Below, one piece after another: positions 1 through 42,142 of a stretch of 42,142 nt of DNA. Within the stretch, counting starts at the first letter, position 1, and each line of letters opens with the position of its first letter. The stretch is from Candidatus Aenigmatarchaeota archaeon. GTDB taxonomy: Archaea > Aenigmatarchaeota > Aenigmatarchaeia > GW2011-AR5 > JAGGXF01. The notes beneath the pieces were generated by a model. It did no database searches, was not told the DNA's origin, and was given only the letters and a program-made list of their open reading frames with translations. The position numbers and the translations under genes are program-made. Location of the stretch: contig JAGGXF010000039.1 of assembly GCA_021163205.1 (NCBI GenBank), forward strand, positions 1-42,142, written 5' to 3'.

Positions 1-2
1 GT

Positions 3-1322
3 TCTGCATCTTTCAATGCAAGAGTTGTATTAACAGAGGGTTTGTTTAAATTTCTTAATGAAAAAGAATTGGAAGCTGTAATTGCACATGAATTAGGCCA
101 TATAGTCAATAAAGACTTTATAATTATGACTATTGCAGCAACGTTGTTGGAAATACTTTATGAATTATATGTAATCTTTGCTCGCGCGAGAAGTGGCAGA
201 TCAACTGTGGGTGTATCTGGAAAAGGAGGAGAAAAGAAAGGAAACGCTTTGATAATAATCGGATACATATCATTAATTTTTTATTGGGTTGGAACTTATG
301 TTCTTTTATACCTAAGCAGGCTGAGAGAGTATTATGCAGATGAATTTTCAGCAAAAGAAACAGGAGATCCAAATCTTCTTTCATCTGCATTGATTAAAAT
401 AGCTTATGGAATTGCATCTGTTCCAGATACTAACAAAACAGCTCATTTATTGAATGCTACAAGAGCGCAAGGAATTTTTGATTTTAAAGCAGCTAAAGAA
501 GTCGGCTTAATTTATCAAAATTCGGGAAATAAAAAAGAACTTATTGAAAGATCACTTCTTTTTGACATCGTGAATCCTTGGGCTTGGATTTTACAATTAA
601 AATCAACCCACCCTTTGGTTGGAAAAAGAATCAAAAGACTTTGTACTTTAACTTCGTCCCCTGTATTTAATTTTGATAAGATTATCAATAAAGAGATTGA
701 CAAGAAAAGATTATGGAATAATTTTTTCACAGATTTTTTTATTAACTATTCTACTACATTTACAATATTGGCGACCTTTTTAGCTTTGATCATTGAGTAT
801 ATATCTAAATTAAATTTTTATGTTCCTACTTTAATATTTGGATTAATCCTTTTGATAATAGCTTCTGTAATCAAAATAAGATATAAATTCCCATTAAATA
901 ACTTTAATGAAACTACTGTTATCGATTGCATGTCTGATCTTTATGCCTCTCCAGTAAGAGGAAAACCAGTTAAAATAAGAGGAAAAGCAATTGGGAGAGG
1001 ACAAGCTGGTTTTATATTTGGAGAGGACATGATATTTCAAGATAAAACTGGATTTATTTATTTGAATTATGAAAGCGCAATTCCTTTATTTGGAAACCTA
1101 TTCTTTGCTTGGAAAAGGTTAGAGTCCTTATTAGGAAAACCTGCTACTTCAACAGGATGGTTTTTGAGAGGTGCAACTCATCATTTGGAATTGTATAAGT
1201 TCCAATCTGGTACTGAATCCATTAAAAGTTATGTAAGATTCTGGACAGTAGTAGGATTAATTCTTAATGTACTATTTTGGTCTCTTATTATTTTCTCAAT
1301 AGTTTTTTTGTTTTTAACTTGA
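3..1322 (+). CDS. M48-family (HtpX-like) membrane zinc metalloprotease, 5'-truncated by window edge
   Basis: Membrane-embedded zinc endopeptidase of the M48/HtpX type, probably acting on misfolded membrane proteins. The zinc motif HELGH is at bases 87-101 and the likely third ligand, Glu of REYYAD, at 327-329. At least five hydrophobic segments are visible: two between the zinc motif and the third-ligand region, two mid-protein and one at the very C-terminus. The region at about 920-1210 is soluble and beta-rich and looks like an added domain. The frame stays open upstream of the first possible start (TTG at 42) to base 3 and reads SASFNARVVLTEG, as expected before HELGH in this family. The gene therefore begins outside the window. 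It is more AT-rich than its neighbours. Confidence 0.88.
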   Translation, partial: SASFNARVVLTEGLFKFLNEKELEAVIAHELGHIVNKDFIIMTIAATLLEILYELYVIFARARSGRSTVGVSGKGGEKKGNALIIIGYISLIFYWVGTYVLLYLSRLREYYADEFSAKETGDPNLLSSALIKIAYGIASVPDTNKTAHLLNATRAQGIFDFKAAKEVGLIYQNSGNKKELIERSLLFDIVNPWAWILQLKSTHPLVGKRIKRLCTLTSSPVFNFDKIINKEIDKKRLWNNFFTDFFINYSTTFTILATFLALIIEYISKLNFYVPTLIFGLILLIIASVIKIRYKFPLNNFNETTVIDCMSDLYASPVRGKPVKIRGKAIGRGQAGFIFGEDMIFQDKTGFIYLNYESAIPLFGNLFFAWKRLESLLGKPATSTGWFLRGATHHLELYKFQSGTESIKSYVRFWTVVGLILNVLFWSLIIFSIVFLFLT

Positions 1323-1367
1323 AGTTCTTTTAGCTGCCGAATGATCTACAGATAACACTTCTATTTA

Positions 1368-1425
1368 GTGCGCCCTCGGAAACTCTGCGGTGCTCTTACG
1401 AGCATCTCGCCCTAACGGGTCGCAC
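1368..1425. ncRNA. candidate structured RNA or structured intergenic element
   Basis: GC-rich island in an AT-rich spacer. The ends pair (GTGCG at 1368-1372 with CGCAC at 1421-1425). Inside are a strong hairpin (GGTGCTC, loop TTAC, GAGCATC, extended by GCG/CGC with a bulge) and a short one (CCC, loop TAAC, GGG), giving a multi-branched fold. It lies upstream of the likely promoter of the next gene, so it is not its leader. It could be a small RNA, a 3'-end structure of the protease transcript, or chance. I recognise no family, and the strand is not determined. Confidence 0.3.
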
Positions 1426-1471
1426 AACACACCTTATACCAGCAATAAGTTTACAGAGTCAAACACAGAAA

Positions 1472-1479
1472 AGTTTTTA
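1472..1479 (+). promoter_or_regulatory. TATA box for leaderless PEP-synthase-like gene
   Basis: An AT-rich box (GTTTTTAA) ends about 25 bases before ATG 1504. This fits leaderless archaeal initiation and favours that start over ATG 1489. Confidence 0.45.
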
Positions 1480-1503
1480 ATTCGGGGGATGCAAATATTA
1501 TGC

Positions 1504-3519
1504 ATGTATGTTCTTGGTCTGGATGACGCAGCTGTTGCAGACGAAGGTCAGCATGCAGCTGGCCTGTCTAAATTGCTAAGAGCCGGCTTCTCGCAACCAG
1601 ATGGTTTTGTTCTATCGAAAAGCGCGTGCCGAGATTTTTTTTCACCTATGCGACAAAAAATAGACCAAATTATAGCTAATATTAACTACGAAGACCACGA
1701 GTCACTAAACCGCGCATCGGAACAGATAGAGAATATGATTTTCAGCAGACCGCTCTCCAGCGATATGCGTTCGGAGATTTTAAAAGCCTACAGAGGTATG
1801 TCTTATACGGCAAACATAAGTGAGGAAATACTTAAAACCAAGTTGCGATTCATCTCCGCCGGAATGGAAAAAACAGCGGTCTGCATCAGACCAAGCCCCC
1901 GAGAACCAGAACCACTTCTCGCTAGGTTTTCTAATGTGAAAGGAGACGACGAGCTAATTTTCTCAATAAAAAGCTACTGGGCTTCGCTTTTTTCTCCGAA
2001 TGCACTATATTATAGACACAAGCGACAGCTCTCTTACGAGCCTACGGCAGTGGTAGTACAAAAAACAATAAACGCTGAAAAAAGCGGCTTCACAATTACC
2101 TCTTTTAACAAGACCCAAACATTGGTAGAGGCTGTCTATGGTCTTGTGGACTCCTTGAGAAGGAATGAACAGATAGCTGACAAATACTTCTGTCACAAGA
2201 TTCTCGATGAGAAGATAAAAAAGATATACAAGAAAACAGAGAAGCGGGTAATCGACCCCATCAGGTCAGGAGTCACGAAGGAGACAATACCTTCAAGAGA
2301 TCAAGAGAGGCCAGTTCTGAGCGAAAATGAACTGGACAAACTCATAGAAATAGGTAATGATTTGGAGTCATCTTTTGGGCCGTTAAGATACGAGTGGTGT
2401 ATTCTTCGCGGAAAGATTTACATCACAGCCATAGAACCTTTCTTCGGTCAGGAAGGGCATGGTATAATAGAAGGGGGAAAAATAGCTGACGCCATCCCAG
2501 TTTCAGGCGGAACAGCAAAAGGAAGGGTTTCTATGCAGGAAGGTGGTTCCGGCATAGTCTTCTTGGAGAAGATTTCAGAAAACATGCTCTTTGACTTGGC
2601 AAAGGCAGACGGGGTAATAACAAAGAGTGGTAATATATCTTCTATTGTATCAGATATTTTGAGAGATTTAAGAATACCTTATGTTATCGCCAGTCCTTAC
2701 CTGCAGCCAGGAGAAAACGTTGCAATAGACGGCTCAACTGGTTTGATATATATGATTCCAGAACAGCAGACATACGGCACATCGTATTCTCAGCCAACAG
2801 AACACGCAACAGGCCAGCTGAGTGATAAAGATTTGGGCATACCCGAAACCGTCAGCACAGACATATTGTCAATGCCGCCCATTTCAGGGCAAGAGAAATC
2901 TTCTGACTATAGCGTCGCTAACGAGCCAATAACAGCGACAGAAATCGGCTGTTTCCTGAACAAGGAATCTTATGTGCAGGCGAAAAATCTTCTTGTTCAC
3001 GGCCCAAAGAACCTTGCTATTACCATGTCTGGCCGTGCTCCTCTCGTGTTCTGGCTTCAAGATAAGGTTGGTGCGCGATACGACGATTACAACGAGCCCC
3101 TGCCTGCTAATATTGTAAAAATCGACAAGCCAGAAGAGTTTGGACCAGAATCAAAAGCAGTAGCTATACGAACGCCAAACGATATTTCAAACCTAGAAAA
3201 ATTTTTGTCCACGGCCGATTATATGTATTTTGATATGGACAGCCTCATAAGATTCATAGTGGGCGATGCATACGCTTTGGAGAGCACCGCCTCCAACGAA
3301 TCTGTAAGGAGAGTTCTCTCTAACGCAAGACGAGTTGTCAAGGACCGCGGTAGAAAAAGTCTTATTTTTTCCACGCTCGAAGACCTGCCAGAATTCGTGA
3401 AAATCGGTATAGATATAATCTTTGTGCCTGAGCAGGACCTGAACGAAGCAAGAATCGTAGCAGCCAAGACGGAAAGAGAGATGCTGTTAGAGTTGTGGAG
3501 AGAACGGAAAAACAGCTAA
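1504..3519 (+). CDS. degenerate PEP-synthase/PPDK-like protein lacking the phospho-carrier histidine
   Basis: Resembles phosphoenolpyruvate synthase in order: an N-terminal ATP-grasp-like (PPDK_N) region at about 1-320 and a swivelling PEP-utiliser domain at about 330-430. The C-terminal region of some 190 residues is much shorter than the usual PEP-binding barrel. The N-terminus has the family pattern (AAGLSKLLRAGFSQPDGFVLS). In the swivelling domain the family motif TSHAAI...GIP aligns with SSIVSD...RIP, so the histidine that carries phosphate is Ile381 (2644-2646). The arginine-rich nucleotide segment is also altered (CIRPSPREPEP). Normal PEP synthesis is therefore unlikely. A regulatory, kinase-like or binding role is inference. 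Start chosen at ATG 1504 from TATA spacing; ATG 1489 is possible. Its 3' end overlaps the converging RHH gene by 33 bases. Confidence 0.72.
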   Translation: MYVLGLDDAAVADEGQHAAGLSKLLRAGFSQPDGFVLSKSACRDFFSPMRQKIDQIIANINYEDHESLNRASEQIENMIFSRPLSSDMRSEILKAYRGMSYTANISEEILKTKLRFISAGMEKTAVCIRPSPREPEPLLARFSNVKGDDELIFSIKSYWASLFSPNALYYRHKRQLSYEPTAVVVQKTINAEKSGFTITSFNKTQTLVEAVYGLVDSLRRNEQIADKYFCHKILDEKIKKIYKKTEKRVIDPIRSGVTKETIPSRDQERPVLSENELDKLIEIGNDLESSFGPLRYEWCILRGKIYITAIEPFFGQEGHGIIEGGKIADAIPVSGGTAKGRVSMQEGGSGIVFLEKISENMLFDLAKADGVITKSGNISSIVSDILRDLRIPYVIASPYLQPGENVAIDGSTGLIYMIPEQQTYGTSYSQPTEHATGQLSDKDLGIPETVSTDILSMPPISGQEKSSDYSVANEPITATEIGCFLNKESYVQAKNLLVHGPKNLAITMSGRAPLVFWLQDKVGARYDDYNEPLPANIVKIDKPEEFGPESKAVAIRTPNDISNLEKFLSTADYMYFDMDSLIRFIVGDAYALESTASNESVRRVLSNARRVVKDRGRKSLIFSTLEDLPEFVKIGIDIIFVPEQDLNEARIVAAKTEREMLLELWRERKNS

Positions 3520-4041
3520 CCTCTCGTTATGTTTTACTTTGTTTATCTGCTCTCCTAAAATATCAAGCTCTTGCGGACTAAGCTTATAGTTTTTTATATA
3601 TTTTTTGAGATTTTTTTCTGCCGCTTTATCGATTTGCTGTAAAACATATTCTTTAACATCCTTCCACGAATGAGGGCTATTCTCCATTTTAAAATAACCA
3701 ATACCAACGATATCAGGCTGGGAAGAACCAAAACATTCAAAAGCCGATTCTTTATAAGCTTTTTCTTTTTCAGCCATTTGAATAGTTGTTATTAAAATCT
3801 TCTTAATAGTCCCGAAGCTGAAGTCTATACCATACGAATCTATTATATTATCTCTAATAAATGAACTGGCAAACTCTTTCGCCGGTTTATAACCAATTCC
3901 ACCGAAGTATTTTTCTAATAGGTCTAATATACTCATTCTAATAAGTTCTGATCGACTCAGCCCGAACTTTTTTTCTAATTCTTCTAAGCCTTCTAGATGT
4001 TTCTCTGGAAACACAATGCTCACGGTTTTCATTCTAATCAC
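3487..4041 (-). CDS. ribbon-helix-helix (CopG/NikR-like) DNA-binding protein
   Basis: Probable transcription regulator. Residues 1-50 match the ribbon-helix-helix pattern: a basic beta strand (KTVSIVFPEKHLEGLEEL) followed by two helices (FGLSRSELIRMSILDLLEK). The remaining 135 residues are helical with no recognised ligand domain. I do not see the His/Cys metal set of NikR. The start is GTG 4041 or ATG 4032; two overlapping TATA-like boxes at 4055-4068 would suit either as a leaderless start. The gene converges on and overlaps the PEP-synthase-like gene by 33 bases. Target and ligand are unknown. Confidence 0.7.
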   Translation of the reverse strand: MIRMKTVSIVFPEKHLEGLEELEKKFGLSRSELIRMSILDLLEKYFGGIGYKPAKEFASSFIRDNIIDSYGIDFSFGTIKKILITTIQMAEKEKAYKESAFECFGSSQPDIVGIGYFKMENSPHSWKDVKEYVLQQIDKAAEKNLKKYIKNYKLSPQELDILGEQINKVKHNERLAVFPFSPQL

Positions 4042-4117
4042 TATCTATCAGTAGCTATAAAGTTTAAATAGTTAAGTTGTCTTTGGTTTGTGCATGATAC
4101 GCGTAGTCGTGTAAGAA

Positions 4118-4414
4118 CTAAACTTCAGCTTTAGCCTCGCGCTTGGCTTGATCTTTCATTCTCGGCACGGTTATTCGGAATCCGCACGCCGAACACTTGA
4201 CAGAAAACGGTCGCTTCCACGGCAGTTCTGTGTAATCTTCATGACCGCACTCAGGGCATTTGTACTCAACGCGCGCAATCCGGTCTGGAAGCACCAGCAC
4301 GCGTATCTTTCCCGTTCTCTGCTTTCTCCTATTCAGAGCATCTCGCCAAGTATGATAAACACAGTCAGATGGCTTAAGATTTTTCTCTTTTATCAGGTCT
4401 TCTATTTTTCCCAT
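4118..4414 (-). CDS. small zinc-ribbon protein
   Basis: 98-residue basic protein with one zinc ribbon at about residues 54-82 (CPEC ... CSAC). The N-terminal half (EDLIKEKNLKPSDCVYHTWRDALNRRKQ) is helical and the C-terminus is Lys/Arg/Glu-rich. It looks like one of the small archaeal zinc ribbons that bind nucleic acid or ribosomes, but I recognise no named family. A TATA-like stretch lies upstream (about 4455-4475) and the spacer to the next gene holds no other ORF. Confidence 0.7.
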   Translation of the reverse strand: MGKIEDLIKEKNLKPSDCVYHTWRDALNRRKQRTGKIRVLVLPDRIARVEYKCPECGHEDYTELPWKRPFSVKCSACGFRITVPRMKDQAKREAKAEV

Positions 4415-4539
4415 AATATCACTCTAGTCAATATTCTGTTATCTTAAATAAGAACAAACAATATATATAATTTTCGTCTATTCTGAACCAAAGAAAACTA
4501 TTTAATAACCTGGTTGTATAATAATCGATTTCCTCGGAA

Positions 4540-4791
4540 CTATTCGTTGACCTTAAAAACTATGTCTCCTTCTCTTACCCTTTCCAGAGTCTTGAGCCCA
4601 ATAGAGTCTCCAGCCCCGGCAACATCGACAGGCTTATGTTCTATTTGCATAGAGTCGACCTTTTGCTGGAAATTCGTGGTCGCTCCTTTTATTAAAATTT
4701 CGTCCCCTATTCTGAGTTCATCAGTCAGCTCAACCACAGCCACGCCAAGGTGCGTATAATAATGGGAAACCTTTCCAATCTCTTTCTCCAC
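4540..4791 (-). CDS. translation elongation factor-like protein (isolated EF-Tu domain-2-type beta barrel)
   Basis: 83-residue stand-alone beta barrel resembling domain 2 of translational GTPases. The run IGKVSHYYTHLGVAVVELT...LRIGDEILIKG...TNFQQKVDSMQIEHKPV matches the barrel of EF-1A/IF2-type factors, with no G domain. Proteins of this kind are annotated as elongation-factor-like in archaea; their role is unknown. The longer open frame from 4851 adds 20 residues unlike the family and overlaps the promoter. GTG 4791 fits the homology and sits about 30 bases after a TATA box (TTTTAAAAACTTATC on the minus strand). Confidence 0.78.
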   Translation of the reverse strand: MEKEIGKVSHYYTHLGVAVVELTDELRIGDEILIKGATTNFQQKVDSMQIEHKPVDVAGAGDSIGLKTLERVREGDIVFKVNE

Positions 4792-4878
4792 GACACAACA
4801 CCCCAATAAAGATAAGTTTTTAAAAGATTTAAAATAATTATTTAGACGCAAATATTTATGTCTGGATAGTGGTGATAG

Positions 4879-5280
4879 ATGCTGGGACTACTAAGAAAAT
4901 TTAAACAACCGATAGTCGGACTACTTAAGGAAGATAGATGGGATGTCGTTAATAAAGAAGACGGAAAAATCACAAAAGTTAAAGAAATCGGACTCGGAGG
5001 ATGTAGATATAAAGAAGTTATAGAACTTCTTCCAGATGGTTCTATCAGAATAAGCAGAGACTATGGGATAGGGGATTTGTGTGTCAAGGGTACAGAAGAA
5101 AGGTATGATAAAAAAGGAAAGCTTTTGAAGATTGAACTTATAGAAAACAATAATGTGTATAAAAGCTTTTCGGGAACAAATAAAGATGACAAATATTTTG
5201 AGGCATTTCTCAGTGGTTTGTATAAAAAACATACCACGATTAATGAGCTGTTAGAAGAATTAAAAGAATGGGAAAACTAA
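4879..5280 (+). CDS. uncharacterised 133-residue soluble protein
   Basis: No family recognised. Charged, beta-rich protein without membrane segments. The central part (GDLCVKGTEERYDKKGKLLKI) resembles the short two-strand repeats of toxin-immunity or DUF-type proteins, but this is too weak to name. ATG 4879 lies about 25 bases after a TATA box (AATATTTATG, about 4851-4860), supporting a leaderless start. The gene is transcribed away from the EF-like gene and converges on ubiA with a 36-base gap. Confidence 0.6.
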   Translation: MLGLLRKFKQPIVGLLKEDRWDVVNKEDGKITKVKEIGLGGCRYKEVIELLPDGSIRISRDYGIGDLCVKGTEERYDKKGKLLKIELIENNNVYKSFSGTNKDDKYFEAFLSGLYKKHTTINELLEELKEWEN

Positions 5281-5316
5281 AATATTTTTTTGTCCTTCCT
5301 AGAATGTCTATTTCTC

Positions 5317-6132
5317 TCAAAGCGACCCAGCCACAAAAGCGACCAACGCCACGAACATCGCTATGCGCGTCCACTTCTGCGTGCCACGGGGGTCTCTTGT
5401 TAGGGAATATAAAAACATTAGGTCTGCCAGAGCAACAATACACAAGTATTTAATGCCGAAAATTCCAAGATAGTAAGGTAGAGCGCTGAGAAGAACAGCA
5501 GCAATAATTGTTAAAGACGCGAACGCAGAAGATTTTTTCTTTCCGAGAATGACTGGAAGCGTTTTCGCACCGACAGTCTTGTCACCGACGAAATCTTCAA
5601 CATCACCATAAATCTCTCTGCCGAGGTTGGATAAAAATGATAAAGCAGCGAGAATCCAAATTATGTCCATTTCTGCTGCCAGCGGGACAACAAAAATTAA
5701 CCCACCAAATACGAAGGTGGACGCAACAAGCCAGCTGACGATAAGATTACCGACAAGTGCAACACGCTTTAGCTTCCATGCATAGATAAACTCCAGAAAT
5801 ATGTTCAGGACTGCAATACCAACACAGTAGATATTAAGATATTGCTGTGCAATAGCAAGAGCTGGTATTGTCAAGGCAATGGTATAAGCAATTGCAGTAT
5901 TTTTTTTCATTCTGCCAGACGGCAATGGTCTTTTCGGCTCGTTAATTTTGTCTATTTCATAGTCAAAATAATCGTTAAGAATAAATCCCACGCTTGCCAC
6001 AAAAAAAACTACAAGCGCGCCGTAAAACATTTGCGGCGAAAATGAACCCGTCAAAATAAAACCAGCTACTAAAACAGCAAGAGCTGCCATCAGGCCGTTG
6101 TGAGGTCTTATTATTTCCAGGTAAGGATTCAT
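5317..6132 (-). CDS. UbiA-family prenyltransferase, likely digeranylgeranylglyceryl phosphate synthase
   Basis: Integral membrane enzyme that adds the second geranylgeranyl chain to geranylgeranylglyceryl phosphate in archaeal ether-lipid synthesis. Both Asp-rich metal/diphosphate motifs are present: NDYFDYEIDKINEPKRPLPS near residue 60, and DVEDFVGDKTVGAKTLP in the second half. Multiple hydrophobic helices and the 271-residue length fit the family. ATG 6132 is chosen because the upstream TTG at 6150 directly abuts the EF-2 stop; the homologous start MNPYLEIIRPHNG begins at the ATG. It follows EF-2 by 18 bases and is probably co-transcribed. Other UbiA substrates are possible, but archaeal context favours DGGGP synthase. 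Confidence 0.86.
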   Translation of the reverse strand: MNPYLEIIRPHNGLMAALAVLVAGFILTGSFSPQMFYGALVVFFVASVGFILNDYFDYEIDKINEPKRPLPSGRMKKNTAIAYTIALTIPALAIAQQYLNIYCVGIAVLNIFLEFIYAWKLKRVALVGNLIVSWLVASTFVFGGLIFVVPLAAEMDIIWILAALSFLSNLGREIYGDVEDFVGDKTVGAKTLPVILGKKKSSAFASLTIIAAVLLSALPYYLGIFGIKYLCIVALADLMFLYSLTRDPRGTQKWTRIAMFVALVAFVAGSL

Positions 6133-6150
6133 TTTATTCGCCTTCGGCAA

Positions 6151-8337
6151 CTACTCTTCTGGTTTAGGTATCTCTTTTGGTAGACCTTTCCTTTCACGTA
6201 TCTGAAGACAGACCTTTTCAAAGAGATCTTTTGGTAAGTATTCGAACTTCACATCGATTAGTGAATAAAATCCTTTACCACCTGTTGCAGACTTAAGCGA
6301 AGCTTCAAAACCAAACATCTCGGCAACAGGCATTCTTGCTATGATGACAGCAGCGCCCTGTTCTGTTTCGACATTATCAACCTGTCCGCGTCTGTTCTGG
6401 ACTTCAGACATGACAGCGCCCATCAGCTCCTCGGGTGCATCTATACGTATTATTTGTATAGGCTCCAAATAGGCGGGCTTGGCCATAAGAATAGCATTCT
6501 TGATTGCTTGACGGACAGCAGGGTAAACCTGCGCAGGGCCACGGTGTATTGCATCTTCATGAAGCTTTGCATCTACTATTCTGACCAGTAATCCACTGCA
6601 AGGTTCCTTTGATAACGGACCTTCCTTACAAACAGATTCGAAAGAGTCCAAAACAAGCTCCATTGTTTCACTTAGATATTGTATACCTTTCGTGGAATCT
6701 ATGAACACATTTCTATTAAAGATGTCTAAACATTTTTTGGCATCTTCTTTATCCATACCATATTCCATCAAGAGTGGAGCCATCTCCTTTGGTTTCTTCA
6801 CCCTACCTTCTGGTATCTTTTCTTCTGCAATAGCGTCATATATCTCTCGCTTTAGTGGTTCAACAATAATATAAAATCTGTTGTGTTTATTTGGGGATTT
6901 TCCTTCAACTTCTGGACTTTCTGCTCGCACGCTTTCTCTATAAACAACAATAGGCGGGCTTGTTTTTACGTCTATTCCCTTTTCCCTTAAAGGCCTTTCT
7001 ATTTTTGCATCTATGTGCAGCTCTCCGAGACCAGAAACAAGATACTCGCCCGTTTCTTCATTTATGCTAACTTGTAATGTTGGGTCCTCTCTACTCGTCT
7101 GTCTCAAAAAGTTTATGAGCTTGGGCAGGTCGCTTGGATTTTTCGGTTCTATTGATTTTGTGACAACGGGCTCAAACATATGCTTAATCGCTTCAAAAGA
7201 TTCAATAGGATGCTCCGGAGAGCATATGGTTTCACCTGAAAAAGCATCAGATAATCCGACAATGCCTATTATATTTCCCGGTAATACCTCGTCCAGTTGA
7301 ACCCTTTGTGGACCTTTATAAATAGAAACCTGTTGTACACGTTCATCTTTGTGCTGGCTGTTAAGATGAACCATCTGTCCCTTCTTCACTGTTCCAGAAA
7401 ATATTCTGGCTGTTGCAACTATACCGGCATGGGGGTCGGGAATAACCTTTGTTATTATCATAGAGAGTACCCCATCTGGTCTACAATTTACCATGTCTTG
7501 CCCTTCTTTCGAGTTGATATCCCCGTGCCAAATTTTTTCTATTCTATATTTTTGTGCTTCGATTGGGCTTGGAAGATGTCTAATAACCATGTCAAATACA
7601 ACCTCGTGTATGGGAGCTTTTTTCGCAAGCTCTTTGTCCTTATCTGCTGAGCAATATTCAATCAAATCCTTGAATGTTATGTTCTTTTCTTTCATGTATG
7701 GGAATGATATTGCCCAGTTTCTATAGGCAGAACCAAAAGCAACAGAACCATTCTCAACATTAACCAACCATTTTTCTCTGAAGTCTTTTTCACCATATTT
7801 CATAATTAGTTTATTCACGTCTTGTATAATTTTCATAAATCTTTCTTGCATCTGCTCTGGTGTAAGTTTTAACTCCTTGATCATTCGATCAACTTTGTTT
7901 ATGAACAGAACAGGCTTGACCCTCTCTTTTAGCGCCTGACGAACAACAGTCTCTGTTTGGGGCATAACTCCCTCAACAGCGCATGCGACTATGATAGCAC
8001 CATCAACAGCGCGCATAGCCCTTGTCACATCACCGCCAAAATCCACGTGGCCAGGCGTGTCTATAAGATTTATTAAATAATCTTTGCCCTCAAATTCGTG
8101 GACCATTGAAACATTCGCCGAGTATATGGTTATGCCACGCTCTTGCTCCTGCTTATCGAAATCTGTCCACAGGGCTGTGCCTGCCAAATCTTCTGACAAC
8201 ATGCCTGCTCCATATAAAAGGTTATCTGTTAATGTCGTTTTGCCGTGGTCAATATGAGCAGCTATGCCTATATTTCTGATTTGTTCTGGTTTTTTCATAA
8301 GTTCAATAACCGTTGCCTTTAAATCTTTCTTTGCCAT
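6151..8337 (-). CDS. fusA: translation elongation factor aEF-2
   Basis: Translocase GTPase of the ribosome, full length at 728 residues. G1 is AHIDHGKT (27-34), G3 DTPGHVD (93-99) and G4 NKVD (147-150). The domain IV tip LHEDAIHRGPAQ carries His598 (bases 6544-6546), the residue converted to diphthamide. The start is supported by GGTGATG a few bases upstream (AAAGGTGATGATGGC). A TATA box at 8385-8395 gives it its own promoter, apart from the upstream uS7 gene. The usual archaeal continuation (EF-1A, uS10) is absent; ubiA follows instead. Confidence 0.97.
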   Translation of the reverse strand: MAKKDLKATVIELMKKPEQIRNIGIAAHIDHGKTTLTDNLLYGAGMLSEDLAGTALWTDFDKQEQERGITIYSANVSMVHEFEGKDYLINLIDTPGHVDFGGDVTRAMRAVDGAIIVACAVEGVMPQTETVVRQALKERVKPVLFINKVDRMIKELKLTPEQMQERFMKIIQDVNKLIMKYGEKDFREKWLVNVENGSVAFGSAYRNWAISFPYMKEKNITFKDLIEYCSADKDKELAKKAPIHEVVFDMVIRHLPSPIEAQKYRIEKIWHGDINSKEGQDMVNCRPDGVLSMIITKVIPDPHAGIVATARIFSGTVKKGQMVHLNSQHKDERVQQVSIYKGPQRVQLDEVLPGNIIGIVGLSDAFSGETICSPEHPIESFEAIKHMFEPVVTKSIEPKNPSDLPKLINFLRQTSREDPTLQVSINEETGEYLVSGLGELHIDAKIERPLREKGIDVKTSPPIVVYRESVRAESPEVEGKSPNKHNRFYIIVEPLKREIYDAIAEEKIPEGRVKKPKEMAPLLMEYGMDKEDAKKCLDIFNRNVFIDSTKGIQYLSETMELVLDSFESVCKEGPLSKEPCSGLLVRIVDAKLHEDAIHRGPAQVYPAVRQAIKNAILMAKPAYLEPIQIIRIDAPEELMGAVMSEVQNRRGQVDNVETEQGAAVIIARMPVAEMFGFEASLKSATGGKGFYSLIDVKFEYLPKDLFEKVCLQIRERKGLPKEIPKPEE

Positions 8338-8742
8338 GCCATCATCACCTTTTATCTTTTCTGAAAGTGAATTTATTCCATACCGTTTTTATATGTTCAT
8401 ACCACTGGTTTGTATTTTATGAATTATTCTCTTACCAGCTTAAAAAGTTTTTTTTCTTTGCTTCTCTGCTGTTTCGTGAGAATACAATTTTTTTAACATA
8501 AAAGCTTATAAATGTTTTTAACGGCTTTCTTGACAATAAAACTGAAAAAAATATGAAGCTAACCATTTCCGATTGGTAGCAGTTTGATGAAAAAGGTGCC
8601 AAAGACGCTAAAAATGTTTTAACATTCGCCCGCATTCGCCACAGCTATAGACATAAATTTTAAAAAATTAGTTTGTGGCAGAAAAGCCGGGCACGAGGAG
8701 TCAGCGCCTCAATAAAGATTTTCTCCGTGCTTCAACTCGTAA
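8338..8742. other. 405-bp spacer between rps7 and EF-2
   Basis: No ORF or RNA gene that I can support. It holds the EF-2 promoter (8385-8395), a second TATA-like box on the minus strand at about 8505-8513, a 7-bp hairpin with one bulged A at 8558-8580, and, just after the rps7 stop, an imperfect hairpin (GCACGGAG with CTC-CT-CGTGC, about 8685-8725). The last could be a 3'-end structure of the RNA polymerase/ribosomal transcript. A long EF-2 leader from the upstream box is possible. Confidence 0.5.
8385..8395 (-). promoter_or_regulatory. EF-2 promoter TATA box
   Basis: ATATAAAAACG on the minus strand, about 50 bases before ATG 8337. This predicts transcription start near 8360 and a short leader that includes the GGTGATG ribosome binding site. 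Confidence 0.5.
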
Positions 8743-9573
8743 CTATCTGGCTCCAGCCGCTTCTCTTTCGAGCCTTTCCTTTTCGCGTATGGCTAGAGAT
8801 TCATTGGAGTTGTTGTAAGCTTTTAGAAGTTCGTCTGCAAGGGCTTGTACAGCTGATGTCTTTTTACCATGACATTTTTGGTATGTGGCTTGTGCAAAAT
8901 ATCTCAGTGCCTTGTCAATCCTCCTTTGTGGGGACGTTATTACAGCCTTTCTTGCTATGATAGCACCGACCTGATAGGATGTGACCTCTTCTCGCACAGC
9001 AGCGTTCTCAAGCGCGCGCACGAAAACCTCAACAGGATTTTTCTTTGTTTTGTTCTCAAGAATTTCAAACGCCTTTTCTATTATAGTTAGGCATTTCATA
9101 AATCCTGGCGTGTTGTAACCGGAAGATATCTTATGTCGCTTTCCAGAATGTCCGGGAACCATAAGTTTAAGTGCCAATCTCTCGACAATATGCATTTTCG
9201 ACTTGTGGAATTTTTTCTTTTGGTATCGACCTGCACTTTTTGGAACAATTCTAGCATCGAGATTCAGATATCTCTTAAGGCCAATATCTTTGACCTCAAT
9301 ATCAGATGACCACCTATTAAAAAGCTTAACATTAAGTTTTGATTTCTTCTCTTTTTTTGCTCTGGTTTCATCAGAAAGGGTTTTATCAGAGACCTGTGGT
9401 TTCTTTCCATCGTCTTTATCAACGCTTTTGGTCTCATCTTTCGATACAATCTTCGTAGTTTCTTTTGTCATTTTCGGCTGCTTTTCTTCTTTATGATTCT
9501 TTAGTTTACTTTCGTCTGCTTTCTTCTTTTTTTCTTCATGTTCTTTTGCTTTTTTATCCTTCTTTTCAACCAT
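8743..9573 (-). CDS. rps7: 30S ribosomal protein uS7 with Lys/Glu-rich N-terminal extension
   Basis: Small-subunit head protein that nucleates assembly of the 16S 3' domain. The uS7 core runs from about residue 82 (KLFNRWSSDIEVKDIGLKRY) to the end, with HIVERLALKLM and NPVEVFVRALENAAVREEV as family signatures. Residues 1-80 are a low-complexity charged extension (many Lys/Glu/Asp), making it 276 residues against roughly 190-215 in most archaea. GGTG lies upstream of the ATG. It follows uS12 by 28 bases. The extension is probably disordered; its role is unknown. Confidence 0.94.
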   Translation of the reverse strand: MVEKKDKKAKEHEEKKKKADESKLKNHKEEKQPKMTKETTKIVSKDETKSVDKDDGKKPQVSDKTLSDETRAKKEKKSKLNVKLFNRWSSDIEVKDIGLKRYLNLDARIVPKSAGRYQKKKFHKSKMHIVERLALKLMVPGHSGKRHKISSGYNTPGFMKCLTIIEKAFEILENKTKKNPVEVFVRALENAAVREEVTSYQVGAIIARKAVITSPQRRIDKALRYFAQATYQKCHGKKTSAVQALADELLKAYNNSNESLAIREKERLEREAAGAR

Positions 9574-9601
9574 TCCAGCACCTTTTTCTTAGTTATAGTT
9601 A

Positions 9602-10027
9602 CTATCCGGCAGGTTTCTTCTTTTTTCCAGTTCTGATCATTTCTAGGGAAACGCCATTAACTTTTACGACGCGCCACTTAACACCCCACATGGATCCAAC
9701 AGCTCCTCCCTGACTTCCTCCGACCCCCTCCAAAAGAACTTGGTCATGTTCTGCTATGTGTTTTATTGCTCCTGTTCGAGGTACAAAAGCCGTAATCTGC
9801 TTTCCGTTTTTTATGAGCCGTACACGAACGCACTTAATCAGCCCAGAGTGTGGCTGTTTTTGTTCTACTTGCCTCTTCTCAAGCACGATGCCTTTTGCTT
9901 GCGGAGCCCCTTCAAACGGATCCTTTTTCTTTCTCAGACCGAGAATGCGATTCCTATATTTAGCTTTTTTACATCGCATCTTCTGTCTTTTTCTCTTCAA
10001 CTTTCTAGCAGCAAATTCTCCAGCCAT
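9602..10027 (-). CDS. rps12: 30S ribosomal protein uS12, divergent at decoding-centre motifs
   Basis: Decoding-centre protein of the small subunit. Start ATG 10027 gives [15 protein letters not shown], like archaeal uS12; the GTG at 10036 adds three residues. The fold is clear ([34 protein letters not shown]). Two nearly invariant motifs are changed. PNSA is PHSG (residues 59-62), and the GD-x-x-GV loop reads GSMWGV (111-116), so the universally conserved Asp, target of methylthiolation in bacteria, is Ser112. It lies between nusA and rps7 in the RNA polymerase/ribosomal operon. Confidence 0.95.
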
Positions 10028-10061
10028 CGCATTCACTCTATTTTATTTTCTATTCTATAGA

Positions 10062-10466
10062 TTACAAAATCTTTATATCGTTAATCTCAAACATCCTCTC
10101 GAGGAGTTGTTTCATAACTTTTATGTTTTTTCCAGACTTCCCGATAACTCTAGGACGATCTTTTATGTCTATCTTTATCCTTATTTTTTTATCTTTCACT
10201 ATGATTTCTTTTACCTCTGGTATCATATTTTTAATAAACGTTTCCAGATCTTTCGATGCCTCTATGATTTTAATGCGCTTCTTAAAAATCTTTTCGGCTT
10301 TCTTGATTTTAACGCCATCTTTTCCTACTGCTAAACCATAATCTCCTTCTGTAACAACAAAAAATATCTGGTCATCTGTATCTATCATGTCTAAGATATC
10401 TGAACCCGTAATTGTCTGAAAAAGATTTATCTTTTTCAAAGCTTCTGTGTCTAGGCGTATTTTCAT
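10062..10466 (-). CDS. nusA: NusA-like transcription factor (two KH domains)
   Basis: Archaeal NusA homologue of 134 residues made of two KH RNA-binding domains without the bacterial N-terminal and S1 parts. KH signatures are GLAVGKDGVKIKKAE and PRVIGKSGKNIKVMKQ. ATG 10466 is preferred to GTG 10475 because AAGGTG lies six bases upstream. It sits immediately downstream of rpl30e (the conserved order A''-eL30-NusA-uS12-uS7) and is inferred to act with RNA polymerase or nascent RNA. Confidence 0.92.
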   Translation of the reverse strand: MKIRLDTEALKKINLFQTITGSDILDMIDTDDQIFFVVTEGDYGLAVGKDGVKIKKAEKIFKKRIKIIEASKDLETFIKNMIPEVKEIIVKDKKIRIKIDIKDRPRVIGKSGKNIKVMKQLLERMFEINDIKIL

Positions 10467-10477
10467 TTGTTGCACCT

Positions 10478-10714
10478 TTATGCTCTGAAACCTACAGCAG
10501 TCACGGGGAATGGCTTTCCTATTGCTGTCCCAAGCTTTCCTCCATCACCGTCAAAGATTTCGTATTTAACACCGCTATTTTTTATTTTTTCAACAATCTG
10601 CTTTGGAGTGTTGTTGGCTAAGACTACAAAATCTATTTTTTTCTCTTTGATACCCTTTAATATTTCTCTTGTCCCTATTTGGAACTCTTTTTCAGGCAAT
10701 GTTTTTATTACCAT
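10478..10714 (-). CDS. rpl30e: 50S ribosomal protein eL30 (L7Ae-like fold), short form
   Basis: 78-residue eL30, somewhat shorter than the usual 95-105. Signatures are KKIDFVVLANNTPKQIVEKI and the C-terminal GKLGTAIGKPFPVTAV. Located between rpoA2 and nusA in the standard archaeal order. ATG 10714 has a TGGTG 10 bases upstream. The N-terminus is abbreviated relative to typical eL30. Confidence 0.9.
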   Translation of the reverse strand: MVIKTLPEKEFQIGTREILKGIKEKKIDFVVLANNTPKQIVEKIKNSGVKYEIFDGDGGKLGTAIGKPFPVTAVGFRA

Positions 10715-10732
10715 TTTTTAACACCAGACACT

Positions 10733-11857
10733 CTAAGATTTCTTTCCTGAAATCTTTTTAAGTTTTTTTGGGTCTACAATGAGCTCAACTCTGCCTGTGC
10801 CAATCGGTGCAACGTTGCCAATCATAACATTCTCGACAGCACCACGGAGTTCATCCCGCAGTCCCTTGAAAGAGGCACTGGTGAGATGCTTCAATGTCTC
10901 TTCGAAATTCGCCTTTGCCAAGATAGATGTCTTCTTTCCAGAAATTCCATATCGCCCAACAGAGCGTATTTTTCCATCTTTTGTCATAAGGTCAGAGATA
11001 AGCATGATGTGTCTTATGTCAACATCCAACCCCTGCTCACCTAATGTGCTCGATGCTTCATTCAGTATAAGATTCCTAGCAGCTTCTATTCCAAGAACAG
11101 CTTCAACTTCGTACATGTCGTTCGTATAAGTTCTTTTGATATCAATTTCCGGAAGCTCTAAGATTTTTCTCAAATTAGACCCACTAGTTTGTATTACCCA
11201 ATCTTCACCATCTTTTACTACAGCAACCTTCAAAATATTTCTGATACCAGACAAGTGGGTTTCAAGTATCTTATTTTTGAGACTTCTGAGGTCTTTTATT
11301 TCTGCCTTTTCCGGCTTGATATATAGTTTGTTTGCCCTGAAACTGACATTACAGCTTTTCGCATACTTTTCTATTGCTGATTTAATAGTGTCTCTATCGG
11401 CGTCTGCTGAAAGTTCAAATTCCAGTTGCATGTTAAGAAGATCGATAGAACTTTTTTCAACAACGTCTCTCACAAATCTTTCCTTGATTTTTTCTGCGAT
11501 ACGTTTAGCATCTTTTTTATTATTATATTCTTCTTTAAGGTATATCTTCATAGCTCTTTCGAATGTTTTTCTCGCATCAAATATTTCTACCATACGTGGA
11601 AGACCAAAAGTTACTTTCGCCAATCTGCCTGCCTGACTTGCCATGGTATACGACCGCATAGTCATCTGTGTTGCAGGCTCAGAAATGCTCTGGGCAGTTA
11701 TGACTCCGATTGCCTCACCTGGCTCAAAAAGGCTTTTTTTGACTATCTCTTTAAGCTTCTCATGAAGTTTTTTCTTTTCGGAACCTTTTATTTTATGTTC
11801 CTCACAGAATTTATTAAAATCATCTTCAATTTTTTTTGGAATCTTAATCGTCGTCAT
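10733..11857 (-). CDS. rpoA2: DNA-directed RNA polymerase subunit A'' (Rpo1C), atypical trigger loop
   Basis: C-terminal half of the largest RNA polymerase subunit, holding the trigger loop and the jaw/cleft region. The conserved entry EPGEAIGVITAQS is at about residues 46-58. In most cellular polymerases the trigger loop then reads GEPGTQMT...TFHxAG; here it is SEPATQMTMRSYTMAS, so the catalytic His is Thr71 (bases 11645-11647). Two extra residues precede VTFGLPR. The rest (GLPRMVEIFDARK, DVDIRHIMLISDLMT, ISGKKTSILAKANFEET) is well conserved, so the enzyme is presumably functional. Follows rpoA1 by 57 bases. Confidence 0.96.
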   Translation of the reverse strand: MTTIKIPKKIEDDFNKFCEEHKIKGSEKKKLHEKLKEIVKKSLFEPGEAIGVITAQSISEPATQMTMRSYTMASQAGRLAKVTFGLPRMVEIFDARKTFERAMKIYLKEEYNNKKDAKRIAEKIKERFVRDVVEKSSIDLLNMQLEFELSADADRDTIKSAIEKYAKSCNVSFRANKLYIKPEKAEIKDLRSLKNKILETHLSGIRNILKVAVVKDGEDWVIQTSGSNLRKILELPEIDIKRTYTNDMYEVEAVLGIEAARNLILNEASSTLGEQGLDVDIRHIMLISDLMTKDGKIRSVGRYGISGKKTSILAKANFEETLKHLTSASFKGLRDELRGAVENVMIGNVAPIGTGRVELIVDPKKLKKISGKKS

Positions 11858-11914
11858 TTTATCACGCTCTGTTTCTTCAATGCATTATTTTCAATAAAAT
11901 TTCGTTGAAAAGCA

Positions 11915-14425
11915 TCATTTCTCAAGCAAGTCGAAATTTACTTTCCCCCCATCGCTTTTTGCCGGGTCTATCCCATCTTCTCCAGCAACAAACTGAATAA
12001 TTGTGCCATAACTATCTCTGACTGTCAGGTCTTCTTCAACTATTAGATCCTGAAGAGCATTTACCAGTCTTCTTTCCATATATCCGCTATGTCTCGTTTG
12101 CAGTGATTTGTCCATCAGGTTTTCTCTACTATTCATTGCATCAAAGAAAAATTCAAATGGGTCCAAGCCCCGTTTGTAACCATGAAAAACAAAGCCACGA
12201 CTCTTTAGCCCCATATCTTCCCTCTTAAAATGTGAAAGTGTTCTTCCAGTAAATCCACGAGAGATTCTCTTACCACCTACAAATTCTTGTCCAACAGATG
12301 CACACGTTTGTGTCAGATTAACAAAACTTCCCCGCGCTCCCGTCTTTGCCATTATTACTGCGTTGGTTTCTCCGAGGGAATCTTTTACTATTTTTCCAAT
12401 CTTGTCAGTTACATCCCCCGCCTTTTTCTGAATGAGTGTTTCTAATGTTTCTTCTTTTCCCATACCCGGAAGTTCTTTCAATTTGCCGCGCTTGTAATCT
12501 CTTACAAGCTCTTCGACTTCTTTGTTTGTCTCTTCCAAAAGCTTTTCTATCTTTTTTTCTGTCTTTGGGTCGAGTTTCGAGTCAGTGACTGAAACAGTAA
12601 AACCATGATGAGTTATAAACTCTAGTGCAACAACAGAAACCTTATTGAGAAATTCTTTTGCGACTTCTGGTCCAAACTGGCGCTCTATTCTATTAAGTAA
12701 TTTACCCTTTTTCTCACCAAGTGCATTCTCATCTATTACGCCAGACTTGAGAATCCCCTTCTTTATGACGACATAGGCATCGTAAGGACAATTTTCCTTT
12801 AGACATTTCTTACATCCCACGCAAGATGCTGCACGGAATTCTATGTTCAGCCCTTTTGGAATAAGAAGACTGAATAATTCTTTTCCGTCATAGTCTTTTG
12901 TGGCTTTGTCTTCCATATCAATACGCATAAGTAGGCGTGCTGCCTTTTTCTTTGGTACTTTGGTTCCTTTTTTTGTTAAAAGATAACATCCTGTTATGTG
13001 ATCATGCTTGCAGGATATTATTGGAAGCCCGTATCTTGGAGATCGTATATGGTCCTGGACAGCCATTAACATTCTTGCCTCTATCTGCGCTTCCTCTGTT
13101 TGTGGAACATGGAGATTCATTTCATCCCCATCAAAGTCTGCATTGTAGGGTATGGTGCTGCACAAATTTAACCGGAATGTCTTGTAGTTCATTACCCTCA
13201 CACGATGCGCCATCATAGACATTCTATGCAGTGAAGGCTGCCTGTTGAATATGACAATATCTCCGTCCTTCAGATGTCTCTCAACGATATAGCCGATATC
13301 AATTTCTTCTGTTATCTGTTGTTTGTTCTCCTCGGTAATCTTTTTCTTGACACCATCTGGTCTTATAATATAATTTGCTCCTGGGTAAATATCCGAACCG
13401 TTTAAAATGTACTGCCTAAGCTCTTTTATGTTATTTTTGTTTACACGAACAGGAACAGTAAGATTTTTGGCTATAACCAGCGGTACCCCAACCTCATCTA
13501 TTGAAATGCATGGGTCTGGTGATATCACGGTCCTGGCAGAGAAATTAACTCGCTTTCCGCTGAGGTTTCCTCTAAACCTGCCTTCCTTCTTGGTTAGCCG
13601 TTGTGCAAGTGTTTTCAATGAACGACCACTCCGATGCCTTGCAGGAGGAATGGTACTTATTTCATTGTTCATGAGTGTAGAAACATGATACTGAAGAAGC
13701 TCCCATATGTCTTTTATTATAAAATCTGGTGCACCAAGTTCAATGTTCTTCTTTAAACGTTCATTAATTCTTATTATGTCAACTAATTTGTGTGTAAGAT
13801 CATCTTCGCTTCTTTCGCCAGTTTCAAGAGTAATAGAAGGCCTGACAGTAACTGGCGGTATTGGTAGAAGTGTCAAGACAAGCCATTCTGGTCTGCCCCC
13901 ATTTATTCCAAGAAGCTTCAGATCCTCATTCGATATCCTCTCGAGCCTTTCTCGAACTTCTTCTGCGGTAAGCTCTTGTTTATCTTCTCTATATGTGGTG
14001 GGCTTCTGAAAAGTAATTCTTTTTTGTTCTGCATCACAATGTGGACATTTCTTTCTTGGGTTCTTATAAATTTCTTTCCAGGGATTTTTCATTCCCTTGA
14101 TTTCTTCATCTGTGGCAAGCAGCCTCCCACATTTTCTACAAGTTATTTTAAGTAGATGATAAATATGCTTACCAAATATTGGATGTATAACAGGCTTTGT
14201 CAGTTCGAGATAACCAAAATGACCAAGACAATTTCCTGCTGTAGCGCCGCATACCCTGCATCTCAACCCCGGGTCAACCACACCGAGCCGTAGGTCGCAA
14301 AGACCACCATTGATAGGATATCCGTCTGGGTCATAAAGTTCAGCTTTATCTATCTTAACGGTTGCCATTTTTTTTATCATCTGGGGCGATAAAACACCAA
14401 AATCAATCGAACTAACCTTGGACAT
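11915..14425 (-). CDS. rpoA1: DNA-directed RNA polymerase subunit A' (Rpo1N), atypical bridge helix
   Basis: N-terminal part of the largest subunit. The Mg-binding NADFDGD motif has Asp430, 432 and 434. Zinc-type cysteines lie near the N-terminus (CRVCGA..GNCLGHFG; CRKCG..CPHCD), and a four-Cys cluster typical of archaeal A' (CVGCKKC...CPYDAYV) is mid-protein. The bridge-helix stretch normally reading HAMGGREGL..DTAVKTA reads DAMNSRENL..DKSLQTR (about residues 762-778). ATG 14425 is chosen over 14428 and 14446 because GAGGTG is correctly spaced; the stop of rpoB is 10 bases upstream. Confidence 0.97.
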   Translation of the reverse strand: MSKVSSIDFGVLSPQMIKKMATVKIDKAELYDPDGYPINGGLCDLRLGVVDPGLRCRVCGATAGNCLGHFGYLELTKPVIHPIFGKHIYHLLKITCRKCGRLLATDEEIKGMKNPWKEIYKNPRKKCPHCDAEQKRITFQKPTTYREDKQELTAEEVRERLERISNEDLKLLGINGGRPEWLVLTLLPIPPVTVRPSITLETGERSEDDLTHKLVDIIRINERLKKNIELGAPDFIIKDIWELLQYHVSTLMNNEISTIPPARHRSGRSLKTLAQRLTKKEGRFRGNLSGKRVNFSARTVISPDPCISIDEVGVPLVIAKNLTVPVRVNKNNIKELRQYILNGSDIYPGANYIIRPDGVKKKITEENKQQITEEIDIGYIVERHLKDGDIVIFNRQPSLHRMSMMAHRVRVMNYKTFRLNLCSTIPYNADFDGDEMNLHVPQTEEAQIEARMLMAVQDHIRSPRYGLPIISCKHDHITGCYLLTKKGTKVPKKKAARLLMRIDMEDKATKDYDGKELFSLLIPKGLNIEFRAASCVGCKKCLKENCPYDAYVVIKKGILKSGVIDENALGEKKGKLLNRIERQFGPEVAKEFLNKVSVVALEFITHHGFTVSVTDSKLDPKTEKKIEKLLEETNKEVEELVRDYKRGKLKELPGMGKEETLETLIQKKAGDVTDKIGKIVKDSLGETNAVIMAKTGARGSFVNLTQTCASVGQEFVGGKRISRGFTGRTLSHFKREDMGLKSRGFVFHGYKRGLDPFEFFFDAMNSRENLMDKSLQTRHSGYMERRLVNALQDLIVEEDLTVRDSYGTIIQFVAGEDGIDPAKSDGGKVNFDLLEK

Positions 14426-14435
14426 CATAACACCT

Positions 14436-17400
14436 CTATTTAACATTTATCTTAGGATATAAGCAAAGAGATTTCATCTCATCAAGCATCAACTTGAATG
14501 CATAAGACATATCAACATCAATGATCTCAGACTTTTTACAAACGGGACAATACTTTTTTCCTTTGACCCTATCATATATAGCAACCAAGCCACAGTTTTT
14601 ACATATTGGTATTGTTGCTTTATCCGAGCTGAACCTCTCTTGTAACAAAAGTGCAGCACCATGCGCAATCAAGCAATCTTTTTCCATTTCCCCAAGACGT
14701 AGCCCACCCTCTTTAGCACGCCCTTCGGTTGGTTGCTTGGTTAGTAGTGTCACGGGACCTCTTGCCCTTGAATGTATTTTGTTAGCAACCATGTGGTGTA
14801 ACTTTTGATAGAATACCGGACCCATAAATATCAGCGCTTCCATCTTTTCTCCTGTCACTCCATTGTAAAGAACTTGTTTTCCATCTGGCCTGAAGCCAAG
14901 CTTTAAAAGCACTTTTTCCAGATCTTCCTCTCTTATATTTTTGAATGCGGTGGCGTCAAATGGCTCTCCAGTGTAAGCAGCAATCTTTGCACTTATAACC
15001 TCTAGAATCTGACCAACTGTCATCCTGCTTGGGATAGCGTGTGGATTAATAATTATGTCAGGGGTCAGTCCTCTTCTCGTAAACGGCATTTCATATTCTG
15101 GAACTATTAATGATATGACACCCTTTTGTCCATGCCTAGACGCGAACTTGTCTCCAAGCTCTGGTATGCGTTGCTCTCGAACAGAAACCTTGACTAACTT
15201 ATTTCCATCAATTGTTTCTGTCAGCAAGACTTTGTCAACGATTCCTTGTTCACCGTGTCGTATGGTTTCGCTAGTTTCTCTTCGATTTTCTGTTTCCATC
15301 ATAAAGCTTTCTACCGGCCCAAAGAATCTCAATGGAGAAACTTTTCCAATGAGAACATCACCTGACTCAACAAAAGTTTCTGGATTTACAATACCGTCTT
15401 CCGAAAGGTTCACATACGACTCCTCTGTTCTATATCCGCGAACGCTTTTGTCAGGTATTTTTATCTCATCTTTCTGGATGCCCCAATATTGTTTTTCTTC
15501 TGTTGAATATGTCCTAAAGAAAATCGAGCGGCCCAACCCTCTTTCGATAGACGCTTGGTTCATAACAATACCATCTTCCATATTGTATCCAGCATAGCTC
15601 ATCAAAGCTATAACTATATTTTGTCCTTGTGGATGTTCTGCAAGGTTTATCTTTTCTGTAACCTTAGTTCTAACTAGAGGAAGCTGTGAATAGACAAGAA
15701 CGTCTGACTTGGTATCTGTCCTGGATAAGAAGTTTGTGCTGTACAACCCCAGCGCCTGCCCGCTCATCTTGGCACCAAAGTTGACACGGTCCCCTCTGTT
15801 GTGCTGAGGGAATGGCACAAGATTAGCGGATATGCCGAGTATTACGGACGGGTCAATTTCTAGGTGTGTGTGTTCTTTTGTTATATCTTCTGGCCTGAGT
15901 GCCACATACATGTTGTCCTCTTCATCAGCATCGAGATACTCGATAATTCCCTGCTTCAGCAAATCACTCCAACAAAGTTCGCCTTTTTTCAGTTTCTCGA
16001 TATGTTTTTCATTCAACCTGGGTTTTCCATTTTCAAGAACGATAAGAGGCCTTTCTAAGCGCCCAGAATCAGTATTTATTCGTATCTCGTTGAAGTTTTC
16101 ATCCATAGAGATGGATATATGCGGATCAAAAAGACCCATTCTTCTTTTTTCCCTCACGGCATTTACAAGAGATTTTGGGCGATTAGTGCTACCGAGTATT
16201 TCTCCATTAACATAGACAGCATAATCACCTTCCTCAATATATGGTTTTACTAGATTGATAACAGTATCTACGTCTTTTTTCGGACTAGTTTCTGAAATAA
16301 CAGCCATTAGTGCGAGATATTTTCTTAGCCCGATGTTAATTCCTTCTGGTGTTTCCTCAGCGCAAAGTCGTCCCCATTGTGTAGGATGCAATGCTCTTGC
16401 CTCGAAATGCTCTTGTGCACTGGAAAGAGGCGAAAGAACATTTCTAAGATGTGCTATTGTTCTAATATAATCTGTCCGTTCCAGCCGCTGACAAACGCCT
16501 GTTCTTCCTCCAATCCATTGTCCAGTAGCCATATGTGATATTATTCTTTTAGTAAGGTAATTGCTCTCAACAATCGATTGTATGCTGGGGAGCTTTCCTC
16601 GCTTTGCAAGCTTCTGATAAGTATAAATAATTCTTGCAACAAGACCATACCTGCCGAGTAGAATTGACCTGAAGAGAATTTCCAAAAAATCGCTGTTCAT
16701 TTTCAGCCTTTTGTTCATATAATGGTCAATATCTTGCTGTTCAACTTTTTTAAGCCCAAGCTTCAGAAGCTTTTCACATACCTTTGCCAGGTAGAATGCT
16801 TTTTTCATTCTATCGCTAGGCTCTTGTCCAAGATGTGGAAGAAGATATTTATCAAGCATATCCTCAACACGTTTTTTTCTATACTCTGGTTGTGGCACTC
16901 GCAACATTTTTCCAATGAAATCTATTGCATCATCTACGCTGTTAACACCAAACTCGTATATGTTAAAGTATATTTCTTCTATCTCATCTTTTTCATTACA
17001 AATAGCGTCTATTATTTGTTTGTCTGTTTCCATTCCCAAGGCGCGCAATAGCACAATCACCGGCAACTTTTTCAAATTCGAGTAAGATATTTGTATTATT
17101 CCATTTTTTCTCTCAAGAAGATGCCTTTGTACGTATCCCTTAACCTCAGAATTTATCCGAGCAGTTTGCACTCCAGACTTCTCTTCAATAATTGGTCTGT
17201 TTGATAGGATTTCTTCGACCATAACAATAACACGTTCAGTTCCATTGATTATGAAATAACCACCGGGGTCATCTGGGTCTTCACCCAACTCTATTAGTTG
17301 CTTCCTGTCCAGACCATTGAGAACACAGGCTTTTGATTTCACCATGATTGGTATTTCTCCGATTTTAATTTCTTTTACTTCCTGCTCAACACCATTGAGA

Positions 17401-17693
17401 ACAGGTATGACCTCGACAAACAAAGGTGCGGCGTATGTCAAGTTCCTTATTCTTGCTTCTGCCGGTGTTATTTCTCGAACAGCACCGTCGGCCTCTTTTA
17501 TTGATGGTTTTCCCAGCCTAACTTTTCCAAGCTTTATTCTAAACTCTGCTGTTTCAGGCGTCTCGAGCTCTATTTCTCCTATTTCATTAATTATTTTTTG
17601 GATGCGGAAATCAACAAACTCGTTAAATGCGGCAATCTGATGATCAACAAAACCAACTTCTTTTTTGAACGCATTCAAAAGTTCTTCATACAT
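14436..17693 (-). CDS. rpoB: DNA-directed RNA polymerase subunit B, unsplit (Rpo2)
   Basis: Second-largest RNA polymerase subunit, 1085 residues as one polypeptide rather than split B'/B'' as in many methanogens and haloarchaea. Conserved features include YAGYNMEDGIVMNQASIERG, GDKFASRHGQKGVIS and NPHAIPSRMTVGQ. A C-terminal zinc ribbon has Cys1031, 1034, 1049 and 1052. Forms the catalytic core with A' and A''. Located between rpoH and rpoA1 with short gaps. Confidence 0.98.
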   Translation of the reverse strand: MYEELLNAFKKEVGFVDHQIAAFNEFVDFRIQKIINEIGEIELETPETAEFRIKLGKVRLGKPSIKEADGAVREITPAEARIRNLTYAAPLFVEVIPVLNGVEQEVKEIKIGEIPIMVKSKACVLNGLDRKQLIELGEDPDDPGGYFIINGTERVIVMVEEILSNRPIIEEKSGVQTARINSEVKGYVQRHLLERKNGIIQISYSNLKKLPVIVLLRALGMETDKQIIDAICNEKDEIEEIYFNIYEFGVNSVDDAIDFIGKMLRVPQPEYRKKRVEDMLDKYLLPHLGQEPSDRMKKAFYLAKVCEKLLKLGLKKVEQQDIDHYMNKRLKMNSDFLEILFRSILLGRYGLVARIIYTYQKLAKRGKLPSIQSIVESNYLTKRIISHMATGQWIGGRTGVCQRLERTDYIRTIAHLRNVLSPLSSAQEHFEARALHPTQWGRLCAEETPEGINIGLRKYLALMAVISETSPKKDVDTVINLVKPYIEEGDYAVYVNGEILGSTNRPKSLVNAVREKRRMGLFDPHISISMDENFNEIRINTDSGRLERPLIVLENGKPRLNEKHIEKLKKGELCWSDLLKQGIIEYLDADEEDNMYVALRPEDITKEHTHLEIDPSVILGISANLVPFPQHNRGDRVNFGAKMSGQALGLYSTNFLSRTDTKSDVLVYSQLPLVRTKVTEKINLAEHPQGQNIVIALMSYAGYNMEDGIVMNQASIERGLGRSIFFRTYSTEEKQYWGIQKDEIKIPDKSVRGYRTEESYVNLSEDGIVNPETFVESGDVLIGKVSPLRFFGPVESFMMETENRRETSETIRHGEQGIVDKVLLTETIDGNKLVKVSVREQRIPELGDKFASRHGQKGVISLIVPEYEMPFTRRGLTPDIIINPHAIPSRMTVGQILEVISAKIAAYTGEPFDATAFKNIREEDLEKVLLKLGFRPDGKQVLYNGVTGEKMEALIFMGPVFYQKLHHMVANKIHSRARGPVTLLTKQPTEGRAKEGGLRLGEMEKDCLIAHGAALLLQERFSSDKATIPICKNCGLVAIYDRVKGKKYCPVCKKSEIIDVDMSYAFKLMLDEMKSLCLYPKINVK

Positions 17694-17737
17694 CTCTATC
17701 CCTCTTCATGAAAAATTTACACAAGAGTTATTATTGG

Positions 17738-17983
17738 CTAAATAACAACTCTGTAATAAAAATATATCCCAGCTGTCGGTGATTTTCTCGTGATTTTTAT
17801 TATACTTCCTCGTTTTGCATTTAGATGCTTAATGGCTGGGTCATCTTGCTTGATTTTTGGTAATTGCTTCAGAGAAACATTAAACTTTTTAAGAAGTTCC
17901 TGTGCCTCGTTGTAGCTCAGAAGTTCATGCTTGGGAACGAGGTGGTTTTTCAAAAAATTTACTTCTTTTGTTTTTTCTGTCAT
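17738..17983 (-). CDS. rpoH: DNA-directed RNA polymerase subunit H (Rpo5)
   Basis: 81-residue homologue of the C-terminal domain of eukaryotic Rpb5: NHLVPKHELLSYNEAQELLKKF, then DPAIKHLNAKRGSIIKITRKS and a YYRVVI end. The upstream open frame to 18061 runs into tRNA-Lys, so ATG 17983 is the real start, with GTGGTG upstream. A TATA-like box (GCGTATAAC, about 18012-18020) lies between tRNA-Lys and the ATG, and may drive the whole RNA polymerase operon. Confidence 0.95.
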   Translation of the reverse strand: MTEKTKEVNFLKNHLVPKHELLSYNEAQELLKKFNVSLKQLPKIKQDDPAIKHLNAKRGSIIKITRKSPTAGIYFYYRVVI

Positions 17984-18027
17984 ATAGCAAACACCACGCA
18001 TCTTCATTGGGTTATACGCATAATGAA

Positions 18028-18227
18028 TGGGCCCGACGGGATTCGAATTCGCGGACCGCAACGCAACAATACAGTGCAGTCTCCCGCGACACCCGGCTCT
18101 CTTTCCAGCTCTTCAATCAACTAAGTTTAAACTTAGATTGCTGTTAAAAGGCCGGTGCTCTATTTGCCCGGGTGTTTCTCTTGGGAGTTTTTCTAAAGAT
18201 AATCCCACCAGGCTGAGCTACGGGCCC
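18028..18227 (-). tRNA. tRNA-Lys(TTT) with three introns (D-loop, anticodon loop, T-arm)
   Basis: 200-base gene, mature about 74 bases. Acceptor GGGCCCG pairs with CGGGCCC, discriminator A; D-stem GCTC/GAGC; anticodon stem CCGGC/GCCGG with loop CTTTTAA; T-stem GCGGG/CCCGT with TTCGAAT. Introns: D-loop about 18162-18206 (44-45 bases, exact edge ambiguous after GG of the loop), anticodon 18099-18144 (46 bases, position 37/38), T-arm 18048-18082 (35 bases, position 53/54). The 37/38 intron has a CTTT/AAAG helix with bulges TAA and AGA. The T-arm intron has a CGCG/CGCG 4-bp helix, bulges GGA and AAT cut after the second base, and a 7-bp inner helix. Located between tRNA-Asp and rpoH. Confidence 0.92.
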
Positions 18228-18257
18228 ATCCAAGTCATCGACACCTTTTCTTGATAA

Positions 18258-18425
18258 CGCCCTAGCCGGGATTTTCACAAACCTTTCTTTGGCATTAAGC
18301 TTCTTTGGGCGTGTCTCTTTTTTCTTGGACATCCAAAGACCTTTCTTTCCAAAGAAAGGGATTTGGTTTGAACCCGGGTCGCAGCCTCGACAGGGCTACA
18401 TGCTAGTCCACTACACCACCAGGGC
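18258..18425 (-). tRNA. tRNA-Asp(GTC) with a 95-base T-loop intron
   Basis: 168-base gene, mature 73 bases. Acceptor GCCCTGG/CTAGGGC (one G-T), discriminator G73 as expected for Asp; anticodon stem TAGCC/GGCTG with loop CTGTCGA; T-stem CCGGG/CCCGG. The T-loop is split: TTCAAA ends at 18367 and the final T with the 3' half begins at 18271, so the intron (18272-18366) is at position 59/60. The bulge-helix-bulge is complete: exon helix CCGGG/CCCGG, central helix TTCA/TGAA, bulges AAC and AAT, inner helix CAAA/TTTG. The intron contains further hairpins (e.g. CCTTTCTTT with AAAGAAAGG). There is no anticodon intron. A TATA-like box lies near 18464-18476. Confidence 0.92.
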
Positions 18426-18653
18426 ACAAGTATCGATGACCATTACGATTCTAATTTATGATTCAAGTTATAAATCTAACATCAAATGCACAAAACCAAA
18501 AGTTATAGATTCTCCTAACAGGGTTACATAAAAGGTTTTTGAACCAATAGAAAAACATTGGGTATGACAATATGAAACCTCCGCAAGGCCATATATAAAC
18601 ACAAGCACATTTGCTAAGCATCACTACACGCATTAATGTGTATTGATTATAGT
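18426..18653. other. 228-bp spacer between 5S rRNA and tRNA-Asp
   Basis: AT-rich, no ORF supported. It contains a minus-strand TATA-like box (ATTTATAAC, about 18464-18476) suitable for tRNA-Asp, and a second TATA-like stretch (ATATATAAAC, about 18588-18600) that could work on either strand. No further RNA gene is visible. Confidence 0.4.
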
Positions 18654-18801
<148 letters not shown>

Positions 18802-18825
18802 AGTAAAAACCTTGTGCGCAAAGGT

Positions 18826-18836
18826 ATTTAAATGTT
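18826..18836 (-). promoter_or_regulatory. 5S rRNA promoter TATA box
   Basis: CATTTAAATAC on the minus strand, about 27-30 bases before the mapped 5' end of 5S rRNA. The spacing is typical of an archaeal TATA box. Confidence 0.6.
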
Positions 18837-18994
18837 GCGGTGATTGACGAACAATCTTGATGAGCAGTTAACAGCATATCTTGACTAATTTCGTAATGAT
18901 TCTATTCTAATTTATCTGAATAGTAATCTATTTACCGATATTTTTATATAAGGGGTGCGAACAATTCTAATTTAAGCGTATGGTGGTGAGTAGA

Positions 18995-20359
18995 ATGACA
19001 GATTCATATGATGTAATTGTTATCGGCGGGGGACCTGCTGGCGTTGTAACGGCGGTCACCGCAAGAAAATACTATCCGGAGAAAAAAATTTTGCTCATAA
19101 AAAGCATTGGCACGGGCGTGATTCCGTGTGGAATACCATATATGTTTGTCACGCTGCAAAATCCGGAAGACAACGCATTTGGGAATGCACCACTTGAAAA
19201 AAACAATATCGAATTTTTGATAGACGAAGTAGTGGCAATAGACAGGACCAAAAAAGAGATTAGCACAAAAAATGATAGGAAATTCTCCTATGACAAGCTT
19301 GTCCTTGCAACCGGTTCAAAGGCTGTGATGCCTCCAATACCTGGCAGCGAGAAGCAAGGAATATACCTGATTCATAAGGAGATGTCCCATCTCAAAAACT
19401 TGAAGAACGATATTCAAAGCGCAAAAAATATTGTTGTTCTTGGTGCTGGTTTTGTTGGCATTGAGTTTGCAGACGATATCTCGAAGCTGAAGGATAAAAA
19501 AATTTCTATTATCGAAATGAAGCCGGAGGTTCTTTCTGGTTCTTTTGATCCAGAATTTTCACAGCTGGCGGAGGAAAAAATCAAAGAAAAAGGCATCGAC
19601 CTCATTCTAAATACAAAGATTGAAAGCTTCAATGGTGGCGAACGCGTTGAATCAGTGACGTTATCTAATGGTCAAACCATTGCTGCAGATTTGGTGATAG
19701 TTGGAGCTGGCTCTGTTCCGAACTCGGACTTGGCGAAAAAAGCAGGGCTAGAAATAGGTGAGGGCGGAGGGATTGTGGTAGACGAATATCTAAGGACCTC
19801 AGATATGAACATATTTGCTGTTGGCGATTGCGCAGAGAAAAGAGATTTCTTTACCAGAGAAAAGACAAATGTGATGCTCGCATCTACTGCCGCAGCAGAA
19901 GCGAGAATAGCCGGCTCAAATCTTTTCAGAATCAAGGTTATAAAAGAAAACAAAGGAACCATTGCGAGCTACTCCACTTGCGTCGGTGATTTGACGCTGG
20001 GGCTTGCCGGACTTACAGAAACAGCAGCGCGAAGGCAGGGGTTTGAGATTATCGTCGGGAATGCGGAATGTCTAAACAGGCACCCTGGCACCATGCCGGG
20101 TGCAAAAAAAATGAAACTAAAACTTATTTTTTCGAGGCAGTCAGGCGTTCTTTTGGGCGGTCAAGTTGCTGGAGATGTTTCTGCTGGAGAAATCGTCAAT
20201 ATAATCTCGATGGCTATTCAAAAGGATTTCTCTCTGACTGAACTTGAAACGCTGCAGATAGCAACACATCCAAAACTCACGGCAGCACCAACTATGTACC
20301 CGCTCATAGTTGCCGCACAAGACGCACTCAAAGGTTACAAAAAACATGAGAAGGTTTAA
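18995..20359 (+). CDS. FAD-dependent pyridine nucleotide-disulfide oxidoreductase (CoA-disulfide reductase / NADH oxidase / sulfur reductase type)
   Basis: Flavoprotein that uses NAD(P)H to reduce a disulfide, CoA disulfide, sulfur or O2; the exact substrate cannot be told. An FAD site GGGPAG is at residues 11-16. Redox Cys45 (IPCGIPY) occupies the single-cysteine position of CoADR/NADH oxidases. A second nucleotide fold (VVLGAGFVGIEFAD), the FAD motif IFAVGDCAE and the C-terminal dimerisation domain complete it. ATG 18995 has GGTGGTGAG upstream; ATG 18980 would add five residues. A TATA box (TTTTTATATA, about 18940-18950) precedes. It is divergent from 5S rRNA. Confidence 0.9.
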   Translation: MTDSYDVIVIGGGPAGVVTAVTARKYYPEKKILLIKSIGTGVIPCGIPYMFVTLQNPEDNAFGNAPLEKNNIEFLIDEVVAIDRTKKEISTKNDRKFSYDKLVLATGSKAVMPPIPGSEKQGIYLIHKEMSHLKNLKNDIQSAKNIVVLGAGFVGIEFADDISKLKDKKISIIEMKPEVLSGSFDPEFSQLAEEKIKEKGIDLILNTKIESFNGGERVESVTLSNGQTIAADLVIVGAGSVPNSDLAKKAGLEIGEGGGIVVDEYLRTSDMNIFAVGDCAEKRDFFTREKTNVMLASTAAAEARIAGSNLFRIKVIKENKGTIASYSTCVGDLTLGLAGLTETAARRQGFEIIVGNAECLNRHPGTMPGAKKMKLKLIFSRQSGVLLGGQVAGDVSAGEIVNIISMAIQKDFSLTELETLQIATHPKLTAAPTMYPLIVAAQDALKGYKKHEKV

Positions 20360-20468
20360 ATGTGAACACTAAACCGTGAACAATAAAACCGGCGACCACT
20401 GATTACGCCTAACATATCAGTAAAAAAGCTGTGTTTTTAACTCACGCCTCATCAATTATAATCTTTTA

Positions 20469-21557
20469 TCAAGAAATAAAACTCTCCAGCCGTCTTATCG
20501 CGCTGATTTTGTCTTTTTCGCCGATTTTTGCTTGCTTTATTGCATCGCGAAGCGTTTGTATGGAGCTGTCATATACATCGCGGTCAACAGGATAAGGATG
20601 GCCATCCTTACCGCCGTGAGCAAAAGAATATTTGGCTGGGTCGCGCCAGCTCGGCTCTGTGCCGTAAATAAGCGATGATATTAGCGCGAGTGCGCGGATT
20701 CTTTTGGGACCGATGCCATGGAGAGCAACGAGCTCTTCATAGTTATTGGGGTTTATCTCATAAGCCTGTTTTAGCACATTATAGTCTCTTTTGCTCAACA
20801 CAACAGCATGATGAGCAGGCATATCAAGTCTCTTGCAAAAATCTGCCAGCATTGCCTGTCCAGATGGCGTCAAAAATTTTTTTATTTTTTTCACATCTCC
20901 CCTGACCAGATCAACACTCGCCTTGCGCGCTTCTCTGCTTTGCTTCGAGGTCATATTGAGCACGCTCTGCTCCATATGGTCTGCGCAAATCCCGGTGTGC
21001 GGCTCTTCGACAAAACTATTCACAGAATCCGAAAGCCAATGATAGCGCCTTGCATATCTATCATTCATGCCCTGTTGAACAACAGCCCAGTTGCCTTTCT
21101 CTGACAACAACATTGTGTGATGATATAACTGGTATCCATCCTGCACACAGCTGTTGTCAACCTTGGCAGACATCTTACTCGCATAGACAATCTCGTTTAT
21201 TTTTTTCGACGACAAAGAAAAAATATCGCCAGCTTTTTCTATTTCTTGCGGTGTTTTTCGCGAAGTCTTGCCTTTACCGCCAAGAACAGCTATACCGTGT
21301 TCCTGTGGACTGAGTGCGAGCTTTAATGCACCGCACGTCGTAGTCGTCGTGCCAGATGAATGCCAGTCAAAGCCAATGACACAGCTAAGTGCTTGGAACC
21401 AGAACGGGTCTGACATTCTTCTTAGCAACTCTTCCTGCCCGTATTCATAGATAATCGTTTCGCTAATAGCCTTGGAAAGTTTGACCATTCGCTCAAACAA
21501 CCACCGCGGTGCACGACCAACATGAAGCGGCAAATTAGCCACACCAGTTCTACGCAT
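20469..21557 (-). CDS. DUF763 family protein
   Basis: 362-residue conserved protein. The N-terminus RRTGVANLPLHVGRAPRWLF and the segments SCVIGFDWHSSGTTTTTCGA and NDRYARRYHWLSDSVNSFVEEPHT are characteristic of DUF763. A helix-hairpin-helix-like segment (ELVALHGIGPKRIRALALI) occurs near residue 280, suggesting contact with nucleic acid. The function of the family is unknown. It converges with the oxidoreductase gene; the 109-base gap holds nothing recognisable. Confidence 0.85.
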   Translation of the reverse strand: MRRTGVANLPLHVGRAPRWLFERMVKLSKAISETIIYEYGQEELLRRMSDPFWFQALSCVIGFDWHSSGTTTTTCGALKLALSPQEHGIAVLGGKGKTSRKTPQEIEKAGDIFSLSSKKINEIVYASKMSAKVDNSCVQDGYQLYHHTMLLSEKGNWAVVQQGMNDRYARRYHWLSDSVNSFVEEPHTGICADHMEQSVLNMTSKQSREARKASVDLVRGDVKKIKKFLTPSGQAMLADFCKRLDMPAHHAVVLSKRDYNVLKQAYEINPNNYEELVALHGIGPKRIRALALISSLIYGTEPSWRDPAKYSFAHGGKDGHPYPVDRDVYDSSIQTLRDAIKQAKIGEKDKISAIRRLESFIS

Positions 21558-21581
21558 AAATAAATTATTAGTAGGAAGATA

Positions 21582-22328
21582 TTAAATTATAGGCTTTCTG
21601 TAAAATCTTATAAAAAATTCTATGGCTTTAAATAATTCTTCATGTCGCCCCCTGAAACTTTGGCCAGCACCTTCAATTATTTTTAGTTGTCTATTAGAGA
21701 AATAACCACCCAAATCTCTTGCTTCTGGATACTGCCATCCTTTTCCTTCTGGAAAGCCTTTATCATCTGTTCCGTAAACTGTGAGAACAGGAATGCGAAC
21801 ATTTCTCATATATTTTATCACGTCTTTGTCTAACAATTTAAGCTCGTCTGTCATTTGGCCAGAGTTACTACATATCTGCTCTTTCGGGTTCAGCGCGGGG
21901 TTTAATAATATCATAGAATGAATACTATGCCTTTTCTTTACGCTTTTTTCGTCTTTTTTATAAGCCAAATTCGAATAGTCTATAATAGAAACAGGTGCTC
22001 CCAAGCCGAGCCCAAGAAGATATATAAGATTATCTGGATATTCCATAACTTCATATTCTATGATTTTATCTAAACATGCAACTTTATCAGAAACTCCGAC
22101 TTGAGAATCCCTTTTAGACATCTCTCTGTTTTTCTTAGTCTCGGAAAAAAATCTGACGACCCTATAATTATTTTTAAAATATCGTGCAAAATCTTCAAAT
22201 AAACAACCGAAGCATTCATTTCTTCCACAAGAACCATCTGTTAAAATGATTGTTTGGTCTGGGTCACGATTTTGGCCAGGGGCATCTGCGACAATGCACA
22301 TCCCGTTTACATGAAATTGCTCTCTCAT
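21582..22328 (-). CDS. alpha/beta-hydrolase fold protein with degenerate catalytic triad
   Basis: 248-residue protein with an alpha/beta-hydrolase layout. The nucleophile elbow is at residues 106-110 (GLGLG in YLLGLGLGAPVS), with Gly108 where Ser/Cys/Asp is expected. The acid region VYGTDDKGFP is around 188-189. The C-terminal GAGQSF has Gln223 where the catalytic His (GAGHSF) normally sits. Two of three triad residues are missing, so hydrolysis by the usual mechanism is unlikely. It may be a binding or scaffolding pseudoenzyme. It ends 24 bases from the DUF763 start, so the two may form an operon. Confidence 0.65.
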   Translation of the reverse strand: MREQFHVNGMCIVADAPGQNRDPDQTIILTDGSCGRNECFGCLFEDFARYFKNNYRVVRFFSETKKNREMSKRDSQVGVSDKVACLDKIIEYEVMEYPDNLIYLLGLGLGAPVSIIDYSNLAYKKDEKSVKKRHSIHSMILLNPALNPKEQICSNSGQMTDELKLLDKDVIKYMRNVRIPVLTVYGTDDKGFPEGKGWQYPEARDLGGYFSNRQLKIIEGAGQSFRGRHEELFKAIEFFIRFYRKPII

Positions 22329-22389
22329 GTTACTGGTTTACCTACAAAGCTTAAATTACTTACTCATAGGTAATTAAGAAATAAAAAAA

Positions 22390-22552
22390 TCCCGCGAGTG
22401 AGATTTTCACCAGCCATTTCTTTTCTGTCAGGCTTCTCGAAAAAGCTGGATTTGAACTCACAACCTTGCGGTTTCTTTCAAAGCATGGGTTGATTTTCTC
22501 GCGCCATCGCACAAGACTACAGCCGCACGCTCTGCCATTGAGCTATCGCGGG
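22390..22552 (-). tRNA. tRNA-Tyr(GTA) with two introns (37/38 and T-loop 59/60)
   Basis: 163-base gene, mature 72 bases. Acceptor CCCGCGA/TCGCGGG with C1-G72 and A73, the archaeal tyrosine identity; D-stem GCTC/GAGC; anticodon stem TGCGG/CCGCA with GTA; T-stem GTGAG/CTCAC. Introns: 22473-22516 (44 bases, after G37) and 22404-22450 (47 bases, between TTCAAA and the last T of the T-loop). The T-loop intron has a full bulge-helix-bulge: GTGAG/CTCAC outside, central TTCA/TGAA, bulges AAT and AAT, inner helix CCAGC/GCTGG. This central helix and position are the same as in tRNA-Asp. A TATA-like box lies at about 22582-22592. Confidence 0.92.
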
Positions 22553-22686
22553 ATTAAAACATTATGATTAACCAAAGAAAACTTAAAAAGGTTTGTTATT
22601 GAGCACTGGGGTTTTCTCAAATACATCTGGAAAACGACAACCTAAATTAATCTTAGTCCATTCCAGAAAGATGCTTCCAAAAACAC

Positions 22687-24057
22687 TTATTCCTCTTCGC
22701 CAAAGCTTGGGCTCTCGGAGTGATTCTTCCATTCACGCTTGCCAATTTTATAACTCACTGTCGCGCTTGGTAAGTGAACACTACCGAGTATGCCAATGAC
22801 CGGTTTGAGATAATAGACGAGAAGTCTTTCCTCAGCTTTGTCAAATTTCTTGAAATGCCAAGCCAATTCTGTGCCCGCTTCCGTCTTTTTTATCTTGGGT
22901 CTTGGTCCATGCTTGAACCCAACCTTGAATATCGAAGGAACAAAGTCTCTAATAACCACATCATAAGCATCTGATGGGCAGTTGTTTTTAACATTTATGG
23001 CAATCGTAAATATTTCCGCTGTCTTTATCCTTTTTCTTTCTATGACAAATTTCTTGATTCTTATGACCCTGACCTTGAAGAAGTAATACCAAAGAGCAAC
23101 AACAATGAGGACAAGAAAGACAAATAAAGGTACGTAATTAACCTGATAAATTAGCTCAGCTGTCGCCCCGGGTGATATTTCATCAACAGTCCAAATCACA
23201 TTACCGTATTTTATTGTGCCTTCACCGTTGTAAAATATTTTGTCGAACCAAGTTATCGGTTCTTTTATTTCAACGTTTTTTGCCACTTCATTGCCATCGT
23301 TTCGGACAAGCACAATCATTCTTTTTCCGAGAGAAACCGGCTCATATTTTTTAGTCGTTTCAATGATAGAAACACTCTGCACATCAAAGTTTTTGGAATA
23401 AATAGAAAGTTTTTCGCCGGAATAAAATGTTTCTATCTCTATCGTATATCTTCCTGCCTTGGACATTGGAGCAAACGTGTATCTTTCTTCAAAGTGTTTT
23501 GAGTCTGACGGATTTAAAAAAGTTATATCATGCTCCGACTCTGTCAGTTTATCTGTTTTATACCTAAGATAAAATTTGACCTTGACATTACTCAAAGGCT
23601 CTGAACCCGTGTTTATAATATCGTAACTTATGCTTATGTTTTCCTTCGGACGCAGAACCCCGTCTATTTCAACATTTTTTGCCTCGGCCAAAAAATTTTT
23701 CTGAACTTCTATATTATAATTCACTTTCTTTTTTTCACCTGTTTTCTGAGACTTCACATAAATCCCTATAATGTAAACACCCTGCTTTGCTGAAAGCGGC
23801 GGGAAAAGATATAATGAAACACTTTTCTTTTCATTCGCATCAACTTTCACCACAGATTTGCTAAGCGTGAACCAAGGTTTCCAACCTTCAATACTAATGG
23901 TGAAAGTATCGCTCCAAGTGCTTGAAATCGTTATATTGACACTTCCGCGCTCCCCCGCCTTCACCTTCAGTGTTCCTGGCTCAGTGCTGATAGAAAACGA
24001 GGCAAATGCCAGATTAACCATAAATAAAAAGATAACTATTGACAAAAATTTCCTCAT
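22687..24057 (-). CDS. secreted/membrane-anchored beta-sandwich (NEW3/CARDB-like) protein
   Basis: About 456 residues. It has an N-terminal signal peptide (KFLSIVIFLFMVNLAFA), then roughly 290 exterior residues forming Ig-like modules. The first resembles NEW3-type domains (PGTLKVKAGERGSVNITISS, KQGVYIIGIYVKS); later ones resemble CARDB (ISYDIINTGSEPLSNVKVKFYL). One transmembrane helix is at about 311-330 (LFVFLVLIVVALWYYFF). A further cytoplasmic beta domain of about 125 residues follows. Possible role in cell-surface adhesion or envelope assembly (inference). The start follows GAGGTGGG; ATG 24060 is the alternative. Confidence 0.72.
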   Translation of the reverse strand: MRKFLSIVIFLFMVNLAFASFSISTEPGTLKVKAGERGSVNITISSTWSDTFTISIEGWKPWFTLSKSVVKVDANEKKSVSLYLFPPLSAKQGVYIIGIYVKSQKTGEKKKVNYNIEVQKNFLAEAKNVEIDGVLRPKENISISYDIINTGSEPLSNVKVKFYLRYKTDKLTESEHDITFLNPSDSKHFEERYTFAPMSKAGRYTIEIETFYSGEKLSIYSKNFDVQSVSIIETTKKYEPVSLGKRMIVLVRNDGNEVAKNVEIKEPITWFDKIFYNGEGTIKYGNVIWTVDEISPGATAELIYQVNYVPLFVFLVLIVVALWYYFFKVRVIRIKKFVIERKRIKTAEIFTIAINVKNNCPSDAYDVVIRDFVPSIFKVGFKHGPRPKIKKTEAGTELAWHFKKFDKAEERLLVYYLKPVIGILGSVHLPSATVSYKIGKREWKNHSESPSFGEEE

Positions 24058-24117
24058 CATCCCACCTCAACCAATATAATTTTATTTAGTTCCCATAGTA
24101 TATAAATCTTAGCATTT

Positions 24118-24432
24118 TCAGCATTTCTCTAACCATTCTACACAGCTTTTACCATCGTACATTGCATTTTTTCCTTCCTTGGTGCAGAACTCCTTTGCCT
24201 TGCGACAACCACGTATCAGCTCCTCTTGGCATTGCCCGTTCACGCAGACACAATCGTTTAAAGGCAGATTATCGCCGAAATAACATTTGTCGCTTGCTGC
24301 TATACAACCACATCCTTGTGATCTAACGCAATCATAATCTGTAACGCAGGTGCGGTCAATAGTCAGAACGCTATAAAGGGCGTAACTCCCTAGTGCGAGA
24401 AAAATAATTAATATAAAAAGAATAAGTCTCAT
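24118..24432 (-). CDS. small Cys-rich membrane-anchored protein
   Basis: 104 residues: an N-terminal hydrophobic anchor/signal (LILFILIIFLALGSYALYSV), then an exterior domain with 12 cysteines, including paired patterns (CVTDYDC, GCGC, CVCVNGQC). The pattern resembles the eight-cysteine-cluster domains seen in archaeal surface proteins and implies disulfides or metal binding outside the cell. Function unknown. It sits between the secreted beta-sandwich gene and the LOG-like gene, all on the minus strand. Confidence 0.65.
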   Translation of the reverse strand: MRLILFILIIFLALGSYALYSVLTIDRTCVTDYDCVRSQGCGCIAASDKCYFGDNLPLNDCVCVNGQCQEELIRGCRKAKEFCTKEGKNAMYDGKSCVEWLEKC

Positions 24433-24467
24433 TGTTGCTCCTCTTTCGTTTCTTTCATTATCCTTAT

Positions 24468-24983
24468 TTATAGTGTTTTCTTTTTTGTTTCAATGACATT
24501 GGAAGCCAGCTCCACGGCCTCTTCAGCGCTGTGCGCTGGTATGATTTTCACGATTCTTTTTTCGTCTATATAAGAATCGGCCAGCTTTTCAGACCATCCA
24601 CCCTGTCCAACCAGTGCAATTATTGGCTTGTGATAGATGTAGGCAAAACACATCTCGCTGAGTGTTCCAACACCACCAGCCAGCGCGATGACAACATCAG
24701 CTGTCAATGCAATAGTCATATTTCTTGCCTGGTTTATTCCAGTTGGTATAGCAATGTCTATGTATTCATTTACTTTTGTCTTGTCAACTTCCGGCAGAAT
24801 GCCGACAGTTATTCCACCGGCGCTTTTGGCGCCTTTGGCAGCAGCTCGCATTATACCGCCATGGCCACCGCATATTAACACAGCGCCCTTCTCAGCGATA
24901 AGACGACCTACTTTTTCAGCTTCTTTCAGAAGCTCGTTGTCAGCATGCAAATCTCGCCCAATAACAGCTATTTGCTTCTTCAC
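24468..24983 (-). CDS. LOG/TIGR00725-like Rossmann-fold nucleotide-binding protein
   Basis: 171-residue SLOG-type Rossmann protein related to cytokinin-activating LOG phosphoribohydrolases. Motifs: CGGHGGIMRAAAKGA near residue 40 and AGGVGTLSEM near 105, equivalent to the PGGxGTxxE active-site motif of LOG. Likely binds or hydrolyses a nucleotide; the substrate is not determined. GTG 24983 is chosen because GAGGTGGTG lies just upstream and homology starts at KKQIAVIGRD; the open frame extends to 25010. Confidence 0.8.
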   Translation of the reverse strand: MKKQIAVIGRDLHADNELLKEAEKVGRLIAEKGAVLICGGHGGIMRAAAKGAKSAGGITVGILPEVDKTKVNEYIDIAIPTGINQARNMTIALTADVVIALAGGVGTLSEMCFAYIYHKPIIALVGQGGWSEKLADSYIDEKRIVKIIPAHSAEEAVELASNVIETKKKTL

Positions 24984-25027
24984 AATAACCACCACCTCTG
25001 TCCAACGCACAAGGCATTATAACACAA

Positions 25028-25168
25028 CTATTTCAGAAACATCAACGCCAGAACAAATATTAGAATGCCCAAAGCTATTATTGTCACCGGTAGATACCAC
25101 AACGGCACATCTCTCTTGCGAACGCTCTTTTTCACCTTTCTATTTTTATTGCTTTTATTTCGTACCAT
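25028..25168 (-). CDS. 46-residue single-pass membrane protein
   Basis: Short ORF with ATG 25168 preceded by GGTG at good spacing (GGTGCTTGTATG). The basic N-terminal half (KNRKVKKSVRKRD) is followed by one hydrophobic helix (LPVTIIALGILIFVLALMF). By the positive-inside rule the N-terminus is cytoplasmic. Tail-anchored layout like Sec61-beta, but it lacks that family's signature, so no function is assigned. It ends 45 bases before the LOG-like gene and may share its transcript; a TATA-like stretch lies near 25190-25200. Confidence 0.6.
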   Translation of the reverse strand: MVRNKSNKNRKVKKSVRKRDVPLWYLPVTIIALGILIFVLALMFLK

Positions 25169-25308
25169 ACAAGCACCAAATAATTAATAGGAATTATAAT
25201 TCAACAACTATAAGAACTTTTTGTTTGAAAAAAAGATTTCTCTGCAGGTGCAGAAAGATGCGAGCAAATCAATCTGGGGTTATTTTTTGTCTGTCTTACA
25301 AAAACAAA

Positions 25309-25451
25309 GCCCCAGGAGGGAGTCGAACCCTCGACCTTTACCTTTCTAAGGGGCAGTCGCCCGTACCAAGGTAACGCTCTACCAATTTCTCCCATCTTTC
25401 CGTCCACGCTTTGCGACGAAGTCGGAAAGGGTGGTCTGAGCTACTGAGGCA
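25309..25451 (-). tRNA. tRNA-Thr(GGT) with two introns (D-loop and 37/38)
   Basis: 143-base gene, mature about 74 bases. Acceptor GCCTCAG/CTGGGGC, discriminator T73 as in archaeal tRNA-Thr; D-stem GCTC/GAGC; anticodon stem TTACC/GGTAA with loop TTGGTAA; T-stem GAGGG/CCCTC with an intact TTCGACT loop. Introns: D-loop about 25388-25436 (49-50 bases, after A14-G15), anticodon 25345-25364 (20 bases, after A37). The D-loop intron has a 7-bp inner helix (CTTTCCG/CGGAAAG) and CCA/TGG and CTC/GAG pairing next to the splice sites. The 20-base intron is a minimal hairpin (GGGC-GACT-GCCC). Confidence 0.9.
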
Positions 25452-25558
25452 AAACAACAATAACAATTAATTAACGGCGCAAGATTTTTATTCTTTCAAC
25501 GCTTTGCAAATCTTTTGAAAAATGAAAAATAACTAAAGCAATGCCAAGAGGCTTCACC

Positions 25559-27109
25559 TTAGCTTTTACTGTTCTCAAGTTTTTTCCACATGTAATATCC
25601 TTTTTGCTCGTATCCAAACCGCCTATAATACTCTCGAACGCCGACGCCGCTTGTTATGAAAATCTCGTCGTATCCCCGCTCTTGTGCCTTTTCTTCTGCT
25701 TTCTCCAAAAGGCGCCGACCATATGATTCGTGCTGATATGCCTTTTCCTCTTTCTCGCCGATTGGAACAAGTTGGCCATAAATATGAAGCTCGCGAACAA
25801 AAGCTTTTTCAGCAAGGCGCAAACGAAGAAATCCAATTAGTATATCGTTTTTTGTGTCTTCGAAGCTCAGGAAGATTTCGCTGGCGTCCGAAGCCTTATA
25901 TTTTATCTGCTGCAACGATATATTTTCTGGTTTTGTCTTTCTATGTCCAACCTCCCTACAACGTATGCACTTGCATTGAATGCCACGCTTTCGCATCTCA
26001 CGTTGCACAATCTGTCGAAGATTTGTTGTTTTTGGCCCGGCGACAACCTTCTGCTCAGCAATGTCCCGCATTACGCGCTTTATTCTCACATATCTAGGAA
26101 CGATTTGCTTTATCTTAATAAGAAGCTCGCTCGCTTCTTTTATTGTTAGCGGTTTGTATTCGCCAGCTTTCCATTTTTCATAAAGAGCGCTGCCCGGTAT
26201 GACGAGTGTCGGATATATTTTCAACTCATCCGGCTGAAATTGCTCATCTGTAAATAAACGCTTGAACATAGCCAAATCCTTTCGTGGTGAGGAACCTGGC
26301 AATCCAAGCATCATATGGTACGCTACTTTTAACCCTGCGTTCTTCAAATCCCTTGTAGCGCGTATAGTTTCACTAACATCATGCCCGCGTTTGATGCGTC
26401 TAAGAACATCGTCGTATAAGGATTGTACGCCAAGTTCAACTCTTGTGCAACCGAATGAAAGCATTTCTTTTATATGCTTCGGCTTACAGTAGTCGGGGCG
26501 CGTTTCGATTGTCAAACCAACGCAACGATGCCTTGCATGCTCGTTGTCTTTTATCGCCGCTGTGAGAGTCTTTTCATACTTATCATTTAATGCTTCGTAT
26601 ATGGACTTGACAAAATTCATTTTGTAGCTTTTATCCATGTATAAGAATGTTCCGCCCATAATTATGATTTCGCATTTGTCAGTTGGGTGACCTATAGTCT
26701 TTAATTGTTTGAGCCGCGTTTTTACTTGTTTGCGCGCATCAAAGCCGGCGCGCCTGGCGCGAAGCGTGGCGGGTTCAACACCTGTATAACTCTTAGGTAT
26801 GCCCCTGACCGTCGGACAATATTCACATTTACCAGGACACTTCCCCAAACACATAACAGCGATGCTTGCTATGCCACTGCTTGTGCGCACAGGTTTTATG
26901 GAAAGAAACCGTGTTAAAGTTTTCAACTTTTGCTTGTTTCTGACTACGCGACGCGCGTAGTCAAGTATCTCAGCATTCTGAAACAACTTGTTCAATGAGT
27001 ATTTCTTGGCAACGCGTGTTTTGGCCAGCTCAAGTTCTTTGCTGTTTTTTATATCCCCGCAAAGAATTTTATCAAGAATTTCTTTTTTCGCTTTCTCTGT
27101 TGACATCAT
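25559..27109 (-). CDS. Elp3-like radical SAM / GNAT tRNA-modifying enzyme
   Basis: About 516 residues, homologous to the catalytic subunit of Elongator, which makes cm5U-type modifications at wobble U34. The radical SAM cluster cysteines are Cys91, 95 and 98 (CPGKCEYC). Then follow TGVEPATLRARRAGFD, IIMGGTF and ETRPDYC, typical of Elp3. The C-terminal GNAT domain has the acetyl-CoA loop (HESYGRRLLEKAEEKA) and GVREYYRRFGYEQKGYYMWKKL. Start ATG 27109 (or 27106) lies about 25-30 bases after a TATA box; the open frame to 27175 is non-homologous. tRNA-Lys(TTT) in this window is a plausible substrate. Confidence 0.93.
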   Translation of the reverse strand: MMSTEKAKKEILDKILCGDIKNSKELELAKTRVAKKYSLNKLFQNAEILDYARRVVRNKQKLKTLTRFLSIKPVRTSSGIASIAVMCLGKCPGKCEYCPTVRGIPKSYTGVEPATLRARRAGFDARKQVKTRLKQLKTIGHPTDKCEIIIMGGTFLYMDKSYKMNFVKSIYEALNDKYEKTLTAAIKDNEHARHRCVGLTIETRPDYCKPKHIKEMLSFGCTRVELGVQSLYDDVLRRIKRGHDVSETIRATRDLKNAGLKVAYHMMLGLPGSSPRKDLAMFKRLFTDEQFQPDELKIYPTLVIPGSALYEKWKAGEYKPLTIKEASELLIKIKQIVPRYVRIKRVMRDIAEQKVVAGPKTTNLRQIVQREMRKRGIQCKCIRCREVGHRKTKPENISLQQIKYKASDASEIFLSFEDTKNDILIGFLRLRLAEKAFVRELHIYGQLVPIGEKEEKAYQHESYGRRLLEKAEEKAQERGYDEIFITSGVGVREYYRRFGYEQKGYYMWKKLENSKS

Positions 27110-27311
27110 AAAAATAACCGAGCGAAAAAATATAAAAACCAATAAGAATCTCTTGACTAACAATATAAACAACATTATAAAGAGGCACAGAATTAGAAAA
27201 GAAAAGCTAAAATATTCCCTAAAATATTCTAATTGTCTTTAAATGGCTTGCACCAGAAAATCACGCTATTTAACACTAATGCGTCTCTTCTCGCTAACAT
27301 TACAAAGGACT

Positions 27312-28133
27312 TTACACAGGCCTCGCATTCTTCCAGAGCATCTTGAACATGGGCTTCATCACATCGCCCGCAACATGTGTGCTCTCTGTCCAGAATGACA
27401 CGTCTTGCGTTGGGTGTGTCTTTTCGTCGTCTGTTAAAGCCATCAAGAACTTATCATCGTCAACAATAGCAAATCTTGCGCTCGCTTTTTCTAGGTCCTG
27501 TACTCGAGAAATGTCCTTTATTTTTGCATGTTTGGCCAAGGACTTAGCAATCTCATAATTTTGTTTGTCAATGGGCGCGATTATTCTGATATCAACACCG
27601 GACTTTGCCGCCTTTTGTAGGGTTGAGAAATGTTTTTCATATAGTTCTGTCAGCCCCTGCTTTGTAGTCACAAGATGAACATTTTTCTTCGCTTTTTTTA
27701 TCATCGAGCCAAGTTGGTCATGCATTGCAAATCTTCCTTTTAGGGCGCCTGTCATATCTTCCGGCTTAACCAGTGAAACGCTTTCTTTGTGAATCTTTTT
27801 CAGATCTTTAAGAACACTGCTTTTTTTAATCCTGTCTATTCTTTCAGCCATTGCCAACGCTCTCTCAGCCGTCCTTCTTTTCGCGCGCTCTAGCGCATCG
27901 GCCGGATTAATTGCTACGTAAGATATCGGCTTACCCGGCTGAATAATCACAAAACCCTTATCCGCAAGAGATTCAAGAACATCATAGCACCGAGAACGAG
28001 GAACACCAGAAATATCGGAGAGCTCACCCGCAGTTGATTTTCCACGAGACAACAGCGCAACCCAAAGTTTTCTTTCATATAGATTTAATCCGATGGCCTT
28101 AAGTGCGTCCATGACTTCAGAGCTTGCAAGCAT
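27312..28133 (-). CDS. TrmB-family transcriptional regulator
   Basis: N-terminal winged helix at about residues 5-70 (LNLYERKLWVALLSRGKSTAGELSDISGVPRSRCYDVLESLADKG split across the helix-turn-helix). A helical linker and a C-terminal PLD-like regulatory domain follow (KKNVHLVTTKQGL, VDIRIIAPIDKQN, ARFAIVDDDKFLMALTDD). TrmB proteins sense sugars or other ligands; the ligand here is unknown. ATG 28133 has GGGGTG upstream; GTG 28145 is the alternative. A TATA box lies at about 28170-28185. No sugar transporter or sugar enzyme is adjacent. Confidence 0.85.
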   Translation of the reverse strand: MLASSEVMDALKAIGLNLYERKLWVALLSRGKSTAGELSDISGVPRSRCYDVLESLADKGFVIIQPGKPISYVAINPADALERAKRRTAERALAMAERIDRIKKSSVLKDLKKIHKESVSLVKPEDMTGALKGRFAMHDQLGSMIKKAKKNVHLVTTKQGLTELYEKHFSTLQKAAKSGVDIRIIAPIDKQNYEIAKSLAKHAKIKDISRVQDLEKASARFAIVDDDKFLMALTDDEKTHPTQDVSFWTESTHVAGDVMKPMFKMLWKNARPV

Positions 28134-28215
28134 TTCTGTTTTCACCCCATTTACAACTTATATACCTCACAATCTTTTTAAATATATTCTCTATCCAGTG
28201 ACACCTAACAGGCTT

Positions 28216-29415
28216 TTAATTATTAAGACATAACAAACTTTTTAAAGCCTTATTCGACGCCTGTAGAGGCAGAATTCCTTGCTTTTTGGGTTTTTCCCTC
28301 TTTTTTACTATTTGTCGAACTCTTTTAACTAGCTTTTCAACGTCTTTAATTCCACGCTTGGTATTTGGCGTCCCGGAAGAATTTCCGACACCAACTATGA
28401 TTATCTTGCTGCCTTTCACCGACCTTTTTACTATCTCTTTGACAAGCTTCTGAGCCTTCGGAAGAGCCTTGAATATAGTTAATTTCATCGGTTCTATTGC
28501 CTCTTCAGAACCAACCTTGATAGCAACTGAATCCAGCGGTATTTTTCTTGGCAACACAATATTCTCTATCAGTTCCCTCTGATGAAAACCACCCATCGCA
28601 AAACCAACACCCTCTGCTACTGTTCCGGATTTCTCGCCTTCTAACTTCGATGCAGCATCTATGGTGATTATGCGACTGATTTTATGTTTTTTTATTATTT
28701 TTTTAATTGCCTCGTCTATCCGTCCGAGTCTTGGTCCCGGTCCTTTTGCCTTCAAAACAAAACATGTTCTACCTTCTATAACAACTTCATCCATAACGAT
28801 ATCTTCTGCTATGTCTTTTGATTTGTTCATAAAAGACGATGCAACCAATGGTCCAATGGAATCACCAACAGGCCAAGCATTGACAAAAGACTCTGTACCG
28901 AGCAATTCGCTCTTGGCTATTTTCTCTATGAGTGGAAGTTGCATCTGTAAGATTATCGCCAGTTGCAGGTTCTTGAATTTCTTAATCATCTCGACATTAT
29001 GCCTAACAATCTTTGCAATCTGATGTACAGACATGCCAGCGCGCAAACCGTAATTAATCTGTTGTTTAAGCTTTTGCGACTTGTTGCCAACCAGTTCGTT
29101 TGTGAAGAACTTGAATTTATCTTCCATCTGTCTCACAACCGTATCTATACGTTTGACAATTCCATAAGGGTCAAGATCAGAAGGAGAAACAACGAAGAAC
29201 TCCATGTAGTTTCTTATCTTCTCACTAATTTTTTTATCTTTTTTTCCGATTCTCTTTCGTATTAAACGCTGTGCCGCCCTGCTCATGGATTCCATCTTGG
29301 CAGCGCTCTGCTCAAGCTTGTATATAAGCTGAGCCAACATCAGTCGTGGATAAAGAAATATGAAAAAAAACATAACTACAAACCATGTCAGCATGCTTGT
29401 TCCGCTTCCATCCAT
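28216..29415 (-). CDS. DUF1512 family membrane-anchored protein
   Basis: 399 residues matching the archaeal DUF1512 family. It has an N-terminal transmembrane helix (TWFVVMFFFIFLYPRLML), a basic helical region, then a soluble domain with conserved segments FVNAWPVGDSIGPLVASSFM, VLKAKGPGPRLGRIDEA and ITIDAASKLEGEKSGTVAEG. Function unknown. ATG 29415 has GGTGG upstream; the open frame extends to a TTG at 29424. It lies downstream of the small membrane protein gene at 29479-29808, probably in one operon. Confidence 0.8.
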   Translation of the reverse strand: MDGSGTSMLTWFVVMFFFIFLYPRLMLAQLIYKLEQSAAKMESMSRAAQRLIRKRIGKKDKKISEKIRNYMEFFVVSPSDLDPYGIVKRIDTVVRQMEDKFKFFTNELVGNKSQKLKQQINYGLRAGMSVHQIAKIVRHNVEMIKKFKNLQLAIILQMQLPLIEKIAKSELLGTESFVNAWPVGDSIGPLVASSFMNKSKDIAEDIVMDEVVIEGRTCFVLKAKGPGPRLGRIDEAIKKIIKKHKISRIITIDAASKLEGEKSGTVAEGVGFAMGGFHQRELIENIVLPRKIPLDSVAIKVGSEEAIEPMKLTIFKALPKAQKLVKEIVKRSVKGSKIIIVGVGNSSGTPNTKRGIKDVEKLVKRVRQIVKKREKPKKQGILPLQASNKALKSLLCLNN

Positions 29416-29478
29416 CTTTATCAAGCCACCAATAAGTCAGTTAAACTATTTAATAGAAAAGTTTTTAAACGCTCTCCC

Positions 29479-29808
29479 TCATTTCTTTCTCCTGCCAAAA
29501 ATCGAACCGAGAAAATTACCAATACTTGCCGAAGAACGTATGAAGAGGTAAAGGATGTACAAGACGAGTCCAAGATTTATATAATAGAGAAAAGTCTGCC
29601 TAGTTAGCGGAACTGCTATCTTAAGAACCTTGTTCAAAAACAGGGGAAATGTCGCTGAAACAATAATAACCTTGAGTGCACCGAAAAAGATATTGAAAAC
29701 TTTTTTCAACATCCACAAGAATGCGATGAATAAAGTTAGCATAATAACCTCTACAGGTATGTGAGATGTAAGAAATGTCATGAACGTGTTTATCGACTCA
29801 GCGATCAT
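29479..29808 (-). CDS. small multi-pass membrane protein
   Basis: 109 residues with about three hydrophobic helices (VIMLTLFIAFLWMLKKVF, LKVIIVSATFPLFLNKV, FLYYINLGLVLYILYLFI) and a basic C-terminus (GRRKK). No family recognised. ATG 29808 has GGTG ten bases upstream. It lies between the PHP phosphoesterase and DUF1512 genes on the same strand, all membrane-associated, which suggests a shared location. Confidence 0.65.
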   Translation of the reverse strand: MIAESINTFMTFLTSHIPVEVIMLTLFIAFLWMLKKVFNIFFGALKVIIVSATFPLFLNKVLKIAVPLTRQTFLYYINLGLVLYILYLFIRSSASIGNFLGSIFGRRKK

Positions 29809-29850
29809 TATTGAACACCATCAGGTGAAATTAAAATAACACAAGATAAA

Positions 29851-30696
29851 TTAGTTTTCTTTGAATAAATATAAAAACTCTCTTAGCATCGCGTAAGAAC
29901 TCACAGCAATGAGCCCAAGATACGCAATTATTCTAAACAAGTAATCTATAGTTCCTGGGCTTTTGTCAACAAGCGACAAAATTTTTTTTCCGACATATCT
30001 TTTTGGCCATTTGTAGTTATGGTCCATATAATCCAACAGATAAAAATAAGATAATTTTAATCTTGCCACACTATAGTCCAAAAGCACACGAGTAGGCATA
30101 TATTTTTCATGAAGTATCGTGCGACCCCTTTTTATCTCTTTTAACACACCGTCCACGTCATTAGCGCGAACCTCTGTTCTCCCATATCCAAGCATGTCTG
30201 TGGTGTGCGCATCTGAGCCAGCTGTAACAGGCAAAGAATATCTCCGTGCAAAGCGCTTTGCTTTGCGGTTGATCACGCGGTCAATATTCATCGCATTAAA
30301 AGCCTCCAAGCCGTCTGTCAGACGTGCGAATGACCTAAGTCCACATCCCGCTATGTCAAACGGGTGTGCTGCTATTCCAAGACCGCCCTGTTCGTGTATC
30401 TCATCAAGAGTATCTTCAAGTATCATTCCGGGTTTTATAGTTTCCTGTATTCCCAATGCGAGAAGATGACCATCCATTGTGTCGATTTCCTCTCCGGGTA
30501 TTATAAGAATTCCATATTTTTTTCCATATTGTCTTGCCTCTTTCCACCCCTCGGTCGTGTTGTGGTCTGTAATAGATATACCATCTAGCCCTATTCTCTT
30601 CGCCTGCTTTACCATCTGTTTGGGTGAAGCCAGTCCATCGTGAAATATTCTCCTGCCTTTTGAATAAAATGTATGCACATGCAAATCAAGAATCAC
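29851..30696 (-). CDS. PHP-domain phosphoesterase with C-terminal membrane anchor
   Basis: Metal-dependent PHP hydrolase of about 281 residues. Motifs: DLHVHTFYSKG at the start, SITDHNTTEGW, GEEIDT, AAHPFD and GSDAHTTDM, giving the full His/Asp/Glu metal set. Residues beyond about 230 are hydrophobic (YLFRIIAYLGLIAVSSYAM), an unusual membrane anchor that should place the catalytic domain on the inner face. The substrate may be a nucleotide or phosphoester (family knowledge). GTG 30696 is chosen because GGGTGA lies upstream; GTG 30705 is possible. It follows the TGS GTPase gene by 27 bases. Confidence 0.85.
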   Translation of the reverse strand: MILDLHVHTFYSKGRRIFHDGLASPKQMVKQAKRIGLDGISITDHNTTEGWKEARQYGKKYGILIIPGEEIDTMDGHLLALGIQETIKPGMILEDTLDEIHEQGGLGIAAHPFDIAGCGLRSFARLTDGLEAFNAMNIDRVINRKAKRFARRYSLPVTAGSDAHTTDMLGYGRTEVRANDVDGVLKEIKRGRTILHEKYMPTRVLLDYSVARLKLSYFYLLDYMDHNYKWPKRYVGKKILSLVDKSPGTIDYLFRIIAYLGLIAVSSYAMLREFLYLFKEN

Positions 30697-30722
30697 AACA
30701 GTCACCCTGCTAATAGCTCTTG

Positions 30723-31541
30723 CTATATCTTTTGATGTATTTCAACTATGTCTCCATCCTCCAAAATATAGTTCAAACCTACTCGTCTTTCCACAACTCC
30801 GTCTTCTTTGCGCCATAACCGTGCAAAGCAAAAATTTTTTACAAAATCTTTGTGTATGCGCTCTGCAAAATCTTTCACGGTTGAACCTCGCGGAAGAGCC
30901 ATTGGCTCATCGTTTTTCGTTGCTGGGTCACGTGTATATACCATAATAAGACCAAGCATCTTCCATACACGTTTTTTTATCTCTTCTGTATTAATATCTT
31001 TTCTTAAGACTATGGTTTTTTTATTTATGAAGTTATCTGAGCAGATTTTTCTTAATTTTTCCTCATCCTCATCATCTCGCACCACAAAAACTATGGCGTC
31101 TGTTGTTCGCACGATACTCATATGTTCCGGCTCGAAAGTGGCAGGTATTTCAACAAGCTGTATTCTTACCCCCCTGTAATCCATCATTCCGACTGCTGGC
31201 TCTTTTGTTGTATATGGGTAATCAGCGATTTCAACATCCACACCAGTTAACTTCTTCAAAAGCGTTGATTTGCCGGCATTTGGCATACCAAGAATGCAGA
31301 CTTGGGCTTCACCCTCTTTTTTTACCCCCGTTTTCTTCCCTGTTGACTTTTTGGGCGCCGCCTTTTTTAGTTTTGCCAGCTTTGCCTTGAGTTGGGCTAG
31401 TAGATTTTCTGTGCCCTTATGTTTTGGGCATTCGCGTATCATCTCTTCCAGCGCAGCTATTTTTTCCTCTTGGGTTTTGGCGCTACGAAACTTCTCCTCT
31501 GCTTTGAAATACTCTGGTGTTGCATTTATCGGCATAGGCAT
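30723..31541 (-). CDS. Obg/DRG-like TGS-domain protein with altered GTPase motifs
   Basis: About 272 residues: an N-terminal helical basic region, a G domain and a C-terminal TGS domain (ALPRGSTVKDFAERIHKDF ... NYILEDGDIVEIHQKI). The P-loop GMPNAGKS is intact at about 85-92, and YPYTTKEPAVGMM is the DRG-type switch I. The G3 motif normally DLPG is EIPA (132-135), and the G4 NKxD region reads LRKDIN, so hydrolysis or base specificity may differ. DRG proteins associate with ribosomes (family knowledge). ATG 31541 or 31535 may be the start. Confidence 0.82.
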   Translation of the reverse strand: MPMPINATPEYFKAEEKFRSAKTQEEKIAALEEMIRECPKHKGTENLLAQLKAKLAKLKKAAPKKSTGKKTGVKKEGEAQVCILGMPNAGKSTLLKKLTGVDVEIADYPYTTKEPAVGMMDYRGVRIQLVEIPATFEPEHMSIVRTTDAIVFVVRDDEDEEKLRKICSDNFINKKTIVLRKDINTEEIKKRVWKMLGLIMVYTRDPATKNDEPMALPRGSTVKDFAERIHKDFVKNFCFARLWRKEDGVVERRVGLNYILEDGDIVEIHQKI

Positions 31542-31544
31542 CAA

Positions 31545-31729
31545 ATAAAATTAGAATCAATAAAATTAAAAGGCTTTGACAAAATGGACCAGAAGGGTTA
31601 CTAATCTGTTAATTTTTTCAAGAAACTCAAGTAGTTTTTCATCTCGAGGCAACGTTTTTAACTATATTTTTAATTACTGAGAAGTAGAAATTAAGATGTT
31701 AGAATAGTGTATCTGTTAATTGATGCCAG
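31545..31729. other. 185-bp spacer
   Basis: AT-rich, with TATA-like boxes for the downstream TGS gene. Only a 13-codon minus-strand ORF is present (ATG near 31642), with no supporting homology. An 11-base direct repeat (AATTAACAGAT) occurs twice about 115 bases apart, probably by chance. Confidence 0.35.
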
Positions 31730-32341
31730 TTATAAACTTGTTATCTTGTAAAGCATTAACTCCTCCCAGTCGAGCTTTTTTGTCTGAATGACCATTGCTT
31801 TTAGCTTGTTCCTTTGAGAAAGCTTCTCCATATCAACGGGAGTCAGCGAAGAGGCCAAAAGCAAGGCGATGCCATCGCTAGTTAGATGTCCTGAGAGCTT
31901 TAATAAGAAGCGCGGTATTTCACCTGATTCTGTCAAAGCTTTCTTAGCAGTGCCCAAATGCTTGTCGGACTCTGGCGAAGGTGGAAGATAAGGAGGATTA
32001 AACAACACGAGGTCATATTTGCCTCGAATGCCTTCAAACAAATCTGATTCTATAAGAATCAAACGACATCTGTTCCTGGCAGCATTTTTTCGCGCGCACT
32101 CGACAGCTTTTCTGTTGATATCAACAGCCGTGACTTTTGCGCCCGTAAGCAGAAAACACAATATCGCCAGAAATCCTGACCCTGTTCCCACATCGAGAAT
32201 TCTTTTTGGCTTCATGCGTCGTTTTGAAAGAAAATCAACTAGAAAATCAGCCATAAATACTGAATCCTCACGGGGATAGTAAACATCGTCTGATACCTCT
32301 AAAACGATTTGTTGCTCTCCGAAATGGTAATAAAATCTCAT
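31730..32341 (-). CDS. HemK/PrmC-type (Mtq2-like) N5-glutamine methyltransferase
   Basis: 203-residue class I SAM methyltransferase. YYPREDSVFMADFL is the family entry; ILDVGTGSGFLAILC the SAM loop; AVDIN the ribose acid; LFNPPYLP the catalytic NPPY that binds the target Gln amide. Archaeal short HemK-like enzymes methylate release factor aRF1 at GGQ, normally with a Trm112 partner, which is not in this window. The start is 34 bases from the divergent GluRS start, with its own TATA box about 25 bases upstream. Confidence 0.87.
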   Translation of the reverse strand: MRFYYHFGEQQIVLEVSDDVYYPREDSVFMADFLVDFLSKRRMKPKRILDVGTGSGFLAILCFLLTGAKVTAVDINRKAVECARKNAARNRCRLILIESDLFEGIRGKYDLVLFNPPYLPPSPESDKHLGTAKKALTESGEIPRFLLKLSGHLTSDGIALLLASSLTPVDMEKLSQRNKLKAMVIQTKKLDWEELMLYKITSL

Positions 32342-32346
32342 TAATC

Positions 32347-32370
32347 TTTATATTAGTTAAGACATATATA
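32347..32370. promoter_or_regulatory. interleaved divergent promoters of gltX and the methyltransferase gene
   Basis: Only 34 bases separate two divergent start codons. TTTATATTA at 32347-32355 is correctly placed (25 bases) for plus-strand gltX. TATATATGTC (minus strand, 32361-32370) is correctly placed for the minus-strand methyltransferase. Each TATA box lies within the other gene's initiation region. Confidence 0.55.
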
Positions 32371-32375
32371 TTAGT

Positions 32376-34028
32376 ATGGATGTCAGCAAAGTTGTCAAAA
32401 GATACATTCTTGATAACGCAATATCACATAATGGAAAGGCAATCGCCAAATCAGTGCTTGGAAAGATTTTGGCGGATTATCCAGAATTACGATCAATGGT
32501 TCTTCAACTGAAGCACGAGATTGAAATACAAATAGGCACCATAAACAAAATGCCTCTGAAAAAGCAAAAAAAAGAGCTGGAAAAACTCGGTATTGTGAAG
32601 AAGAAGGAAAAAGAGTTCAGAAAGCACGATCTAGCTGAGCTCATTGGAGCAAGAACAGGACACTTTGTTGTTCGCTTTGCGCCAAACCCGAACGGAGCTC
32701 TGACACTTGGTCACGCCAGGCCAGCAATACTCAACTACGAATATGCAAAAAAATATAAAGGAAAAATGATTCTGCGCTTTGACGACACTGACCCAAAGCA
32801 CAAGGTCCCTGAAAAAAAATTTTATACATGGATAAAAGAGGATTTGAAATGGCTTGGAATTAAGTGGGATAAGGTTGTCGTCGCATCAAAAAGGCTTAAT
32901 ATATATTATAATTACGCAAAAAAACTCATCGAAATGGGAAAGGCCTATGTCTGTACATGTGGCGAGGAATGGAAAACGTTCAGAAACAAGAGTGAAGCCT
33001 GCCCATGTCGGTCTTTGCCTAAAAGGGAGCAACTAAAGCGATGGAAAAAAATGTTGGCAAAGAATGGGTATAAAGAGCACGAAGCTGTTCTAAGAATAAA
33101 AACAGATTTGAACGCCACAAATCCCGCTCTTCGTGACTGGCCCGCTTTTCGCATAGTTGATAAACCAAATCATCCACTAAAAAAAGCGAAGGTATGGCCT
33201 TTGCTAGATTTTCAGTCCGCTATTGACGACCATCTTTTCGGAGTGACTCATATTCTCCGTGGCATTGATTTGCAAACCTCAGAAAAGCGCCAGAAATACA
33301 TATACCAATATTTTAAGTGGGATTATCCTATAACTATAACCGTAGGTAAATTTTATTTGTCAGGAGTTGTTCTGAGCAAGAGCGAAATAAAGAAAGGTAT
33401 AAAAGAGGGAAAATTCCGAGGGTGGGACGATACCAAGCTTGGCACAATAAGATCGCTGAGGCGGCGTGGCTTCCAACCAGAAGCCATCCGCAAGCTTATT
33501 GTTGAAATTGGTGCAAAATCTGCTGATATCACAATCTCCTTCGAAAACCTCGCAGCGTATAACCGAAAACTCATTGACCCTGAAGCCAATCGCTACTTTT
33601 TTGTTCCAAACCCGATGAGAATAGAGATTGAAAATCCCCCAGTCAAAACTAAGAAAATTCCTCTTCATCCGATGAAAAACAGGGGGTTCAGAACGTTTAA
33701 AATAACAAAAACCCTTTACATAGACAAAAAAGATTATGAAAAATACAAAGGTCTTGAAGTTAGACTAAAGGATTTGTTTAATATAAAACTTGGGAAGAAA
33801 ATAAAAGTGACTGGGAAAGAAGTAAAATCTATCCCAAAAATACAATGGGTAACGAGGAATCACATTGAAGTTCGTGTGTTGATGGAAGACAAAATGGTCA
33901 AGGGCTATGGTGAGCAAAACCTAAAGAATGTGAAGCCCGGCACCATTGTTCAGTTTGAGCGATTTGGATTTGTAAGGATTGAAAAAAACGACAAAAAAAG
34001 TATCGTTGCTGTCTTTGCTCACAAATGA
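32376..34028 (+). CDS. gltX: glutamyl-tRNA synthetase (archaeal type)
   Basis: 550-residue class I synthetase. An N-terminal helical region of about 95 residues precedes the catalytic core. The HIGH equivalent is TLGH (110-113, in NPNGALTLGHARPAI) and the KMSKS equivalent LSKSE (about 332-336). A zinc-type Cys set (CTC ... CPC, about 193-214) lies in the acceptor-binding insertion. The C-terminus is the beta-barrel anticodon domain of the archaeal/eukaryal GluRS-GlnRS type. In archaea it usually charges both tRNA-Glu and tRNA-Gln, followed by GatDE (family knowledge). The start is leaderless by TATA spacing. Confidence 0.95.
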   Translation: MDVSKVVKRYILDNAISHNGKAIAKSVLGKILADYPELRSMVLQLKHEIEIQIGTINKMPLKKQKKELEKLGIVKKKEKEFRKHDLAELIGARTGHFVVRFAPNPNGALTLGHARPAILNYEYAKKYKGKMILRFDDTDPKHKVPEKKFYTWIKEDLKWLGIKWDKVVVASKRLNIYYNYAKKLIEMGKAYVCTCGEEWKTFRNKSEACPCRSLPKREQLKRWKKMLAKNGYKEHEAVLRIKTDLNATNPALRDWPAFRIVDKPNHPLKKAKVWPLLDFQSAIDDHLFGVTHILRGIDLQTSEKRQKYIYQYFKWDYPITITVGKFYLSGVVLSKSEIKKGIKEGKFRGWDDTKLGTIRSLRRRGFQPEAIRKLIVEIGAKSADITISFENLAAYNRKLIDPEANRYFFVPNPMRIEIENPPVKTKKIPLHPMKNRGFRTFKITKTLYIDKKDYEKYKGLEVRLKDLFNIKLGKKIKVTGKEVKSIPKIQWVTRNHIEVRVLMEDKMVKGYGEQNLKNVKPGTIVQFERFGFVRIEKNDKKSIVAVFAHK

Positions 34029-34086
34029 TTTTTTACTTTCATCAATTGATATCAATTACAAAATTTAAACCATGGGGGGAACGAGA

Positions 34087-34479
34087 ATGAAAACTGTTCT
34101 TGTTGGCGGTGTTTTTAACATCATACATCCGGGCCACATATATTTTCTTAAAAAAGCCAAATCATTCGGAAAAAAACTTGTTGTTGTTCTTGCCACAGAT
34201 GAAAAGGCAAGACAAAAAACATTTTTTGTTCCTGCGAAAGAAAGAAGAAGAGTCCTTGAGAGTATCTCTTTTGTCGATAAGGTCGTGGTCGGGGATGAAG
34301 AAAATCTTTTCAAGATTGTGCTTCAAGAGAAGCCTGACATAATAGTGCTCGGGTATGACCAAGATGAAGAATGGCTGAAAAAGGAGATAGAAAAGCGCGG
34401 GCTCAAGATTAAAATAAAACGTCTCAATCGTTACGGTACATACAGCACCAGCTTTTTACACCCGAAAAGGTTTTTATAA
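34087..34479 (+). CDS. cytidylyltransferase-like protein, probable FAD synthase (RibL type)
   Basis: 130-residue nucleotidyltransferase. The HPGH motif is at residues 14-17 (GGVFNIIHPGHIYFLKKAK), VDKVVVGDEENLFKIV and IIVLGYDQDE mid-protein, and RYGTYSTSFL supplies the C-terminal nucleotide-binding motif. This matches archaeal FAD synthase, though glycerol-3-phosphate cytidylyltransferase relatives are similar. ATG 34087 is chosen because a TATA box (AAATTTAAAC, about 34056-34066) lies 25 bases upstream; ATG 34072 adds five residues. It overlaps the converging phosphoesterase by six bases. Confidence 0.83.
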   Translation: MKTVLVGGVFNIIHPGHIYFLKKAKSFGKKLVVVLATDEKARQKTFFVPAKERRRVLESISFVDKVVVGDEENLFKIVLQEKPDIIVLGYDQDEEWLKKEIEKRGLKIKIKRLNRYGTYSTSFLHPKRFL

Positions 34480-35265
34480 TTTAGTTAAACAAAACGGGTA
34501 AACAGAAAGGATATGTATTTCCATCAAAATATTTTCTTCTCGTGCTTGATGCACATGTCCAGAACAAATTTGTATTTTTTTCTGTCCCCTTTTTGTATTT
34601 ATTTTTCTCAAAAATTCTCCCAAGACTTCATCACCAACTTCTTTTCCATAATATGTTGATATTGGTGTACCCGCCGGCGGTGTATGGGAAAAAAATATAT
34701 CAGGTATTCTTTTATAACATTGTTTAATCATCTTTTTTCTTTCTTCTATGCTGACCTCTCCTGGTCTGACTGGTTCATAACCAAATTTACAAGCATTTGG
34801 ATAGTAAAAAGCCCGTTTTTCACCAATTTTTTCCATTTCTCCTTTCTTATATTGCTCGCCAAACACCTTTTTCAAATATTCTGGAAAATCCCTGTTACCG
34901 TGTATTACTCTAACATGTATGCCTTTTTTCTTGAGCTCATCTGTTTGTTCCTTGAGGGCTTCATAAGATTCAATGATATCTCCAATATTTTTTTCGGTCA
35001 GATTAGAAAACGCTTCTTTATCAATTTTACGCAATTCATTTACTGCCTTGTTCTTTTTCATCTGGGCTTCTTCTTTCGATCTGATAGTTTTTCTTATTTT
35101 ATTTAGTTTTTCCTTTGAGACTACATTATACCTTATATCATCTAACAAACTATCGGGAAGATAATCTCCCAGCCCTACAAAATAAGCTCCACGTAACTTA
35201 GAATAATCTATATCCTGAGGCAACGATTTTCCATGCAAATCAGATGCCAAAATAACCGATACCAT
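34474..35265 (-). CDS. calcineurin-like metallophosphoesterase
   Basis: 263 residues with the binuclear metal motifs in order: ASDLHG (7-12), GLGDY (31-35), HGNRD, SHTPP and SGHVHQA. A charged helical insertion (about 50-115) separates the second and third motifs, unusual in size. The substrate is unknown. ATG 35265 gives MVSVILASDLHG, typical for the fold. It converges on the RibL-type gene with a six-base overlap. Confidence 0.82.
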   Translation of the reverse strand: MVSVILASDLHGKSLPQDIDYSKLRGAYFVGLGDYLPDSLLDDIRYNVVSKEKLNKIRKTIRSKEEAQMKKNKAVNELRKIDKEAFSNLTEKNIGDIIESYEALKEQTDELKKKGIHVRVIHGNRDFPEYLKKVFGEQYKKGEMEKIGEKRAFYYPNACKFGYEPVRPGEVSIEERKKMIKQCYKRIPDIFFSHTPPAGTPISTYYGKEVGDEVLGEFLRKINTKRGQKKIQICSGHVHQAREENILMEIHILSVYPFCLTKL

Positions 35266-35302
35266 ATTCTCACATCTTTCTCGAATTTATCTTATCAATA
35301 TC

Positions 35303-35947
35303 CTACAAAATCTTTTTAAGTTCGTCTTCAGAAATAGGGCCTGGCCTTCTGATTCGCAGGCCTTTGAAAACATCGACAACGGTTGTGGGCTTTGCCTTTG
35401 GAAGCTTGCCAGCATCAAGTATCAAATTAACCTTACCATCGAATATTTCTTTGAGCTCTTTTGAATCGTAGATTGGCTCTTGACCGCTCATGTTAGCCGA
35501 CGTTGCAACAACTGGACCATCAAATTGCTTTGCTATAGCCATCGAAACTGCATCGCCGGGTATCCGGAAAGCAAACTCCTTTGGGTCGAATATGTCTGGA
35601 ATATTCTTTTTCTTTTTGACAACAAGTGTTATAGGGCCGGGCATAAATCTTTTGACTATTTTCTTTTCTTTTTCGCTTAGATGGCAATATTTCGTAGCTG
35701 TTTTTATATCTGATATTATTGCTGTGAGGGGCTTGTTCAGTGGGCGTTGCTTAATCTCAAAAACCTTTTTGACAGCGCTCTCGTTCAAAACATCCGCCCC
35801 TATACCATAACACGTCTCAGTAGGATAAACAACAAGTCCGCCCATTTTCAGGATTTCAACAACTTTGTTTATACGTCTCCTAAATTCAGGTCCTCCCGTC
35901 TTCTTTCGGTCTATTTTCAGTATCTTGGTTTGCATTCTCTTCACCAT
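35303..35947 (-). CDS. threonylcarbamoyl-AMP synthase (Sua5/YrdC/TsaC)
   Basis: Makes threonylcarbamoyl-AMP from Thr, bicarbonate and ATP, the first step of t6A at A37 of ANN-reading tRNAs. YrdC motifs: GGLVVYPTETCYGIGAD, KQRPLNKPL, MPGPITLV, RIPGD and GPVVATSANMSG. At 214 residues it is a short form without the full Sua5 C-terminal domain. ATG 35947 lies 25 bases after a TATA box (CTTATAAATC, about 35970-35979); ATG 35935 is the alternative, with GGTG upstream. Kae1, which completes the pathway, is nearby. Confidence 0.92.
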   Translation of the reverse strand: MVKRMQTKILKIDRKKTGGPEFRRRINKVVEILKMGGLVVYPTETCYGIGADVLNESAVKKVFEIKQRPLNKPLTAIISDIKTATKYCHLSEKEKKIVKRFMPGPITLVVKKKKNIPDIFDPKEFAFRIPGDAVSMAIAKQFDGPVVATSANMSGQEPIYDSKELKEIFDGKVNLILDAGKLPKAKPTTVVDVFKGLRIRRPGPISEDELKKIL

Positions 35948-36106
35948 ACTCTTTCGATGATAAAAAAAGATTTATAAGAAATGTTTTTAAAGTTTATTAC
36001 TATACAATAACGACTATATTTTCCCGTCTTGCATAAAATTCGACAAAACATTAACAATTTAAAGCCCTGAAACCAATATAAAAATATTAAAATGGAGGTG
36101 AACTTG

Positions 36107-36187
36107 ATGCAACAGTTGTATTTGTATCTAATAGCACTGATCGTAATAATAATAATCCTATACTTCGTGTTTAAGAAAAAGAAGTAA
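36107..36187 (+). CDS. 26-residue hydrophobic membrane peptide
   Basis: Very short ORF: ATG 36107 with a strong ribosome binding site (GGAGGTG, six bases upstream) and TAA at 36185. The sequence is one hydrophobic helix (LYLYLIALIVIIIILYFVF) ending in KKKK, a classic single-pass peptide with a basic cytoplasmic tail. An in-frame ATG at 36092 would add five residues. A TATA-like box lies upstream (about 36055-36065). It is isolated between the two t6A genes on the opposite strand. Function unknown. Confidence 0.6.
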   Translation: MQQLYLYLIALIVIIIILYFVFKKKK

Positions 36188-36199
36188 ATACTAGGAGGA

Positions 36200-37192
36200 C
36201 TATAATTTTAAGGTCCATCGGACTTCGTCTGTCCTCCAGTTTTGTTTTATTTTTTCATTCATTTTTAGAGGTTTGATTTTGTTCTTTCGGGCTAATATTC
36301 CTGTCCAAGCTATGTTAGCCCCACAATCCCCAGCATATTCTTTTTTCACGCATTTAAACTTGGCTCCGCGCTCCTTACACATTATTTTCATCATATCTTG
36401 CAATCTGGGTGAGGCAGCAACACCGCCAGCAAGGAGAAGTTCGTTCTTGCCCGTGTGAGCAAGCGCACGCTCAGTCACCTCAACAAGCATGGCAAAAGTC
36501 GTCTCTTGAAAAGAATATAGTAAATCTTCCAGTCTGACACCACTATTGTATTTTTTGAGTGTTGCTGTCACAATGCCCGTAAAGCTCAGGTCCATTCCCT
36601 TGACCGTGTATGGCAGTTCTATGTATTTTTTTCCTTTCTTTGCAATCTCATCTATTATAGGTCCGCCCGGATTTCCAAGACCGAGTCTTCTTGCTAACAA
36701 GTCTCTGGCGTTTCCTATGGCAATATCTTCTGTTTCTCCGAAAACTCTATACCTCCTGGCAGCATATCCGATTATCTGTGTATTGCCACCTGAAACATAG
36801 ACAAATATAGGATCCCTGGTTCCTGTTGTCATCCTGCCGATTTCTATATGAGCAATACAATGATTAACGCCATAAAGTGGCTTTTTATATTTCATAGAAA
36901 GTGTTTTTGCGACGGTCATCCCAACATTTAAACAAGGCGGAAGCCCTGGTCCCTGGCTCACGGCTATAATATCGATGTCTTTCATCTCGAGCCCTGCTGC
37001 CGAAAGCGATTGCTTGATAACATCAACTGCATTTTTTTTATGATGTTCGGCAGCTTCTTTTGGGTGTATTCCAAAACCGAGTGGCGGTTTATACACCGCT
37101 TTAACATTAGAAAGAATTTTTTTCCTACTCTTCTCGTCACAAATGCCAACTCCAAACGTGTGCGCCGTACTTTCTATTCCCAAACAAATCAT
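36200..37192 (-). CDS. kae1: tRNA threonylcarbamoyltransferase Kae1 (TsaD)
   Basis: Catalytic subunit of KEOPS: transfers threonylcarbamoyl to A37 of tRNA. ASKHA fold with CLGIESTAHTFGVGI at the start. The metal His pair is in NHCIAHIEIG, then VSGGNTQIIG and the final metal Asp in AGDCGANIAWTG. At 330 residues it is Kae1 alone; the Bud32 kinase fused to it in many euryarchaea is missing. ATG 37192 lies one base after the HAD stop, implying translational coupling; the open frame beyond is non-homologous. Confidence 0.95.
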   Translation of the reverse strand: MICLGIESTAHTFGVGICDEKSRKKILSNVKAVYKPPLGFGIHPKEAAEHHKKNAVDVIKQSLSAAGLEMKDIDIIAVSQGPGLPPCLNVGMTVAKTLSMKYKKPLYGVNHCIAHIEIGRMTTGTRDPIFVYVSGGNTQIIGYAARRYRVFGETEDIAIGNARDLLARRLGLGNPGGPIIDEIAKKGKKYIELPYTVKGMDLSFTGIVTATLKKYNSGVRLEDLLYSFQETTFAMLVEVTERALAHTGKNELLLAGGVAASPRLQDMMKIMCKERGAKFKCVKKEYAGDCGANIAWTGILARKNKIKPLKMNEKIKQNWRTDEVRWTLKL

Positions 37193-37193
37193 A

Positions 37194-37970
37194 TTATCTA
37201 CCGTTGCGCGTTTTCTCATCTACAAACTTTTTATGCCATAATTTCTGATACCAGTGATGAAGTTCACGCTTTTTTACAAACTTCTCATCTATATATGGCA
37301 GAACCTCCTGAAGATTCTTTTTCTCAACAAGAAATATTTTTCTGTTTTTTTCCAACTCTGCCAACTCTCTGTCACGATAGATTATACTTTTAGTGGCAAA
37401 ACTGGGGCAAAAGAAGATACCGTGCCCAAGCTTCTTAAATATTGGAATGTCTGTTATACCATCTGCCACAAAATTTATTTCGTCTTTCGTGACCTTGAAC
37501 ATAGATTCTATTTCATGAATCACGCCGACCTTTTCGGTTCTAATCACCTCTCCTCTGATTTCTCCCGTGAGTGTGCCGTTGTTTGTCACCAACTTGCTGG
37601 CAAATATCTTATCAACAAAGGAGTTCAGACTGTGCTTTTTTAGTAAATATTGTATTATCCTTTCATCGTTTGCGCTCACGATGAGAATTTTATAACCCTC
37701 TTTTTTCAGTTGTTTGAAGGTTTCTCTAACACCCGGCGTTAATCTCAAATGGTCTGCTAATTTTTTCAAATCTTTGAAAGGCAACCCTCTGATAAGTTTT
37801 GCTGCCTGGTGTGCTATCTTGGAAAACTCTCTTGGCTTTTTATTGTGTAGAAGAAAATCTATGAGAAATTTTAACTCTTTAACCTTGTTACCAAAGCGCT
37901 CGCCAATCTGCAAGCAAAGATTAGTATCCACGATAACATCATCAAAATCAAAACATATAACCCTATACAT
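37194..37970 (-). CDS. HAD-superfamily phosphatase
   Basis: 258 residues. Motif I FDFDDV has nucleophile Asp8 and acid Asp10. Motif II is in ILIVSANDE, the conserved Lys in RTEKVGVI, and motif III is VADGITDIPIF. A helical cap occurs between I and II, SerB/phosphoglycolate-phosphatase-like. The C-terminal 40 residues (KKRELHHWYQKLWHKKFVDE) are a basic extra helix. The substrate is unknown. The stop is one base from the Kae1 start, so the pair is co-translated; the gene interrupts the usual archaeal neighbourhood eS31-kae1. Confidence 0.85.
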   Translation of the reverse strand: MYRVICFDFDDVIVDTNLCLQIGERFGNKVKELKFLIDFLLHNKKPREFSKIAHQAAKLIRGLPFKDLKKLADHLRLTPGVRETFKQLKKEGYKILIVSANDERIIQYLLKKHSLNSFVDKIFASKLVTNNGTLTGEIRGEVIRTEKVGVIHEIESMFKVTKDEINFVADGITDIPIFKKLGHGIFFCPSFATKSIIYRDRELAELEKNRKIFLVEKKNLQEVLPYIDEKFVKKRELHHWYQKLWHKKFVDEKTRNGR

Positions 37971-38071
37971 AACATATCACAATTTATATCTCTCTTAAAT
38001 ACATAAAAAGAATTACACCCGCTACTCTCTTTTCCCATCAATTGATATTTCTCTGGTATTTCCATCGTTTT

Positions 38072-38320
38072 TCAGGTTTTGTTTCGCTCCGATTCCTTGA
38101 TAACCTGACTCCATCCACATTTACCACAGAATTTTCTGTTCTTATATCTTGCTAAGAATGTTCCAGGCCCACAACGTGGACACTCTTCATTTGTTTTAAC
38201 AACCTTTCCTTCTTCAACCTTATAAAATTTCCAAATCTGAACCTTCTTGTGCTTTTGCTTTGATTTTACTCTTTCTTTCTGGCTCTTTTTTCCTTCTTTT
38301 CTGGCTTTTTTCTTTCCCAT
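38072..38320 (-). CDS. rps27ae: 30S ribosomal protein eS31 (S27ae)
   Basis: 82-residue zinc-ribbon ribosomal protein: Lys-rich N-terminus, IWKFYKVEEGKV, then CPRCG...FCGKCG. The N-terminal basic region is longer than the minimal archaeal form (about 50-60 residues). It lies six bases from the end of eS24, the standard order. Confidence 0.93.
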   Translation of the reverse strand: MGKKKARKEGKKSQKERVKSKQKHKKVQIWKFYKVEEGKVVKTNEECPRCGPGTFLARYKNRKFCGKCGWSQVIKESERNKT

Positions 38321-38326
38321 GGATCA

Positions 38327-38743
38327 TCACTCCTTCTTCTCAGCTGGCTTTTCCTCGGCTTTTGTTTCCTTCTTTTCACCTTGCTTCTTATCTTCTTCGC
38401 TTTTCTTTTCTTCTGGTTTTTCTTCCTTTTTATCTTCTTTCTGCACAGCCTCTTGTTTTGACTCTTCTTTCACCGGTTTCTCTTCTTTCTTCTCTTTTGG
38501 TTTTTCGATGCCGACAATTTTATCCTTCCAAACATTAACAAGGGCTGTAGATTCGCTTTTCCCCTTCACCGAAAATATCTTTCTTATCTCTATTTTGTCC
38601 TGCTGAGCTCCCAACTCTTTGGCAAGAAGAGTCTGAACCGCGGCTCTGGTAGGCGTCTTTTCACCAGTATGTTCTATGCTCACGACCAACTCCTTCCTAC
38701 CCAGAAAAGGATTTTCTTTTTCTTTATCAACCTTGAGCTTCAT
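38327..38743 (-). CDS. rps24e: 30S ribosomal protein eS24 with Lys/Glu-rich C-terminal tail
   Basis: eS24 core at residues 1-80 (NPFLGRKELVVSIEHTGEKTP, IRKIFSVKGKSESTALVNVW), followed by about 58 residues of low-complexity Lys/Glu repeats (KEEKPEEKKSEEDKK). The tail is about as long as the core is functional and is probably disordered. ATG 38743 is placed better than 38746 behind GGTGAT. It lies downstream of spt4 and upstream of eS31. Confidence 0.92.
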   Translation of the reverse strand: MKLKVDKEKENPFLGRKELVVSIEHTGEKTPTRAAVQTLLAKELGAQQDKIEIRKIFSVKGKSESTALVNVWKDKIVGIEKPKEKKEEKPVKEESKQEAVQKEDKKEEKPEEKKSEEDKKQGEKKETKAEEKPAEKKE

Positions 38744-38777
38744 CATAAATCACCATTACTGCCAAAACCCTTTACAA

Positions 38778-38948
38778 TCAAACCCTTATGGCATATTTAC
38801 CGGGTGCGGTTATTCCCAGTTTTTTTGCTATTTCAGACTCTGTATCGAATATGACAACAATACCCTGAAAATTTCTAGTTGTTTCCCCCTGACAAACAGG
38901 GCATTTGGTTCCTTTTACGATACGTCTGCATTGAGTACATGCTCTCAT
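38778..38948 (-). CDS. spt4: transcription elongation factor Spt4 (RpoE'')
   Basis: 56-residue ORF. Zinc cysteines Cys4, 7, 16 and 19 (MRACTQCRRIVKGTKCPVC), then NFQGIVVIFDTESEIAKKLGI and the terminal APGKYAIRV, the Spt4 signature. It pairs with Spt5 to close RNA polymerase on DNA. The context rpoE-spt4-eS24-eS31 is conserved in archaea. Confidence 0.93.
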   Translation of the reverse strand: MRACTQCRRIVKGTKCPVCQGETTRNFQGIVVIFDTESEIAKKLGITAPGKYAIRV

Positions 38949-38990
38949 TTATGTCCCCTCACCATTTACAAATTTATTCATTGCCTCTCA

Positions 38991-39575
38991 CTATTTTTTT
39001 GTTTTTACCTTCGGTTTTGCCTTTGGTTTCTTTTCTAGCGCCTTTTTATCGGCTTCTATCCATTTCATCGAACCAAGCCAAGGCTGGCGCATGGTTAACG
39101 ATATCTTTGTTTGTGCTTTTCCGAGTGAAACGCCAACTATACGACACCTTACAACATCACCCTCTTTTAATGTTTTTTTACTCTTTCTGGCAACAAAAGT
39201 AGCATTCTTAGCATCGTAACTAATTCTGTCATCTATGATTTGTGAAACATGAACCAAGCCGTCCAGGGGCCCTATACGAATGAAAGCACCGAATTCTGTT
39301 ATATCAACGACAACGCCCGGTAAAACTTCTTGGTCTTCTGGATTAAAGACCAAAACGCGAAGCTTGGACGGATAATATATAGCACCATCATTTGGGATAA
39401 TCTTTCCTTCCTTCACGTCGAGGATTTCGGTAACCGCCAAAAACACGCCGATATCTGGCTTAATCTTTCCCTCTAGCTGATCTTCAAGACTGTCTTTTAT
39501 AGCATCTTTTATGTCCATACCAAACTTAGTTGGAGGCACCCTTACCTCATCTTCTATCGTAATTATCTTATACAC
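38991..39575 (-). CDS. rpoE: DNA-directed RNA polymerase subunit E' (Rpo7)
   Basis: 194-residue Rpb7 homologue that forms the stalk with subunit F. An N-terminal RNP-like domain (MYKIITIEDEVRVPPTKFG) is followed by an S1 domain (GVVVDITEFGAFIRIGPLDGLVHVSQI split at about 87-115) and a basic Pro/Lys-rich tail (KKPKAKPKVKTKK). First gene of the rpoE-spt4-eS24-eS31 cluster. Confidence 0.96.
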   Translation of the reverse strand: MYKIITIEDEVRVPPTKFGMDIKDAIKDSLEDQLEGKIKPDIGVFLAVTEILDVKEGKIIPNDGAIYYPSKLRVLVFNPEDQEVLPGVVVDITEFGAFIRIGPLDGLVHVSQIIDDRISYDAKNATFVARKSKKTLKEGDVVRCRIVGVSLGKAQTKISLTMRQPWLGSMKWIEADKKALEKKPKAKPKVKTKK

Positions 39576-39656
39576 ACCATCACCTTGTCAAGTTCTTTGA
39601 GATTCATGATGAATTATGAAACCACAATCTTATATAAGTTAATTTACATCATAAAC

Positions 39657-40598
39657 TCATTTATTTAAAATTTTTTCCAGCTTCGGAATTACTTGTTTTT
39701 TCCTTGACATTACGCCAGGAAGATATATAGAATGATTCACCACCTTGCCAAAGGCCTTTTCGACAATGCTCTCGTCTCCTGCCACGAGCAATTCTGTGCT
39801 CTCTTTTATAATATTGGTAACCATCATCGCGATGAGTGCACATTGCTCCTCTTTTCTGACTTTTTCCATTTCTTCCAAGAGCTCTTCTCGCATCTTCTTG
39901 ACCTCTTCGTCATCCACGATTTCTATCTGACAGACCGCTATTTTTTTTGACAGGTCATATATCTTGAAGTCTTGCTTTATAATGTCACGAGCGCTCTTTC
40001 CTGCGATGCTCGATTTTGCCTTTTTGATCTCCATGCCAAAGGATTCTATGTCCTCGTTCACAATGCTCGCAAGTCGCTTCGCCACCTCTTTGTCTTTGTC
40101 TGTCGTTGTCGCAGATTTTAATATAACTGTGTCCGAAAGCAGCGCTGACAATAACAGACCTGCTGTCTTTTTCGAAAGCTTTTTGCCAGCCTTTTCGAAG
40201 AAGTCCGCTATAATTGTTGCACTCGAACCCACGGGCTCCGCGTGGAAAAATATTGGACTCGGCGTTTCTATATCTCCTATCCTATGATGATCTATTATCT
40301 CCATTATTTCCGCTTCGGCAATATCATCGACAGCTTGTGACTTTTCATTGTGGTCAACCAATATAACCTTCTTTCCTGCTGCGCTCTTCAGCAAAATTGG
40401 TTCCTCTGCGCCAAAATGTTCCAAGACGAATTTTGTTTCAGGATTAATCTCTCCTGCTCTCGCGGCTACGGCATTTATGCCGTCCATTTGCTTGAACTCA
40501 GCATAAGCAATAGCTGAGCATATCGAATCCGTGTCAGGATTCTTGTGCCCGACGACAAATATTTTGTCATCACCCCGAGGATCTTTTTTCTCTTGCAT
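39657..40598 (-). CDS. ppaC: manganese-dependent inorganic pyrophosphatase (DHH family)
   Basis: Family II pyrophosphatase, about 313 residues. Metal motifs: GHKNPDTDS (His18, Asp22, Asp24), VDHN, and DHH in EIIDHHRIGD. The C-terminal DHHA2 domain ends with the substrate-binding SRKKQVIPKLE. ATG 40598 is chosen because homologues begin close to the GHKNPDTDS motif and AAGGGG precedes it. The open frame to 40628 would add ten residues; it starts five bases after the PIN stop. Confidence 0.93.
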   Translation of the reverse strand: MQEKKDPRGDDKIFVVGHKNPDTDSICSAIAYAEFKQMDGINAVAARAGEINPETKFVLEHFGAEEPILLKSAAGKKVILVDHNEKSQAVDDIAEAEIMEIIDHHRIGDIETPSPIFFHAEPVGSSATIIADFFEKAGKKLSKKTAGLLLSALLSDTVILKSATTTDKDKEVAKRLASIVNEDIESFGMEIKKAKSSIAGKSARDIIKQDFKIYDLSKKIAVCQIEIVDDEEVKKMREELLEEMEKVRKEEQCALIAMMVTNIIKESTELLVAGDESIVEKAFGKVVNHSIYLPGVMSRKKQVIPKLEKILNK

Positions 40599-40632
40599 AT
40601 ACAAACCCCTTACGAAACTTAATCCCATAAAA

Positions 40633-41007
40633 TTATACGGCTTCTATCAAATATTTTTTCTGGCGCAACCTTATAACCTTTATCCCAACGCCACGAAGCT
40701 TTTTAATTAATTCTTTGTCATTAGTCGCAACAGCCCAACGGTTCCTATGAGCCACGTTTAAGATTATTTTGTCTACGCTGTTATTGGCGCCAATCTTCTT
40801 ATTACTATCAATTATATTTATATGCTTTTTCTCTATCAACTGCAAAGCTAGATTTGCGTTGCGATTGCCCTCTTTAGCCAGCTTTTTGATTTCATCAACG
40901 CAAACATCTAACAGGACGGGCTTACCAAATTTCTCAATCTGCCCAAAAATATCTACGCCAAATTTAATAGCGGAAACGAGCATATTTGTGTCAAGAATTA
41001 TGTTCAT
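40633..41007 (-). CDS. PIN-domain ribonuclease-like protein (FCF1/VapC type)
   Basis: 124-residue PIN domain with a full acidic set: Asp6 (ILDTNML), Glu39 (VDEIKKL), Asp79 (NSVDKII) and Asp97 (ATNDKEL). No antitoxin gene is adjacent and it is followed directly by pyrophosphatase. That suggests a housekeeping archaeal PIN nuclease (rRNA or tRNA processing) rather than a toxin; this is inference. Leaderless start by TATA spacing (41027-41038 on the minus strand). Confidence 0.83.
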   Translation of the reverse strand: MNIILDTNMLVSAIKFGVDIFGQIEKFGKPVLLDVCVDEIKKLAKEGNRNANLALQLIEKKHINIIDSNKKIGANNSVDKIILNVAHRNRWAVATNDKELIKKLRGVGIKVIRLRQKKYLIEAV

Positions 41008-41026
41008 AGATTAATCTTTTCAAAAA

Positions 41027-41049
41027 CATTTTTAAATAGATTTTTAAAC
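41027..41049. promoter_or_regulatory. back-to-back TATA boxes of PIN and universal stress protein genes
   Basis: CTATTTAAAAATG (minus, about 41027-41038) lies about 25 bases before the PIN start. TTTTTAAAC (plus, 41041-41049) lies about 26 bases before the stress protein start. Both genes appear leaderless, and the two boxes almost touch. Confidence 0.5.
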
Positions 41050-41070
41050 TCAGCTAGCAAATAAATCAAT

Positions 41071-41535
41071 ATGACCAGGAAGCAACAAGAAAACGAAATA
41101 AATGAAAACCACGCAAGTGAACGACTGCATAAAAGGATAATGATATCTGTGCGCGCACCGACATCGAAAAACAGCAAGAAAACGCTTTCATATGCTATCC
41201 AGCTTGCTAAATTGACGGGCGCAGATGTCTATATTATTCATGTTGAACCAAAAGAAATACAAGTGGATGAAAAAGAAATAAAAGAAAAAATCATTTCATT
41301 TGTAACGGAAATAAAAAACAAGGTAAAATATGAAGGAAATATCAAAGTAAGAATCATGCGTGGAGAAACTGTGGATTGCATACGTGCCGCTGACCGAGAG
41401 CTGAAGCCAGACCTCCTTATTCTTGGCTCGCATAAAAGGAGCTTTCTCGAGGACGTGATTGGCGGCTTACTTAATCTAGACATAACAGAAGAAATCACAC
41501 GCAATGTCAGCTGCTCTGTGCTGATTGTTAGGTAA
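41071..41535 (+). CDS. universal stress protein (UspA family)
   Basis: 154-residue UspA fold: an N-terminal charged extension of about 20 residues, then KRIMISVRAPTSKNSKKTLSYAIQLAKLTGADVYIIHV and the C-terminal LLILGSHKRSF...ITRNVSCSVLIVR. The ATP-binding G-x2-G-x9-G-S/T motif is altered (GSHKRSFLEDVIGG), so nucleotide binding is uncertain. Leaderless start at ATG 41071. Confidence 0.85.
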   Translation: MTRKQQENEINENHASERLHKRIMISVRAPTSKNSKKTLSYAIQLAKLTGADVYIIHVEPKEIQVDEKEIKEKIISFVTEIKNKVKYEGNIKVRIMRGETVDCIRAADRELKPDLLILGSHKRSFLEDVIGGLLNLDITEEITRNVSCSVLIVR

Positions 41536-41577
41536 GGTTTCGAGTGATTCCCCCGGCATTTTAGCTGTGTAATATAC

Positions 41578-41603
41578 TGAACGATTTTATCTAAAATCGT
41601 TCA
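41578..41603. terminator. 12-bp perfect inverted repeat between converging genes
   Basis: TGAACGATTTTA at 41578-41589 and its complement TAAAATCGTTCA at 41592-41603, with a two-base TC spacer. It lies between the 3' ends of the stress protein gene (plus) and the truncated secreted protein gene (minus). It could serve as a two-way 3'-end hairpin or a protein-binding palindrome. A partial third copy (ACGATTTA) follows at about 41612-41620. Confidence 0.45.
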
Positions 41604-41677
41604 CTCTATTGTACGATTTAGAAGCAGAAAAAGATGGGGGAACGCGCCACCCATTGACCTCTCTCTTTTTAACGCGT

Positions 41678-42142
41678 TTATCCGAACACGGCCTTGAGCA
41701 GCCGTACGAGCATGCTAAAGAAGTTCTCTTCGGCTCCACCTGTTATTTCTGTTTCCTCGGTACCTTTCGCTTTGCCACCTTCCTCCGCAATTTTCAATGT
41801 TACGGTCGTGCTTTCTCCGTCATCCAGCGTGTCACCATCGTGGTTCTTATCGATCTCCGCGGTAAATTCATAGTCGCCCGCAAGACCTATGGTCTTGTCA
41901 AGCGTCCCTGTGCATGTTCCGTCTGTCATTGTGCAGTTTCCGTACAAAATGTCGTTCATATATATCCACACTGTCTTGCCATCACAATTCGCAAGCCCGC
42001 TGATGACATATTCTATCTTCTCGCCTGGCTTGTAAGCAGTTTTTACGAATGTCATCTTTATGTTGCCTATGCACGCCGGCACACAGCAATACTGACCATT
42101 ATAACAATCAAGCTGGCCCAAGTTTTCGTAACCAGTGCCACA
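41678..42142 (-). CDS. C-terminal part of a secreted Cys-containing beta-sandwich protein, truncated by window edge
   Basis: The frame is open to the window end, so the start lies outside; the TTG at 42121 is only an artefact start. The visible 154 residues include a Cys-rich segment (CGTGYENLGQ, DCYNGQYCCVPAC), an Ig-like beta domain (FVKTAYKPGEKIEYVISG, LAGDYEFTAEIDKNHDGDT) with an Asp-rich, possibly calcium-binding turn, and a C-terminal amphipathic helix (ENFFSMLVRLLKAVFG). Probably a cell-surface protein. No family recognised. Confidence 0.6.
   Translation of the reverse strand, partial: CGTGYENLGQLDCYNGQYCCVPACIGNIKMTFVKTAYKPGEKIEYVISGLANCDGKTVWIYMNDILYGNCTMTDGTCTGTLDKTIGLAGDYEFTAEIDKNHDGDTLDDGESTTVTLKIAEEGGKAKGTEETEITGGAEENFFSMLVRLLKAVFG

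Follow-up and report, generated by a model that had tools for sequence, protein, structure and literature searches.

The 42,142-nt window analysed here, from contig JAGGXF010000039.1 of a Candidatus Aenigmatarchaeota archaeon, carries on its minus strand a tRNA-Lys(UUU) gene (18028..18227) interrupted by three introns that bear bulge-helix-bulge (BHB) motifs, one each in the D-loop, the anticodon loop and the T-arm. This is very probably a functional gene, the introns presumably being cut by the splicing endonuclease EndA and the exons joined by the ligase RtcB. Exon 1 (18208..18227; GGGCCCGTAGCTCAGCCTGG) comprises the 5′ strands of the acceptor and D-stem and the D-loop up to G19, and is separated by intron 1 (18164..18207; 44 nt, D-loop 19/20) from exon 2 (18145..18163; ATAGAGCACCGGCCTTTTA), which holds the remaining D-arm, the 5′ strand of the anticodon stem, the anticodon UUU and A37. 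Intron 2 (18099..18144; 46 nt) lies at the canonical 37/38 position and is followed by exon 3 (18083..18098; AGCCGGGTGTCGCGGG), encompassing the 3′ strand of the anticodon stem, the variable loop and the 5′ strand of the T-stem. Intron 3 (18048..18082; 35 nt, T-arm 53/54) precedes exon 4 (18028..18047; TTCGAATCCCGTCGGGCCCA), with the T-loop, the 3′ strands of the T-stem and acceptor, and the discriminator A; CCA is not encoded. Thus, exons of 20, 19, 16 and 20 nt (75 nt) and introns of 44, 46 and 35 nt (125 nt) make up the 200 nt of the gene. The sequence-only reading that drew attention to this locus had proposed a tRNA-Lys(TTT) with three introns at exactly these coordinates, without giving the strand. 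Its gene length of 200 bases stands, and its intron total of about 126 bases becomes 125 in our count; the identity of the gene is borne out by the structure, by ARAGORN and by the empty sites and covariation described below.

The joined exons fold into a textbook cloverleaf that ARAGORN calls tRNA-Lys(ttt). The unspliced gene, in turn, receives no ARAGORN call, with introns allowed or not, and falls below the cut-off of the Rfam tRNA model. The expectation that standard scanners would overlook it therefore holds for these two programs; tRNAscan-SE 2.0 in archaeal mode strips such introns iteratively (PMC8450103).

All three introns display a BHB core of 4/4 base pairs between 3-nt bulges, with the cut after the second bulge base. 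The core of intron 1 (GCCU/GGGC, bulges GG^T and AA^A) includes one G-U pair, and the cut at 19/20 yields a D-loop as long as that of the genus-mate L029, which has no intron. Intron 2 has a CUUU/AAAG core with cuts TA^A and AG^A and uses the anticodon stem as outer helix; a single inner pair is followed by an extra G bulge. Intron 3, which has no outer helix, shows a CGCG/CGCG core, bulges GG^A and AA^T and an inner helix of 7 bp. The motifs of introns 2 and 3 are accordingly not textbook hBHBh′. Both had been described correctly beforehand, the T-arm junction with its GGA and AAT bulges cut after the second base and its 7-bp inner helix, and the 37/38 junction as CTTT/AAAG with TAA and AGA bulges.

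To parse such genes we used a finder written for this analysis, which assembles tRNA arms and permits one BHB-supported intron per arm. The tRNA-Lys gene scores 86.5, whereas 12 dinucleotide-shuffled versions of the window, scanned on both strands, reached no more than 54.1, and a chance origin is rejected. An artefact of the finder is likewise rejected, since the finder, run as a control over 66 loci from other archaea, returned plain tRNAs as intronless, including all those of Methanobrevibacter. When the letters of each intron were shuffled at fixed junctions, a perfect 4-bp core recurred with p = 0.010, 0.053 and 0.025 for introns 1 to 3, values that understate chance, given that the motif itself partly guided the choice of junctions. 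Covariation and the empty sites of orthologues provide stronger evidence than these probabilities.

The window's RpoB is 88% identical to that of L029, an Aenigmatarchaeota metagenome-assembled genome (MAG). The gene for RNA polymerase subunit H, rpoH (17738..17968, minus strand), lies directly downstream of the tRNA-Lys gene and is followed by rpoB and rpoA′; a tRNA-Lys gene upstream of rpoH-rpoB is also present in L029, L030, L033, L034, L061 and L103. Mature exons are almost identical across the four orthologues compared, whereas their intron sets differ. The D-loop site is empty in L029, L030, L061 and L103, the 37/38 site in L034, and the T-arm site in L033 and L103, so that each of the three sites is known in empty form.

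Covariation was assessed for the T-arm intron, introns 1 and 2 being absent from the orthologues or too divergent in them. The T-arm intron pattern, searched for in 156 genomes of the phylum, was matched in eight genomes from six genera, and alignment of the inner helix across these eight revealed both-sided changes in 6/7 pairs, with 97.7% of cells paired. Sliding one strand reduced pairing to 23-46% (at most 45.5%), and 0/500 shuffles matched either the paired percentage or the covariation score. The alignment mixes Lys(UUU), Lys(CUU) and Arg(UCU) genes with a common exon context; hence, the covariation concerns a motif at a given site, and just in part a single orthologous intron.

How the introns arose is a question compatible with a functional gene. 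It is conceivable, if doubtful, that they represent a dispersed mobile repeat which entered tRNA genes and was tolerated through removal by EndA. In relatives, one repeat (CCCTTTTCTT..AAAGAAAAGGtyTGGATCAaCCCcAAAGAA...), a possible mobile intron family, occurs within the introns of tRNAs for Asp, Lys and Tyr and also at numerous sites where no tRNA is recognised; the L030 genome has 35 matches. Its sites include L030 4919-5046, 5200-5296 and 13098-13148, L103 4877-4996 and 5071-5186, and L134, and it is found in genomes G156, G158 and G159. Intron transposition in Thermoproteales has been reported (Fujishima 2010, as described in PMC4090602). However, no mobile repeat was found in the window's own genome, where the intron of the neighbouring tRNA-Asp lacks a good second copy, and none of the three Lys introns matches another locus compared, save the orthologous T-arm intron of L034. 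Moreover, the repeat could have invaded introns that already existed. Spread by transposition is thus plausible for the relatives and unproven in this genome.

The tRNA-Lys gene is not exceptional within its own genome, a 91%-complete draft. Rfam marks 28 tRNA-like places (E up to 1), and our census, obtained by running the finder around these places and around further T-arm pattern matches, and covering part of the genome, comprises 35 distinct tRNA genes, which together contain 54 introns; none of the 35 is intronless. The introns reside in the D-arm (n = 21), the anticodon arm (n = 22) and the T-arm (n = 11). Nineteen genes contain one intron, 13 two and three contain three, the last being Lys(UUU), Asn(GUU) and Ile(UAU); more than one intron is thus present in 16/35. 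The BHB core is paired at 4/4 positions in 38 introns, at 3/4 in 15 and at 2/4 in one, and ARAGORN accepts all 35 spliced products as tRNAs. One census member (L194) was mis-parsed and given a wrong anticodon; inspection by eye identifies it as an initiator tRNA-Met carrying D-loop and anticodon introns. A two-intron tRNA-Met(CAT) at C7:27739, recognised by eye only, was left out of the count. An intronless tRNA-Lys(TTT) elsewhere, named beforehand as an observation that would speak against the gene, was looked for and not found in the 91%-complete assembly, from which another Lys gene could be missing; the sole other Lys tRNA found has a CTT anticodon and is likewise interrupted. An Rfam survey of the order indicates that, among the matches listed, normal-length tRNAs are absent from this genome, from the genus-mate G080 and from G062, while 21/33 strong matches of G083 measure 72-75 nt and 9/15 matches of G084 are of normal length. 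Since the order also holds genomes with many intronless tRNAs, gain or loss of the introns can be dated.

Two further readings of the gene itself can be weighed against these data. There is a slight chance that it contains fewer introns or has other borders, a segment having been misplaced or the cut lying elsewhere, for example CTTTTAA^C in place of CTTTTA^A at 37/38. The second-best parse of the finder indeed moves the 37/38 border by one base, leaving the mature sequence unchanged, and the inner helix at this site is imperfect; the preferred parse, however, places the intron canonically, with a core of 4 bp and the anticodon stem serving as outer helix, and the cloverleaf requires the loss of all three inserts. 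That the locus is a decayed tRNA-Lys pseudogene with insertions, its function supplied by another gene, is highly improbable: ARAGORN and Rfam detect no tRNA at the site, but the mature exons are perfectly paired and near-identical in orthologues, no second Lys(UUU) gene was found in the genome, the inserts bear splicing motifs, one of them with covariation, and the remaining parsed tRNA genes look alike. A phage origin was also considered and rejected, with no match among 50,697 phage records.

For the functional three-intron gene, the following pathway can be proposed from the motifs and the enzyme genes. A transcript, probably shared with the 5S rRNA and tRNA-Asp, would contain the three BHB introns; EndA would cut each motif two bases into either 3-nt bulge, RtcB would ligate the exons into a standard 75-nt tRNA, and CCA would then be added. 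The core of the T-arm motif shares the exon CGCG with the T-stem and the two structures are mutually exclusive, so that intron 3 would have to be removed, or at least its motif formed, ahead of T-stem folding.

The genome contains one RtcB gene (contig C33) and one EndA gene (contig C18; L109:1474-2079, minus strand), the latter coding for a protein of 201 aa with domains PF02778 and PF01974. The best PDB sequence match of EndA is the Nanoarchaeum equitans enzyme (3iey_A), and its model (mean pLDDT 84.6) finds its best fold match in the homotetrameric Methanocaldococcus jannaschii enzyme (1a79). In the alpha4 type, exemplified by M. jannaschii, one gene codes for about 180-200 aa that form an N- and a C-terminal domain, and no further subunit exists; the present EndA may be of this type. 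A search for a second subunit found none, EndA itself being the single match even at E 10, in a genome that is 91% complete and in which a divergent partner could be missed. Of the catalytic triad Tyr-His-Lys, Tyr and His are kept, whereas Lys156 (M. jannaschii numbering) is replaced by Ala, as it is in all 30 EndA sequences aligned from the phylum (L109 and L162-L190). The EndA proteins of the phylum also carry, just before the catalytic His, a lysine-rich insertion with conserved lysines (consensus LKKGPKSxKEHTKW). Because the catalytic lysine is absent, activity of this EndA on the tRNA-Lys motifs is not assured.

According to reviews, broad specificity belongs to the (alpha-beta)2 and epsilon2 enzymes and relies on a lysine in a loop (PMC6379350). 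An intron-saturated genome with one alpha-like EndA is not easily reconciled with this rule, and a missed partner subunit would be the simplest escape. Alternatively, and at present speculatively, Aenigmatarchaeota may pair a tRNA set saturated with introns with a functionally new type of EndA encoded by a single gene, one in which the lysine has changed to alanine and the insertion assumes the role of that lysine and confers tolerance of many intron positions. Such an enzyme would contradict the restriction of broad specificity to the (alpha-beta)2 and epsilon2 types. In either case, the absence of the usual catalytic lysine makes this EndA noteworthy.

Triple-intron tRNAs have been described in Pyrobaculum calidifontis (tRNA-Glu(UUC)) and P. 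islandicum (tRNA-Pro(UGG)) (PMC4390854), and P. calidifontis has 71 introns in 46 tRNA genes (PMC8450103), that is, 1.54 per gene, equal to the 54/35 counted here. The gene resembles those of Thermoproteales in its three BHB introns at canonical and non-canonical sites. It differs in belonging to another phylum and in the enzyme, the crenarchaeal EndA being an (alpha-beta)2 heterotetramer (PMC4090602), as opposed to the one EndA gene found here. The sequence-only reading had placed triple-intron tRNAs mainly in Thermoproteales, which proves too narrow in view of Asgard genomes and of the Thermoplasmatota MAG L063. In three genomes of the Asgard lineages Atabeyarchaeia and Freyarchaeia, 92-95% of tRNA genes contain introns, over half of them several, often at non-canonical positions (PMC11291895); ours is a different lineage, with 35/35 parsed genes interrupted and 16/35 holding more than one intron. 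L063 (5479-5671) likewise has a triple-intron tRNA-Lys(TTT) upstream of RNA-polymerase genes with one intron at 37/38, but its D-loop intron lies one base further on and its T-loop intron is at 58/59 rather than 53/54. Given that the intron sequences look unrelated, these are probably independent gains. Finally, tRNA-Ile(UAU) of Cyanidioschyzon merolae combines D-, anticodon and T-arm introns in one tRNA (PMC9602550), although in a red alga with the eukaryotic Sen complex.

Introns of this kind are therefore already known, whereas saturation seems to be undescribed in this phylum: we found no report of it for Aenigmatarchaeota in the open-access literature. The tRNA set of a small-genome DPANN lineage thereby ranks, like those of Thermoproteales and Asgard archaea, among the richest in introns known so far. 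On the practical side, tRNA counts used to judge completeness can run badly low when scanners overlook interrupted genes.

Several other RNA genes are encoded on the minus strand of the window. The tRNA-Asp(GUC) gene (18258..18425), located 30 nt upstream of tRNA-Lys, is interrupted by one 95-nt intron at 58/59 (18272-18366), and the order tRNA-Asp/tRNA-Lys is kept in L029 and L034. The 5S rRNA gene (18654..18800) has an extended helix IV; its 36-nt insert against Rfam corresponds to a 10-bp extension of this helix, and the extension in the genus-mate L029 differs. A BHB intron in the insert was considered and rejected in favour of an extended helix: a motif-like site pair is present, but excision would remove helix IV. 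The finder further recovered tRNA-Tyr(GUA) (22390..22552) with two introns, at 37/38 and in the T-loop, and tRNA-Thr(GGU) (25308..25450) with two, in the D-loop and at 37/38.

In other genomes, two Lys tRNA genes (L103 5036-5290 and L127 1299-1559), mis-parsed by the finder and read by eye, contain an intron within the anticodon stem (about 30/31) in addition to one at 37/38. In archaea, AUA is usually decoded by a tRNA-Ile with a CAU anticodon. The triple-intron tRNA-Ile of the present genome (L200 363-551, plus strand, contig C18) has the anticodon UAU.

Follow-up and report, generated by a model that had tools for sequence, protein, structure and literature searches.

The window analysed here (42,142 nt) corresponds to contig C37 in a bin of 42 contigs and 811 kb (genome G000). 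It carries the one tRNA-Asp(GUC) gene found in this Aenigmatarchaeota archaeon, and an intron interrupts the gene in its T-loop, between positions 59 and 60. Very probably the intron is spliced by the endonuclease EndA and is built on a lineage-specific element, whose most likely role, put forward with low confidence, is that of a folding switch. BHB (bulge-helix-bulge) introns at 59/60 are not new as a kind, as introns at this and many other non-canonical positions have been described in archaea (PMC4090602); thus the sequence-only reading was borne out in assigning a T-loop BHB intron, but not in its implied surprise at the position. The novelty lies inside the intron, which represents an intron family based on a three-strand motif that is conserved and is found beside start and stop codons as well. 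The element offers a testable case for the origin and spread of archaeal introns, and ties tRNA splicing to mRNA leaders within one lineage. All of the genomes compared were metagenome bins.

Table 1. Features of the tRNA-Asp/tRNA-Lys locus (positions in the window)
Feature	Position	Strand	Details
tRNA-Asp(GTC) gene	18425-18258	minus	168-nt pre-tRNA
tRNA-Asp 5' exon	18367..18425	minus	59 nt, through T-loop position 59; ends ...CCGGGTTCAAA
tRNA-Asp intron	18272..18366	minus	95 nt, between T-loop positions 59 and 60
tRNA-Asp 3' exon	18258..18271	minus	TCCCGG CTAGGGC G (T60, T-stem, acceptor strand, discriminator G)
BHB, exon side	18369..18377	minus	T-stem CCGGG 18377-18373; central-helix 5' strand TTCA 18372-18369
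BHB 5' bulge	18368-18366	minus	AAC; predicted cut after 18367
BHB, intron side	18274..18292	minus	CCAAAGAAAGG 18292-18282; TTTG 18281-18278; central helix TGAA 18277-18274
BHB 3' bulge	18273-18271	minus	AAT; predicted cut after 18272
Element copy	18319..18366	minus	E 5.8e-11 with covariance model R1; no other copy found in bin
Element hairpin	18333..18366	minus	P1 CCAAA:TTTGG; 2x2 UC/UC internal loop; P2 CCTTTCTTT:AAAGAAAGG
Degenerate third strand	18321..18328	minus	CCAAGAAA
Better, incomplete third-strand match	18309-18300	minus	CCCAAAGAAG
tRNA-Lys(TTT)	18028..18227	minus	directly downstream of tRNA-Asp; three predicted introns; spliced form tRNA-Lys(ttt) by ARAGORN
tRNA-Lys D-loop intron	about 18206-18162	minus	45 nt, predicted
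tRNA-Lys anticodon-loop intron	about 18144-18099	minus	46 nt, predicted
tRNA-Lys T-stem/loop-junction intron	18082-18048	minus	35 nt, predicted

A T-loop intron in the sole tRNA-Asp gene of the bin

The sequence-only reading had described an apparently broken tRNA-Asp(GTC) gene with one 95-nt intron in the T-loop and a distant 3' half. All of these elements were found in place on the minus strand (Table 1), the T-loop around the intron site being TTCAAA^T. Removal of the intron restored a canonical tRNA, which ARAGORN accepted as tRNA-Asp(gtc), in support of reading the apparent break as an intron. The unspliced gene gave neither an ARAGORN call nor an Rfam match, and ARAGORN over the whole window as given reported zero tRNAs. 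The 5' exon stretch had a 100% match in the bin at its own position only, and the bin contained one full-length source of the mature tRNA-Asp sequence. A search of the bin (811 kb, about 91% complete) for another intact gene, which the sequence-only reading had named as evidence against it, yielded no second tRNA-Asp.

The pairs suggested for the BHB (CCGGG:CCCGG, TTCA:TGAA and CAAA:TTTG, with bulges AAC and AAT) were exactly those of the MFE fold of the 168-nt pre-tRNA, with an MFE of -61.2 kcal/mol and z = -4.33 against dinucleotide shuffles. A forced-pair check agreed, and beyond CAAA:TTTG the MFE fold adds a polypyrimidine:polypurine helix. In T-loop introns of relatives, exon purine 57 covaried with the intron base opposite it in the central BHB helix (A-T 10/10 and G-C 7/8, in a sample that holds related copies, so that the counts are not all independent). 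With a BHB at both junctions and the position at 59/60, membership of the BHB introns is supported by the sequence on each testable feature. If instead the gene were a pseudogene, with its T-arm broken by an unrepaired insertion, ARAGORN and Rfam would be expected to miss it, as they did; however, it is the sole tRNA-Asp in the bin, its exons are perfect and compensatory change across genera keeps the BHB pairing, so we consider a pseudogene highly improbable. Taken together, the spliced product, the MFE fold, the covariation, the presence of an EndA gene and the lack of another tRNA-Asp in the bin argue for a T-loop BHB intron.

The RpoB encoded near tRNA-Asp was 88% identical to that of a Candidatus Aenigmatarchaeota bin, and the tRNA-Asp/tRNA-Lys pair was conserved across the phylum. 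The T-loop intron of tRNA-Asp recurs next to tRNA-Lys in relatives, indicating that it did not arise by chance. Introns at this site containing the element were found in the window genome and in G001, G002, G014 and G044. Short tRNA-Asp T-loop introns of unrelated sequence occurred without the element in G015, G022 and G026 (another short, unrelated T-loop intron was present in G011), indicating that the element is dispensable for splicing there, and tRNA-Asp of G003, G004, G006, G013 and G019 had an anticodon-loop intron instead. Elsewhere in the window, the 5S rRNA (18654-18800, minus strand) had one arm approximately 26 nt longer than the Rfam model, representing either an intron or an extended helix.

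The splicing endonuclease

A single EndA gene was present in the bin (L099:1474-2079, minus strand; 201 aa), as was one main copy in most relatives checked, and its nearest entries in the Protein Data Bank were Nanoarchaeum equitans NEQ205 and Methanocaldococcus jannaschii EndA. EndA would excise the 95-nt intron after the intron and T-arm have folded into the BHB. Judged from the pairing and the enzyme gene, such cleavage very probably takes place; in archaea generally, the exons are ligated after EndA cleavage. The EndA of this bin has a loop, LKKGPKS, at a site where the Nanoarchaeum enzyme has one and the Methanocaldococcus enzyme none. An L-K/R-K/R-GPK insertion before the catalytic His was common to the aligned Aenigmatarchaeota EndA sequences, present in NEQ205 and absent from M. 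jannaschii EndA. Lineage-specific EndA loops of this kind have been linked to a broad substrate range (PMC12397907) and go with scattered introns (PMC12397907; PMC4033280). A broad-specificity build of the EndA in this bin is thus supported by its sequence. The residue aligned with the catalytic Lys of M. jannaschii EndA (K156) was Ala, once Thr, in 26/26 aligned Aenigmatarchaeota EndA sequences and was followed by Arg, Lys or (once) Glu, giving the motif NIRA[R/K]ML compared with SVRKKLL in M. jannaschii (L099 and relatives L340-L368).

A conserved element within the intron

Searches with the tRNA-Asp intron gave many matches outside tRNA-Asp and in this way revealed the element. The intron's 'own hairpins', as the sequence-only reading had called them, are present, but they had not been recognised as a copy of an element spread through the phylum. 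The element (~50 nt) consists of a P1 stem (4-5 bp), a 2x2 pyrimidine internal loop (YC/YC), a polypyrimidine:polypurine P2 stem (CC + U(m)CU(n) on one side, A(n)GA(m) + GG on the other), P1' and, beyond a linker, a purine third strand T. In the window its start coincides exactly with the 5' splice site. Of the pair cells in an alignment of 31 copies, 96.9% were standard pairs, and eight pairs of P1 and P2 were changed on both sides, exceeding all 500 shuffles.

The strict P2 pattern was detected in 22/59 relative genomes, with 0 for the reversed control. The covariance model detected the element in 41/59 relatives, and in 58/156 Aenigmatarchaeota genomes at E <= 1e-4. The number of matches ranged from 1 in the window genome to 40 in G044 and 49 in G003, a few of those in the latter two being one site read on both strands. 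Among control genomes of other archaea, 16/17 were without a match. One Altiarchaeota genome gave two weak matches, one of them after a tRNA gene and similar-looking, and the element may therefore reach beyond Aenigmatarchaeota, as judged from sequence similarity. At this Altiarchaeota locus (L376), a similar hairpin and a matching purine strand directly follow the tRNA gene.

The element is undescribed in Rfam and in the papers searched, and fits no known family tested. Rfam gave no match to it in the window or in five element loci (E <= 1), and no published description of these introns or of the element was found in a search largely without subscription journals and preprints. Like the non-canonical tRNA introns of Thermoproteales, Nanoarchaeota and ARMAN, the present introns have BHB junctions, lie in the T-loop, can share one tRNA with other introns, recur in similar form in different tRNAs and go with a broad-specificity EndA; unlike them, they belong to an Aenigmatarchaeota host and have a conserved body of hairpin and third strand that also occurs outside introns. 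Group I introns have been reported in rRNA of Aenigmarchaeota (PMC6125680) and share with the present introns a location in structural RNA genes of one phylum, but the introns described here are far too short and have BHB junctions; a group I intron was also rejected because the five element loci searched against Rfam gave no hit at E <= 1. Reading the hairpin as a recombinase att site was rejected as well, since the loop length varies and P1 covaries.

A third strand in parallel register

Downstream of the hairpin, a base-for-base parallel complement of P2 was found in 109/123 copies with an asymmetric P2, in a set collected by a covariance model that included the third-strand consensus and may thus enrich for the presence of the strand, not for its register. 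The reverse complement was found in 11/123, of which 10 were also parallel via short-run overlap. When the downstream segments were shuffled among the copies (n=2000), the mean was 49 and the maximum 61, a value to be taken as an indicator and not as a probability because the copies are related. The register was kept where the core had changed, as in TTTTCTCTT with AAAAGAGAA (L186) and CCCTTTCTCTTT with GGGAAAGAGAAA (L205), and in the L19e leaders of the close relatives G003 and G019 all three strands differed together. That the third strand instead forms Watson-Crick pairs with the pyrimidine strand was rejected, as asymmetric copies follow the parallel and not the antiparallel register; protein half-sites were also rejected, since mirror symmetry would not be a symmetry of protein-DNA recognition. 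A parallel (mirror) register is expected of a triplex, and is not predicted by alternative hairpins or protein half-sites. Thus, for the family as a whole, the third strand covaries in triplex register, and on this covariation contact of the third strand in vivo is likely. The window copy is degenerate, with no perfect third strand at the usual place (Table 1). If the parallel register means a triplex, the hundreds of covarying copies would be a large natural set of triple-strand nucleic acid.

Known triple-helix RNA elements include ENE/MALAT1 and the SAM-II and preQ1-II riboswitches. The present element resembles these in having a strand parallel to a polypurine:polypyrimidine stem, and its leader copies adjoin start codons, but the third strand in the introns is purine rather than pyrimidine and there is no Rfam match. 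A triplex on the intron strand would be of the purine motif (A.A-U, G.G-C), for which we know of little precedent in RNA. On the complementary strand, the sense strand in leaders, the triples would be U.A-U and C+.G-C. U.A-U is the better known triplex type; the strand able to form it is the transcribed one in leader copies alone. Counted in the model strand, P1 mismatches amounted to 9 G.T and 20 A.C of about 850 (leaders, 1 G.T and 6 A.C; RNA genes, 8 G.T and 16 A.C, several of these 16 being one misplaced pair in G001), too few for assignment of the functional strand from G:U versus A:C. The right flank of many copies (for example L165, L166 and L262) forms a short hairpin with the third strand in its loop, often followed by ATATTA.

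Location of the element copies

The parsed copies numbered 187. About 107 were at RNA-gene loci (in introns or just 3' of tRNAs), a heuristic class that includes some unassigned sites, 61 were in reverse orientation just before start codons and 19 just after stop codons. Counting only ORFs of 80 codons or more, the left end of the element abutted a start or stop codon 73 times and the right end five times, and the tRNA copies were all forward. Intron copies occupied the 5' end of introns in tRNA, SRP RNA and 5S rRNA; in G003, the element interrupts the 5S rRNA gene, with BHB-like ends, and the SRP RNA gene (L179:1457-1647 and L163:1466-1823). The genes with a leader copy include those for L19e, S3, S12, Rpb4, RFC and an aminotransferase. 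A TATA-like sequence was often present 20-30 nt further out, and, judged by this spacing, the element would form most of the leader 5' UTR.

A possible folding switch

In T-loop introns, the first intron strand has two possible partners, its local one in the element hairpin and the intron's 3' end in the BHB, and the two intron ends change in step (CAAATC/GATTTG, CCAATC/GATTGG, CCAACC/GGTTGG and CTAACC/GGTTA). In many introns the two folds were a few kcal/mol apart, the BHB being better in 16/28, by energies that ignore the third strand and proteins. We propose tentatively, and with some doubt, that the element is a folding switch at the splice site: the hairpin would mask the 5' splice region until displaced by the 3' end of the intron, and the displacement would complete the BHB helix that EndA needs. 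For the window pre-tRNA, the BHB fold (-61.2 kcal/mol) was better than the hairpin fold (-50.6 kcal/mol) by 10.6 kcal/mol. Given this clear preference for the BHB form, together with the degenerate third strand, the window copy is, on these models, probably a spliceable intron with a constitutive, partly decayed element.

The leader copies raise a wider possibility, which we regard as rather unlikely, namely that one triple-strand switch module gates both tRNA splicing and the initiation of translation of ribosomal and other genes across Aenigmatarchaeota. Such a module would mask the boundary that it abuts, either a 5' splice site (tRNA, SRP RNA and 5S rRNA) or the start codon of an mRNA, and an alternative pairing would open it, with introns and leaders using opposite strands.

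Origin and spread of the element

The hairpin could also be the inherited, functionless body of a mobile intron, the intron itself being an ordinary Thermoproteales-type BHB intron spread by transposition. The 59/60 position is known (PMC4090602), as is the transposition of introns between tRNAs in Thermoproteales (PMC4033280), and near-identical T-loop introns were present in different tRNA genes of G001, G002 and G044, a feature not found in the window genome with its one copy. However, the element also occurs outside introns, beside the start or stop codons of genes and downstream of tRNA genes, and the loops and P1 differ while the pairing and the third-strand register are kept, which is not neutral decay. 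Transposition of a functionless body thus seems a somewhat improbable explanation.

A further alternative is that the element is mobile DNA of the MITE, REP or introner kind, which would be recognised in the form of a folded single strand or a triplex; insertions into RNA genes would survive only where they are spliceable, and the others would survive between genes. Consistent with this, the site upstream of L19e was filled in some genomes (element reversed relative to the gene in G003, G019 and G017, which represent two genera, and in G018 forward, following the preceding stop codon), whereas in other genera the stop and start codons almost abut; this pattern may reflect either insertion or loss. 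G:U pairs are also rare in P1, as if the constraint were on DNA, and at one tRNA locus (L219) the intron has element copies at both ends, forward at the 5' end and inverted at the 3' end. The present element resembles introners, MITEs and REP in its many copies, some of them intronic, its palindromic hairpin and its presence or absence at one site between genera. On the other hand, the copies showed neither a target-site duplication nor a fixed target, and the junctions vary; copies within one genome are not near-identical, as P1 and the loops differ, and covariation is seen within each copy; the orientation is fixed by context; and no match was found in viral contigs. We therefore consider a mobile DNA element unlikely.

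Several loci showed further repeats or motifs. At L213 (minus strand), a 21-nt sequence, ATCACGCTGACCACACCCCAC, was present on both sides of an element copy in a host RNA with no Rfam match. At L249:2330-2480, the 3' end of a tRNA is followed by an element copy and then by a repeat of the junction GGCAGGCGCATTACAA, resembling a duplicated tRNA end. In G044 (L103 and L104/L187), a second recurrent motif, CCCTTTACTCGGCGTAAAG ... CAACGGAAACTGGCTTGGTGAA, was found several times in anticodon-loop introns of different tRNAs.
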